A stretch of 43,197 bases of DNA from a bacterium (GTDB lineage Bacteria > Zixibacteria > MSB-5A5 > WJJR01): contig DATMBC010000016.1 of assembly GCA_035559435.1 (NCBI GenBank), forward strand, positions 1 through 43,197, read 5' to 3'. Shown here piece by piece: positions 1-43,197 of the stretch (positions are counted from its first letter, which is position 1; the number at the start of each line of letters is the position of its first letter). The translations under genes were made by a program, and so were the position numbers. Under the pieces are notes generated by a model. The model was given only the letters and a program-made list of their open reading frames with translations, was not told where the DNA came from and searched no databases.

Positions 1-218
1 GTTGGTAATGACTAAGCGAGCCCGTATAGGCGCACCCGCCATGTGCGAATGTAGTTGACTTTCGGGGCGGGAGGCATTGAATTAGACATAGTCAGTTGCT
101 CGGCCTGCAAGTGTCAGGGCAGACCCAACCAACGTCAATCAAGCTGTGTGACCGGGGCGTGACGGCAGTATTCTGTCACATGTGAAATCGGGAACAAGCA
201 GGAGAAGAGTTCGATCCT
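1..218. other. Left-edge noncoding region
   Basis: I see no convincing gene here. It holds a weak promoter-like pair for the acetyltransferase (TTGACT at 55-60, TGAATT at 78-83, 17-bp spacer) and a perfect 10-bp palindrome TCACATGTGA at 176-185, about 35 bp before the start codon. The palindrome could be a regulator site but is short. A GGAG at 201-204 is rather far from the ATG at 219. Confidence 0.4.
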
Positions 219-1211
219 ATGGGACCAGTGGCTGAAAAGACCAGACGGCGCAAGACCACCGCCGAACCCAAAGCCAGACCGCAGAAGGCGCCGCGCGGCA
301 GCGGCACCCCGCGGATCACCGCGTTGGCCGAAAGCGACCTGCTGACGGCCGCGCAACTCATGGCGCGCACCGTGGACTATGTCCGCGGCGAAGCCGGCCT
401 GCCGCCGCTCGGATTGTCCTTCAAGACCACCCCTCCCCTGCTCCAGCACATCTACGAGCAGGAGCCGGATCTGTCCTGGGGGGCCTACGACGGCGACGAA
501 CTGGTCGGTTTTGCGGTGTCGCACATGCGCGACCGCCAGTGGCATTCGGCTTACCTGTTTGTCGACCCCGATTATCAGAACAAGGGGCTGGGGACGCAGT
601 TGATGAAGACCGGCCTGGCCGAGGCGGAAAAGCGCGAGGCCTATATCACCTCCACCTGCACCTTCACTTACAACCCCAAGGCGATCGCGCTTTACACCCG
701 TCTGGGGATGTTCCCGCGCAAGAACCTGATGCTGATGGAAGGCCCGCATTGCAAGGACATGGTCTGCCCGCCGCCTCCCGACACGGTCACGCCGAAGATC
801 ATTGCCTCGACCAGTCTGCTGGCCGACCTCAATCACATGGACCGCGAGATTCGCGGGATCAACCGTTCGGTCGACCACTGCTACTGGCTGGCCGATGACA
901 GTTACACCGGCTATGTCTTCGAGGCGGGCGGCAATCTGGTCGGCTACGCCTACATCTCCCAGCAGGGATTCATCGCGCCGGTGCTGGCGGTGCGCGACAC
1001 CTACCTGCCCGACATCATCGTCCATTGCATGCGGCTTTTGAAGGACAACTACGATGTCGCGCCGAAGCTGTGGCTGAACGGCAAAAACTTCGCTTCCCTG
1101 CAGCTGCTTTTGAATCACAACTTCCGGATCAAAGAGATCGGCCTGTTGATGACCAACCGGATGTTCTGCGACATGCGGCGCTATCTGCCTTCATCGCTGG
1201 CGGTCTTTTAG
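219..1211 (+). CDS. Tandem GNAT-family N-acetyltransferase
   Basis: A 330-residue protein with a basic N-terminal tail (about residues 1-30) and a GNAT fold at about 32-175. Acetyl-CoA-binding motif A is visible as 'FVDPDYQNKGLG' (residues 114-125, the Q-x-x-G-x-G pattern), and 'NPKAIALYTRLGM' is the usual C-terminal half of the domain. Residues from about 190 to the end look like a second, degenerate GNAT-like domain ('GNLVGYAYISQQG'), so the protein resembles double-GNAT enzymes. It should transfer an acetyl group from acetyl-CoA to an amine. The substrate cannot be read from sequence. The gene stands alone and is followed by a strong terminator at 1236-1267. Confidence 0.85.
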   Translation: MGPVAEKTRRRKTTAEPKARPQKAPRGSGTPRITALAESDLLTAAQLMARTVDYVRGEAGLPPLGLSFKTTPPLLQHIYEQEPDLSWGAYDGDELVGFAVSHMRDRQWHSAYLFVDPDYQNKGLGTQLMKTGLAEAEKREAYITSTCTFTYNPKAIALYTRLGMFPRKNLMLMEGPHCKDMVCPPPPDTVTPKIIASTSLLADLNHMDREIRGINRSVDHCYWLADDSYTGYVFEAGGNLVGYAYISQQGFIAPVLAVRDTYLPDIIVHCMRLLKDNYDVAPKLWLNGKNFASLQLLLNHNFRIKEIGLLMTNRMFCDMRRYLPSSLAVF

Positions 1212-1235
1212 ACCCGTCGACTTTTGCCTTGCCTG

Positions 1236-1267
1236 ACGGGCGGACCTGTTGGTCCGCCCGTTTGCCT
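1236..1267 (+). terminator. Rho-independent terminator after the GNAT gene
   Basis: An 11-bp perfect stem (1236-1246 with 1251-1261), loop TGTT, followed by TTTGCC. It lies 25 bp after the stop codon and separates the acetyltransferase from the pilin unit. Confidence 0.8.
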
Positions 1268-1414
1268 TTGCTCCGTTCGGGCGCTTGTAGACGTCCGCCC
1301 ATAGTTTTGCCCGCCCTCCCTACTGTTGCGGCGGCGAGGCGTTGCTTGCCGTTTGGACAGACGCCTAACCGCCGGTCCCACTGCGATTAGCGTCACGGCG
1401 ATTGATCTCTCATC

Positions 1415-1430
1415 GGGCATGGCGTTTGCA
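1415..1430 (+). promoter_or_regulatory. Sigma-54 (-24/-12) promoter of the pilin gene
   Basis: GGGCATGGCGTTTGCA fits the RpoN consensus TGGCACGN4TTGCA with only two mismatches. The invariant GG (1416-1417) and GC (1428-1429) have the required 12-bp register. Transcription would begin near 1441, giving a leader of about 60 nt to the ATG at 1501. Sigma-54 control of pilins, usually with PilR, is well known. No bEBP gene is seen here. Confidence 0.7.
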
Positions 1431-1500
1431 CAGATACTATCCGCGCCGGCACGCAGGGCGTGACAGTCCGTTCAACTCAATCACAAAGGAGAAACCGCCG

Positions 1501-1926
1501 ATGTTATCGAAACTCCATCGTTCGCAGAGGGGCTTCACCCTGATCGAGCTCATGATCGTGGTGGTCATCATCGGCATTCTGGCCGCGCTGGCGATCCCGC
1601 GCTTCATGGCCGCCTCGGCGAAGTCGAAGACCTCCGAGGCCAAGCAGATTCTCAAGCAGATCTATGTCATGCAACAGGCGTATCGCCAGGAGTATGACTC
1701 GTACTGGGGCAACGGCGTGACCGCGGACGCTGCCAACGGCAACAACTTCGCGCGCATCGGCGTCAACATCGGCTCGACCGCGCGCTACAGCTACGCGATG
1801 ACCGCCGCCGCCAACACCTTCTCGTGCACCGCGACGGCCAACATCGACGACGATGCCACGGTCGATACCTGGACGATCGATCAGACCGGGACGTTGCTCA
1901 ACACCGTGGACGACCCGACCTCGTAA
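1501..1926 (+). CDS. Type IV pilin / pseudopilin-like protein
   Basis: A 141-residue prepilin. The class III signal is intact: a short basic leader ending in G11, then 'FTLIELMIVVVIIGILAALAIP'-type sequence, with Phe at +1 and Glu at +5 of the mature protein. The hydrophobic N-terminal helix runs to about residue 34, followed by an amphipathic helix and a small C-terminal beta region containing 'DDDATVDTWTID'. Prepilin peptidase would cleave after G11. The start at 1501 has the Shine-Dalgarno AAAGGAGA; an upstream in-frame start at 1402 would overlap the sigma-54 promoter. No pilus-assembly ATPase, secretin or peptidase gene is nearby, so whether it serves a type IV pilus or type II secretion is open. 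Confidence 0.9.
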   Translation: MLSKLHRSQRGFTLIELMIVVVIIGILAALAIPRFMAASAKSKTSEAKQILKQIYVMQQAYRQEYDSYWGNGVTADAANGNNFARIGVNIGSTARYSYAMTAAANTFSCTATANIDDDATVDTWTIDQTGTLLNTVDDPTS

Positions 1927-1949
1927 TTCGCGTTCAGGTTCCGCAATCA

Positions 1950-1990
1950 ACGGCGCCCCGTGGCCACACGGGGCGCCGTTTGTGTCTTGC
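1950..1990 (+). terminator. Terminator after the pilin gene
   Basis: A 13-bp perfect GC-rich stem (1950-1962 with 1967-1979), loop GCCA, followed by the T-rich tail TTGTGTCTT. It closes the monocistronic pilin unit. Confidence 0.85.
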
Positions 1991-2027
1991 TCGCTGGGGT
2001 GACAAGGGACGGAAATCCCTCTCCTAG

Positions 2028-2440
2028 TTGGGGCAGGTCTCAGACCTGCCCCACAATTCCCAATTCTTCACCGCATCACCAAACACCAGACGGCCCAACA
2101 CCGCCATCCCGAAACCCGGCGGGTCTCAGACTCGCCCCTACGGATTGGAAGTCGCTGAGGTCGAACGCGGGATACGTCCCAAATTGTCATGCCGAGCGCA
2201 GCGAAGCATCTGCTTTTGACCGCCTGAGAGAAAAGCTGACCCCCCTCCGCCTGTGGCGGATCGGGATGACAATGTTGGGCCTTGGAATAACGGAGAGGTG
2301 GCCGCTGTGAACGCACCCGCCACGGAGTGTCGTTCTCGCCGTAGTACCAGCCCCGGAGGGCCGACAGATCGTAGCCCAGGGCGCAAGCCCTGGGGTGGGA
2401 CAGGCAAATGACACAAAGCCCCGGAGGGGCGACACAGACA
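2028..2440. repeat. Cluster of dispersed palindromic intergenic repeats
   Basis: This gene-free stretch between the pilin and leuS contains at least three repeat types that recur elsewhere in the window. (a) GTTGGGGCAGG-type palindrome at 2028-2052, with a reverse-orientation relative at about 2116-2142; relatives occur at 20702 and 33330. (b) TGTCATGCCGAG to TGACAATGTT at 2185-2280, also at 39173-39266. (c) AGCCCCGGAGGG-CGACA, twice, at 2349-2367 and 2417-2435. They look like REP/MITE-like non-autonomous elements, not genes. Confidence 0.6.
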
Positions 2441-2453
2441 CGTTCCATAGCAA

Positions 2454-2484
2454 CGGGGCGGTCCGATGGCCGGACCGCCCCGCG
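2454..2484 (-). terminator. Hairpin terminator after leuS
   Basis: A GC-rich inverted repeat (CGGGGCGGTCC with GGACCGCCCCG around a short loop) lies about 37 bp downstream of the leuS stop on the minus strand. The T-tract is weak (TTGCTAT), so efficiency is uncertain. Confidence 0.55.
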
Positions 2485-2520
2485 CACCCCAAGACAGCAC
2501 TCCGTCGAAATCGTTGCGCC

Positions 2521-5025
2521 CTATCCGGGCTTGACCACGAAATTCAACAACTTCCCCGGCACGTAGATCTGTCGGACCCGCGTACCCGCCAAATGCCCGG
2601 CGATCCTGGGATCGGCTTCGGCGGCGCGAACCACATCGGCTTCCGCGGACCCGGTCGTGACCTCAATCTGTCCGCGCAGCTTGCCGTTGACTTGCACTGC
2701 AATTGACAGCGTGTCGGCCGGCAGCGCGCGCGGATCCAGCGCCGGCCAGCCGGCCTTGAAGATGCTCGGAGCGAATCCCAACGTTTCCCACCATTCCTCG
2801 GCCAGATGCGGCGCCAATGGCGCCAGCAACCGCACGATCGTCGAGGCGCAGGCAGCGCGCAACTCCGGACGCAATTGGTCCCCGGGCGCGGCGGCATTGG
2901 TCAACTCCATGACCGCCGAAACGCAGGTGTTCAATTGCATGATCTCAAAGTCGCGGTCATACCGTTGGATGGTCTCATGCAGTTTGCGGTACACGGCCCG
3001 CTCACCCTCGCCCAACGTGGCCGGGTCGAAGACCGCATCCACGGTGATCGGGCCGGCGACCGCGGCGCGGGTGTCGCGTACGAGCCGGTCGACTTTCATC
3101 AGGAACCGCTCTATGCCGACGATCCCCTCCCCCGACCAGAGCACTTCACGGTCGCCGGGAGTGGCGAAGAACATGGTCAGGCGCGTCGGATCGACCCCAT
3201 GGCGCTCCATCACGTCGATCGGCGAGACCACATTTCCTTTCGACTTCGACATGACCTCGCCTTTGGCGTCAAGCACCATGCCGTGATTGAACATGATCGT
3301 GGCCGGCTCATCGACGGTCAGCCAGCCGATGTCCTTCAGGAATTTGGTGAAGAAGCGGAAGTAGATCAGGTGCCCGGTGGCGTGCGTGATCCCGCCCATG
3401 TAATAGTCGATCGGCAACCAGGCGGCCGCCTTGGCCTTGTCAAACGGCGCCTGATCGTTGTGCGGATCGATGTAGCGCAGGAAATACCACGACGAGCACA
3501 TGAAGGTGTCCATCGTGTCGGGGTCGCGCTGCGCCGGGCGGCCGCACTTTGGGCATGTCACGTTCATAAAGGAAGGCACATCGGCCAGAGGCGAACGTCC
3601 CTTGGGCAGATAGTCAATGTCCCCCTGCGGCAACAGCACCGGCAGATCCGACTCCGGCACCGGCACAATGCCGTCCGTTTCGCAATGGATCATCGGGATC
3701 GGCGCGCCCCAGTAACGCTGGCGCGAGACCAGCCAGTCGGTCAGGTGGAACTGCACCTTGGCGCGGCCGATGCCTTCCGCTTCCAGCGTGGCGATGACCT
3801 TGGCGATCCCCGCCTCGCCGGCCAGGCCATCGAACCGTCCGGAATTGACCATGGTGCCGTAGCCCGGATCGGGCGCGGTCATGGAGGCGGGATCGGGGAT
3901 CGAGTCCCCGGTGCGGATCACCGGTTTGATTGGCAGACCATAGCGGCGCGCGAAGGCGAAGTCGCGCTCGTCGTGGGCGGGCACACCCATCAGCGCGCCG
4001 GTGCCATAGCCGGCGAGCACATAATCGGCGACCCAGAGCGGGACTTGCTCGTGCGTCACCGGGTTGGTGATCTTCACGCCGGTGTCCACGCCCGACTTCT
4101 CCCCCGCCGCCATCCGGTCGACATTCAGCTGCGCCGACACCCGGCGGACAAACTCATCGACGGCGGCACGATGGCCGGACGGAATCGCCAGCGTCTTCAA
4201 AAGCGGCGCATCCGGCGCGATCGCCATGAAGGTCACGCCGCAGATCGTGTCCGGACGGGTGGTGAAGACCGTGAGCTTGGAGCCATCGGGCAGGCGGAAG
4301 TCGACCTCGGCGCCGGTGGACTTGCCGATCCAGTTGCGCTGGAGACTCTTCAGATGGTCCGGCCAGCCGGGCAGTTTATCGAGATCGGCCTGCAGGCGGT
4401 CAGCATAGTCGGTGATTTTGATGTACCATTGGGTCAGATCCTTCTTGGTGACCGGATTGCCGCAACGCCAGCAGACACCGCCCGCCGCCTGTTCATTGGC
4501 CAGCACGGTGTTGTCGTATTCGCAGTAGTTGACCTGCGAGGCCTTGCGGTAGACCAGGCCATGCTTGTGCAGTTGCAGGAACATCCACTGCGTCCACTTG
4601 TAGTAGTCGGGACGGCAGGAGAAGATTTCGCGCGACCAGTCGAAGGAGAGCCCGATTTTCTGCAAGGTCGCCTTCGACTGGGCGATGTTGCCGTAGGTCC
4701 ACTTCTCCGGATGCAGCCCGCGCTTGATCGCCGCCTGCTCGGCGGGCAGACCGAAGGCGTCCCAGCCGATGGGGTGCAGGACATCGTATCCCTGCATCAT
4801 GCGCCGGCGGGCGATCGCGTCGGTCATGGTGTAATTGCGGAAATGCCCCATGTGGATGTCGCCGGAGGGATAGGGCAACATCGGCATGACGAAGTATTTC
4901 TTGCCCGGACGCGGCAGTTCGGGGGCGCGGTATAGCGCCATCTCATCCCAGCGTTTCTGCCACTTGGCCGCCGGGTCGGCCAGACGGCGCACAGGGGAAT
5001 CGGTGACGGGCTTGACGTCGCTCAT
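2521..5025 (-). CDS. leuS: Leucyl-tRNA synthetase
   Basis: An 834-residue class I aminoacyl-tRNA synthetase that charges tRNA-Leu with leucine in the cytoplasm. The HIGH motif is 'HMGH' at residues 58-61, preceded by 'PYPSGDI'. The CP1 editing domain carries 'FTTRPDT' and 'GYGTGALMGVPAHDERD'. The KMSKS loop is 'VMSKS' at 591-595, and the C-terminal anticodon-binding domain is complete. Length matches bacterial LeuRS. I chose the ATG at 5025 because it lies 19 bp after the asnS stop; a longer reading start would run into asnS. It is the third gene of a deacetylase-asnS-leuS unit. Confidence 0.97.
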   Translation of the reverse strand: MSDVKPVTDSPVRRLADPAAKWQKRWDEMALYRAPELPRPGKKYFVMPMLPYPSGDIHMGHFRNYTMTDAIARRRMMQGYDVLHPIGWDAFGLPAEQAAIKRGLHPEKWTYGNIAQSKATLQKIGLSFDWSREIFSCRPDYYKWTQWMFLQLHKHGLVYRKASQVNYCEYDNTVLANEQAAGGVCWRCGNPVTKKDLTQWYIKITDYADRLQADLDKLPGWPDHLKSLQRNWIGKSTGAEVDFRLPDGSKLTVFTTRPDTICGVTFMAIAPDAPLLKTLAIPSGHRAAVDEFVRRVSAQLNVDRMAAGEKSGVDTGVKITNPVTHEQVPLWVADYVLAGYGTGALMGVPAHDERDFAFARRYGLPIKPVIRTGDSIPDPASMTAPDPGYGTMVNSGRFDGLAGEAGIAKVIATLEAEGIGRAKVQFHLTDWLVSRQRYWGAPIPMIHCETDGIVPVPESDLPVLLPQGDIDYLPKGRSPLADVPSFMNVTCPKCGRPAQRDPDTMDTFMCSSWYFLRYIDPHNDQAPFDKAKAAAWLPIDYYMGGITHATGHLIYFRFFTKFLKDIGWLTVDEPATIMFNHGMVLDAKGEVMSKSKGNVVSPIDVMERHGVDPTRLTMFFATPGDREVLWSGEGIVGIERFLMKVDRLVRDTRAAVAGPITVDAVFDPATLGEGERAVYRKLHETIQRYDRDFEIMQLNTCVSAVMELTNAAAPGDQLRPELRAACASTIVRLLAPLAPHLAEEWWETLGFAPSIFKAGWPALDPRALPADTLSIAVQVNGKLRGQIEVTTGSAEADVVRAAEADPRIAGHLAGTRVRQIYVPGKLLNFVVKPG

Positions 5026-5044
5026 ATAGGTCCCATTGGTCCAA

Positions 5045-6346
5045 TTACGGATACAGCCGTCCGAGCGTGCGCGCAAACGGAATGGTTTCGCGCACATGGT
5101 CCAGGCCGCAGATCCAGGCTACGGTGCGCTCGAGGCCCAGCCCAAATCCGGCATGCGGTACCGAACCATAGCGGCGCAAATCGAGGTACCACTCGTAGGA
5201 CTCCTGTGGCAGCCCCTGCTCCTTGATGCGTTCCAGCAGGAGATTGAGGTCATCCTCGCGCTGGGAGCCGCCGATCAATTCGCCGTATCCTTCCGGCCCG
5301 AGCAGGTCGTCGCAGAGCACCACCTCGGGACGCTCGGGGTTGCGTTTCATGTAGAAGGCCTTGCACTCGGTCGGCCAGTTGTAGACAAACAGCGGCCGCT
5401 CGAAATCCTCCATCAGTTTCTCCTCGTCGGGCGCGCCGAAATCGTTGCCCCACTGGATGGTCATCCCGGCCGCCTGCAGCCGTGCAATCGCCTCGTCGTA
5501 GGAGATGCGCGGGAACGGCGCCTGGACTTTCTCCAGACGCGCCACATCGCGTCCCAGTGTTTTGAACTCCGCCTGGCACTTGTCCAGCACCCAGCGCACG
5601 ATATGGCAGACCAGATCCTCTTGCAATTGCATGTTGGCGTTGGAGTCGTTGAAGGCGACCTCCGGCTCCAGCATCCAGAATTCGTTGAGGTGTTTGCGCG
5701 TCTTGGACTTTTCGGCGCGGAAGGTCGGGCCGAAGCAGTAGACCCGTCCGTGCGCCATCGCGGCCGCCTCGACGTACAACTGCCCGGTCTGCGCCAGGTA
5801 GGCCTTGCCGAGGTCGAAGTATTCGAGTTCGAACAACGACTGGGCGCTTTCCCCGATTGCGCCGGTCAGGATCGGCGTGTCGATGCAGATGAAACCGCGC
5901 TCGTAGAAGAACTGACGGATCGCCATGATAATCTCATTGCGCACGCGCATGATCGCATGCTGACGCGACGAGCGCAGCCAGAGGTGGCGGTTGTCCATCA
6001 GGAACGCGGGGCCATGCTCCTTGGGCGTGATCGGGTAGTCGGCGGCAATGGCGATTACCGACAGATCGGTCACGTTCATCTCGAAGCCGCCGGGGGCGCG
6101 TTTTTCCTCGCGGATGACGCCGGTCATGACAAACGAGGATTCCTGCGTCAGCTTTTCAAAGGCGGCAAACCCGCTCTCGGCGCATTCGCCCGCCACCAGC
6201 ACCCCCTGGAGGTACCCGGTGCCGTCGCGCAGGATGGCGAATTTGATCTTGCCGCTGGAGCGTTTCTGGTAGAGCCAGCCGCGCACGGTGACCGTCTGGC
6301 CGACATAGTCCTTCAGATTGGCGATGTAGGTGATGGGTGTGGTCAT
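5045..6346 (-). CDS. asnS: Asparaginyl-tRNA synthetase
   Basis: A 433-residue class II synthetase that charges tRNA-Asn. An N-terminal OB-fold anticodon-binding domain (about residues 8-100, 'VTVRGWLYQKRSSGKIKF') precedes the catalytic domain. Motif 2 is 'GPTFRAEKSKTRKHLNEF' and motif 3 is 'GFGLGLERTVAWICGL'. The C-terminal 'IPFARTLGRLYP' is the AsnRS (not AspRS) ending. The ATG at 6346 begins exactly at the conserved OB fold, so the upstream extension is rejected. It lies 34 bp after the deacetylase stop and 19 bp before leuS, implying co-transcription. Confidence 0.97.
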   Translation of the reverse strand: MTTPITYIANLKDYVGQTVTVRGWLYQKRSSGKIKFAILRDGTGYLQGVLVAGECAESGFAAFEKLTQESSFVMTGVIREEKRAPGGFEMNVTDLSVIAIAADYPITPKEHGPAFLMDNRHLWLRSSRQHAIMRVRNEIIMAIRQFFYERGFICIDTPILTGAIGESAQSLFELEYFDLGKAYLAQTGQLYVEAAAMAHGRVYCFGPTFRAEKSKTRKHLNEFWMLEPEVAFNDSNANMQLQEDLVCHIVRWVLDKCQAEFKTLGRDVARLEKVQAPFPRISYDEAIARLQAAGMTIQWGNDFGAPDEEKLMEDFERPLFVYNWPTECKAFYMKRNPERPEVVLCDDLLGPEGYGELIGGSQREDDLNLLLERIKEQGLPQESYEWYLDLRRYGSVPHAGFGLGLERTVAWICGLDHVRETIPFARTLGRLYP

Positions 6347-6380
6347 ATTCTCCGTCAAGAACGGCCGACACGGCCGCACG

Positions 6381-7136
6381 TTAGGGTGCCATGGACGGGA
6401 CTGATGTTCCTCGCCAATTGCCCACCGTGGCCGCCCCGGCCGACAGCGACGCAAACAGACGGGTGCGCCACGACGGGGCGGCATCGGACATCAGGATACG
6501 GCGCAATTCGCGCATTGTCATCAGGGTGTGCACATTGACCCGCGGGATGGCGTACCGGTCCCCGGCCGGGCCATTGACCGCAAAGGCGGCGTCGTAGCCG
6601 GCCTCACGCGCGGCATCGCGGACCCGTTCATTGTGGCGGCCGAACGGATAGGCCAATTGACGCACCGGCGCGCCGCAGCGATCCTCGATCTCCGCGCGGG
6701 AATCGTGCAATTCGGCGCGCAACGCGCGTGGCGAAAGCATGGTCAAATCGCGGTGGCGGCATGTGTGCGAGCCCAGGGTCAACCCCGCCTCCGCCCAACG
6801 GCGGGCCTGCTCCCATGTCATCATTGGACGGCGTCGTCCGAGCAGGCGCACATCCCAATCGTCGCTTCGCCCCATCGCGCCGGAAATGATGAAGATGATG
6901 GCGTTCCAACCGCGCTCGCTCAACGCCGGGAGCGCCTCGTTACCAATGGAGGCATAGGCGTCGTCGAAGGTGAACAGCACTTCGGGCATCACCTGCAACG
7001 GGTCGCGTCCGGCGCGTCCGACAACCCGTCCGGTCTGCGCGACCAGATCGAGCACGCGCCGGAAACGCGCCGGCGAGAGCCGTGTGATCTCCAGCCCGGT
7101 GGGCGATTCGACGCGATGGAAATTGAGGACATTCAT
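6381..7136 (-). CDS. Polysaccharide deacetylase (NodB / CE4 family)
   Basis: A 251-residue NodB-homology protein. Motif 1 is 'TFDDAY' (residues 56-61, the catalytic base Asp and metal Asp). Motif 2 is 'SHTCRH' (122-127), giving the H-x-x-x-H metal ligands, and 'LAYPFG' is motif 3. Family members remove N-acetyl groups from peptidoglycan, chitin or surface polysaccharide. No signal peptide or membrane anchor is seen, so the substrate and compartment are uncertain. The gene heads the asnS-leuS unit and begins only about 12 bp after a terminator-like hairpin that follows tRNA-Ala. Confidence 0.88.
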   Translation of the reverse strand: MNVLNFHRVESPTGLEITRLSPARFRRVLDLVAQTGRVVGRAGRDPLQVMPEVLFTFDDAYASIGNEALPALSERGWNAIIFIISGAMGRSDDWDVRLLGRRRPMMTWEQARRWAEAGLTLGSHTCRHRDLTMLSPRALRAELHDSRAEIEDRCGAPVRQLAYPFGRHNERVRDAAREAGYDAAFAVNGPAGDRYAIPRVNVHTLMTMRELRRILMSDAAPSWRTRLFASLSAGAATVGNWRGTSVPSMAP

Positions 7137-7147
7137 TGCCGGTGCCT

Positions 7148-7177
7148 AAGACGAAGCCCCGCTGGAATCAGCGGGGC
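7148..7177 (-). terminator. Terminator-like hairpin between tRNA-Ala and the deacetylase
   Basis: A 9-bp perfect stem (7156-7164 with 7169-7177) with a 4-nt loop, followed on the minus strand by TTCGTCTT. It lies between tRNA-Ala and the deacetylase start at 7136, leaving almost no room for another promoter. Confidence 0.65.
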
Positions 7178-7188
7178 CTGTCGAATCC

Positions 7189-7264
<76 letters not shown>

Positions 7265-7276
7265 GGGACGGCGCCG

Positions 7277-7304
7277 AATATAACCAATAACCCCAAGAAA
7301 GCAA
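7277..7304 (-). promoter_or_regulatory. Promoter of tRNA-Ala
   Basis: TTGCTT (-35, 7299-7304), a 16-bp spacer, then TATATT (-10, 7277-7282), 12 bp before the tRNA 5' end. This may also supply transcription for the deacetylase-asnS-leuS genes by read-through. Confidence 0.6.
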
Positions 7305-7747
7305 ACACGTTTGCACAAGCGACTTTGGACTTGTATACCGGAGCGTTTCGGTTATCTTTCCGGGCGAGGGCTTTATCCCGGCGAACGGGGCCGGATAATA
7401 CCACAACTGCAATTCCTCGCCGCCTTCCATCCCGCTATTACCCCGCGCCCGTAGCGGCGAATACTTGATACCAACTGGGAGGGCGTCCGCGCGCTCGTGA
7501 CCGAGGCCCTGCCTGCGCGTCGGCGCGCGCTTGAAGCGCTTTGTAGCTAGACCGTTGCTCCGCCCTTTCGAAGTCGGGCACGGCTTCCGTGTCGAGGCCA
7601 TGATATGCACTCGGCAGTTATCGCCTCTGCACGTCCCGGCGCTGACGCAATCGGGCTCATGTCGCCGATCGGCGGGATCAGAGGCGGGGCGCCTCACGAG
7701 GTGCAACAATTACCATCCTCGAACACCACATCACCATGGAGGACTCC
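7305..7747. other. Noncoding spacer before the secreted-protein cluster
   Basis: This 440-bp divergent spacer contains open frames on both strands, but none has family similarity or a good ribosome-binding site. I find no clear promoter for the 7748 gene. The Shine-Dalgarno GGAGG at 7738-7742 decides the start at 7748. Confidence 0.5.
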
Positions 7748-10057
7748 ATGCTGAAACGCACGAACATCGTCATCGTCATGCTTCTGGGAATGTGGTCATC
7801 TGCCTTGGCGGCGACGCCCGCTTCGATAACGATTCAAGGGCAGCTGACCGATTCGAGCGGCGTGCCCCTCGCCGCGGGGCAGTACACTGTCGTGTTTCGG
7901 ATCTTCGACTCGCAGGGCGGCAGCTCGCAAGTCTGGCCGGTCGGGCCAGGAGAAAGCCAGACAATCGTGGTTTTGGACGGCGGTCTGTGGACCGGGGCCC
8001 TCGGGGCCGTGTCGCCGTTGTCGGATGCCGTGTTTGCCGAGCCCATCCGTTGGCTGGAGGTGGAAATCGACGGGACGATTTTGCCACGGATTCCTCTCGT
8101 CACGGCGCCGTATGCCTTCCGCGTGGCGACCGTTGATGGAGCATCGGGCGGGACCATCACCTCGAAGTTGTCCGTCGGACCGGGGCATACAAACACCGGC
8201 GGACACGCGTTCACCGCCGGCGCCAACAACAACGTCTCTGGAATGTGGGCGACCGCTCCCGGAGGATCCGGTAATGATGCGACCGGCGAAGGGGCGGTTG
8301 TGGGAGGCGGAACCGACAACACGGCAAGCGCGACACGCGCAACGGTCGCCGGCGGCAGCCTCAACGAGGCGTCCGCCGATCAAAGTTTCATCGGCGGAGG
8401 CCAGGTCAATTTTGCCAGCGGCTACGGGGCGGTGGTCGCGGGCGGCATCGGGAATGTCGCCAGCGGCATCGGCGCATCCTCCGGCGGCGGGTCCTCCAAC
8501 TTCTCCGCGGGGAATTACTCAACGGTCGCCGGCGGATTTGACAACGGGGCCGCCGACTCGGCCGCCATTGGCGGCGGCGCTCGCAACCTGGCCAACGGCA
8601 TCGGATCGACGATCGGCGGCGGCGGCGGGCCGTTGCTTTCCGATTCCAACATTGCCATCGGAACGTGGGCGACGATCGGCGGCGGACGCGGACACATCGT
8701 CAACGGTGACGGTTCCACAATCGCCGGCGGAGAATACAATCAAGCCACCGATGAGGAAGTATTTGTCGGCGGTGGCGCCGATAACATCGCCGATGCCCCC
8801 AACGCGGCCATCGCGGGTGGGTCCCGGAACGTCGCGACCGGCACGTTGTCCTACGTCGGCGGCGGCGGATATAACAAAGCACGGGGGAGCCGATCGGTTG
8901 TCAGTGGCGGTGGCGGGACACAGCCGCTCGATTCCAATGCCGCCTCCGGGACTGTCGCGGTCATCTCCGGCGGTGCCCGCAACGCGGCGTCCGGAAATTT
9001 CAGTGTGATTGGAGGCGGATTCAATAACTCGGCGAATGGGAGCCAGTTTGCGACGATAGGCGGAGGATCCTCCAATGTCTCCGGTGGGCAGTACTCCACC
9101 GTCGGTGGCGGCGGTGACAATCGAGCAGTGGGCAGTCTGTCAACGGTTGGCGGTGGCGCATCCAATCGCGCCTATGGCGAAGGAGCGGTCGTGTCAGGGG
9201 GTGGAGGGTGGGCCTTTGCCGATTCCAACGTGGCCGGGGGAAATTTTGCCATGGTTCTCGGCGGCGTCCGCAACTACGCCATGGGAAATGGCTCGCTGGC
9301 CGCGGGGTACAATGCCCGCGCGCTCCATCATGGAAGTTTTGTCTGGGCGGACTCCAGCGACGGCGCAAGCTTCGCCTCGACCGACGACGACCAGTTCCTC
9401 ATCCGCGCCGACGGTGGAGTCGGGATCGGCACCAATCAGCCGTATGCGGGGCTGACCATCGCGACCGACTTGGGATTCGAAAACGGCACTACGCCGATCA
9501 TTTTCATGAATGAAACGGCCTCGGCGAACGCGCGGATGATCCTGTCGCACTCTCCCATCTTCTCTGGCTGGGGGCTGCAGTATCAGGACACGGACGACGA
9601 GTTCTTGTTCAAGAAGACAGATCTATTCGGCCAGATTACCACCGAAGTCTTCTCTGTCAACCTCGGAACTGAGCGCGTCGGCATCGGCGTGCAAAACCCG
9701 ACCCATATACTGCAAGTGGAGCAGTCATCGCCGACCGATCCCATCGCCGATGCGTGGACCGTCTACTCCTCCCGCCGTTGGAAAACCGATGTCCATCCCC
9801 TGCCTCATCCGCTGGAAACCATAGCGAGACTCCGCGGAGTCGGTTATCGGTGGAAGACGACCGGGCAGAGCGACATTGGCCTGATTGCCGAGGAAGTCGG
9901 TGAAGTGATTCCCCAGATCGTGCAGTACGAAGCCAACGGCGTAGATGCGCAGTCGGTCGACTACGCGCGTCTCGTTGCGCTCCTGATTGAAGGCATCAAG
10001 GAGCAGCAGGCGCGAATCGACGCGCTCGAAGCCAAGCTGAACCAGTTGGCACCATAG
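7748..10057 (+). CDS. Secreted YadA-head-like fibre with S74 self-cleaving chaperone domain
   Basis: A 769-residue protein with a Sec signal peptide (residues 1 to about 21, ending near 'ALAA'). Residues of about 23-135 form a domain shared with the next two genes ('ITIQGQLTDSSGVPL', 'VVFRIFD', 'LVTAPYAFRV'). Residues of about 165-535 are many copies of a 'GGGxxNxASGxxSxVAGG' repeat, the pattern of left-handed beta-roll heads in trimeric YadA/Hep_Hag adhesins. The C-terminus is a peptidase S74 (endosialidase-type) intramolecular chaperone: the Ser-Lys dyad pattern is S674-S-R-R-W-K679, followed by 'GLIAEEVGEVIP' and a coiled-coil end 'KEQQARIDALEAKL'. This family trimerises and then cleaves itself off. 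The protein is inferred to be a surface or secreted trimeric fibre. The start has GGAGG five bases upstream. Confidence 0.85.
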   Translation: MLKRTNIVIVMLLGMWSSALAATPASITIQGQLTDSSGVPLAAGQYTVVFRIFDSQGGSSQVWPVGPGESQTIVVLDGGLWTGALGAVSPLSDAVFAEPIRWLEVEIDGTILPRIPLVTAPYAFRVATVDGASGGTITSKLSVGPGHTNTGGHAFTAGANNNVSGMWATAPGGSGNDATGEGAVVGGGTDNTASATRATVAGGSLNEASADQSFIGGGQVNFASGYGAVVAGGIGNVASGIGASSGGGSSNFSAGNYSTVAGGFDNGAADSAAIGGGARNLANGIGSTIGGGGGPLLSDSNIAIGTWATIGGGRGHIVNGDGSTIAGGEYNQATDEEVFVGGGADNIADAPNAAIAGGSRNVATGTLSYVGGGGYNKARGSRSVVSGGGGTQPLDSNAASGTVAVISGGARNAASGNFSVIGGGFNNSANGSQFATIGGGSSNVSGGQYSTVGGGGDNRAVGSLSTVGGGASNRAYGEGAVVSGGGGWAFADSNVAGGNFAMVLGGVRNYAMGNGSLAAGYNARALHHGSFVWADSSDGASFASTDDDQFLIRADGGVGIGTNQPYAGLTIATDLGFENGTTPIIFMNETASANARMILSHSPIFSGWGLQYQDTDDEFLFKKTDLFGQITTEVFSVNLGTERVGIGVQNPTHILQVEQSSPTDPIADAWTVYSSRRWKTDVHPLPHPLETIARLRGVGYRWKTTGQSDIGLIAEEVGEVIPQIVQYEANGVDAQSVDYARLVALLIEGIKEQQARIDALEAKLNQLAP

Positions 10058-10068
10058 CGGAGATCGCC

Positions 10069-10830
10069 GTGCGCCTCCTGATTGTTGCTTCTCTGATGTG
10101 GGCTGTCGCGGTGGTGGCCGGATCGGCCGCCGTTCCGGCCAGCATCACTGTGCAGGGTGTGTTGACCGATTCGCTCGGTTCTCCCCTGCCGCCGGGAGTC
10201 CGCGCCTTCACTTTTCGCATCTACGATGCGGCCGCAAATGGCAACGAGATCTGGCCGGGCGAGACCGGAGAAATCCAGAGTATCGCCAGCGATGCGAACG
10301 GCCGTTGGGTGGCCCTGGTCGGCGCCCTGTCGCCGTTGTCGGATACGGTCTTCGCTGATTCGACGCGCTGGCTCGATGTCACCGTGGACGGCGTCGTTCT
10401 TCCCCGTGTGCGCCTGACCACCGGCGCATATGCGTATCGTGTCGCCAGCATTGACGGCGCCCGCGGCGGCACGGTGCGTGGCTGGGTCGGCATCGAGCAG
10501 GTCAATCCGACCAGCATGCTTTCGGTCAATGGCTCGTTCGCCACGCGTGTGCGCCAGACGGCCACCAGCACGACGCTTGACGCGCAGGACCAATTCCTGA
10601 TCGTCACCGCGGGCGGTATCACAATCACCCTCCCGCCGGCGGCCACCTGCCCCGGCCGTCACTACTACATCAAGAGCCGCGTCCCTGGCACCGGTTACCA
10701 GATTCCGATCGTGGTCTCGCCCGGGTCGGGGGACACGATTGACGGCGCGAGCGTGCTCAACCTGATCGGCGTCAATCATTCCTGGACGCTGGTCAGCGAC
10801 GGCACATCGACCTGGCTGATCGTCGATTGA
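10069..10830 (+). CDS. Secreted protein sharing the N-terminal domain of the adjacent fibre proteins
   Basis: A 253-residue protein with a GTG start, 11 bp after the S74 fibre gene. A signal peptide (about 1-20, 'AVVAGSAA') precedes a domain clearly paralogous to its neighbours: 'ASITVQGVLTDSLGSPL', 'FTFRIYD', 'LSPLSDTVFADSTRWLDV', 'LTTGAYAYRVASIDGA'. The central repeats are missing. The C-terminal portion ('LIVTAGGITITLPPA' to 'WTLVSDGTSTWLIV') resembles tail-fibre or receptor-tip segments. It may be a truncated family member or a separate small subunit. Function is unknown beyond secretion. Confidence 0.75.
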   Translation: MRLLIVASLMWAVAVVAGSAAVPASITVQGVLTDSLGSPLPPGVRAFTFRIYDAAANGNEIWPGETGEIQSIASDANGRWVALVGALSPLSDTVFADSTRWLDVTVDGVVLPRVRLTTGAYAYRVASIDGARGGTVRGWVGIEQVNPTSMLSVNGSFATRVRQTATSTTLDAQDQFLIVTAGGITITLPPAATCPGRHYYIKSRVPGTGYQIPIVVSPGSGDTIDGASVLNLIGVNHSWTLVSDGTSTWLIVD

Positions 10831-10909
10831 AGGCCCCGCAGGAGTTCAAATGTCGCCGCTCGCGTTGTTAGCGAGGGGAAGCAATCGGCATTCCAACGAG
10901 GAGGTTGCC

Positions 10910-12724
10910 ATGCGCACTATGCCCGCACGTTTGGCCATGGCCTTGACGATGGCATTCGTCCTGGCTCAGCCCGCTTTGTCGGCGCCCCCGCAATTGGTGA
11001 ATTACCAGGGCGAGGTGACCGATGGCGGTGTTCCCGTGGCGGACGGGAACTATTCCATGGAATTCCGCATCTATGCCCTCTCCGTCGGTGGCGTCGCCCT
11101 CTGGTCGGAGGCGGTGGCGAATGTGCCGGTGTCCAACGGGCGGTTCAATGTCCTGCTTGGCCAGGGGACCGCTCTTCCCGAAAACGTTTTTGACGGCACG
11201 GAGCGCTGGCTCGAGGCGGTCTTTAATGCCGAAGTGCTCGCGCCGCGGGTGCGGTTGGTGACTGTCCCCTACGCGCATCGCATCTCCACCGTCGATGGCG
11301 CGACCGGCGGGAGCATCACCGGCGGTGTCGAAATCACCTACACCGACATCGCCTGGGCGCTGGATGTCCAGAACAACGGAACCGGTGGCGGCGGGCATTT
11401 TGTCAACAACCTCCCTGCGAACAGCTCCGCCGCGGTCACCGGTGTGCACATCGGCGGCGCGCCGGGCGGATCGTTTGTCAGCGAAGGCGGCACCGGCGTG
11501 GAGGGCACCAGCAACGGCGGCGGCTACGGGGTCGCGGGCGTGAGTCTGTACGGCACCGGCGTCTATGGGCAAAGCATTGGCGCCGCTGACAGCGCCAGCG
11601 CCATCCATGGTGTCCTGACCAGCCCGACTCCGGGCACTTTCTCCGCCGCAGTCCGTGGCGAGAGCAACGGACTTTTCAGCACAGGCATCGGAGTCTGGGG
11701 ATCGCATCCGGCGCTGGGGTGGGGTGTGTACGGGACTTCGAACACCGGGCGCGGTGTTTATGGCGAAGCGGTCAGCGGACAGGGGGTGCGCGGATTCAGC
11801 GCCTCTGGCACGGGTGTCCACGGCACGACCACGACGGGAACCGGCGTGGTCGGTGAGAACTTCAGTTCGGCAGGCGATGAGTACGGCGTCCATGGGATAC
11901 TCAACAACGCCTCGGGCGGCGCGTTCTCGGCCGGGGTCCGCGGTGAAAACCGCAGCACCGGCGCGGGCGGGGTCGGTGTCTACGGCTCCCAGGATGGCTC
12001 CGGCTGGGGTGTCTACGGCTTCTCGGGCAGCAGCGGGCGCGGAGTCTACGGCAATTGCGCGTCGGGTACCGGGGTCTACGGGAACTCGTCAAGCGGCACT
12101 GGTGTCCGCGGTCACTCCGCCAATGGTGTGGCGGCACAATTCACCGGGACACGCGTGGAAGTGCTCGGGGGATCCGATGCCTCCAGCGCCAGCACCACCG
12201 ACGGCTATTTAATCGTCGGCAACGGCGGCGGGATCAACATCGCCATCGACAACAACGAGATCATCGCGCGCGACAACGGGGCCACGTCGCTTCTGCATCT
12301 GCAGGCCGATGGAGGTCAGGTGGGGATCGGCCTGCAGGGGCTGACCGTGCCGGCGGGCTTCATCTTTGCCGTCGACGGCAAGGCGATGATGGAGGAGGTC
12401 GAAGTCCAATTGTCGGGGGATTGGCCCGATTACGTGTTCGAGCCGGACTACCACCTGATGCCGTTAGACGATCTGGCCGCACATGTGCGCGCGCTAAAAC
12501 ACCTGCCGGGGATTCCCCCGCAATCCGAAATGCAGTCCGCCCGTCTGCCTGTCGGCGAGATGCAGGTCAAGCTGCTCGAAAAGATCGAAGAACTGACGCT
12601 CTACATCCTGCAATTGAAGAATCGTCTCGATAACGCGGAAACTGAGAATATCGCGCTGCGCGAGCGAGTGGCGGCCATCGAGACCGGATACAAGGGAGGC
12701 GCCAATGACGACATCCGCCCTTAA
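10910..12724 (+). CDS. Secreted 'GVYG'-repeat fibre with tail-fibre-like C-terminus
   Basis: A 604-residue protein with a signal peptide (about 1-24, 'AQPALSA') and the same N-terminal domain as the two preceding genes ('LVNYQGEVTDGGVPV', 'MEFRIYA', 'RLVTVPYAHRISTVDGA'). Residues of about 155-415 are short Gly-rich repeats of the type 'GTGVYGxSxSGxGVxG', likely beta-structured. The C-terminus 'WPDYVFEPDYHLMPLDDL', 'HLPGIP' and 'GEMQVKLLEKIEELTLYIL' is a trimerising tail-fibre/Bacteroidota-type end with a coiled coil. The ATG at 10910 follows GAGGAGG and precedes the signal peptide, so the longer reading from 10850 is rejected. The stop overlaps the next start by 20 bp. Confidence 0.82.
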   Translation: MRTMPARLAMALTMAFVLAQPALSAPPQLVNYQGEVTDGGVPVADGNYSMEFRIYALSVGGVALWSEAVANVPVSNGRFNVLLGQGTALPENVFDGTERWLEAVFNAEVLAPRVRLVTVPYAHRISTVDGATGGSITGGVEITYTDIAWALDVQNNGTGGGGHFVNNLPANSSAAVTGVHIGGAPGGSFVSEGGTGVEGTSNGGGYGVAGVSLYGTGVYGQSIGAADSASAIHGVLTSPTPGTFSAAVRGESNGLFSTGIGVWGSHPALGWGVYGTSNTGRGVYGEAVSGQGVRGFSASGTGVHGTTTTGTGVVGENFSSAGDEYGVHGILNNASGGAFSAGVRGENRSTGAGGVGVYGSQDGSGWGVYGFSGSSGRGVYGNCASGTGVYGNSSSGTGVRGHSANGVAAQFTGTRVEVLGGSDASSASTTDGYLIVGNGGGINIAIDNNEIIARDNGATSLLHLQADGGQVGIGLQGLTVPAGFIFAVDGKAMMEEVEVQLSGDWPDYVFEPDYHLMPLDDLAAHVRALKHLPGIPPQSEMQSARLPVGEMQVKLLEKIEELTLYILQLKNRLDNAETENIALRERVAAIETGYKGGANDDIRP

Positions 12725-13928
12725 GCGATGGTTTGTCGCTCTGACGGCGACGATCGTCGGTATGGCGGCCACCGTCGCGTTCGCCCAGGAGCCGCCGGAC
12801 CTCGGCGACGATGAAGTTGTCGAGAACGTTATTGGTCGGATCAGCAAGAAACGGGCGCGACAGGGACAGACGCTGACCTTTGAAGTCGTCTCCCCGTCCG
12901 CGCCTGATCCCGGGATTCAGTTGATCGCCACGGACCTGCCGCCCGGCGCCTCGTTCACCGACCGCGGGAACGGCTATGGACTGTTCACGTGGACGCCGGT
13001 GACCGGTCAGGAGGGCGAGTATGCGCCGGTCATCAGCGAGCGTCCCGCCGGCAAAAGCATCCCGGCCGGAGGCGCGCCCGTCCCCGTCGTTGTCGGCGGT
13101 TACCCCCTCTCGCATGGCTGGTATCGCATTCCCTACGGCGACGGCGAACCGATCCGTGTCTCGCGCGACCATGTCACTCACTCGCCTCCCATCAAGGAGG
13201 ACTGGGTCGCCGTGGGCGGCGGCCCCACGCAGCAGATACCCATCGTGGCCGCGGCCGATGGCCGCATCCGCAGCATCGTCGACGACAACACCAAATGCTG
13301 CGCCGACAATGCGAATGATATCAACTGCTCGGCCTGCAACAACTCCGTCTGGATCGAGCACAGCAACGGCGAGTGGACCAAGTATTCGCACTTCCAGACC
13401 GGCACCGTCACCAGCCCGTTCGTGGCCAACCTCGACACCAATGACTGCGTCGTGCAGGGGCAGTTGCTGGGTTACGAAGGGCAGATCGGCCACACCAGCG
13501 GCAACGACGCCCAGCAGACGATGTGCGCCGAGCCGCTGGTCGACACGACCAAACGCTGCGGCATCCACCTGCACTGGGAGGTGCGGTACAACCAGGATGA
13601 GAACTTTCTGCGGGTCCCGATTCTCTGCGGTGTGGATGGATGGATTGCCTTCGCCGGCGACACGATCCTGGCGGCGCAATGCAACGGTTTTGGTTGCGAG
13701 ACCGACGTGGTGATCGGCAACGGCGTCATCGGCGGGAGCGCCATGACGGTCACCACCGCCGACAATTCGATTACCAGCGAGGGTATCTATACCGGATCGA
13801 CGAGCACGGCCTATTTCGCAGGCAACCGGATCACCTTGCAGCCCGGGTTTGCGGTCCGGGCAGGGACATACTTTCACGCGATGATCAAGCCGTGCGAGAA
13901 CAGCCCCAGTGGTTGCCCGCCGGAGTAG
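12705..13928 (+). CDS. Secreted LytM/M23-like protein with coathanger-type C-terminal domain
   Basis: A 407-residue protein with a signal peptide (about 1-27, 'ATVAFAQ') and a Put-Ig-like segment ('GIQLIATDLPPGASF', 'YGLFTWTPVTGQEGEY'). A LytM/M23-type beta-sandwich follows: 'PIVAAADGRIRSI', 'VWIEHSNGEWTKYSHF', 'VQGQLLGYEGQIGHTSG' and 'CGIHLHWEVRY'. The HLH of the metal site is present, but I cannot find the usual upstream H-x-x-x-D, so activity is doubtful. Several Cys residues are inserted in loops. The end 'GNRITLQPGFAVRAGTYFHA' matches the C-terminal '3-coathanger stack' style. The ATG at 12705 overlaps the preceding gene and has GGGAGG five bases upstream, implying translational coupling. 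Confidence 0.75.
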   Translation: MTTSALKRWFVALTATIVGMAATVAFAQEPPDLGDDEVVENVIGRISKKRARQGQTLTFEVVSPSAPDPGIQLIATDLPPGASFTDRGNGYGLFTWTPVTGQEGEYAPVISERPAGKSIPAGGAPVPVVVGGYPLSHGWYRIPYGDGEPIRVSRDHVTHSPPIKEDWVAVGGGPTQQIPIVAAADGRIRSIVDDNTKCCADNANDINCSACNNSVWIEHSNGEWTKYSHFQTGTVTSPFVANLDTNDCVVQGQLLGYEGQIGHTSGNDAQQTMCAEPLVDTTKRCGIHLHWEVRYNQDENFLRVPILCGVDGWIAFAGDTILAAQCNGFGCETDVVIGNGVIGGSAMTVTTADNSITSEGIYTGSTSTAYFAGNRITLQPGFAVRAGTYFHAMIKPCENSPSGCPPE

Positions 13929-13973
13929 CTCAGATGATGGTCGTATTGCGGCCTTTCGCGCGCGTTACCGTGA

Positions 13974-14001
13974 TTGCCAGATTGCGAAAATGAAGTAGAT
14001 T
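13974..14001 (+). promoter_or_regulatory. Promoter of the dockerin-like gene at 14033
   Basis: TTGCCA (13974-13979), a 16-bp spacer, TAGATT (13996-14001). The -10 is followed 19 nt later by GGAGGT and then the GTG start. The same arrangement is found upstream of 14845. Confidence 0.55.
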
Positions 14002-14032
14002 GTCAGACCCTACCCATCTCGGAGGTGACCAA

Positions 14033-14629
14033 GTGAAGCGCATTGCAACGACTTTGGGTGTTTTGATCGTCGCGCTGACGGCCGCGACAGCCGCCGCACC
14101 AGGCCAGAAGGCCGTGGTCCACGCGCCGTCAACCACAGCCGCCACGACGGCGCAGTCTCCGGAAGAGGCACCTTCCGCGACCGTGGTCCAAGCTGCGGCG
14201 TTAAACGGGATGGCCGGCTACGCTATCGACTGGTCCTCAATCAATGGGGGCGGCGCGATCGATGCCGCTTCGCCGAACTACCGGCTGGGAAGTTCCGTCG
14301 GCCAATCGGTCGCCGGGGCGGCATCCTCGGCCAATCACCGGATGGGGATCGGATTCTGGTATGGCGCGAACGCCGGCGGCTGCGCCTGCGACTGCCATGG
14401 CGACCCGGTCTGCGATGCGGTGATCAGCAACGTGCAGGATGTCGTGGTCACGGTCAACGTCGCCTTCCGCGGCGCGGCTCCGGTGGTCGATCCCAATGGC
14501 GCCTGCCCGTATGAGACCACCGATCTGAACTGCGATGGGGCGACCAGCGTCATCGACGTGGTCAAGATCGTCAATGTGGCCTTCCGCGGCGCCAATCCGG
14601 CCACCGAGTATTGCAATCCCTGTGCCTGA
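14033..14629 (+). CDS. Small secreted protein with Cys-rich paired dockerin-like C-terminus
   Basis: A 198-residue protein. The GTG start at 14033 has a near-perfect Shine-Dalgarno (GGAGGTGA) and opens directly into a signal peptide ('LGVLIVALTAATAAA'). The middle, 'YAIDWSSINGGGAIDAASPNYRLGSSVGQ' in part, resembles the N-terminal segment of many FCB-type secreted proteins. The last 80 residues hold two F-hand-like modules: 'CDCHGDPVCDAVISNVQDVV', then 'DLNCDGATSVIDVVKIVN' with the Ca-loop spacing D-x-N-C-D-G-x5-D. Each module ends in 'VNVAFRG', and the protein ends 'C-N-P-C-A'. Three other proteins in the window share this tail. It is likely exported and retained at the surface through the tail (inference). 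Confidence 0.75.
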   Translation: MKRIATTLGVLIVALTAATAAAPGQKAVVHAPSTTAATTAQSPEEAPSATVVQAAALNGMAGYAIDWSSINGGGAIDAASPNYRLGSSVGQSVAGAASSANHRMGIGFWYGANAGGCACDCHGDPVCDAVISNVQDVVVTVNVAFRGAAPVVDPNGACPYETTDLNCDGATSVIDVVKIVNVAFRGANPATEYCNPCA

Positions 14630-14640
14630 TGCCGTCGGCT

Positions 14641-14677
14641 GCACGGCCTGTGAGAGTCCCCCTCTCACAGGCCGTGC
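14641..14677 (+). terminator. Long perfect hairpin after the 14033 gene
   Basis: A 16-bp perfect stem (14641-14656 with 14662-14677) with loop TCCCC, 11 bp after the stop codon. There is no T-tract, so it may be an intrinsic terminator of the GC-rich type or an mRNA 3' stabiliser. Confidence 0.6.
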
Positions 14678-14785
14678 GACGAATGACTGCCTTGGGATTT
14701 CAATCCCGGCGCCAATGCCCGGAAATCACGTCTCTGCCGGGCTGGTTCCGACGGCAGATTTCATCCGGCGACCCTATTCCGGAGG

Positions 14786-14813
14786 TTGCCAATTCGGGGA
14801 GATGTGGTATCTT
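14786..14813 (+). promoter_or_regulatory. Promoter upstream of the beta-helix gene
   Basis: TTGCCA (14786-14791), a 16-bp spacer, TATCTT (14808-14813). Nineteen nt later comes GGAGGT, with an ATG at 14845 at the same distance as the GTG in the 14033 gene. The layout and part of the leader (TACCC-CTCGGAGGT) match the 13974 promoter. Confidence 0.55.
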
Positions 14814-14844
14814 TAGCCTACTTACCCGCCTCGGAGGTAAGTCG

Positions 14845-15027
14845 ATGAGTCGCAGTGTCCGTTGTCAGACCTCGCCGGTGGACCATGCCGTAACGCATGG
14901 GACCGCCGTCCCGGGTTGCACGCCCGGAGAGAAACGTTTGACACCCAGTCTTCCGTTCGCCGCCCGGCCCAGGCTTCCCGTTCCCGCAGGCCATGACAGG
15001 GCCCCGCGGCGCATACTGCACTCGTGA
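14845..15027 (+). CDS. Possible 60-residue leader ORF or gene remnant
   Basis: The ATG at 14845 has a strong GGAGGT six bases upstream, in exactly the promoter-Shine-Dalgarno-start geometry used by the 14033 gene. The peptide is Arg/Pro-rich ('MSRSVRCQTSPVDHAV') with no signal peptide and no recognisable family. It ends 93 bp before the large beta-helix gene. It could be an upstream regulatory ORF, a decayed original 5' end, or chance. Confidence 0.25.
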   Translation: MSRSVRCQTSPVDHAVTHGTAVPGCTPGEKRLTPSLPFAARPRLPVPAGHDRAPRRILHS

Positions 15028-15120
15028 GTCTCGAGTGGTAAAGGCCGTGCCGGGCCCGTTACGGCCGGACGACCAGCGTACCGTACCCGTACTGACCATC
15101 GAGTTGGCCGGAGTCACCTG

Positions 15121-18100
15121 ATGAGCCTGGCGAATCGGGTTCTTGTCGCAGTGGCGGTCGCTTTGCTTTCGGTGTCCAGCGTGTCGGCAAACACCTACGT
15201 GGTGACGCACACCCTCGACGCCGGGATTGGCTCATTGCGCAAGGCGCTCAGCGACGCGAACGCGGTCGCCGGGCCGGACACGATCACGTTCAACATTCCC
15301 GGCGCCGGGCCGCATGTGATCGTTCCCGCCACGGCCTATTCCTCGCTCATTGACCGTGTCTACATCAATGGATATTCCCAACCCGGCTCGGCGGTGAACA
15401 CCCTGGCCGCCGGCAGCAACGCGGTGATCAAAATCGAGATCGACGGATCACTGCTTCCTTCATCCAGCGGGTTCGGGCTCGCGTTTACTTCCGGTTCACT
15501 GGGCAGCGATGTCAGAGGACTGGCCATTCACAGTTGCACCCGAAGCGGGATTTTCATTCTGACCGATTCGATCACGGTGCGCGGCTGCTTCATCGGTACT
15601 GATGCCACCGGCACAATCGACCGCGGCAACGCCAACTGCGGCGTGCGACTGCACGGCGCCCGCTATTGCACCATCGGCGGCGCCGCGCCGGCGGACCGAA
15701 ATCTCCTGTCCGGAAACGACGAGGACGGGGTTTGCATGAACTCCGGCACATTCGTCAACCTGCCGACAGGCAACGTGGTGGCCGGCAACATCATCGGTCT
15801 GAATGCCGCGGGCAACGCTGCGCTGCCCAACACCCTGCACGGTGTGCGAATGGATTCGACCGTGGATTGCCACGTCGGCGGCGCCGCCGCCGGCGCGGGC
15901 AACACGATTTCCGGCAACACCCAGTATGGTGTCTATGTCATCCGCGGCGCATCGGGACTGGCCGGCGGCAACGCCATACGTGGCAACATCATTGGGCTCG
16001 ATGTCGGCGGCGCCGTTGATCTGGGCAACGGCTCGGCGGGTGTCTACCTCAATGGCGCCGGCGACACCGTGGGCGGCGCGGTCGCCGGCGCGCGCAATGT
16101 CATCTCGGGGAACACCTTCGATGGCGTCGAGATTCAGGCCAGCAGCGGCAATGTGATCGAGGGCAACTACATCGGCACCGATATCACCGGGTCACTCGCC
16201 CTGGGCAACAGCTACGGGGTGCGTGTCCATGTCCTCTTCACCGGCTCCTCGACGTTAAACCGCATCGGCGGCACGTCGGCCGGTCAGCGCAATGTCATCT
16301 CCGGCAATGGCACTGGGATTTTCTTCTCGGCCTCGGGCACGCAGAACAACGACGTGCAGGGCAACTACATCGGCACCGACGCGACCGGAACCGTTGCCCT
16401 GCCCAACTCGTCCCATGGCGTGGATGTGCGCGCGCCGAACAACCGGGTCGGCGCCGCCGTCGCCGGCGCCGGTAATGTCATCTCCGGCAACGGCGGCAAC
16501 GGCATCAATTGCCAGTCGGCATCATTCGGCGCGATTGTGACGATGGCGGGCAATATCATCGGATTGAACGCGGCCGGGAACGCCGCCGTCCCCAATAGCG
16601 GCGCCGGCATCCAGATCAGCAATGTGTTCAACTACCGCATCGGCGGCGCCACCGCCGCAGCGCGCAACGTCATCTCTGGAAACGGCTCCCACGGCATCTC
16701 GGTCAGCGGCTCGGGAGCCAGCACTACCTACATTCAGGGAAATTACGTTGGAACCGACATCACCGGCTCCGTGGCGATTCCGAACGGCGGCGCGGGAATC
16801 CGTGTCTTTGACGCCGGCGCGGTGGTCGGCGGCAGCCTGCCCGGCGAGGGGAATCTCGTGTCGGGGAACGCCGGTGACGGCGTGGTGATGACTACCTCTT
16901 CCCTCCCCTCCGTCGGCACCATCATCCGCGGCAACCGCATCGGCACCGACGCCGCCGGCACCGTCGATCTTGGTAATGGCGGCAATGGAGTCTTCATTGG
17001 AATCGCCGGGGTCCGGGTGGGCGACACATTGCCGAATGGGCGCAACCTGATTTCCGGCAATGGGCGTCATGGCGTCTACTTCGACTTCTCCGGCAGCGCT
17101 TCGACGGTGCTCAACGGCAATCTGATTGGCACCGACGCGTCCGGCCTCTCCGCCATCGCCAACGACAGTTCGGGTGTGTTCGTCGACGCCTCCGACAACA
17201 TTCTGATCGGCGGCTACCAGACAGCCGACCGCAATCTGATTGCCGGACACCCGCAGTACGGCATCGTCGTTTATGGCGCCGGGGCCCAGAACAACACCAT
17301 CGCCGGCAACTGGATCGGGCTGTCCGACGACGGCGGCGCATTGAGCAATGGGCTGGGCGGTATTCTGCTTCTGGGCGCGCAGAGCAACACCATCGGCGGA
17401 ATCGCCTCCGGCGCCAATCGCATCGCTTACAACGGCGGGCCGGGGGTAATCGTCGACAACCTCGGCAGCGACGGGCTCGGGAATCTGATCGTCTACAATG
17501 AGATTCGCGATCATAGCCGTCTCGGCATCGATCTGAACTACGATGACGTGACCGCCAACGACTCGGCCGACGCCGACAGCGGGCCGAATCAGTTGCAGAA
17601 CTACCCGGTCTGCACCCTGGCGACCTACTTCCCCGATGACGACGAACTGCGATTGCGCGGGTTCATCAACACCAACCCCGGCGCCAGTGTGCGGATCGAC
17701 GTCTACGCCAACGACGCCTGTGACCCGCTCGGCCACGGCGAGGGGCAATACTACCTCGGCTCCTTCAACCTGATCACCGACGCGTCGGGGCTGGCCGACT
17801 TCGACACCGTGCTGGTGCCCGGCGCCGGATCGCTGGTCGGGCATGCGGTCACCGCGACCGCCACGCGCTCCTCGAACACCTCGGAGTTCTCGCAGTGTGT
17901 CGAGGTCTATGCCGATTCCGACGGCGACGGCTGGGACGACGCCGTCGACAACTGCCGCAAAATCGCCAATCCGCTGCAGGAGGATGCCGACAGCGACGGC
18001 AGCGGCGACTCCTGCGATGTCTGCCCATTTGACCCGCTCGATGATGTCGACGCCGACTCCATCTGCGGCGACGCCGACAACTGCCCGACGGTGTACAATC

Positions 18101-19497
18101 CGGGGCAGGACGACAGCGACAGCGATGGCCAGGGCGATGTCTGCGACCCGTGTCCGTTGGATGCGCTCAACGATGCCGACGCCGATGGGCTCTGCGCCAA
18201 CGTCGACAACTGCCCGACGGTCTTCAATCCATTGCAGGAGGATTCCGACGCCGATGGCTCAGGCGACTCCTGCGATGTCTGTCCGTTGGATGCGCTCAAC
18301 GATGCCGACACCGACGGCCACTGCGCCAACCTCGACAACTGTCCGACGGTCTTCAATCCGTTGCAGGAGGATGCGGACAGCGATGGCTCAGGCGACTCCT
18401 GCGATGTCTGCCCGCTGGATGCGCTTAACGACGCCGACGCCGACGGCCACTGCGCCAACATCGACAACTGTCCGACGGTCTTCAATCCGTTGCAGGAAGA
18501 CACCGACAACGACGGCACAGGCGACTCCTGCGATGTCTGCCCGCTGGATGCGCTCAATGATGCCGACGCCGACGGGCGCTGCGCCAACCTCGACAATTGC
18601 CCGACGGTGTTCAATCCGTTGCAGGAGGATGCCGACGGCGACGGCCAGGGCGACGCCTGCGACGTCTGCCCGCTGGATCCGCTCAACGACGCCGACGCCG
18701 ATGGGCGCTGCGCGGACGTCGACAATTGCCCGGCGGCGTTCAACCCCGTGCAGGAGGATGTCGACGGCGACGCGGTCGGCGACGCGTGCGATCTGTGCCC
18801 GCTGGATCCCAACAACGATCAGGACGGCGACGGTATCTGCGCCAACCTCGACAACTGTCCGACTGCCGCCAACCCCTTGCAGGACGATGCGGATGGCGAC
18901 GGGCTCGGCGATCCGTGCGACCCCTGCCCGCTGGATCCGCTCAATGATGCCGACGGCGACGGCATCTGCGGCAATGTCGACAACTGCCCGGCGATCGCCA
19001 ACAGCCCGCAGACCGACGCCGACAACGACGGCATCGGCGATGTCTGCGATCAATGTCCGATGGATGCGCAGAATGACATCGACGGCGACGGGGTCTGCGG
19101 CGATTTCGACAACTGCCCCACCACGCCCAACTCGATGCAAGCGGATGTCGACACCGACGGAATCGGCGATCTCTGCGACAACTGCCCGACGGTGGCCAAT
19201 CCCTCGCAGCAAGACTCAAACGGCAACGGCGTCGGCGACGCCTGCGAGTGCGCCTGCAATTGCCATGGCGACCCGGGCGGCTGCGACGGGGTCTACAGTA
19301 TTCTGGATGTGGTGCACACGGCCAATGTCGCCTTCCGCGGTGGCGCGGCGATGCCGGACCCGAATCCGAGTTGCCCCTATGAAATGACCGACTACGATTG
19401 CAGCGGCACGACCACGGTGCTGGACGTGGTGCGAATTGTCAATGTCGCCTTCCGGGGCGGCAGTCCAGCAAGCGAGATCTGCGACCCCTGCCCGTAG
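15121..19497 (+). CDS. Giant secreted beta-helix / thrombospondin type 3 / dockerin-like protein
   Basis: A 1458-residue protein with a signal peptide (about 1-24, 'VSSVSA'). Residues of about 25-800 are a right-handed parallel beta-helix. It opens with a 'LDAGIGSLRKALSDANAV' segment and contains many turns of the form 'NxIGGxxxGxxNxISGN' and 'GNxIGTDxxG'. Residues of about 805-930 form a beta-rich linker. Residues of about 943-1376 are eleven thrombospondin type 3-like Ca-binding modules ('DNCPTVFNPLQEDADSDGxGD'), mostly 43 residues long. The last about 80 residues are the Cys-rich paired dockerin-like tail ending 'C-D-P-C-P'. It is probably a surface or matrix protein stiffened by calcium; beta-helices of this kind often bind or cleave polysaccharide, but no catalytic residues can be assigned. 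The ATG at 15121 is preceded by a weak GGAG. Confidence 0.85.
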   Translation: MSLANRVLVAVAVALLSVSSVSANTYVVTHTLDAGIGSLRKALSDANAVAGPDTITFNIPGAGPHVIVPATAYSSLIDRVYINGYSQPGSAVNTLAAGSNAVIKIEIDGSLLPSSSGFGLAFTSGSLGSDVRGLAIHSCTRSGIFILTDSITVRGCFIGTDATGTIDRGNANCGVRLHGARYCTIGGAAPADRNLLSGNDEDGVCMNSGTFVNLPTGNVVAGNIIGLNAAGNAALPNTLHGVRMDSTVDCHVGGAAAGAGNTISGNTQYGVYVIRGASGLAGGNAIRGNIIGLDVGGAVDLGNGSAGVYLNGAGDTVGGAVAGARNVISGNTFDGVEIQASSGNVIEGNYIGTDITGSLALGNSYGVRVHVLFTGSSTLNRIGGTSAGQRNVISGNGTGIFFSASGTQNNDVQGNYIGTDATGTVALPNSSHGVDVRAPNNRVGAAVAGAGNVISGNGGNGINCQSASFGAIVTMAGNIIGLNAAGNAAVPNSGAGIQISNVFNYRIGGATAAARNVISGNGSHGISVSGSGASTTYIQGNYVGTDITGSVAIPNGGAGIRVFDAGAVVGGSLPGEGNLVSGNAGDGVVMTTSSLPSVGTIIRGNRIGTDAAGTVDLGNGGNGVFIGIAGVRVGDTLPNGRNLISGNGRHGVYFDFSGSASTVLNGNLIGTDASGLSAIANDSSGVFVDASDNILIGGYQTADRNLIAGHPQYGIVVYGAGAQNNTIAGNWIGLSDDGGALSNGLGGILLLGAQSNTIGGIASGANRIAYNGGPGVIVDNLGSDGLGNLIVYNEIRDHSRLGIDLNYDDVTANDSADADSGPNQLQNYPVCTLATYFPDDDELRLRGFINTNPGASVRIDVYANDACDPLGHGEGQYYLGSFNLITDASGLADFDTVLVPGAGSLVGHAVTATATRSSNTSEFSQCVEVYADSDGDGWDDAVDNCRKIANPLQEDADSDGSGDSCDVCPFDPLDDVDADSICGDADNCPTVYNPGQDDSDSDGQGDVCDPCPLDALNDADADGLCANVDNCPTVFNPLQEDSDADGSGDSCDVCPLDALNDADTDGHCANLDNCPTVFNPLQEDADSDGSGDSCDVCPLDALNDADADGHCANIDNCPTVFNPLQEDTDNDGTGDSCDVCPLDALNDADADGRCANLDNCPTVFNPLQEDADGDGQGDACDVCPLDPLNDADADGRCADVDNCPAAFNPVQEDVDGDAVGDACDLCPLDPNNDQDGDGICANLDNCPTAANPLQDDADGDGLGDPCDPCPLDPLNDADGDGICGNVDNCPAIANSPQTDADNDGIGDVCDQCPMDAQNDIDGDGVCGDFDNCPTTPNSMQADVDTDGIGDLCDNCPTVANPSQQDSNGNGVGDACECACNCHGDPGGCDGVYSILDVVHTANVAFRGGAAMPDPNPSCPYEMTDYDCSGTTTVLDVVRIVNVAFRGGSPASEICDPCP
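17947..19255 (+). repeat. 129-bp tandem repeats encoding thrombospondin type 3-like modules
   Basis: Eleven tandem units lie within the beta-helix gene. The first nine encode 43 residues each; the last two are shortened. Units 3 to 6 are nearly identical at DNA level, with changes mainly in the Asp-rich loop, which suggests recent duplication or gene conversion. Confidence 0.9.
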
Positions 19498-19515
19498 GCG
19501 GCGCGACCGCGTGGG

Positions 19516-19556
19516 GCAAAAAAACGGCCGCGAGCAAGTCGCGGCCGTTTCGGTTC
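19516..19556. terminator. Bidirectional terminator between convergent genes
   Basis: A 12-bp perfect stem (19522-19533 with 19539-19550), loop GCAAG. A run of A precedes it and TTTCGGTT follows, so it can terminate the plus-strand beta-helix gene and also act on minus-strand transcripts from the lipoprotein gene. Confidence 0.8.
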
Positions 19557-19741
19557 CCGTCCTCCGTGACGGAGCGACGGTCGGTGTTGTGAAGGGGCGC
19601 CTTCTGCGAGGCGCGTGTCCCTTCCCGGGTGGTGGAAGGGATTCGGGTTTCCGACGGCGTTGCCTCACCGTGACGGGGATGAGGCCCGTCACCAACGCCG
19701 CCGTCGACCGTTCACATCACCAAGCTCCTCCTGCGCAAAGT

Positions 19742-20398
19742 CTAGCGTTGCGCGTCGTCGTCATCGACGACCGGCGCGCTCACTTCCTCATGAATGCTGG
19801 CCGCAACCAAAAGCCAGTTCGTTGGTCCGGCGATGGTGATCGCCTCCCAGCGCACCGGTCCGACGCCGCGGGCAAAATCGGCGGTCCAGCCGAAATCGGT
19901 GCAGTCGATCCAGCCGCCGCCAATCTCGCGCGCGCCGTCGAAACGGCCCGCCGGGGTGTTGACCACGGCGTAGTCGTCGAGCAGTTGCAGTGACTGCAGG
20001 CAGTCGCTGAATTCCTCCGGCAGCGGCCAGCGCTGGCCGACGGCCGCGTCAAAGTGCAGGTACAGGTTGCCCGGACCGCCGGGAAACGCCGACCAGAACA
20101 GATTGCCTTCCGTGTCGCGCCGCACCCAGCCGCCGTCGCCGGAAAATCCCGGCCAGGTGGTGCGCACGTGGTAGTAGGTGCGTCCCGCAACCTTGGTGCG
20201 CGCGTCGATCAAGACCGTGTCGCGTCCCAGCGGCTGTGTCGATTCGTTGTAGGCGGCAGTGTAACGATCGAAAAACCAGCGATTGCCAACCGACAGCGGG
20301 AAGTAAGACTCCCCGGCCGGCACCACATCGACTGCATGCTGGTTGCATCCGGCGAGGAGGAGTGTCAGCGCGAGATAGAAGTAACGTTTCAACGACAT
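19742..20398 (-). CDS. Hypothetical lipoprotein
   Basis: A 218-residue protein with a classical lipoprotein signal: 'ALTLLLAG-C' with the lipobox Cys at residue 18. The mature part contains 'YFPLSVGNRWFFDRY', a motif common in FCB-type lipoproteins of unknown function, followed by beta-strand-like repeats ('TYYHVRTTWPGF', 'GGWVRRDTEGNLFW') and an acidic C-terminus 'VVDDDDAQR'. I do not recognise a specific function. It is expected to be anchored to the inner or outer membrane facing the periplasm. It converges with the beta-helix gene. Confidence 0.75.
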   Translation of the reverse strand: MSLKRYFYLALTLLLAGCNQHAVDVVPAGESYFPLSVGNRWFFDRYTAAYNESTQPLGRDTVLIDARTKVAGRTYYHVRTTWPGFSGDGGWVRRDTEGNLFWSAFPGGPGNLYLHFDAAVGQRWPLPEEFSDCLQSLQLLDDYAVVNTPAGRFDGAREIGGGWIDCTDFGWTADFARGVGPVRWEAITIAGPTNWLLVAASIHEEVSAPVVDDDDAQR

Positions 20399-20747
20399 GT
20401 TCTGCCTCTCCCTGCTGCGTTTACCGATGAGAGGCGGGGTTTATTCCCCTGTCCCGGAGGGCGATTTGGCGAAGGGCCGTAACGTATTTGTGCACAATGC
20501 GTTGCAGCCCCCCAACCGTCATTCCAAGGTCGGTGACCTTCGGCGCAGCCGAGGGACGCTGACCGTGGAATCTTTGTTCCCCCCGACCGCGACAACAAAG
20601 ATTCCAGGCCCGCAGAGAGCGCGGGCCTGGAATGACGGGTACTTGCCGAAAACGACGGCGGCGGGCCTCGGACCCGCCACTACACTTCGTCGCGACCCAA
20701 TGTAGGGGCGGGTGAGACCTGCCCTTGCCCGCTTTCAGCCCTTGGCG
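20399..20747. repeat. Gene-free spacer with dispersed palindromic repeats
   Basis: It holds a GTCATTCCA to TGGAATGAC palindromic element (about 20519-20636) containing nested hairpins, including GGCCCGC to GCGGGCC. At 20702-20725 there is a copy of the GTAGGGGCG palindrome also found near 2028, 2116 and 33330. I see no gene. Confidence 0.55.
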
Positions 20748-21566
20748 CTACTGCTTCGGGGTAGGCAGGCGTTTGCGCATGCTCTGGTAACGATCCTGAT
20801 ACTTGGGCAGATTGTCGACGGAGCGCGGCATCGCGGCAATCTGCGCATCGATCCTCGCCAGACGCTCCTGCGTGTCCGGATGAGTGGACGTCAGCGATTC
20901 GAACACGCTGCGCTGCCCGTCATCGCCGGAGAGTGCGGCCAGTTTCTTGAACATGGTGCGCGCGCCATCGGGGTTGTAGCCGGCTTCCTTCATGTAATGG
21001 ACGCCATATTCATCGGCTTCGAGTTCATGCCCACGGCCGTAGCCGGTCAGCCCCAGTCCGAGCACAATCCCCGCCACCTGTCCCCAGGCGCCCTCGGAGC
21101 GCTCGCCAAGGACGATCTGCAAAAGGACCGATGCGCCCAGCGCGGTCTGCAGGTGCTTGACCGAGTGACGTCCCACCACATGCGAGATTTCATGCGCCAT
21201 CACCGCGGCCAGCTCGGCCTCATCCTCCATCATGTTGAGGATACCGGTGTAGAAGTAGACATACCCGCCGGGGGTAGCAAAGGCGTTGATCTGATCCGAC
21301 TCGATCACCGCGAAGTGGTATTCGATCTCCTGACGGTCGCAGACCTTCACGATCCGTTGGCCGACGTCGGCCAGGTAGCGTTGCCAGGCGGAATCGGGGA
21401 GCAGCTTTTCGGTCGAGCGGACTTCCGCGTCGACCTGCTGACCGATCTCCACTTCCTGCGCATCGGAGATGAGGATCAATGATTGTTTCCCCCCGGGACC
21501 GGTCGTGACGCAGGTGGCGGTCAGGGAGGTGGCCAGGAGTCCCGCGATGAGCAGCAGACGTTTCAT
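20748..21566 (-). CDS. M48-family metalloprotease (periplasmic, probable lipoprotein)
   Basis: A 272-residue peptidase. The zinc motif is 'HEISH' at residues 125-129 in 'VMAHEISHVVGRHS', and the third ligand is in the downstream 'HELEADEYG'. It has the compact form of secreted M48 proteases (LoiP/BepA/YcaL type) without the membrane helices of HtpX. The N-terminus is a signal peptide with a Cys at residue 18 ('TATC'), an imperfect lipobox, so lipidation is likely but not certain. These proteases handle misfolded envelope proteins. I chose the ATG at 21566 because the signal peptide begins there. Confidence 0.88.
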   Translation of the reverse strand: MKRLLLIAGLLATSLTATCVTTGPGGKQSLILISDAQEVEIGQQVDAEVRSTEKLLPDSAWQRYLADVGQRIVKVCDRQEIEYHFAVIESDQINAFATPGGYVYFYTGILNMMEDEAELAAVMAHEISHVVGRHSVKHLQTALGASVLLQIVLGERSEGAWGQVAGIVLGLGLTGYGRGHELEADEYGVHYMKEAGYNPDGARTMFKKLAALSGDDGQRSVFESLTSTHPDTQERLARIDAQIAAMPRSVDNLPKYQDRYQSMRKRLPTPKQ

Positions 21567-21678
21567 GGATGGAATATGATACACGCTCGGGGTATCGGCG
21601 CCACGGAATAATCGTCGATGACGGCGGTTGGAGCGAGCCCTACGGCAGCATTCTTACGCGGGGATGCGACGGCGGCAG

Positions 21679-21701
21679 CGCTTTGTGGGCTGCACAAAGC
21701 T
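21679..21701 (-). terminator. Hairpin at the end of the Tic20/DUF4870-like gene
   Basis: GCTTTGTG (21680-21687) pairs with CACAAAGC (21693-21700) and begins right at the stop codon. No T-tract follows on the minus strand, so it is a weak candidate terminator. Confidence 0.4.
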
Positions 21702-22138
21702 CACGTCTCGATGCGCTTGTCGAACCACTCGCCGATCATCGGAATGTGGAATTCCTTGCCCTGCACGGCGTGGTAGATGCCGCCGATCAGCGAAGCCAGA
21801 CAGAAGAAGACGACCGTCACCCAGAAGTACTCGGAGAGTTTCGGAATCAGAAACAGCCCGGCCAGAAGCTCCAGAAAAGTGAGCACCAGCCCCTGCTTGC
21901 CATGCTTGACGGCGAAGGCGTTGTCGCGGTAACGGACCAGCGCGACAAAGCAGCCGAAGGGCACATAGGCGAGGATGGCCGCGCCCTTCCCCTCATCTAT
22001 TTCCTGCTCGCGCTCGTAGCGCTCCTCGAACGCCTCGAAGGTGTCCTTCTCGGGATCGAGGGGTTCGACGGCGGGCGGACGGTCATCGCCGAAGAGGTTT
22101 AGATTCAAGCGCAGCGGGCGGGATTCCTGGTCGTCCAT
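21701..22138 (-). CDS. Tic20/DUF4870-like membrane protein
   Basis: A 145-residue protein with an acidic, soluble N-terminal half ('PLDPEKDTFEAFEERYEREQEID') and three hydrophobic segments: 'AAILAYVPFGCFVALV', 'LVLTFLELLAGLFLIP' and 'FWVTVVFFCLASLIGGIYHAV'. The pattern 'AYVPFGCFVALVRYRDNAFAVKHGKQG' is characteristic of the DUF4870/Tic20-like family of small inner-membrane proteins with no agreed function. The ATG at 22138 begins the conserved part; the longer reading start adds only Arg-rich noncoding-like sequence. Confidence 0.7.
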   Translation of the reverse strand: MDDQESRPLRLNLNLFGDDRPPAVEPLDPEKDTFEAFEERYEREQEIDEGKGAAILAYVPFGCFVALVRYRDNAFAVKHGKQGLVLTFLELLAGLFLIPKLSEYFWVTVVFFCLASLIGGIYHAVQGKEFHIPMIGEWFDKRIET

Positions 22139-22244
22139 GGCGTTGGCCCCCGGGATTGGTGGCAATAATACCCTGCGTCGCCGATGACGGCAATCACTGT
22201 TTATGTCGGCAAATGCGGCCGGCGGTGCACCGCCGTGACGCAAG

Positions 22245-22277
22245 CAAAACGGGCGGGCCCCCGCAAGGCCCGCCCGC
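22245..22277 (-). terminator. Terminator after the TPR-protein gene
   Basis: On the minus strand a CGGGCGGGC/GCCCGCCCG stem is followed by GTTTTGC. It lies 20 bp past the TPR gene stop. Confidence 0.75.
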
Positions 22278-22296
22278 TTAAGATCGGTGTCGCCAC

Positions 22297-22998
22297 TTAG
22301 AGTTTGGCCGGATCGAGCATGCCGCGCTCCAGCAGCATCTGCTTGGCGGTGTTGATGCTGGCGGCGTCCTTGGGATAGTCCTTCGTCAGGCGGTCATACA
22401 GCTCCTGCGCCTTGGCGGTGTCGCTGCCGGCGATGGCGCAGCGGATGGCGCGGCGCAGATAGTCGGTGGCGGCGAAGCCATCCTTGTCGGCATCGACGGC
22501 GCGCAGGAATTTTTCCAGCGCCTCGGCGTAGAATCCCGCCTGCTCATCGACCGCCGCCATCCCCGCGTACGCGGCGGCCACCAGCATCGGGTCGTCGCCG
22601 TAGTCGTCGATGTAGCGCTGATAATTGACACGCGCGTCATCGAAGGCCCGCTGGCGGAACTGGAGCTGGGCCAATTGGAAGCAGCCGGCCCCGGCGACAT
22701 CGGCGCCGGAGTGCTCGGCGAGGAGTTTCTGCAGTTGCGCGATCGCGGCGGTCGGGTTGCCCGAGCGCATCTCCACGCCGGCCTGGCCGAAGAGTTTGCG
22801 CGCCTCAAGCCGCTCCGAGGACTGCCACGCGAAAAAGCCCCAGATGGCGGCCACGACGACAACCAGGCCGCCGACCACCAGGAGGGCCATGCGCATGTTG
22901 TTTTCCAGCCACTCGCGCGCGGAAAACATCGCCGTGGTGAACGCGTCCTGCTTCAGTTCGTGTTTGGTCAGCCGTCGTTGGGCGTGCGTCGTCGCCAT
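22297..22998 (-). CDS. Membrane-anchored tetratricopeptide-repeat protein (YfgM-like)
   Basis: A 233-residue protein with a short cytoplasmic N-terminus, one transmembrane helix (about residues 36-57, 'MALLVVGGLVVVVAAIWGFFAW') and a periplasmic TPR solenoid. Helical repeats include 'LFGQAGVEMRSGNPTAAIAQL', 'QLAQLQFRQRAFDDARVNY' and 'AQELYDRLTKDYPKDAAS'. The N-terminal arrangement is that of the YfgM/TPR_21 family, which supports outer-membrane protein assembly or envelope chaperones. It lies among other envelope genes (M48 protease, outer-membrane protein). The exact partner is unknown. Confidence 0.8.
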   Translation of the reverse strand: MATTHAQRRLTKHELKQDAFTTAMFSAREWLENNMRMALLVVGGLVVVVAAIWGFFAWQSSERLEARKLFGQAGVEMRSGNPTAAIAQLQKLLAEHSGADVAGAGCFQLAQLQFRQRAFDDARVNYQRYIDDYGDDPMLVAAAYAGMAAVDEQAGFYAEALEKFLRAVDADKDGFAATDYLRRAIRCAIAGSDTAKAQELYDRLTKDYPKDAASINTAKQMLLERGMLDPAKL

Positions 22999-23050
22999 TT
23001 CCCTGAGCCTTTCTCCAGAACGGGCCGCAAACCCGCCCAGACTAACAAAT

Positions 23051-24136
23051 TTAACCCTTTTTGCGCCGAACGCGCAAACTGAAATCGGGCTCCCCTAATG
23101 CTGCATCGTCGCCTGTGGCCCCGGGCTTGAATCCGGCCAGGAGGGCCCCGATGGCCTCGCATTCTGCCAGCGCCCGCGTCTGGAAGCTGGCCCGGCGGGT
23201 GTGCGGCCGACTCGGGGCATCAACGGCCAGCCAGAGGGCGATGACCACATTGTACGGCACCCAGTACGCCAGCCCTTCGTTAATGAGCTGTCGCACCCGG
23301 TCTTCCCCTCTACCCGCCGCATAGGCCGTCAGAAAGGCCCGCACAGACCGTGGGCTGAGGAAACGGGGACGGTCCCCCCAACTGCGCACAAAGGGCGAAA
23401 GGAAGCAGAACAAATCCACTGTCGGCTGGCTGATCAGCGCCCAGTCCCAGTCGATCAGCCAGGCCCGTTGCGGCCCGACCAGGACATTGGCAGCGACCAG
23501 ATCATTGTGCACCAACGCCGGTCGTGCGCGCAAAGGGCCTGCCTCATGCAGGCGCGCGCGCGCGGTATCGGCGGCTTGACGCAGGACGGCAGAGAGCCGT
23601 CCGGATGCCGTGTGGAGTGAGTAGTAATCCAAGCGCTGACGGAGCAGTTCCGGCAGATCGACACGCGGCGCGGCAATCGGCTTCGTCGGCAGGGGCAGGG
23701 CATGGAGACGCGCCAGGCACTCGGCCACGGCGACCGTATCGCGCGATGGATTCAGGTGCCGCCCCGGCAACCAGCCGAAGGCCTCCAGCCAGCCATCGAA
23801 ATGGGGATCCTTGATGCGGAGACTGCCATGGAATCCCGGCCCGATTCCCCCCTGCGCCACATGCCGCCAGAGGGCTTCGCGTCGGCGACGGACTGCGGCG
23901 GTCTGCCGGGATGTCGCCGCCGCGGCGCGGAACGCGTAAACGCCGGACCTCGTGGTGACCCGCCAGACCAGATGGTGAGTGCCATACTCAACCGGGCGGA
24001 TCCCGACGGGACCGCCCAGCGACAGCGATCGGCAGGCTGCGCCGATGTGGGGTGTCAGGCGGGCTCTCAAAGCACGACGGCTCCGGGCCGGAAACGGCCC
24101 GGAGCCATGCGCGATCATCGGCTCGAATGCGCTCAC
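23051..24136 (-). CDS. APH-family phosphotransferase (choline/aminoglycoside kinase-like)
   Basis: Up to 361 residues with a protein-kinase-like fold. The catalytic loop is 'HNDLVAANVL' (the H-x-D-x4-N pattern) and the metal-binding loop is 'IDWDWA'; 'GTHHLVWRV' marks the N-lobe. The family phosphorylates small alcohols such as choline, homoserine, sugars or antibiotics; the substrate is unknown. The start is ambiguous. The longest reading uses GTG at 24136, but a perfect terminator-like hairpin sits at 24079-24106 inside that reading. A TTG near 24070 with CGGAG upstream would avoid it. The next gene upstream is the outer-membrane protein. Confidence 0.75.
   Translation of the reverse strand: MSAFEPMIAHGSGPFPARSRRALRARLTPHIGAACRSLSLGGPVGIRPVEYGTHHLVWRVTTRSGVYAFRAAAATSRQTAAVRRRREALWRHVAQGGIGPGFHGSLRIKDPHFDGWLEAFGWLPGRHLNPSRDTVAVAECLARLHALPLPTKPIAAPRVDLPELLRQRLDYYSLHTASGRLSAVLRQAADTARARLHEAGPLRARPALVHNDLVAANVLVGPQRAWLIDWDWALISQPTVDLFCFLSPFVRSWGDRPRFLSPRSVRAFLTAYAAGRGEDRVRQLINEGLAYWVPYNVVIALWLAVDAPSRPHTRRASFQTRALAECEAIGALLAGFKPGATGDDAALGEPDFSLRVRRKKG
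24079..24106 (-). terminator. Hairpin after the outer-membrane protein gene
   Basis: GGCTCCGGGCCG pairs perfectly with CGGCCCGGAGCC over a GAAA loop (12 bp). It lies 38 bp past the outer-membrane protein stop, with only a weak T-rich tail (GTCGTGCTTTG), and it overlaps the longest possible phosphotransferase reading frame. Confidence 0.6.
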
Positions 24137-24144
24137 ACGGCAAA

Positions 24145-25677
24145 TCAGAAATAGCCGGTGAAATTCACAAAGAGGCGTACCCGCGTCTGGTCCTGATTGC
24201 GCGTATAGCCGCCCCAGGCGAAGGTCTTCCGCTTGTCCCAGCGGTCCACCGTGACATTCGGATCAGTGCTCAGGCAATTGGGACAGCGCTGGACCGAGAA
24301 GAGTTGGCCCGACTCCTCGTAGGAGAAGGTCGTGAATTCCATCGCGGCATCCAGACGCACCTGCGACCAGTGCAGACCCGAACCGATCGAGAAGGTCCAG
24401 GCATTGATCTGGCTGCCGGTGCCGCGCGAGAAGCTGTTGGTTGAGTAGTACGGGAATTCGACCGACTTGCCCGAATCGAGGCGCTGGTCAAAGTAGATGT
24501 CGGTGCCGGTCGGATCGCCCAGGAGCATGGGGTCGTTGCGCACACCCAGCCGGACGGGCACCACACCCCATGGCGTCTCCCTCTTGTACTCGATGCCGAC
24601 ACGGACCTGATGCAGATTGTACCAGGCCACCGGCACCTCCTCGAAGGCGGAGTTTGGTTCCGACGGGCTTTCCTGGAAACGGTAGTTCGAGACCCCGTCC
24701 TTTTCGTACTCGTCATCGGCGTTAAAACCGCGATACTGGTAGTCGGCGGCCAAAAGCAGGTTGTCCTTCAGTTTGTAGGAGCCGCCAAGGCCGACCGCCA
24801 ACGGCATGTCGACTTCGCGCTCGGTGCCGTGCAGCGGGCCATACACCTGGCGCGAGAACTCCGGGATCTGGTTGTGCTCGCTGCGACGCACCCCGAAGTA
24901 GTCGACCGACTGCGTGAGCGTGAAGGCCGGAGTGACGACGATGCCGGCGCTCCATTTCTCGGCGCGGTAGAGCGCGCTGATCGTCGCCTGCAGACCGGAG
25001 TAGTCGAGGTCGGCGGAGTTGATCCAGCTAGTGCGCTGGTTGTAGGCAGCGGTGTCGCGGGTCGAGTCGATGTCGGTGACCAGGAATTCATGGCCGTCGC
25101 CGGTCATGATCGTCAGCGACGCGCCGATCGAGAGGCGCCGGTAGATGGTGGTGCCAAAAGCGGCGCCGGCGGCGGCCAGATTGCCGCTCATCCCATAGTC
25201 GGCAAAAAACGGCGACCCGAGGACCGTGTCGACGTCGGCGGCGAAAAACCCGCGCGCATAGACATCCTGCACGCGGTTGTAGAAGACGCTGACGACAAAC
25301 TCCTTTTCCATGACGGACAGAGGGGAGATAAATGACGCCGCGGTCATGTTGGAGAGGTTGTCCTTGGCGTCACTGGCGAACCTGGACTGGTTGGCCGGTC
25401 CATACTCCAGATCGAGCGCCGTGTGCGCGTAGGAATAGTTGAGGGCCAAAAGCACGCCCTCGTTGTAGACCAACCCGGCGGGGTTCCACGAGCCGGCGTA
25501 GGCATCGTCGGAAACGCCCAGATAGGCGCCGCCCATGCCGCGTGCGCGCGCGCCGCCGCCGAGGAAGTTCCAATTTTGGAAGGAGTTGCCGTTGACGCCC
25601 TGCGCCCCGGCGGGTGCGGTGAACAACACTATTAATCCGACGGCCACGAGGGCCGCAAAACCCGTTCGCCACGTCAT
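24145..25677 (-). CDS. Outer-membrane beta-barrel protein (FadL/PorV-like)
   Basis: A 510-residue protein with a signal peptide (about 1-25, 'FTAPAGAQ'). The conserved N-terminal segment 'GGGARARGMGGAYLGVSDDAYAGSWNPAGL' is the hallmark of the OMPP1/FadL and PorV-type barrels. Alternating amphipathic strands fill the rest, and the chain ends 'VRLFVNFTGYF' with a terminal Phe, the usual outer-membrane insertion signal. Possible roles are hydrophobic-solute uptake (FadL) or, in FCB bacteria, shuttling of secreted cargo (PorV). Sequence alone does not decide. It is expressed from a good promoter at 25782-25810. Confidence 0.85.
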   Translation of the reverse strand: MTWRTGFAALVAVGLIVLFTAPAGAQGVNGNSFQNWNFLGGGARARGMGGAYLGVSDDAYAGSWNPAGLVYNEGVLLALNYSYAHTALDLEYGPANQSRFASDAKDNLSNMTAASFISPLSVMEKEFVVSVFYNRVQDVYARGFFAADVDTVLGSPFFADYGMSGNLAAAGAAFGTTIYRRLSIGASLTIMTGDGHEFLVTDIDSTRDTAAYNQRTSWINSADLDYSGLQATISALYRAEKWSAGIVVTPAFTLTQSVDYFGVRRSEHNQIPEFSRQVYGPLHGTEREVDMPLAVGLGGSYKLKDNLLLAADYQYRGFNADDEYEKDGVSNYRFQESPSEPNSAFEEVPVAWYNLHQVRVGIEYKRETPWGVVPVRLGVRNDPMLLGDPTGTDIYFDQRLDSGKSVEFPYYSTNSFSRGTGSQINAWTFSIGSGLHWSQVRLDAAMEFTTFSYEESGQLFSVQRCPNCLSTDPNVTVDRWDKRKTFAWGGYTRNQDQTRVRLFVNFTGYF

Positions 25678-25781
25678 CGTCTCGTGTCCTTCCCTACGGC
25701 TTCATCCTGTTGGCCGTGCCTCGAAATGAAAGTCCCCTCCCCGGGACCATCGGGACGCCGGTTTAGGGCGCAAGGTGCGCC

Positions 25782-25810
25782 AAGTTATTCTCGCGCAAAC
25801 TGATTGTCAA
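25782..25810 (-). promoter_or_regulatory. Promoter of the outer-membrane protein gene
   Basis: A perfect -35 TTGACA (25805-25810), 17-bp spacer, -10 TAACTT (25782-25787), about 105 bp before the start codon. The rest of the 25678-26045 divergent spacer holds no gene. Confidence 0.65.
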
Positions 25811-25989
25811 CCGTCTAATCGAATACCGCCCGCAACCGCCGCGATTCCCGTCCGGCCACGGACAGTGCATTTACCGCCGAGCTTCTCCCTTATTCCATAC
25901 CGACTTGCACAAAACCGGCCGCGGCCGCGATCGGGGTGTGTTGTCAAAATCGGCCGCAACAAAGTTGCCGGCGCCCTGGGATTGTTCCG

Positions 25990-26017
25990 TGGCAAACCCC
26001 CAAGACGGGTCTATATT
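25990..26017 (+). promoter_or_regulatory. Possible promoter of the M6 protease gene
   Basis: TGGCAA (25990-25995), a 16-bp spacer, TATATT (26012-26017), then 18 nt to GGAGGT and the ATG at 26046. The geometry is close to that of the 14033 and 14845 starts. The -35 is weak. Confidence 0.45.
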
Positions 26018-26045
26018 CGGATCGGAATCGTTTCGGGAGGTTGTC

Positions 26046-28067
26046 ATGAATCAGGTTGTGCGTCTTACCGGCACGGGGATCGCCCGCGCGCTTTTCACCG
26101 CCATGTTTCTGCTCGTCGCCGTGAGGGCCCAGGCCGCCACGGTCGAATCGCGCTATGGCGGGAAACTCACGGTCAATCCGGAGACCTTCCGTCTCTTTGA
26201 CATCCCCGCCGACCGTTTCGAGGCGGTGGCCGGATTTTCACCGGCTGCGATGGCGCCGCTGAAGCCTCTCGGGCAGACCAAGGCCGCGCGCGCCGGAGCG
26301 ACCGGACGCGTGCTCACGCTGCTGGTCGAATGGGAAAACCACCCGGCCGACCAGTTCTGGCATCCGCGTGAATCCTATGACTCCCTGCTTTACTCCGACA
26401 ATGTCTACCCCACCGGCAGCGTCAATGACTATTACCAGGAAGTCTCCTACGGCGTCTTCAATGTGACCGGCGCGGTGGTTGGCTGGCTGTACATGCCGAC
26501 GATGTACAACGGCTGGTACAACATTTTCGATATTCTCAATGCCGCCGATCCCTTGGTGGACTTCTCCGACTACGATGGCGACGGCGACGGGTATGTCGAT
26601 GCCCTCTGGATTGTCCATGCCGGGCCGGGCCAGGAAGAAACGCACGATCCCAACGACATCTGGTCGCATGCCTACATCGGCGTCGACATCCCCACCAACG
26701 ACGGGGTGCGGATCGATCGCTGGTCGGTCCAGCCGGAGGAGCACGCCAACGGACAGGTGCAATCGATCCGCGTCTTCTGCCACGAATACGGCCACATTCT
26801 CAACCTGCCCGATTTGTACGATTACGATCAGAAACTCGACACGGTGACCTACTTCACCCCCAATGACGGCAACGACCATCCGCTGGTCGACTGGGATGTC
26901 ATGGGCTACGGCGGTTACAGCATCATGCACTACGGCAACCGTTCGTGCCCGTCGCATTTCTGCGCCTGGTCGCGCATCCAGCTTGGCTGGGCGCAGGCGG
27001 TGGAGCCCCCCTGCCTGCAGGGCGCCTATCAACTCTACAACATCGAGGAGCACAACACGCAGAGCGTCTTCAAGGTGCCGATCAATGAAAGCGGGACCGA
27101 GTACTTCCTGCTGGAGTACCGCAATCCGCGCTCCGCGGCGCAATTCGACCATCTCGCCTCCGACTTCTCGGCCTACTGCCCGTGGTTTACGCCCGGACGC
27201 GACACCATGGACCAGGGGTTGTTGGTCACCCATATCGACGAGACTGTCCCGCCGAACGATGGCCGTCCGAGTTTTCCGAACTATGCGGTTGCGGTGGTCG
27301 ATGCCGGCATGGATCCGGCGCGTCCCTGGGATGGCTCGCAGCACACCGAGTGGTGGTATCCGTATGAATTCCGCATCGGCGCGCTGTTCTCGCCCGATGA
27401 CCCCGGCCAGACGCAATTGAACGCGGCCACCACGCCCAGCAGTGACGGCTATGATGGCCCCAGCGGTGTTTCGATCATCGTCACCGCCCAGAATCCCGAC
27501 TATCTGACCGTGGTCATCGACAAGGCACTCCCGCCGGTCCTACAGATGGTGCCGCCGGTGACCGTGGCGCCAGAGGATTCCATCAACGTCGGCCTTTTCG
27601 CGACCGATCCCAACTGCACCACACCCGGGCTTTCTCCCAACGGCCCCCTGCCGCCGTTTGTGGCGCTCTGGGACTCCGGCGGTGGACGTGGTTCGCTCAT
27701 CATCGAACCCGCCCCGGCCGACGCGGGAGTCTGGTATGCCAAAGTGTTGGCCACCGATGGCGCCAACTATGACTCCATCACCGTGCAGATCACCGTCACG
27801 CCGCCCGCGTGCGATTGCCACTGCCATGCCGATGTCGATTGCGATGGCAGCGTCGGCGTGGTCGACGTGGTGGGCGTCATCAATTGCGCCTTCCGCGGCG
27901 CGGCGCCCTTGATCGACGCCGGCTGCCCGCCGCATGGGACAACCGTCGCCGGACGCACCGATGTCAATTGCACCGGCGCCACCGATGTGGTCGATGTGGT
28001 CAAGATCAGCAACGTCGCCTTCCGCGGCGCATCTGCGGCCACCGAATTCTGCGATCCCTGCCAATGA
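26046..28067 (+). CDS. Secreted M6-family (immune inhibitor A-like) metalloprotease with dockerin-like tail
   Basis: A 673-residue protein with a signal peptide (about 1-28, 'AVRAQA'). The catalytic domain shows 'LVEWENHPADQFW', 'VNDYYQEVSYGVF', 'DYDGDGDGYVDALWIVHAG' and the zinc motif 'HEYGH' at residues 246-250, followed by 'LPDLYDYD' and 'WDVMGYGGYSIM', all typical of M6 peptidases. A beta-domain follows, and the final 86 residues are the paired Cys-rich dockerin-like tail ('DVDCDGSVGVVDVV', 'DVNCTGATDVVDVVKISN', ending 'C-D-P-C-Q'). It is likely exported, calcium-stabilised and surface-held. The ATG at 26046 follows GGAGGT and opens into the signal peptide; the longer reading is rejected. 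Confidence 0.9.
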   Translation: MNQVVRLTGTGIARALFTAMFLLVAVRAQAATVESRYGGKLTVNPETFRLFDIPADRFEAVAGFSPAAMAPLKPLGQTKAARAGATGRVLTLLVEWENHPADQFWHPRESYDSLLYSDNVYPTGSVNDYYQEVSYGVFNVTGAVVGWLYMPTMYNGWYNIFDILNAADPLVDFSDYDGDGDGYVDALWIVHAGPGQEETHDPNDIWSHAYIGVDIPTNDGVRIDRWSVQPEEHANGQVQSIRVFCHEYGHILNLPDLYDYDQKLDTVTYFTPNDGNDHPLVDWDVMGYGGYSIMHYGNRSCPSHFCAWSRIQLGWAQAVEPPCLQGAYQLYNIEEHNTQSVFKVPINESGTEYFLLEYRNPRSAAQFDHLASDFSAYCPWFTPGRDTMDQGLLVTHIDETVPPNDGRPSFPNYAVAVVDAGMDPARPWDGSQHTEWWYPYEFRIGALFSPDDPGQTQLNAATTPSSDGYDGPSGVSIIVTAQNPDYLTVVIDKALPPVLQMVPPVTVAPEDSINVGLFATDPNCTTPGLSPNGPLPPFVALWDSGGGRGSLIIEPAPADAGVWYAKVLATDGANYDSITVQITVTPPACDCHCHADVDCDGSVGVVDVVGVINCAFRGAAPLIDAGCPPHGTTVAGRTDVNCTGATDVVDVVKISNVAFRGASAATEFCDPCQ

Positions 28068-28118
28068 AGTCGAAGGTCCCGCGGGTCTGGCCTTGTCAGA
28101 CATGCGGGCCGGATGCCA

Positions 28119-28158
28119 TCGCCAATCGCGGGCCCCAAAAGCGGCCCGCGATTGGCGA
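28119..28158 (+). terminator. Hairpin after the M6 protease gene
   Basis: A 16-bp perfect stem (28119-28134 with 28143-28158) around CCAAAAGC, 52 bp after the stop codon, without a T-tract. A very similar long-stem, T-poor hairpin follows the 14033 gene. Confidence 0.6.
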
Positions 28159-28217
28159 CGGCAGGTCAGACAGGAATGTCCGACCTCCTGTCGTGTGTGA
28201 ATTCCCCGCGTGAGAAG

Positions 28218-28293
28218 TACCCCCGGGCGGAGTCGAACCGCCGACACGCGGTTTAGGAAACCGCTGCTCTATCCGTTACTGAGCTACGGGGGC
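28218..28293 (-). tRNA. tRNA-Arg (anticodon CCT)
   Basis: A 76-nt cloverleaf without encoded CCA. Acceptor GCCCCCG pairs with CGGGGGT (one G-U), discriminator A. The anticodon arm GCGGT-TTCCTAA-ACCGC gives CCT, reading AGG. It begins 6 bp after the apt stop, so it is probably processed from the apt transcript. Confidence 0.94.
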
Positions 28294-28299
28294 GATGCG

Positions 28300-28830
28300 T
28301 CACTCCGAATCATACGAGATCACCGAATACACGTCGTAATCGCGCAACCGGTGACGCCCGTCGAGGAAGGCCAGCTCGATCACCACACCGATGCCGCTGA
28401 CTATCCCGCCGGCCTGTTCCACCAATTTGGCCGCGGCCGCCAGCGTGCCGCCGGTGGCCAGCAGGTCATCGATGAGCACGACGCGCTGGCCAGTGAGCAC
28501 GGCGTCGTTGTGCATGTGCAGACTGTCGGTGCCGTACTCGAGCGCGTAGGATTCCGACAATGTCGCCCAGGGCAGTTTGCCCGGCTTGCGCATCGGCACA
28601 AACCCGCACCCCAGCGCAAGCGCCAGCGCCCCGCCAAAGATGAAACCGCGCGCCTCGATCGCCGCCACCAGGTCTGGCGGCTGGCCGCGGAAGCGGTCCA
28701 CCAGCGCCTGCTGTGCCATGGCGAAGGCCCGCTTATCCTTCAGAAGCGTGGTAATGTCCTTGAAGACTATCCCCGGCTTGGGGTAATCGGGAATGTCGCG
28801 GATGCTGGCCTTGAGGAAGTCGAATGTCAC
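28300..28830 (-). CDS. apt: Adenine phosphoribosyltransferase
   Basis: A 176-residue type I phosphoribosyltransferase that makes AMP from adenine and PRPP in purine salvage. Family marks are the N-terminal 'IPDYPKPGIVFKDITTLL', 'IEARGFIFGGALA', 'MRKPGKLPW' and the PRPP loop 'VVLIDDLLATGGTLAAA'. The length is standard. The start at 28830 has AAAGGAGAG upstream and lies 15 bp after the acyP stop. It is the third gene of a LOG-like/acyP/apt unit that continues into tRNA-Arg. Confidence 0.97.
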   Translation of the reverse strand: MTFDFLKASIRDIPDYPKPGIVFKDITTLLKDKRAFAMAQQALVDRFRGQPPDLVAAIEARGFIFGGALALALGCGFVPMRKPGKLPWATLSESYALEYGTDSLHMHNDAVLTGQRVVLIDDLLATGGTLAAAAKLVEQAGGIVSGIGVVIELAFLDGRHRLRDYDVYSVISYDSE

Positions 28831-28845
28831 ACGCTCTCCTTTGCG

Positions 28846-29118
28846 TCAGAAGCGGACATCGAAAGTGTTGTAGGCGGGCTCATCGTCGGCCCAGCGCACA
28901 TCGGCATGGGCGACGTTGGCGGCGGGCGGTCCGACCCGGACATAATGCAGGAATTCCTCCAGCGACGGGCGCGGTCCGACCGCTTCGATTTCGACGGTGC
29001 CATCGGAGCGGTTCTTGACCCAGCCGCGCAGATTGTGCTCCAACGCGCGCTTTTGCACAAAATACCGGTACCCCACTCCCTGGACCCGTCCGTCAATACG
29101 CACCGTCAGCCGTGGCAT
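28846..29118 (-). CDS. acyP: Acylphosphatase
   Basis: A 90-residue enzyme that hydrolyses carboxyl-phosphate bonds. It shows the phosphate loop 'GRVQGVGYRYFVQKRA' with the catalytic Arg, and 'GWVKNRSDGTVEIEAVG' with the catalytic Asn. I set the ATG at 29118, preceded by AGAGGA; the TTG at 29133 would add five residues and touch the preceding stop. It belongs to the LOG-like/acyP/apt unit. Confidence 0.95.
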   Translation of the reverse strand: MPRLTVRIDGRVQGVGYRYFVQKRALEHNLRGWVKNRSDGTVEIEAVGPRPSLEEFLHYVRVGPPAANVAHADVRWADDEPAYNTFDVRF

Positions 29119-29129
29119 AGCGATTCCTC

Positions 29130-29618
29130 TCAAGCGGGCTGGAGCGCCTCCAGCGCCATGTGCACCGCGGATTTCGCGTCGGCGGCCACCCGCACCCGAT
29201 CATCCGGACGCCAACTGCGCACCGAGACCACGGGCTTGCCCATGACCAGGGCGAGGGCGACTTCGGATAATGTGCCATAGGACCCCGGCAAGGCAATGAC
29301 CGCATCGGCGGTGTGCACGAGAATGACATTGCGACCATGCGTCATGCCGCTGGCGATGGCGTAATCGACATGGCGATTGGCAACGCGGGTATCGATGCCG
29401 GGAACCACCGCCACCGTAGTCCCGCCTGCCGCCTTGCCTCCCCGGGAGGCGGCTTCCATGACACCTCCGAGGCCGCCGGTCAGGATGACCGCCCCGGCCG
29501 CGGCCAGCTCCCGGCCTACCTCCTCCGCCAGCGCCAGCGCGGCCGAATCGGCCTCGCCGCCGCCGGAGACAAGGATCATGGGCGGCCGTGTCGACACGGG
29601 GGAAAGCAACCGGAGCAT
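29130..29618 (-). CDS. TIGR00725/LOG-like nucleotide-binding protein
   Basis: A 162-residue protein with a Rossmann-like lysine-decarboxylase/LOG fold: '[21 protein letters not shown]', '[16 protein letters not shown]' (in the place of PGGxGT-type loops) and '[16 protein letters not shown]'. Relatives include cytokinin-nucleotide phosphoribohydrolases, but TIGR00725 proteins have no firm function. The catalytic Arg-Glu pair of LOG proteins is not clearly preserved. Start at 29618, or alternatively Met at 29579. The gene follows tRNA-Pro(CGG) and its terminator. Confidence 0.8.
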
Positions 29619-29700
29619 GGCGGATTCGGCAAGCGTTTTGGGAGGCGCAATCCCGCGGCGCGCGGGACTGGCGTGCGGTTCTCAGAAACTGATACAACGC

Positions 29701-29724
29701 AAAAAGGCCGGCGGGCGCCGGCCT
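29701..29724 (-). terminator. Terminator after tRNA-Pro(CGG)
   Basis: An 8-bp stem AGGCCGGC (29705-29712) with GCCGGCCT (29717-29724), 4-nt loop, followed on the minus strand by TTTTT. A second TTTTT lies next to the tRNA 3' end. Confidence 0.8.
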
Positions 29725-29735
29725 CGACGAAAAAG

Positions 29736-29812
29736 TGGTCGGGGAGATGCGATTTGAACGCACGACCCCTTGGTCCCGAACCAAGTGCGCTACCAGGCTG
29801 CGCTACTCCCCG
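29736..29812 (-). tRNA. tRNA-Pro (anticodon CGG)
   Basis: A 77-nt cloverleaf with CCA encoded (29736-29738). The acceptor CGGGGAG/CTCCCCG is fully paired. The anticodon arm CTTGG-TTCGGGA-CCAAG gives CGG. Confidence 0.96.
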
Positions 29813-29899
29813 ACTCCGCGTACGTGCAATAAAGTCCCGGCCGGACGGGACCCGGCCGAGACATCAAACATCACAGATTATCGGCGCAAAAACAACGGG

Positions 29900-29961
29900 T
29901 TTTCGCTGTGCCCGGACGTAGCCCACAGCGAAAAGGAGCATCGGAGATGCTCCTTTTCGCT
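29900..29961 (-). terminator. Overlapping terminator hairpins after the first cytochrome c
   Basis: The nearer hairpin pairs 29927-29942 with 29946-29961 (16 bp, loop of 3) and contains an internal GGAGCATC stem followed by TTTT. A second hairpin pairs 29900-29910 with 29924-29934 (11 bp) and is followed on the minus strand by TTGTTTTT. They share 29927-29934, so only one can form at a time. Confidence 0.7.
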
Positions 29962-29978
29962 CACGGTGAAAGGATCGG

Positions 29979-30608
29979 CTATTTGCCGGCCGTGACCTCT
30001 GCCGGCGGCTCGTATTCGGGAACTTCGTTAAAGATCGGCGGGATGGTGCGCAGGTAGGCGTAGACCGCCTTGATGTCCTCGTCGGTCAGGTGACGGTAGT
30101 TCTGCCAGGGCATCGGCGGCATGATCGGCCGCGCCACGCCCCAGTGGCGTCCGGTGCGGATCGCGTTGACGAAGATCTCCTCGGTCCAGATGCCGATTCC
30201 GGTGAGCGAATCAGGTGTCAGATTCTTCGTGTATGTGGTGCCCCACGGTCCGGACCACGCGGTGAAAGTCGGCGCCACGGCGATGGCCCACGCGTCCGTC
30301 GGCGCGGAGCGCTTCGGCATCTTCAGGTCCGACGGATGCCCCGACAGCATGCGGCTCGTGTCCGGCTCGGGGCCATTGGGTCCGACCTTCCATGGCGTGT
30401 GACAGTCGTTGCAGCCGCCGATGGTGACCAGATACTTCCCGCGCGCGATGACGTCGGCTTTGGCGCCGTCGGCCGCGTTGCTGGCGGTCCCGACGATCGC
30501 CATCACCGCCGCCAGGGCCACAATCAATCCCGCCATTGCGCCGAAGACGCGCCGTGTCGGGGTGGGTCTCATCTCCGCTTGCTCACCGGCTCTGTGATCT
30601 TGTGCCAT
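29979..30608 (-). CDS. Membrane-anchored or periplasmic cytochrome c (paralogue 1)
   Basis: A 209-residue c-type cytochrome with one haem site 'CNDCH' at residues 66-70 and a probable axial Met in 'RPIMPPMPWQN'. The N-terminal hydrophobic stretch (about 22-45, 'VFGAMAGLIVALAAVMAIVG') is a signal peptide or an uncleaved anchor. 'GIGIWTEEIFVNAIRTGRHWGVARPI' and 'AVYAYLRTIPP' are typical of single-haem cytochromes found in FCB-type respiratory loci. It acts as an electron carrier; the partner is not evident. It has a perfect AAGGAGGTG Shine-Dalgarno before the ATG at 30608. Confidence 0.87.
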   Translation of the reverse strand: MAQDHRAGEQAEMRPTPTRRVFGAMAGLIVALAAVMAIVGTASNAADGAKADVIARGKYLVTIGGCNDCHTPWKVGPNGPEPDTSRMLSGHPSDLKMPKRSAPTDAWAIAVAPTFTAWSGPWGTTYTKNLTPDSLTGIGIWTEEIFVNAIRTGRHWGVARPIMPPMPWQNYRHLTDEDIKAVYAYLRTIPPIFNEVPEYEPPAEVTAGK

Positions 30609-30630
30609 GGGGCACCTCCTTCTGACCATC

Positions 30631-30658
30631 CGAGTGAATCTCCTTCACTCGCTGTCAA
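30631..30658 (-). promoter_or_regulatory. Possible operator/leader palindrome before cytochrome c paralogue 1
   Basis: A perfect 8+8-bp inverted repeat (30631-30638 and 30644-30651) lies directly downstream of a consensus TTGACA (30653-30658). No good -10 is seen at the normal distance. It may be an operator or a leader stem. Confidence 0.35.
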
Positions 30659-30845
30659 GTCTTGGATACGGGACCACCCTGATCCAGTTACAAAAAAAGA
30701 GAGCGTCGTTATCCTATTTCTGCGTAGGGCAAAATTCCGGCAACTTTTGGTCCGCCATTCCCGTCATGGAGAGGTTCACATCAAGGAATAACGGGCGCAT
30801 CCCGCATGGGATGGCGCCCGTTGGTGCGTCTATCGATTTCGTTGT

Positions 30846-31463
30846 CTAATGGTGTCCGCCGCCGGCCGGCGCGTCCGCCGGGGGTTCATAGTCGGGCACG
30901 ACATTGTGAAACGGCGGGATGGTCCGCAGGTAGGCGTACATCGCCTTGAGGTCGGCATCGGGCAGTTTTGCGATATTCTCCCAGGGCATCGGCGGCATGA
31001 TCGGCCGCGACACGCCCCAGTGCTTGCCGGTTCGCAGCGCCTGGATAAACATCTCTTCGGTCCAGATACCCAGGCCGGAGGAATCCGGCGTGAGATTGGC
31101 GGAGTATGAGATCCCCCACGGTCCGGCCCAGGCGGTGAAGGTCGCGGTGGTGGCGGCCAGCCACGGCATCTCCAATTTGGGCATGGTGACTTTCAAGTCG
31201 GCCGGGTGACCCGAGAGGAACCGCGTGGAATCGGATCGCGGCCCGTTGGCGGTCATGATCCACGGCGTGTGGCAGTCGTTGCAGCCGCCGATGTTGATCA
31301 GGTACTTGCCCCGTTCGACCATTGCCTTGGTTTCCTCGGGGCTGCGGTCGGCCTGCGCGGCCACCAGGCCCGCGGCCAGCATGACGGCGGCGCCAAAGGT
31401 CAGGGTCAAGCCTGCTCGGATGCCCCAACGATGCCCTCTCGCCTTGATGTGAGCTGTCTGCAT
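30846..31463 (-). CDS. Secreted cytochrome c (paralogue 2)
   Basis: A 205-residue single-haem cytochrome with the haem site 'CNDCH' at 61-65 and a probable Met ligand in 'RPIMPPMPWEN'. It is clearly a paralogue of the downstream gene: 'GKYLINIGGCNDCHTPW', 'LSGHPADL', 'TFTAWAGPWG' and 'YLRTIPPFHNVVPDYEPP' match along the whole length. A signal peptide (about 16-37) is followed by a short linker, and the protein ends in a His pair. It is an electron carrier in the periplasm or on the membrane. The ATG at 31463 is preferred over the adjacent GTG because of its AGGAGA spacing. The two genes are 237 bp apart with their own control signals. Confidence 0.87.
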   Translation of the reverse strand: MQTAHIKARGHRWGIRAGLTLTFGAAVMLAAGLVAAQADRSPEETKAMVERGKYLINIGGCNDCHTPWIMTANGPRSDSTRFLSGHPADLKVTMPKLEMPWLAATTATFTAWAGPWGISYSANLTPDSSGLGIWTEEMFIQALRTGKHWGVSRPIMPPMPWENIAKLPDADLKAMYAYLRTIPPFHNVVPDYEPPADAPAGGGHH

Positions 31464-31607
31464 CACTGATCTCTCCTCTCCACAGTTGATTGAGGACTGC
31501 GCCCACGGGCGCGTTAGCAGGCGTGAATGCTAGTGGCGGCCCAGGCATCCCGCAAGCAGAAAAGCGGACTATTTCCGCCCCGCATGCATGGGGTATTTAA
31601 GGGGAAT

Positions 31608-32369
31608 CTAATGCAGCCGCCAGCCGGCCATTGCCCGCAGCAGTTCGAGGTCGGTCATGTCGAAGTTTAACGGGGTGATCGAGACTTTCCCCGCCTTGAT
31701 GGCGTCGGCGTCGGTGCCGGCGCGACGATCCCAGGTGGGCTCGCCGCCGATCCAGTAGTAGGACCGCCCGGAAAGATCGCGGCGCGCCGAGATGATGTCG
31801 GAATAGGTGCGCCGTCCGAGACGGGTCACCTCATAGGCCCGGTATCCTCCGCGCGGCATCCGCGGAAAATTCACATTGAGCAGGGTCGAGGGCGGCATAC
31901 GCCCGATGATGTTGGCCACCAGCCGCCGGATGAACTTGGCGGCGGAGACAAACGATTTCCCCTCCGGGTCGGCGGCGGTCATCGACGCGGCCACCGCCGG
32001 GAGGCCCATGATCGATCCCTCCAGCGCCGCGGCGACGGTGCCGGAGTAGGTCACATCCTCCCCCATGTTGGCGCCGTGGTTGAGCCCGGAGACGATTACA
32101 TCGGGCCAGCGTGACTTGAGGATCTCGTGAAAGGCGAGCGTGATGCAGTCGGTGGGCGTGCCATCGACGGAATAGACATTGGTGTCGATCTTGCGGATGC
32201 GCAGCGGCCGATTCATGGTCAGCGCATGACTGACCGCCGACTGATTCGAGTCGGGCGCGACCACGATCACTTCGCCGAGCGCGCGCATCTCGCGCGCCAG
32301 CGTCCGGATGCCGGGCGCATGGACGCCGTCGTCGTTGGAGATGAGTATCCGGGGTTTGCGTTTGGACAT
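31608..32369 (-). CDS. surE: 5'/3'-nucleotidase SurE
   Basis: A 253-residue phosphatase that removes phosphate from nucleoside monophosphates (survival protein E). The metal-binding 'ISNDDGVHAPGI' at the N-terminus, 'VAPDSNQSAVSHALTMNRPLR' and 'SGLNHGANMGEDVTYSGTV' are all conserved, and the length is standard. The start ATG at 32369 opens directly into the first beta-strand. It stands between the cytochromes and a glycosyltransferase without close coupling. Confidence 0.96.
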   Translation of the reverse strand: MSKRKPRILISNDDGVHAPGIRTLAREMRALGEVIVVAPDSNQSAVSHALTMNRPLRIRKIDTNVYSVDGTPTDCITLAFHEILKSRWPDVIVSGLNHGANMGEDVTYSGTVAAALEGSIMGLPAVAASMTAADPEGKSFVSAAKFIRRLVANIIGRMPPSTLLNVNFPRMPRGGYRAYEVTRLGRRTYSDIISARRDLSGRSYYWIGGEPTWDRRAGTDADAIKAGKVSITPLNFDMTDLELLRAMAGWRLH

Positions 32370-32435
32370 GGGTTCTTTGCCATCGGGACGGCGCCGTTGT
32401 GCTTCGGCGAATCTCGGGACAAGACCAATACGCCG

Positions 32436-33110
32436 CTACGGCCGGCTGCGCCAGTACTTTCGCACCAGCCGCAGGAAGCGTTTGGTGTCGGTCCACTTGC
32501 GGATCGAGGACTTCTGGCCCGCGTAGATGGTCGTGATCGGGACCTCCCCGATCGTCATCCCGGCGCGTCCGGCCAGAATCAGATACTCCGATTCATAATC
32601 GTAGTTGGAGGAGGGCGCCGTCACCGTCTGGAGGGCGCGGCGCGAAATCAAACGGTACCCCGATTGCGAGTCGCGCACCGGCACACCGCCCATCTTCGTG
32701 ATCGCATAGGAAGTCAGCCAGTTGGTCAGATGTCGGTCCCACGGCATCCCGCCGACGTTGAAATCGCGCGTGCCGATGATGATGTCGGTCCGGTCCTGCT
32801 CGAACCTGGCGACAAAGTCCGGCAGGAAGGCCGGGTCGTGCTGCAGGTCGGCATCGAGTTGAATTACGGCGTCGACGCCGCGCCGCAGCGCCTCGGCGAA
32901 GGCGGTTTTGAGCGCCTCTCCCTTGCCGCGGTTGGCCGGATGGACAATCACCTCGGCCCCTGCCGCGCGGGCCAGGTCCGCGGTGCCATCGGTTGAGCCG
33001 TCATCAATGACCAGCGCCGGCGTGCCCGGCAGGATTGCGCGGATGCGCCGGACCAATTCGGCAATGGTGCCGGCGGCGTTGAACGCGGGAGTGACCACCA
33101 GGTAGCGCAT
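32436..33110 (-). CDS. Family 2 glycosyltransferase (dolichyl-phosphate-sugar synthase-like)
   Basis: A 224-residue GT-A enzyme. The nucleotide-binding 'DDGSTDGT' is at about 36-43 and the D-x-D metal site is in 'IQLDADLQHDP'; 'SQSGYRLISRRAL' is typical of the DPM1/GT2 branch. There is no C-terminal membrane region, so it is a soluble or peripheral polyprenyl-phosphate or glycan glycosyltransferase; donor and acceptor are unknown. The ATG at 33110 starts the fold. The longer reading begins inside tRNA-Pro and is rejected. Confidence 0.9.
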   Translation of the reverse strand: MRYLVVTPAFNAAGTIAELVRRIRAILPGTPALVIDDGSTDGTADLARAAGAEVIVHPANRGKGEALKTAFAEALRRGVDAVIQLDADLQHDPAFLPDFVARFEQDRTDIIIGTRDFNVGGMPWDRHLTNWLTSYAITKMGGVPVRDSQSGYRLISRRALQTVTAPSSNYDYESEYLILAGRAGMTIGEVPITTIYAGQKSSIRKWTDTKRFLRLVRKYWRSRP

Positions 33111-33144
33111 CGGGGACAGAAAAACGCGGACCGTTGTCCGCCGA

Positions 33145-33173
33145 AACAATCGGGGCGACCCATGGGGTCGCCC
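33145..33173 (-). terminator. Terminator after tRNA-Pro(GGG)
   Basis: A 9-bp perfect stem (33153-33161 with 33165-33173) with a 3-nt loop, followed on the minus strand by CGATTGTTT. It lies between the tRNA and the glycosyltransferase start. Confidence 0.7.
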
Positions 33174-33190
33174 TGTCAGGATCAGATCGT

Positions 33191-33268
33191 TGGTCGGGGC
33201 GAGCCGATTCGAACGGCCGACCTCTTGCACCCCAAGCAAGTGCGCTAACCAGGCTGCGCTACGCCCCG
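33191..33268 (-). tRNA. tRNA-Pro (anticodon GGG)
   Basis: A 78-nt cloverleaf with CCA encoded (33191-33193). The acceptor CGGGGCG/CGCCCCG is fully paired. The anticodon arm CTTGC-TTGGGGT-GCAAG gives GGG. Confidence 0.95.
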
Positions 33269-33329
33269 AACTGAAAACGTGTGCGGCATTGCGACTCAGT
33301 GAGCCGGCATCTGAAATCTCGCATTGCAG

Positions 33330-33398
33330 GTAGGGGCGTATTGCATACGCCAGCCGCCTTGCGGCCGGCGCGCGACCAGGGCGTATGCAACACGCCCT
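33330..33398. repeat. Palindromic repeat element
   Basis: GTAGGGGCGTATTGCATACG at 33330 and the partly inverted GGGCGTATGCAACACGCCC at 33379-33397 flank a GC-rich centre. The GTAGGGGCG start matches copies near 2028, 2116 (reversed) and 20702. It lies in the 33269-33497 spacer. Confidence 0.55.
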
Positions 33399-33497
33399 GC
33401 GCGACCGCCAATCGTCCCTTCAAGATGCCCTCTGTCGGCAGCAGGTTTTGCGACATACGCCGAAACCTGCTGGTCTAACCCCTTTCCCAGGATGCCG

Positions 33498-33893
33498 CTA
33501 TGGCATCAACGAAACGATCGCTTCCAGTTCGCGCCGGAGATCACCGAGGAATTTCTTCGTCTTGATCACATCCGGCGGCGTCTCCTCGCCCTGCACTTCG
33601 GCTTTGAGCCGCTGGCGCGCCCCTTCGATGGTGTACCCTTCCGCGTAGAGCAGATGCTTGATTCGCATCACCAGGTCGATGTCCTTGCGCTGGTAGGTCC
33701 GGTTGCCCGCCCGATTTTTCTTTGGACGCAGCATCGGGAATTCCCGCTCCCAGAAGCGCAGGACATAGGGCTTCAGCTCGGCCTCCTCCGCCACATCGGA
33801 GATCGAGTAGTACTTCCGTTCCGGGAGCCGTTTGAGTTTCAGCCGCGGCACACCCGGTATCGGGGCATCGCTGTCACTGGTCACGTCGTTCAT
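33498..33893 (-). CDS. MerR-family transcriptional regulator
   Basis: A 131-residue protein. The winged helix-turn-helix is at about residues 27-95: 'YYSISDVAEEAELKPYVLRFWEREFP' followed by 'NRTYQRKDIDLVMRIKHLLYAEGYTI'. This is the short single-domain MerR type often found near gpsA- or ribosome-linked genes in many phyla. There is no Cys-rich metal site, so it is unlikely to be a metal sensor. The target is unknown. It has its own promoter at 33939-33967. Confidence 0.9.
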   Translation of the reverse strand: MNDVTSDSDAPIPGVPRLKLKRLPERKYYSISDVAEEAELKPYVLRFWEREFPMLRPKKNRAGNRTYQRKDIDLVMRIKHLLYAEGYTIEGARQRLKAEVQGEETPPDVIKTKKFLGDLRRELEAIVSLMP

Positions 33894-33938
33894 CGGACGG
33901 TCCTCAAAAAGGTTTGCGCCCCCCGGCGGCAGGATGAC

Positions 33939-33967
33939 AACATACTAAACAATCGCTTCAAGCCCAA
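33939..33967 (-). promoter_or_regulatory. Possible promoter of the MerR-type gene
   Basis: TTGGGC (33962-33967), a 17-bp spacer, TATGTT (33939-33944), in the short spacer between the gpsA stop and the regulator start. Confidence 0.4.
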
Positions 33968-33983
33968 GCGGCAAGTTGCGGCC

Positions 33984-34997
33984 CTATCGGCGTATCTCCG
34001 GCTGGGCGGGACGTGTCATCAGTTGCGCCAGCGCCGCGGCCGGGGGCATCCCAGCGAAGAGCACCGCGCCGACCGCCCGCGCAATCGGCATGTCGACATT
34101 GTGTTGCGCCGCCAGTCGCAGCGCCGCGCGGGTGGTGGTTACGCCCTCGGCGACCATCGTCATTCCGGCCAGCACGTCATCTAACCGTTTACCGCGTCCG
34201 ATCTCTTCGCCGACGTGGCGGTTGCGCGAGTGACGCGACAGGCAGGTGGTCACCAGATCGCCGACGCCGGAGAGTCCGGCGAAGGTCTCGGGGCGCGCGC
34301 CCATGCGGACTCCCAGACGCGTGATCTCCGCCAAACCGCGCGTCAACAGCGCGCCCTTGATGTTGTCGGTTGATTCAAAACCGAGGCCGTCGACAATGCC
34401 GGCGGCGATCGCAACAATGTTCTTCAAAGCCGCGCCTAGCTCGACGCCGATCGGATCATCGCTGGTGTAGACGCGCAGAAACTCGGAATTGAACAGCGTC
34501 TGCGTCGCCACCGCCTTTTCGGAATCGGCGCAGGCGGCCACCAGCGCGGTCGGCACATCGCGCGCCACCTCTTCGGCGTGCGAGGGGCCCACCAAGGCCA
34601 CCGCATCCCGGCGCCCCAGCTCGTCGGCGAGGATCTCCGTCATCCGCTCGCCGGTCTGCACGTCGATTCCCTTGGCCAGACTGACGATGAGCACGTCGCC
34701 GCTCCCTCTCTCCGCCACACGCGCCGCGGTGGCGCGCAGCGCGGTGGAGGGGGTCACGAAGACAATCGCATCGACGCCGGTGACCGCCGCGGGCAGATCG
34801 CTGGTGACCGCGACCGCCTCCGGCAAGCGGATCCCGGGCAGTTTCGTCGGCAGAAGACGCGTCGCCGCCAATGCCGCGGCCGCCCGGGGGTCGAATTCCC
34901 AGAGACGCACCGCATGCCCCTGCCGGTCGAGATGGCGGGCGATGGCCATGCCCCAACTGCCCGCGCCCAGCACGGCGATCGTGCGACGATCACTCAT
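33984..34997 (-). CDS. gpsA: Glycerol-3-phosphate dehydrogenase [NAD(P)+]
   Basis: A 337-residue enzyme that reduces dihydroxyacetone phosphate to sn-glycerol-3-phosphate for phospholipid synthesis. It shows the Rossmann loop 'VLGAGSWGMAIA', the substrate motif 'GPSHAEEVARDVPTALVAA', the catalytic-Lys region 'LGAALKNIVAIAAGIVDGLG' and 'GVGDLVTTCLSRHSRNRHVG'. The ATG at 34997 starts the fold; it lacks a strong Shine-Dalgarno, so the TTG at 35033, which overlaps the preceding stop, cannot be excluded. plsY, using the product, lies three genes upstream on the same strand. Confidence 0.96.
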   Translation of the reverse strand: MSDRRTIAVLGAGSWGMAIARHLDRQGHAVRLWEFDPRAAAALAATRLLPTKLPGIRLPEAVAVTSDLPAAVTGVDAIVFVTPSTALRATAARVAERGSGDVLIVSLAKGIDVQTGERMTEILADELGRRDAVALVGPSHAEEVARDVPTALVAACADSEKAVATQTLFNSEFLRVYTSDDPIGVELGAALKNIVAIAAGIVDGLGFESTDNIKGALLTRGLAEITRLGVRMGARPETFAGLSGVGDLVTTCLSRHSRNRHVGEEIGRGKRLDDVLAGMTMVAEGVTTTRAALRLAAQHNVDMPIARAVGAVLFAGMPPAAALAQLMTRPAQPEIRR

Positions 34998-35029
34998 GGC
35001 GGGAGAATAGACAGCGCGACCGCCCGGAA

Positions 35030-36172
35030 TCAACCCGAAGTTGGCGGCAGGGACTTTTGGTAGACGCGGTAGCGCTTGTAGACCTGGCCGCCGGCGTGCT
35101 CCATTTCGGCGCGCACGCGGAAATTGGTTTCCAGTTCGTGATGGCTGTCCATGTGGGTGTAGCCGGCATCGCGCGCCGAACGGATCATCGCCTCGCCGAG
35201 GAGGACATCGACGCCGCGGGCGCGGAAATCCTCGCGGATGCCGCCGAGGAGCAAATCAAGCTGGCGGGCGCGTTTCATCGCGCGCAGGATGTGGAACCAG
35301 CCGAACGGCAGCAATCGTCCCCCCGACTTGCGCAATCCCTCGTTGACATTGGGCATGCCGATGATAAAGCCGACCACCTCGCCGTTGTGCAGCGCGACGA
35401 TCTTGACGAAGCGCGGGTCGATCACCGGCAGGAACCGCTTGGCAAGATCCTCGCGTTCCCGTTCATCCAGCGGCGCAAAGCCGGTGATGTCGCGGTAGGT
35501 GTCATTGAGCAGGTTGAGGACCGGATGGATGTAGGCCTTCAATTCCGCGCGCCGGGTGAACTCGACCAGTTTGACGGCGGCGCGTTGCTGGATGCGCGCG
35601 GCGATCTTTTCATAGGAGCCCGGCGACGTGGCCGGGACGGGGATCATGTAGACGACGTAATCGACGTCCTTGGCGTAGCCCGCCTGCTCCATAAAGGCGT
35701 TCATGAAGGGGAAGTTGTAGTTGCTTTCCAGCGCGGGCTCATGCTCGAACCCCTCGATCAGGAATCCCTCCGGGTCCTGATCGGTGAATCCCATCGGACC
35801 GATGATCCGATTCATGCCGTTTTGGCGCGCCCAGGTTTCGGCGTAGTCGAGCAGCGCGGCGCAGACGGCGAACTCATCGGTGCACTCCAGGTGGGTGAAG
35901 CGGGCGGTCTTTTCGCCGCGCAGTTCGTTGTAGCGACGGTTGATCAGCCCGACGATCCGTCCGACCGCCCGGCCGTCGCGATAGGCCAGCGCCATGGTCA
36001 TATCGCAGTAGGCCAGCGCGCGGTTTGCCTTCGGGTCCAGACGACGCCGTTCGTCCATGTGCAAGGGCGGCACCCAGCGCGGATGATCCCGGTGCAGGCG
36101 CATCGGCAGATGGAAGAACTCCCGACGGGCTCCGGCGCTGGTCACTTCGCGGATGTCAATGGGCGCGCTCAC
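35030..36172 (-). CDS. GNAT-like acyltransferase of the YghO-like family
   Basis: A 380-residue protein with a GTG start. 'REFFHLPMRLHRDHPRWVPPL' at the N-terminus, 'GRIVGLINRRYNE', 'GFTDQDPEGFLIEGFEHEP' and 'NYNFPFMNAFMEQAGYAKDVDYVVY' are shared with a widespread uncharacterised family resembling E. coli YghO. A second GNAT-like half follows: 'VKIVALHNGEVVGFIIGMPN' to 'SHHELETNFRVRAEMEHAGGQVYKRYRVYQ'. The function is unknown; acyl or acetyl transfer is inferred from the fold. It sits directly upstream of gpsA. Confidence 0.75.
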   Translation of the reverse strand: MSAPIDIREVTSAGARREFFHLPMRLHRDHPRWVPPLHMDERRRLDPKANRALAYCDMTMALAYRDGRAVGRIVGLINRRYNELRGEKTARFTHLECTDEFAVCAALLDYAETWARQNGMNRIIGPMGFTDQDPEGFLIEGFEHEPALESNYNFPFMNAFMEQAGYAKDVDYVVYMIPVPATSPGSYEKIAARIQQRAAVKLVEFTRRAELKAYIHPVLNLLNDTYRDITGFAPLDEREREDLAKRFLPVIDPRFVKIVALHNGEVVGFIIGMPNVNEGLRKSGGRLLPFGWFHILRAMKRARQLDLLLGGIREDFRARGVDVLLGEAMIRSARDAGYTHMDSHHELETNFRVRAEMEHAGGQVYKRYRVYQKSLPPTSG

Positions 36173-36288
36173 GTGCGTCTTTCAGTCCCCCCTGCGGCGG
36201 CCGGAAGCCCCGCCGGGAGGCACTATGATACTGGTCAAATCGGGACATTCGTACAACGGAATCTTCACGCCCGGCGCTTTCTGTCGGG

Positions 36289-37545
36289 CTACGGGCAAGG
36301 GTCGCAAAACAACGCGGCCGGATTGCCGCCACGGAAGGCGACATTGACCAGCGACGCCACATCGAGCACAGTCACCACCCCGTCACAGGTGACATCGGCG
36401 GGCTGCCACGGGCAGGCCGGATGCGGATCGGCCACGCTGGCCGCGCCGCGGAATGCAATATTGACTGCCAGAGTGACATCAAAAACGTTGGTCACGCCAT
36501 CACAGCCGGGATCATGGGCGCAATCGCAGGCGCAGACGTACTCCAGACGGCAGGCGTATTCCCAGGGGCCGTCGGCGCAATCCAGACCGGCGTACTGCTC
36601 CCGTGTGGTCACCACAAAGGCATAGAGCCCGGTGGATGGCGCTTCGAAGAGCGCGTCGGCGCTGTCACAGGCATGGGCATCATAGCGGAGGCCGACAAGA
36701 CCAGTGCAGCCATTGGTGATGTTGTAAATCAAGGTCGACGCCGGAAACGCGGCGGCCACCGTCCAGCGCACCTGTGCGCCGGTCTTGAGCGAAGCTGTGT
36801 ACCAATCGAGGTCGCGCACGCCGGCGCTGGCCCGGAGTTGCCCGCAGATGGTGGTGTCCGGGCCGATCGGGCGGTACCGGGGCTGCGCCGCGCCGCATCC
36901 GCCATTGATCGTGTCCGGGGCGGTGGTGCAGGGCTCGCCTTCCGGCAACGCGCCTTCGGGGCAGCCCGCCCAGAGACAGGGTGCGGCGCCATCGACATGG
37001 AGGATGTACTCGCCGGAGGCGGCGCTGTAGCCATCGATGATGATGTAGTAGGTCACCCCCGCGGACAGCAGAAGCGGTCCGAGGCGCGACTGCAGGTAGA
37101 ACGGCCCGCAGTAATCGTCGCCGCAGGCCAGCGGCGCGCCCGGCGTGACGCTGGCGGCGTAGACATAGGTCTTTGTGTCATAGGCCGAGCCGCACAGATC
37201 GATGATGACCGTGGTGTCGGTCGCCGGTGTGAAGGCATAGACGGCATCCGGCGCCCCGGTCCCCGGAAACGGGCAGATTTCATAGTAGTCGTCGCCGAAT
37301 CCGACCGTGGTGGCGGTATCGTCATACGGGAGCGCGCCGATGATAAACGGATTGGCAACATTGTCGCCAATCGCGGCGATCCCTTTGTTCCCCGTCGATT
37401 CCCACGGTCCCGCCGGCTTGAGGCCCTGCGCGGACGGGATTCCGTACACCACCACTGGCTCCCTCGACGCGGCGTTGGACTGCGCGCAGAGCATGATCGA
37501 GGCGCAGACTGCCCCGAGACGGTGCATGAGAGGCAGAGATGGCAT
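36289..37545 (-). CDS. Secreted protein with Cys-rich paired dockerin-like C-terminus
   Basis: A 418-residue protein with a signal peptide (about 1-26, 'LCAQSNAA'). Two beta-sandwich, PPC-like segments follow ('APDAVYAFTPATDTTVIIDLCGSAYDTKTYVYA', 'GVTYYIIIDGYSAASGEYILHV', 'DLDWYTASLKTGAQVRWTV'), as found C-terminal in secreted peptidases. The last about 85 residues are the paired dockerin-like tail: 'CACDCAHDPGCDGVTNVFDV', 'DVTCDGVVTVLDVASLVNVA', ending 'C-D-P-C-P'. No catalytic motif is visible, so it may be a binding or structural surface protein. The start at 37545 has GGGAG seven bases upstream. Confidence 0.8.
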   Translation of the reverse strand: MPSLPLMHRLGAVCASIMLCAQSNAASREPVVVYGIPSAQGLKPAGPWESTGNKGIAAIGDNVANPFIIGALPYDDTATTVGFGDDYYEICPFPGTGAPDAVYAFTPATDTTVIIDLCGSAYDTKTYVYAASVTPGAPLACGDDYCGPFYLQSRLGPLLLSAGVTYYIIIDGYSAASGEYILHVDGAAPCLWAGCPEGALPEGEPCTTAPDTINGGCGAAQPRYRPIGPDTTICGQLRASAGVRDLDWYTASLKTGAQVRWTVAAAFPASTLIYNITNGCTGLVGLRYDAHACDSADALFEAPSTGLYAFVVTTREQYAGLDCADGPWEYACRLEYVCACDCAHDPGCDGVTNVFDVTLAVNIAFRGAASVADPHPACPWQPADVTCDGVVTVLDVASLVNVAFRGGNPAALFCDPCP

Positions 37546-37620
37546 GGACGACTCCCGGACAGCGGTGGGTTCTGATCCGAACGCCGGAGGGAAGATACAG
37601 CATGTCAGACGTTTTCGAAA

Positions 37621-38250
37621 CTAACGGGGGGCGCCGAATTTCTTCTCTTCCCCGCGCAGGAGGCGGACGATGTTTGACCGGTGCATGTAGATCACCAGGG
37701 CCGTCACGAGCAGGACCGCGACGACCACGGTGGTCGGATGCGGCGCATCGAATAGATACCGTCGGCTCAGGACCGCCGCGACAAACGCGAGGCAGGCGAC
37801 AATCGAACCCAGCGAGACAATCCGTGTTGTCGCAAAGACGATCACCCAGACCAAGGCGCCCAGGCCGGCTTCCAACGGCAGGAGCGCGCCGAAGACGCCG
37901 AGCGCGGTCAGCACGCCCTTGCCGCCCTTGAATCCGGCAAAAAGCGGAAACATGTGGCCGAGAATCGCGGCGATTCCGATCAGCAGTCCGGCGTTGGCGG
38001 CGCTGATGCCGAATCCGGCGCCGGCCGCGCCGCTCAAAAGCAGGACTGGCAGGAAACCCTTGAGGATGTCGATGACACCGACCAGGATGCCCCAATGCAC
38101 CCCGACCACACGGGCGACATTGGTCGCGCCGGCGTTGCCGGAGCCCCGTTTGCGGATGTCAAAGCCGCCGACACGACGTGTCACCCAGACGGCGGTCGGG
38201 ATGGATCCGCACACATAGCCGATCAGTACACTGGCAAGGAAGACATCCAT
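37621..38250 (-). CDS. plsY: Glycerol-3-phosphate acyltransferase PlsY
   Basis: A 209-residue integral membrane enzyme that acylates glycerol-3-phosphate from acyl-phosphate, the first step of phospholipid synthesis. Its hallmark motifs are 'GSIPTAVWV', 'RKRGSGNAGATNVARVVG', 'KGFLPVLLLSG' and 'GHMFPLFAGFKGGKGVLTALG'. There are about five membrane helices. The ATG at 38250 fits the family's short N-terminus. The downstream dockerin-tailed gene begins 75 bp later. Confidence 0.96.
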   Translation of the reverse strand: MDVFLASVLIGYVCGSIPTAVWVTRRVGGFDIRKRGSGNAGATNVARVVGVHWGILVGVIDILKGFLPVLLLSGAAGAGFGISAANAGLLIGIAAILGHMFPLFAGFKGGKGVLTALGVFGALLPLEAGLGALVWVIVFATTRIVSLGSIVACLAFVAAVLSRRYLFDAPHPTTVVVAVLLVTALVIYMHRSNIVRLLRGEEKKFGAPR

Positions 38251-38299
38251 CGCCGCCAGAATGGTGGAATGCGCCCGGCCGGGCAATGACGGAAATCAG

Positions 38300-38330
38300 A
38301 ACGGCCCTCCGATTCCTCGGAGGGCCGTCT
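38300..38330 (-). terminator. Terminator upstream of plsY
   Basis: A 12-bp perfect stem ACGGCCCTCCGA/TCGGAGGGCCGT around a 4-nt loop, followed on the minus strand by TCTGATTT. It ends whatever is transcribed from 38330-38560 or from the membrane-protein gene beyond. Confidence 0.75.
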
Positions 38331-38490
38331 CCCCCATCTCGCCTTGACCCGTGCCTATCCATAGGCCGAGCCCCGGGTTGTGGTGTCTCGCTTGCTTCCT
38401 GCAAACAGGCCTGGCAGCTTGTTTGGTCTCCCTGCACTGCGGCGATCTGGGAGGTGTCTCGGCTACTCCCTCATTCTCGCCTGCACAACT
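38330..38490 (-). ncRNA. Candidate structured noncoding RNA or long 3' UTR
   Basis: On the minus strand this noncoding stretch can form several nested helices: GGCGA/TCGCC enclosing GGGAG/CTCCC (38441-38481); ACCCG-GCCTA/TAGGC-CGGGT (38347-38378); and a long-range GTTGTG/CACAAC pairing (38484-38489 with 38377-38382). It ends in the strong terminator at 38300-38330. The element at 38390-38418 carries a CAGG/AGCA internal-loop pattern faintly like SRP RNA, but the GNRA tetraloop is missing, so I do not assign a class. It could equally be the 3' UTR of the neighbouring membrane-protein gene. Confidence 0.25.
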
Positions 38491-38559
38491 AATTACATGC
38501 TACGAAAGTCTTTATTCCCGGTTTCCCTTCCCTTTCATTCACGCCTTTCGACAATCTTT

Positions 38560-39009
38560 CTAACCGCCTGTGTTTTCAACAGGTTCCGGCTCTGGACGGA
38601 GTTTTTTCGCCTGCCGGCGGTGGAAAAGCAGCACGGGCACGGCGACCGCCAGAGTGGCCAAAGACTCCAGCAGATTCCAAAGTCCCTGCCGCTTCTGGCC
38701 CTCGACGGCCAGGCGTTTGTGTTCCTCCCAGGCCTGACGCAATTCCTCGTCCGTCACCGGGGCGGATGTGGCCGAATTCGGACGTTCGGGTCCGGGACGG
38801 GCCAGATTCAGGACGCCGTCGCCGTACTGGCGTTTGAAGGCCGTGAACGACTCCACCGATTCCCATTCGTAGCTCTGCATCGACAAGGCCGGAAAAAGCA
38901 TCCGCAGGAGCCCGTGGCCCCCGGAAACCGCCGCGAACAGGAAGAAGATCACCGCCACCAGACTGACGAGATGAAAGTATGCCGCCTTCCAGTCGAACCG
39001 GCCCTTCAT
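38560..39009 (-). CDS. Small hypothetical membrane protein
   Basis: A 149-residue protein with two membrane segments, about residues 10-30 ('YFHLVSLVAVIFFLFAAVSGG') and 110-127 ('LLESLATLAVAVPVLLFH'). The connecting loop is mostly polar and contains 'VTDEELRQAWEEHKRLAVE', probably helical. The C-terminus is basic then acidic. The Shine-Dalgarno GGGGG precedes the ATG. I recognise no family. Similar two-helix proteins with a 'MQSYEWESVESFTAFK'-like loop occur in environmental genomes, but I cannot confirm this. Confidence 0.65.
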   Translation of the reverse strand: MKGRFDWKAAYFHLVSLVAVIFFLFAAVSGGHGLLRMLFPALSMQSYEWESVESFTAFKRQYGDGVLNLARPGPERPNSATSAPVTDEELRQAWEEHKRLAVEGQKRQGLWNLLESLATLAVAVPVLLFHRRQAKKLRPEPEPVENTGG

Positions 39010-39401
39010 GCTGCCCCCTGTAAACGTTATAGTGACCGTTCACGATTACCTGTTACCGGATTTCGCGCAAGGGCGATTTTTGCGGAACACGTCTGAGGCG
39101 CTGCCCACTGAGTCCTCGTCTCTTCGGACAAGGGAGCCCTTCTCCCCCGGAGATGTTGAGTCCATCCCACTCTGTCATGCCGAGCCCGCGGGGCGAGGCA
39201 TCTGCTTTTTCGTGGCCGCCAAAAGCAGACCCCTCGCCCTCCGGGCTCGGGGTGACAATGTTAGGCACGGACGGGCTGACAGCGTCAGGTGAGTCCCGGC
39301 ATTGTCAAAAACTCCTTGCGGCCCTAGCCTTTGACAGCGGGCCGCGCCGAATTCGACGAGATTAAACGTAACAACTTTCGTCGCGATTCGGCGAGGGGAC
39401 C
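39010..39401. other. Divergent spacer with a dispersed repeat
   Basis: No gene. A 94-bp palindromic element at 39173-39266 matches the one at 2185-2280 at its ends (TGTCATGCCGAG, GCATCTGCTTTT, TGACAATGTT). A TTGACA at about 39331 has no clear -10. GAGGGG before 39402 is the Shine-Dalgarno of the polyferredoxin gene. Confidence 0.5.
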
Positions 39402-40502
39402 ATGGCCACGATGACACAGCAACCGACAACCCTGACCACCAAGAACGGCAAGAGCTGGATCCGCCGTCCGACCAAGGGGCAGACCGACTGGCGCTTTTGG
39501 GTGCAATCGTTCTGGGTGGCCGTCACCATCTGGATCGGCTGGGAGTTCTACCAGTTTGTGAAATACTACGAGACCGGCGCGACCGGCCCAGCGCCGACAC
39601 GCCCCCCCGGTGTCGAGGCGTTTCTGCCAATCTCCGGGTTGCTCGGTCTGCGCGATTGGTTCTTTAACGGCGTGCTCAACAATATCCATCCGGCCGCCAC
39701 CATCATCCTCGGGCTGGCGCTGATCAGTTCGGCATTGTGGAAGAAATCGTTCTGCGGCTGGGTCTGTCCGGTCGGGTTCATCTCCGAAGCGGTGGCCGGC
39801 GCCGGCCGGGCGATGCATGGCTGGAAGGGAAAACTGCCGAAGTTTGTCGACTGGCCGTTGCGGTCGGTGAAGTACCTGCTTTTGCTGTTCTTTGTCTGGG
39901 CGATTTTCTTCCAAATGACGCGCGAGTCGCTGGCGCAATTCATCCAGTCACCCTACAATCGCGTTGCCGATATCAAGATGCTGCGGTTCTTCACGCACAT
40001 CGATCCCTCTTCGCTTTACATCCTCCTCTCCCTGGTCGTCCTCGGCTTTCTGGTCAGCGGCTTCTGGTGCCGTTATCTGTGCCCGTATGGGGCGCTGGCG
40101 GGGCTGGCCAGTTTCGTCGCACCGTGGAAGATCACCCGGCAGGCATCGACCTGCATAGACTGCAACAAGTGCAACATTGCCTGCCCGGCGCACATTCCGG
40201 TGGCGCAACTGACACGGGTGCGCTCGGATGAATGCAACGCCTGCATGCAGTGTGTGGCGGTCTGCCCGAGCGTGAGCGCGCTGGAACTGTCGCTGCCCAA
40301 GGGACGCGCGCGCATGTCGAAGCAGGCGACCGCGGTGGCGGTGGTCGGGCTGTTCTGCATCGGCATCGGCGCGGCAATGGTCACCGGCAACTGGCAAAAC
40401 AGCATCAGCAGCGAAGAGTACCGCCGTCGAATCCTGGAAATCGACTCACCCAAATACCAGCACAACCGCGGCGAAGTCCCGGCTTACACGCCACAGGATT
40501 AA
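39402..40502 (+). CDS. Membrane polyferredoxin (NapH/CcoG-like 4Fe-4S protein)
   Basis: A 366-residue integral membrane iron-sulfur protein. It has about five hydrophobic helices, the two characteristic 'C-x3-CP' motifs 'CGWVCPVG' and 'CRYLCPYG', and a C-terminal pair of 4Fe-4S sites 'CIDCNKCNIACP' and 'CNACMQCVAVCP'. A last helix (about 310-330) and a short periplasmic tail follow. NapH, NosR, MauN and CcoG/FixG share this plan and pass electrons between quinol or thiol partners and periplasmic or maturation partners. No nap, nos or cco genes are present, so the specific role is open. The c-type cytochromes 8 kb away may be relevant. Confidence 0.88.
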   Translation: MATMTQQPTTLTTKNGKSWIRRPTKGQTDWRFWVQSFWVAVTIWIGWEFYQFVKYYETGATGPAPTRPPGVEAFLPISGLLGLRDWFFNGVLNNIHPAATIILGLALISSALWKKSFCGWVCPVGFISEAVAGAGRAMHGWKGKLPKFVDWPLRSVKYLLLLFFVWAIFFQMTRESLAQFIQSPYNRVADIKMLRFFTHIDPSSLYILLSLVVLGFLVSGFWCRYLCPYGALAGLASFVAPWKITRQASTCIDCNKCNIACPAHIPVAQLTRVRSDECNACMQCVAVCPSVSALELSLPKGRARMSKQATAVAVVGLFCIGIGAAMVTGNWQNSISSEEYRRRILEIDSPKYQHNRGEVPAYTPQD

Positions 40503-40511
40503 CGCAATCGC

Positions 40512-40764
40512 ACCAAGGGGCTGAAAGCTCCTTGTCCGGCGTGTGGGCTTCAGAGGCATTTCGGGAGGGCGAGGCCCGTAGGGGCCGAGCCGCCATGGAT
40601 CGTGGGCGCTTTGCTGGCGATTCGCGAATCTGTATGGGGGAAGATTTGGGCATTTATGCTGTTGGTCAATCACGCTACGGCGGCTCGCCGGGAGGCTCGC
40701 CCTCCCATGTGCGACCTCAGCGGCTATGGAACCAAGGGGATGAAACCCTATTTGTCCTGCGTGC
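40512..40764. repeat. Composite repeat: direct repeats flanking a large inverted repeat
   Basis: Imperfect direct repeats starting ACCAAGGGG (40513-40538 and 40732-40758) flank an inverted repeat: GGGAGGGCGAG to GAGCCGCC at 40564-40595, against GGCGGCTC to CTCGCCCTCCC at 40680-40707. It has the look of a non-autonomous (MITE-like) element in the 434-bp spacer. I see no protein-coding gene here. Confidence 0.5.
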
Positions 40765-40936
40765 GAGTCACCACAGCACAAATCATCCACGTCTGGAAAA
40801 TGGGCTTTCTCGCGAAAATACGCCGTAGACGTTCCACAAGGACGAGGCGCCACGGCGGAGAGCGAGCTCAGCATGGGGGTGAAACATCCTGGTGCGTGGA
40901 CCGTATCTGCGAGACATTCCACGCGGAGGTGGACCG

Positions 40937-41842
40937 ATGCACCTGGAGATTGCGCAAGTCAGCAAACGCTACAAGGGGAATGTCTGGGGACTGCGCGACT
41001 TTTCGCTCGAGTTGGGGCCGGGGATCCTCGGCCTGCTGGGTCCCAACGGGGCGGGCAAGTCGACCCTGATGCGCATCCTGGCGACGATCACCCGTCCGAC
41101 CGCCGGCCGCGCCACCTGGAATGGGACCGACATCGTGCGCCAGCCCGATGCGGTACGTCAGGTGCTGGGCTACCTGCCGCAGGATTTCGGCGTCTATCCC
41201 AACCTCAACGCCCTCGAATTCCTCGAATACATCGCCGCGGTCAAGGGCCTATCGGCCGCGGATGCGCGCCGTCGAATCGATGAACTCCTGCAACTGGTCA
41301 ATCTCGGCGATGCCCGCAAACGCCCCCTCGGCGGATACTCCGGGGGAATGAAGCAACGGGTCGGGATTGCGCAGGCGTTGCTCAATGACCCGCAACTCCT
41401 GATCGTCGATGAGCCGACCGCCGGGCTGGACCCCGAAGAACGGGTGCGGTTTCGCAACCTGCTGGCCGAGCTGTCGGGCGAACGGATCATCATCCTCTCG
41501 ACGCACATCGTCTCCGATGTCGAGGCGGCGGCCACGCATATCGCGCTCATCAGCCGCGGACGGCTGGTGGCCAGCGGTGACCCGGAGGCGATCGCGCGCA
41601 TGGTCGAAGGGCGGGTTTGGGAGTGGCTGGTGCCCGGTGAACGACTGAGCGCGATCAAGGATAAGTACCTCATTTCCGCGACGGTTCGTAAAGCCAACGG
41701 CGTGTTGATCCGTATTGTGGCCGATGACCGTCCGGCGGCGGACGCGTCACCGGCGCCGCCGACCCTGGAGGATGCCTATCTGTATGCCATTGCGGCGGAC
41801 CGTAACCAGAGCGCCCCGCTTGCCGCGGCGGCACAGGCGTAA
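40937..41842 (+). CDS. ABC transporter ATP-binding protein
   Basis: A 301-residue ABC-type ATPase. Walker A is 'GPNGAGKST' (about residues 36-44), the Q-loop 'LPQDFGVYPNLNALEFL', the signature 'YSGGMKQR', Walker B 'LLIVDEPTAGLD' and the H-loop 'STHIVSD'. A C-terminal extension (about 215-301) is typical of ABC-2 type exporter subunits (GldA/CcmA/DrrA style). The ATG at 40937 follows GGAGGT. It is 5 bp from the permease start, so the two form an exporter operon. Substrate unknown. Confidence 0.92.
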   Translation: MHLEIAQVSKRYKGNVWGLRDFSLELGPGILGLLGPNGAGKSTLMRILATITRPTAGRATWNGTDIVRQPDAVRQVLGYLPQDFGVYPNLNALEFLEYIAAVKGLSAADARRRIDELLQLVNLGDARKRPLGGYSGGMKQRVGIAQALLNDPQLLIVDEPTAGLDPEERVRFRNLLAELSGERIIILSTHIVSDVEAAATHIALISRGRLVASGDPEAIARMVEGRVWEWLVPGERLSAIKDKYLISATVRKANGVLIRIVADDRPAADASPAPPTLEDAYLYAIAADRNQSAPLAAAAQA

Positions 41843-41847
41843 TCGTC

Positions 41848-43197
41848 ATGCGCCTCCTTTACCACATCGTCAAGGCGGACTTCCTGGAGCGGGTACGGCG
41901 GTACTCGTTTCTGGTGACGCTGGCGGTGGCGGTGTATGCCGCCTGGGGGTTTATCCCACCCAATAATGCCGCCTGGTCCACGCTCAGCATCGGCGGGACA
42001 CGCGGAATCTACAACTCGGCGTGGATCGGCGCGCAGGTTGCCATGCTGACGTCGACCTTCCTGACCCTGGTCGGCTTCTATTTGATCAAGAATTCCATCG
42101 AGCGCGATTACCAGATACGGGTCGGGCAGATCCTGGCCGCCACCCCCCTGTCGAAATGGAAGTACACCATCGGCAAGATGCTCAGCAACGCGGCGGTGCT
42201 CGCGGCCATCGTGTCGGTCATGATCGTCGTGGCCGGGATCATGCAGTATGTGCGCGCCGAGGACCGTCACCTTGATCCGCTCCTGCTTGTCGCTCCGTTC
42301 CTCTACACGATGATCCCGCTCGTGCTTCTGATCGGCGCGGTGGCGGTGCTCTTCGAGTGCATCCCCCGTCTGCGCGGCGGCCTGGGCAACGTGGTCTATT
42401 TCTTTCTCACAATTATGCTGATGTCCTCGCAGGTGTTCGCGGTGACCGACCTGTTCGGCCTGTCGGAGTATCACGCGTCGATGAAAGCGGCGGCGATGGC
42501 GGCGTACCCGGACGCGGTCGGCGCGGATGTCGTCGTGAACATCGGCATCCACATCCGTGACTCCGGCGAGATCTTCCAGCTGCGAAGGTTTGTCTGGGAG
42601 GGTCTGGCCTACACACCGGCGATGCTGATCGGTCGTCTGGCCATCATTCTGCTGGCCTTTGCGGTAGCCGGCGTGGCGGCGCTCCCCTTCGACCGCTTCG
42701 ATTCGGCGCGGGCGGCGGGGACGGTGGCGCGGAAACCATCGCGGCTCAGCCGCCTGGCCGCCTGGATTGAGGATCGCCTCTCGCCGCAGGCTGCCCCCCT
42801 GCCGGCCGGAAGCGTCACGCATCTGACCCCGCTGGCCTCCCGCGCGACGCAGCCGCGTCTGCGGAAAACCGTGGCGGCGGAATTGCGTCTGTTACTGAAG
42901 GGCCATCACGGCCTCTGGTATCTCGGCGTGTTGGTTCTGATCATCGTCGGGCTCTCGTTGCCGCTTGCGCAGGGGCAGGCGATTGTGCTGCCGATTGCTT
43001 GGATCTGGCCGACGCTGCTCTGGTCGCAATTGGGTTGCCGCGAGGCCCGCCAGGGGACCAATCAATACCTGTTCGCCTGCGCCCGGCCGGTGGCGCGTCA
43101 ACTGCCCGGCAGTTGGCTGGCCGGGGTGATCGTGGCGCTGGTGGTCGGCGCGGGAGTGGGGGTGCGGCTGGCGATGGCTGGAGATATCAATGGCATG
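41848..43197 (+). CDS. ABC-2 type transporter permease (partial, runs off the right edge)
   Basis: An open frame of 450 codons from the ATG at 41848 to the window end without a stop. It begins 'MRLLYHIVKADFLERVRRYSF', the basic amphipathic start of ABC-2 permeases, and contains membrane segments at about residues 19-36, 52-78, 110-130, 145-170, 182-205, 260-280 and 355-380. 'LIKNSIERDYQIRVGQILAATPLSKWKYTIGK' is the cytoplasmic coupling region. It should form the membrane channel for the ATPase just upstream. The remaining C-terminal part lies outside the window. Confidence 0.85.
   Translation, partial: MRLLYHIVKADFLERVRRYSFLVTLAVAVYAAWGFIPPNNAAWSTLSIGGTRGIYNSAWIGAQVAMLTSTFLTLVGFYLIKNSIERDYQIRVGQILAATPLSKWKYTIGKMLSNAAVLAAIVSVMIVVAGIMQYVRAEDRHLDPLLLVAPFLYTMIPLVLLIGAVAVLFECIPRLRGGLGNVVYFFLTIMLMSSQVFAVTDLFGLSEYHASMKAAAMAAYPDAVGADVVVNIGIHIRDSGEIFQLRRFVWEGLAYTPAMLIGRLAIILLAFAVAGVAALPFDRFDSARAAGTVARKPSRLSRLAAWIEDRLSPQAAPLPAGSVTHLTPLASRATQPRLRKTVAAELRLLLKGHHGLWYLGVLVLIIVGLSLPLAQGQAIVLPIAWIWPTLLWSQLGCREARQGTNQYLFACARPVARQLPGSWLAGVIVALVVGAGVGVRLAMAGDINGM

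Follow-up and report, generated by a model that had tools for sequence, protein, structure and literature searches.

Bdellovibrio bacteriovorus, a predator, binds its prey with mosaic adhesive trimer (MAT) fibres (Caulton et al. 2024, PMC10769870). According to the accessible text of that report, all published MATs have a beta-rich domain of ~130 aa right behind the signal peptide and end in either an S74 domain or a non-S74 tip. The same text describes the N-terminal domain as lacking a PDB homologue, and states that the surface element holding the fibre base is unknown. Other described systems share single features with the genes reported here. These are the YadA/UspA1 trimeric autotransporters (type Vc), phage tail fibres and spikes with a C-terminal S74 chaperone/protease, the cohesin-dockerin pairs of cellulosomes and the CPR-type protein PamT (NF058579).

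We analysed a 43,197-nucleotide stretch of a Zixibacteria genome, called the window below, which carries three consecutive fibre-type genes, P1, P2 and P3. Like MAT fibres, their products combine a signal peptide, a homologous beta-rich base of ~115-130 aa, a repeat body and S74 or non-S74 tips, and they share with MATs the multi-copy paralogues and capping-loop motifs. Unlike those of MATs, the base domains of this genome score below the cut-off of the MAT base model NF053851, and the family of P1-P3 has a much wider taxonomic spread. In addition, its genes are often paired with a gene for an anchor-bearing protein (GFW), a pairing not mentioned for MATs in the accessible text (PMC10769870).

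Results

Three exported fibres share a MAT-type base

Genes were called from open frames, and their coordinates are collected in Table 1. The original prediction had described three consecutive secreted genes with a common N-terminal domain and different bodies and ends, and our comparisons bear this out; all three lie on the + strand. A Sec-type signal peptide was read from the sequence of each protein, with the shared domain of ~115 residues directly behind it, extending from the signal-peptide end to about residue 140. Pairwise BLASTP of the base domains gave 52% identity for P1/P2 (E 4e-38), 40% for P1/P3 (E 4e-20) and 37% for P2/P3 (E 1e-17), and chance likeness is excluded. No similarity was found by the same method among the last 110 residues of the three proteins. 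The motifs named earlier for the common domain (QG-x-LTD, FRIYD/FRIFD and LxxxPYAxR) are present, in a looser form than had been given: P3 has QGEVTD and FRIYA, and P2 has TGAYAYR.

Table 1. Features of the fibre operon in the window
Feature	Position	Strand	Description
P1 gene	7748..10057	+	signal peptide, MAT-N-like base, UspA1-head-like repeats, S74 end
P1 N-terminal base domain	7811..8155	+	
P2 gene	10069 (GTG)..10830	+	signal peptide, base domain, short stalk, ~90-residue tip
P2 N-terminal base domain	10129..10476	+	
P3 gene	10910..12724	+	signal peptide, base domain, GVxG repeats, Bacteroidota-type C-terminal domain with coiled coil
P3 N-terminal base domain	10982..11317	+	
M23-type peptidase gene	12705..13928	+	secreted, with GCX_COOH domain
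Companion GFW protein gene	14033..14629	+	signal peptide, then the GFW domain at 14216-14359 and a dockerin-like tail

The starts of P1-P3 are preceded by Shine-Dalgarno-like GGAG. The P1 frame opens at 7736, and the better start is the one in Table 1, behind GGAGGATTCC. Gaps of 11 bp separate P1 from P2 and 79 bp P2 from P3, and the start of the M23 gene overlaps the P3 stop, so that by spacing these two form one operon. The operon of P1-P3 runs on through the M23 gene to the GFW gene, a continuation missing from the original prediction.

When 54 aligned copies of the N-terminal domain (N-domain) were scanned singly, the NCBIfam model NF053851 matched 50 of them at E<=0.01 (best E 8e-11); no second family was common among the copies. 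Judging by these profile matches, the base domain of P1-P3 is homologous to the N-terminal base of the Bdellovibrio MATs, a kinship that the original prediction did not name. The curated cut-off of the model, set for the Bdellovibrio subfamily, is 60 bits, and the best N-domain of the window's own genome scored 34 bits; the domains of this genome are therefore relatives that lie outside the curated subfamily. No relative of the N-domain was found in Pfam, PHROGs or the PDB. A four-sequence AlphaFold model of the P3 base domain predicted a beta sandwich, with pLDDT of about 80-90 over residues 11-80, and a model of whole P2 was good for the N-domain only. Fold comparison against the PDB and a viral library gave no match at E<1e-3. 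The beta-rich domain stands immediately behind the signal peptide in P1-P3 and in nearly all of ~50 relatives. MAT ends are classed as S74 with SDxxxK or as non-S74 tips; P1 belongs to the S74 type, and P2 and P3 to the non-S74 type.

The base domain is widespread in Zixibacteria and occurs in two other phyla

The original prediction had asked whether the N-domain is joined to variable bodies across the genome, and we found that it is. The genome holds 18 profile matches in about 17 genes, some of them in tandem arrays, with four in a row on contig C106. Across the phylum Zixibacteria the domain occurred in 120 of 132 genomes, with up to 27 matches in one genome. It was also present in 43 of 148 sampled Bacteroidota (the phylum of a Chitinophagaceae MAG) and in 24 of 149 sampled Planctomycetota (the phylum of an Anammoxibacter MAG); most genomes compared were MAGs. 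Searches of phage, plasmid and viral-contig collections returned no match to the N-domain. Part of this wider distribution may be published already, as the supplement of the MAT paper lists some homologues in other strains.

The distribution bears on whether P1-P3 are predation-specific fibres for recognizing prey, as in Bdellovibrio. The homologous base, the split between S74 and non-S74 ends and the capping-loop motifs would agree with such a role. Against it, the domain is near-universal in a phylum where, to our knowledge, no predator is known, and many Bacteroidota and Planctomycetota carry it too. We regard a predation-specific function as improbable; general adhesion fits better.

Bodies and tips vary on the common base

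We found that the body of P1 consists of a 15-residue repeat that matches the UspA1 head (PDB 3pr7, E 1e-18) and that its C-terminus is an S74 domain (Pfam E 1e-10), in agreement with its original description as YadA-head-like repeats followed by an S74 chaperone. In contrast to YadA and UspA1, P1 has no C-terminal YadA membrane anchor and has S74 in its place, the only domain that Pfam reports. Its S74 motif reads SSRRWK for SDxxxK, keeping Ser and Lys with Asp changed to Ser; most S74 paralogues retain SDxxxK and several have SDxRLK. P1 also contains two VGxG..P..L capping-loop motifs. A capping-loop-like pattern, VGxG...P...L, occurred 9 times in 16 family members of the window's own genome, against 0.06 in shuffles; this pattern is the motif printed in the MAT paper plus one position, and the literal printed form had no match.

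The ~90-residue tip of P2 is common to an N-domain protein on contig C17 (41%); on the viral side it had one weak phage match (E 8e-3) and one viral contig. P3 has a body of GVxG repeats with a 10-residue period, and its end matches cellular, mostly Bacteroidota, records, whereas a search of 50,697 phage records and of viral contigs found nothing similar. Two of the C-termini had been assigned to the phage tail-fibre type, the end of P3 being called tail-fibre-like; that assignment is clear only for the S74 domain of P1.

The S74 end raises the alternative that P1-P3 are phage tail-fibre genes or belong to a decayed prophage or an extracellular contractile injection system, the fibres binding a target cell as part of a particle. 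The S74 domain of P1 indeed matches 1051 phage records and tail PHROGs, and about ten paralogues share this type of end with phage fibres and spikes. However, P1-P3 carry Sec signal peptides, and P1 differs from phage S74 fibres in being secreted and chromosomal, with a cellular N-domain and a position away from virion genes. The genome does possess a prophage-type S74 fibre, on contig C74, and that protein has neither the N-domain nor a signal peptide. Phage genes were sought beside P1-P3 and no prophage structural genes are adjacent, and signal peptides are kept in nearly all relatives, so the outcome that the original prediction had named as refuting it did not arise; its reading of P1-P3 as secreted fibre-type proteins is supported. 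A phage, prophage or injection-system origin is contradicted by the signal peptides, the distribution of the N-domain and the non-viral neighbours, and we consider it very improbable.

Relatives differ in what they carry at the same LysRS/polysaccharide-deacetylase site. In G004 an N-domain gene there has an S74 end 64% like that of P1, whereas its N-domain is only 41% identical. G002 has another S74-type end, G005 and G006 have an unrelated end of TNF/C1q-like appearance (by eye only), and G001 has no N-domain gene. Compared with C80b, P1 has the reverse relation (N-domain 62%, end 49%). The identities of N-domain and end do not run in parallel in these two pairs, a pattern expected after module swapping. 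The fibre proteins are thus mosaic, and tips are exchanged between relatives at one chromosomal site.

Neighbouring GFW proteins carry anchor-type modules

We clustered the neighbours of N-domain genes from 20 Zixibacteria regions and the window's own genome without prior choice. A single family came up repeatedly. Its members are small secreted proteins in which a domain of ~47 residues ending in GFW precedes dockerin-like repeats. In the window, the tail of this protein has one clear canonical dockerin-like loop, DLNCDGATSVID; it has no Pfam dockerin match and fails a stricter loop pattern. Among 15 Zixibacteria companions, 5 matched PF00404 and 13 the loop pattern. Bacteroidota GFW proteins end differently: the T9SS type A sorting domain TIGR04183 was found in 9 aligned members (E<=0.01, best 2e-11), the protein of L188 scoring 32.9 bits where the cut-off is 23, and one protein has a choice-of-anchor U domain (5.9e-16). 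The fibre proteins themselves had no dockerin-like loop in Zixibacteria (0/54 N-domain proteins) and a T9SS-like end in 1 of 25 in Bacteroidota.

The N-domain had been proposed as the base or assembly part. It is probably the proximal part of the fibre. The anchor itself seems to lie elsewhere, for the dockerin-like and T9SS modules belong to the GFW protein encoded next to it. Cohesin matches occurred in 33 of 38 relatives, and in the window's own genome one protein combines two cohesins with a dockerin and an FlgD/CHU_C-like C-terminal domain. Judging from these domains, the cohesins make a dockerin-based attachment possible. The arrangement recalls cellulosomes, in that the GFW protein bears dockerin-like repeats and the genome encodes surface-type cohesin proteins. 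It would differ from them in its proposed cargo, an adaptor for adhesive fibres in place of an enzyme, and the cohesin-dockerin pairing is our own proposal.

GFW genes lie beside N-domain genes in two phyla

When 20 Zixibacteria loci were sampled, 11 had a GFW gene adjoining an N-domain gene on the same strand. The GFW profile gave 87 matches over 38 relatives, and at least 45 of them, counted against the N-domain matches listed, lay within 4 kb of an N-domain match, where random placement would give 1.24. In 38 of these 45 cases the GFW match followed the N-domain match on the same strand, in 6 it lay upstream and in 1 it was opposite, and the downstream same-strand bias survived removal of the profile seeds (31/38). 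Both domains were present in 32 of the 38 genomes, neither in 5 and the N-domain alone in 1 (p 1e-5, phylogeny ignored). The profile built from Zixibacteria alone also placed a GFW gene immediately adjacent, upstream or downstream and always on the same strand, in 11 of 20 Bacteroidota loci chosen solely for their N-domain. With an extended profile this rose to 12 of 20, and 12 of 13 GFW ORFs lay within 300 bp (P about 7e-15 for random placement); like the other linkage statistics, this value ignores phylogeny.

In Planctomycetota the GFW domain is rare and was found in 3 of 149 genomes, all with the N-domain and two with both on the same contig. G290 and G253 are the linked exceptions, the GFW protein of G290 having a different tail without dockerin. 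No GFW gene was found in 20 further N-domain loci of this phylum.

Such linkage could also arise if the GFW protein were a co-regulated, separate surface protein, perhaps of the matrix or pilus type, and made no contact with the fibre, while the N-domain of a MAT-type fibre attached directly to a different surface element. A GFW neighbour is missing from about half of the N-domain loci sampled, which is the main weakness of the adaptor reading, and the Planctomycetota loci mostly lack one. The GFW domain matched model positions of about 24-77 of PamT in 5 of 15 companions (E 2.9e-7), and thus has a life outside fibre loci; the companions share only this domain region with PamT, their scores being far below the equivalog cut-off. 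Nothing useful on PamT or on adhesins of Zixibacteria was found in the literature searched. What speaks against a separate role is that same-strand, immediate adjacency is kept in two phyla despite changing gene order and anchor type, and that it is the GFW protein that bears anchors, which fibre proteins hardly ever do. We think a separate GFW protein rather unlikely, though still a serious competitor.

Discussion

Our comparisons show domain homology, export signals, modularity and the exchange of tips at a single site; they also show how GFW genes are linked to fibre genes and which anchor modules they encode. We moderately favour the explanation that P1-P3 are MAT-type adhesive surface fibres whose base is held by the separately encoded GFW anchor protein. 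A fibre without an anchor and a neighbour with one have stayed together in two phyla that use different kinds of anchor, and this leads us to read them as cargo and adaptor.

In this mechanism P1-P3 would be exported by Sec, the crossing of the outer membrane lying outside the proposal, and would probably trimerise along their repeat bodies, of which the UspA1-like repeats and the S74 domain are indirect signs. The S74 domain of P1 would serve as a folding chaperone and may cleave itself off. The fibre, having no anchor of its own, would present an exchangeable and presumably adhesive tip, with the conserved N-terminal beta sandwich staying near the cell. There a separately encoded adaptor, in this operon the GFW protein, would hold the fibre, its GFW domain binding the fibre base and its C-terminal module the cell. 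The dockerin-like repeats are proposed to bind surface cohesin proteins in Zixibacteria, and T9SS would sort the adaptor to the surface in Bacteroidota. Swapping and multiplying bodies and tips on one base could thus supply many adhesins through one attachment route. With about 17 N-domain genes and only 4 GFW matches in the window's own genome, either one adaptor serves many fibres or other routes exist.

More broadly, a two-gene fibre display may operate in at least two phyla, in which a MAT-type base is combined with a GFW adaptor bearing the anchor of each lineage, be it dockerin/cohesin, T9SS sorting or a choice-of-anchor domain, and fibres and anchors evolve independently as modules. We put this forward tentatively, at nearly even chances. 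In the literature searched, we found no description of such a system.

If the two-gene reading is true, the GFW adaptor could represent the surface element so far missing for MAT fibres, and the attachment of the base becomes testable because a conserved neighbour carries the anchor. The findings also extend the adhesin architecture of a predator to an uncultured phylum, where it is near-universal, and to some members of two further phyla.

Related fibres and neighbouring genes

Several proteins carrying the base domain that follows the signal peptide of the window's fibres (N-domain) have other ends. In four of them the end looked TNF/C1q-like by eye only, with no Pfam match, and recalls the TNF-like tips of the mosaic adhesive trimer fibres of Bdellovibrio. 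Another ends in a GDLLTTADRPGHAM...GKAMTRL domain that resembles the peptidase G2 type, although a Pfam search of it gave no match. The genome also holds an S74 fibre gene of phage-tail type, with TAAQVGA-type tail-fibre repeats and neither N-domain nor signal peptide, which likely reflects a real prophage in this genome.

Features in the window and at related loci
Feature	Contig	Coordinates
Phage-tail-type S74 fibre gene, own genome	C74	L042:4598-6589
N-domain proteins, short TNF/C1q-like ends (by eye only)		L155:4212-5570; L156:14802-16100; L160:3642-4832; L043:4149-5276
N-domain protein, GDLLTTADRPGHAM...GKAMTRL end	C19	L045:4004-5707
Two cohesins, dockerin, T9SS/FlgD-like C-terminal domain, own genome	C54	L180:1456-3924
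Secreted M23-type peptidase, C-terminal GCX_COOH (3-coathanger stack) domain		window:12705-13928
GFW domain		window:14216-14359
1458-aa secreted protein, downstream of operon		window:15121-19497

The M23-type peptidase is encoded after the fibre genes and before the GFW gene, and it may help the fibres through the wall. The large protein past the operon contains eleven thrombospondin type 3 repeats and a beta-helix stretch. Cohesin ORFs in other genomes of the family are close in length (about 860-910 aa) to the C54 gene. A CPR pilus protein model, PamT (NCBIfam NF058579), likewise matches the GFW domain with its N-terminal part, a hint that this domain may serve surface appendages more widely.
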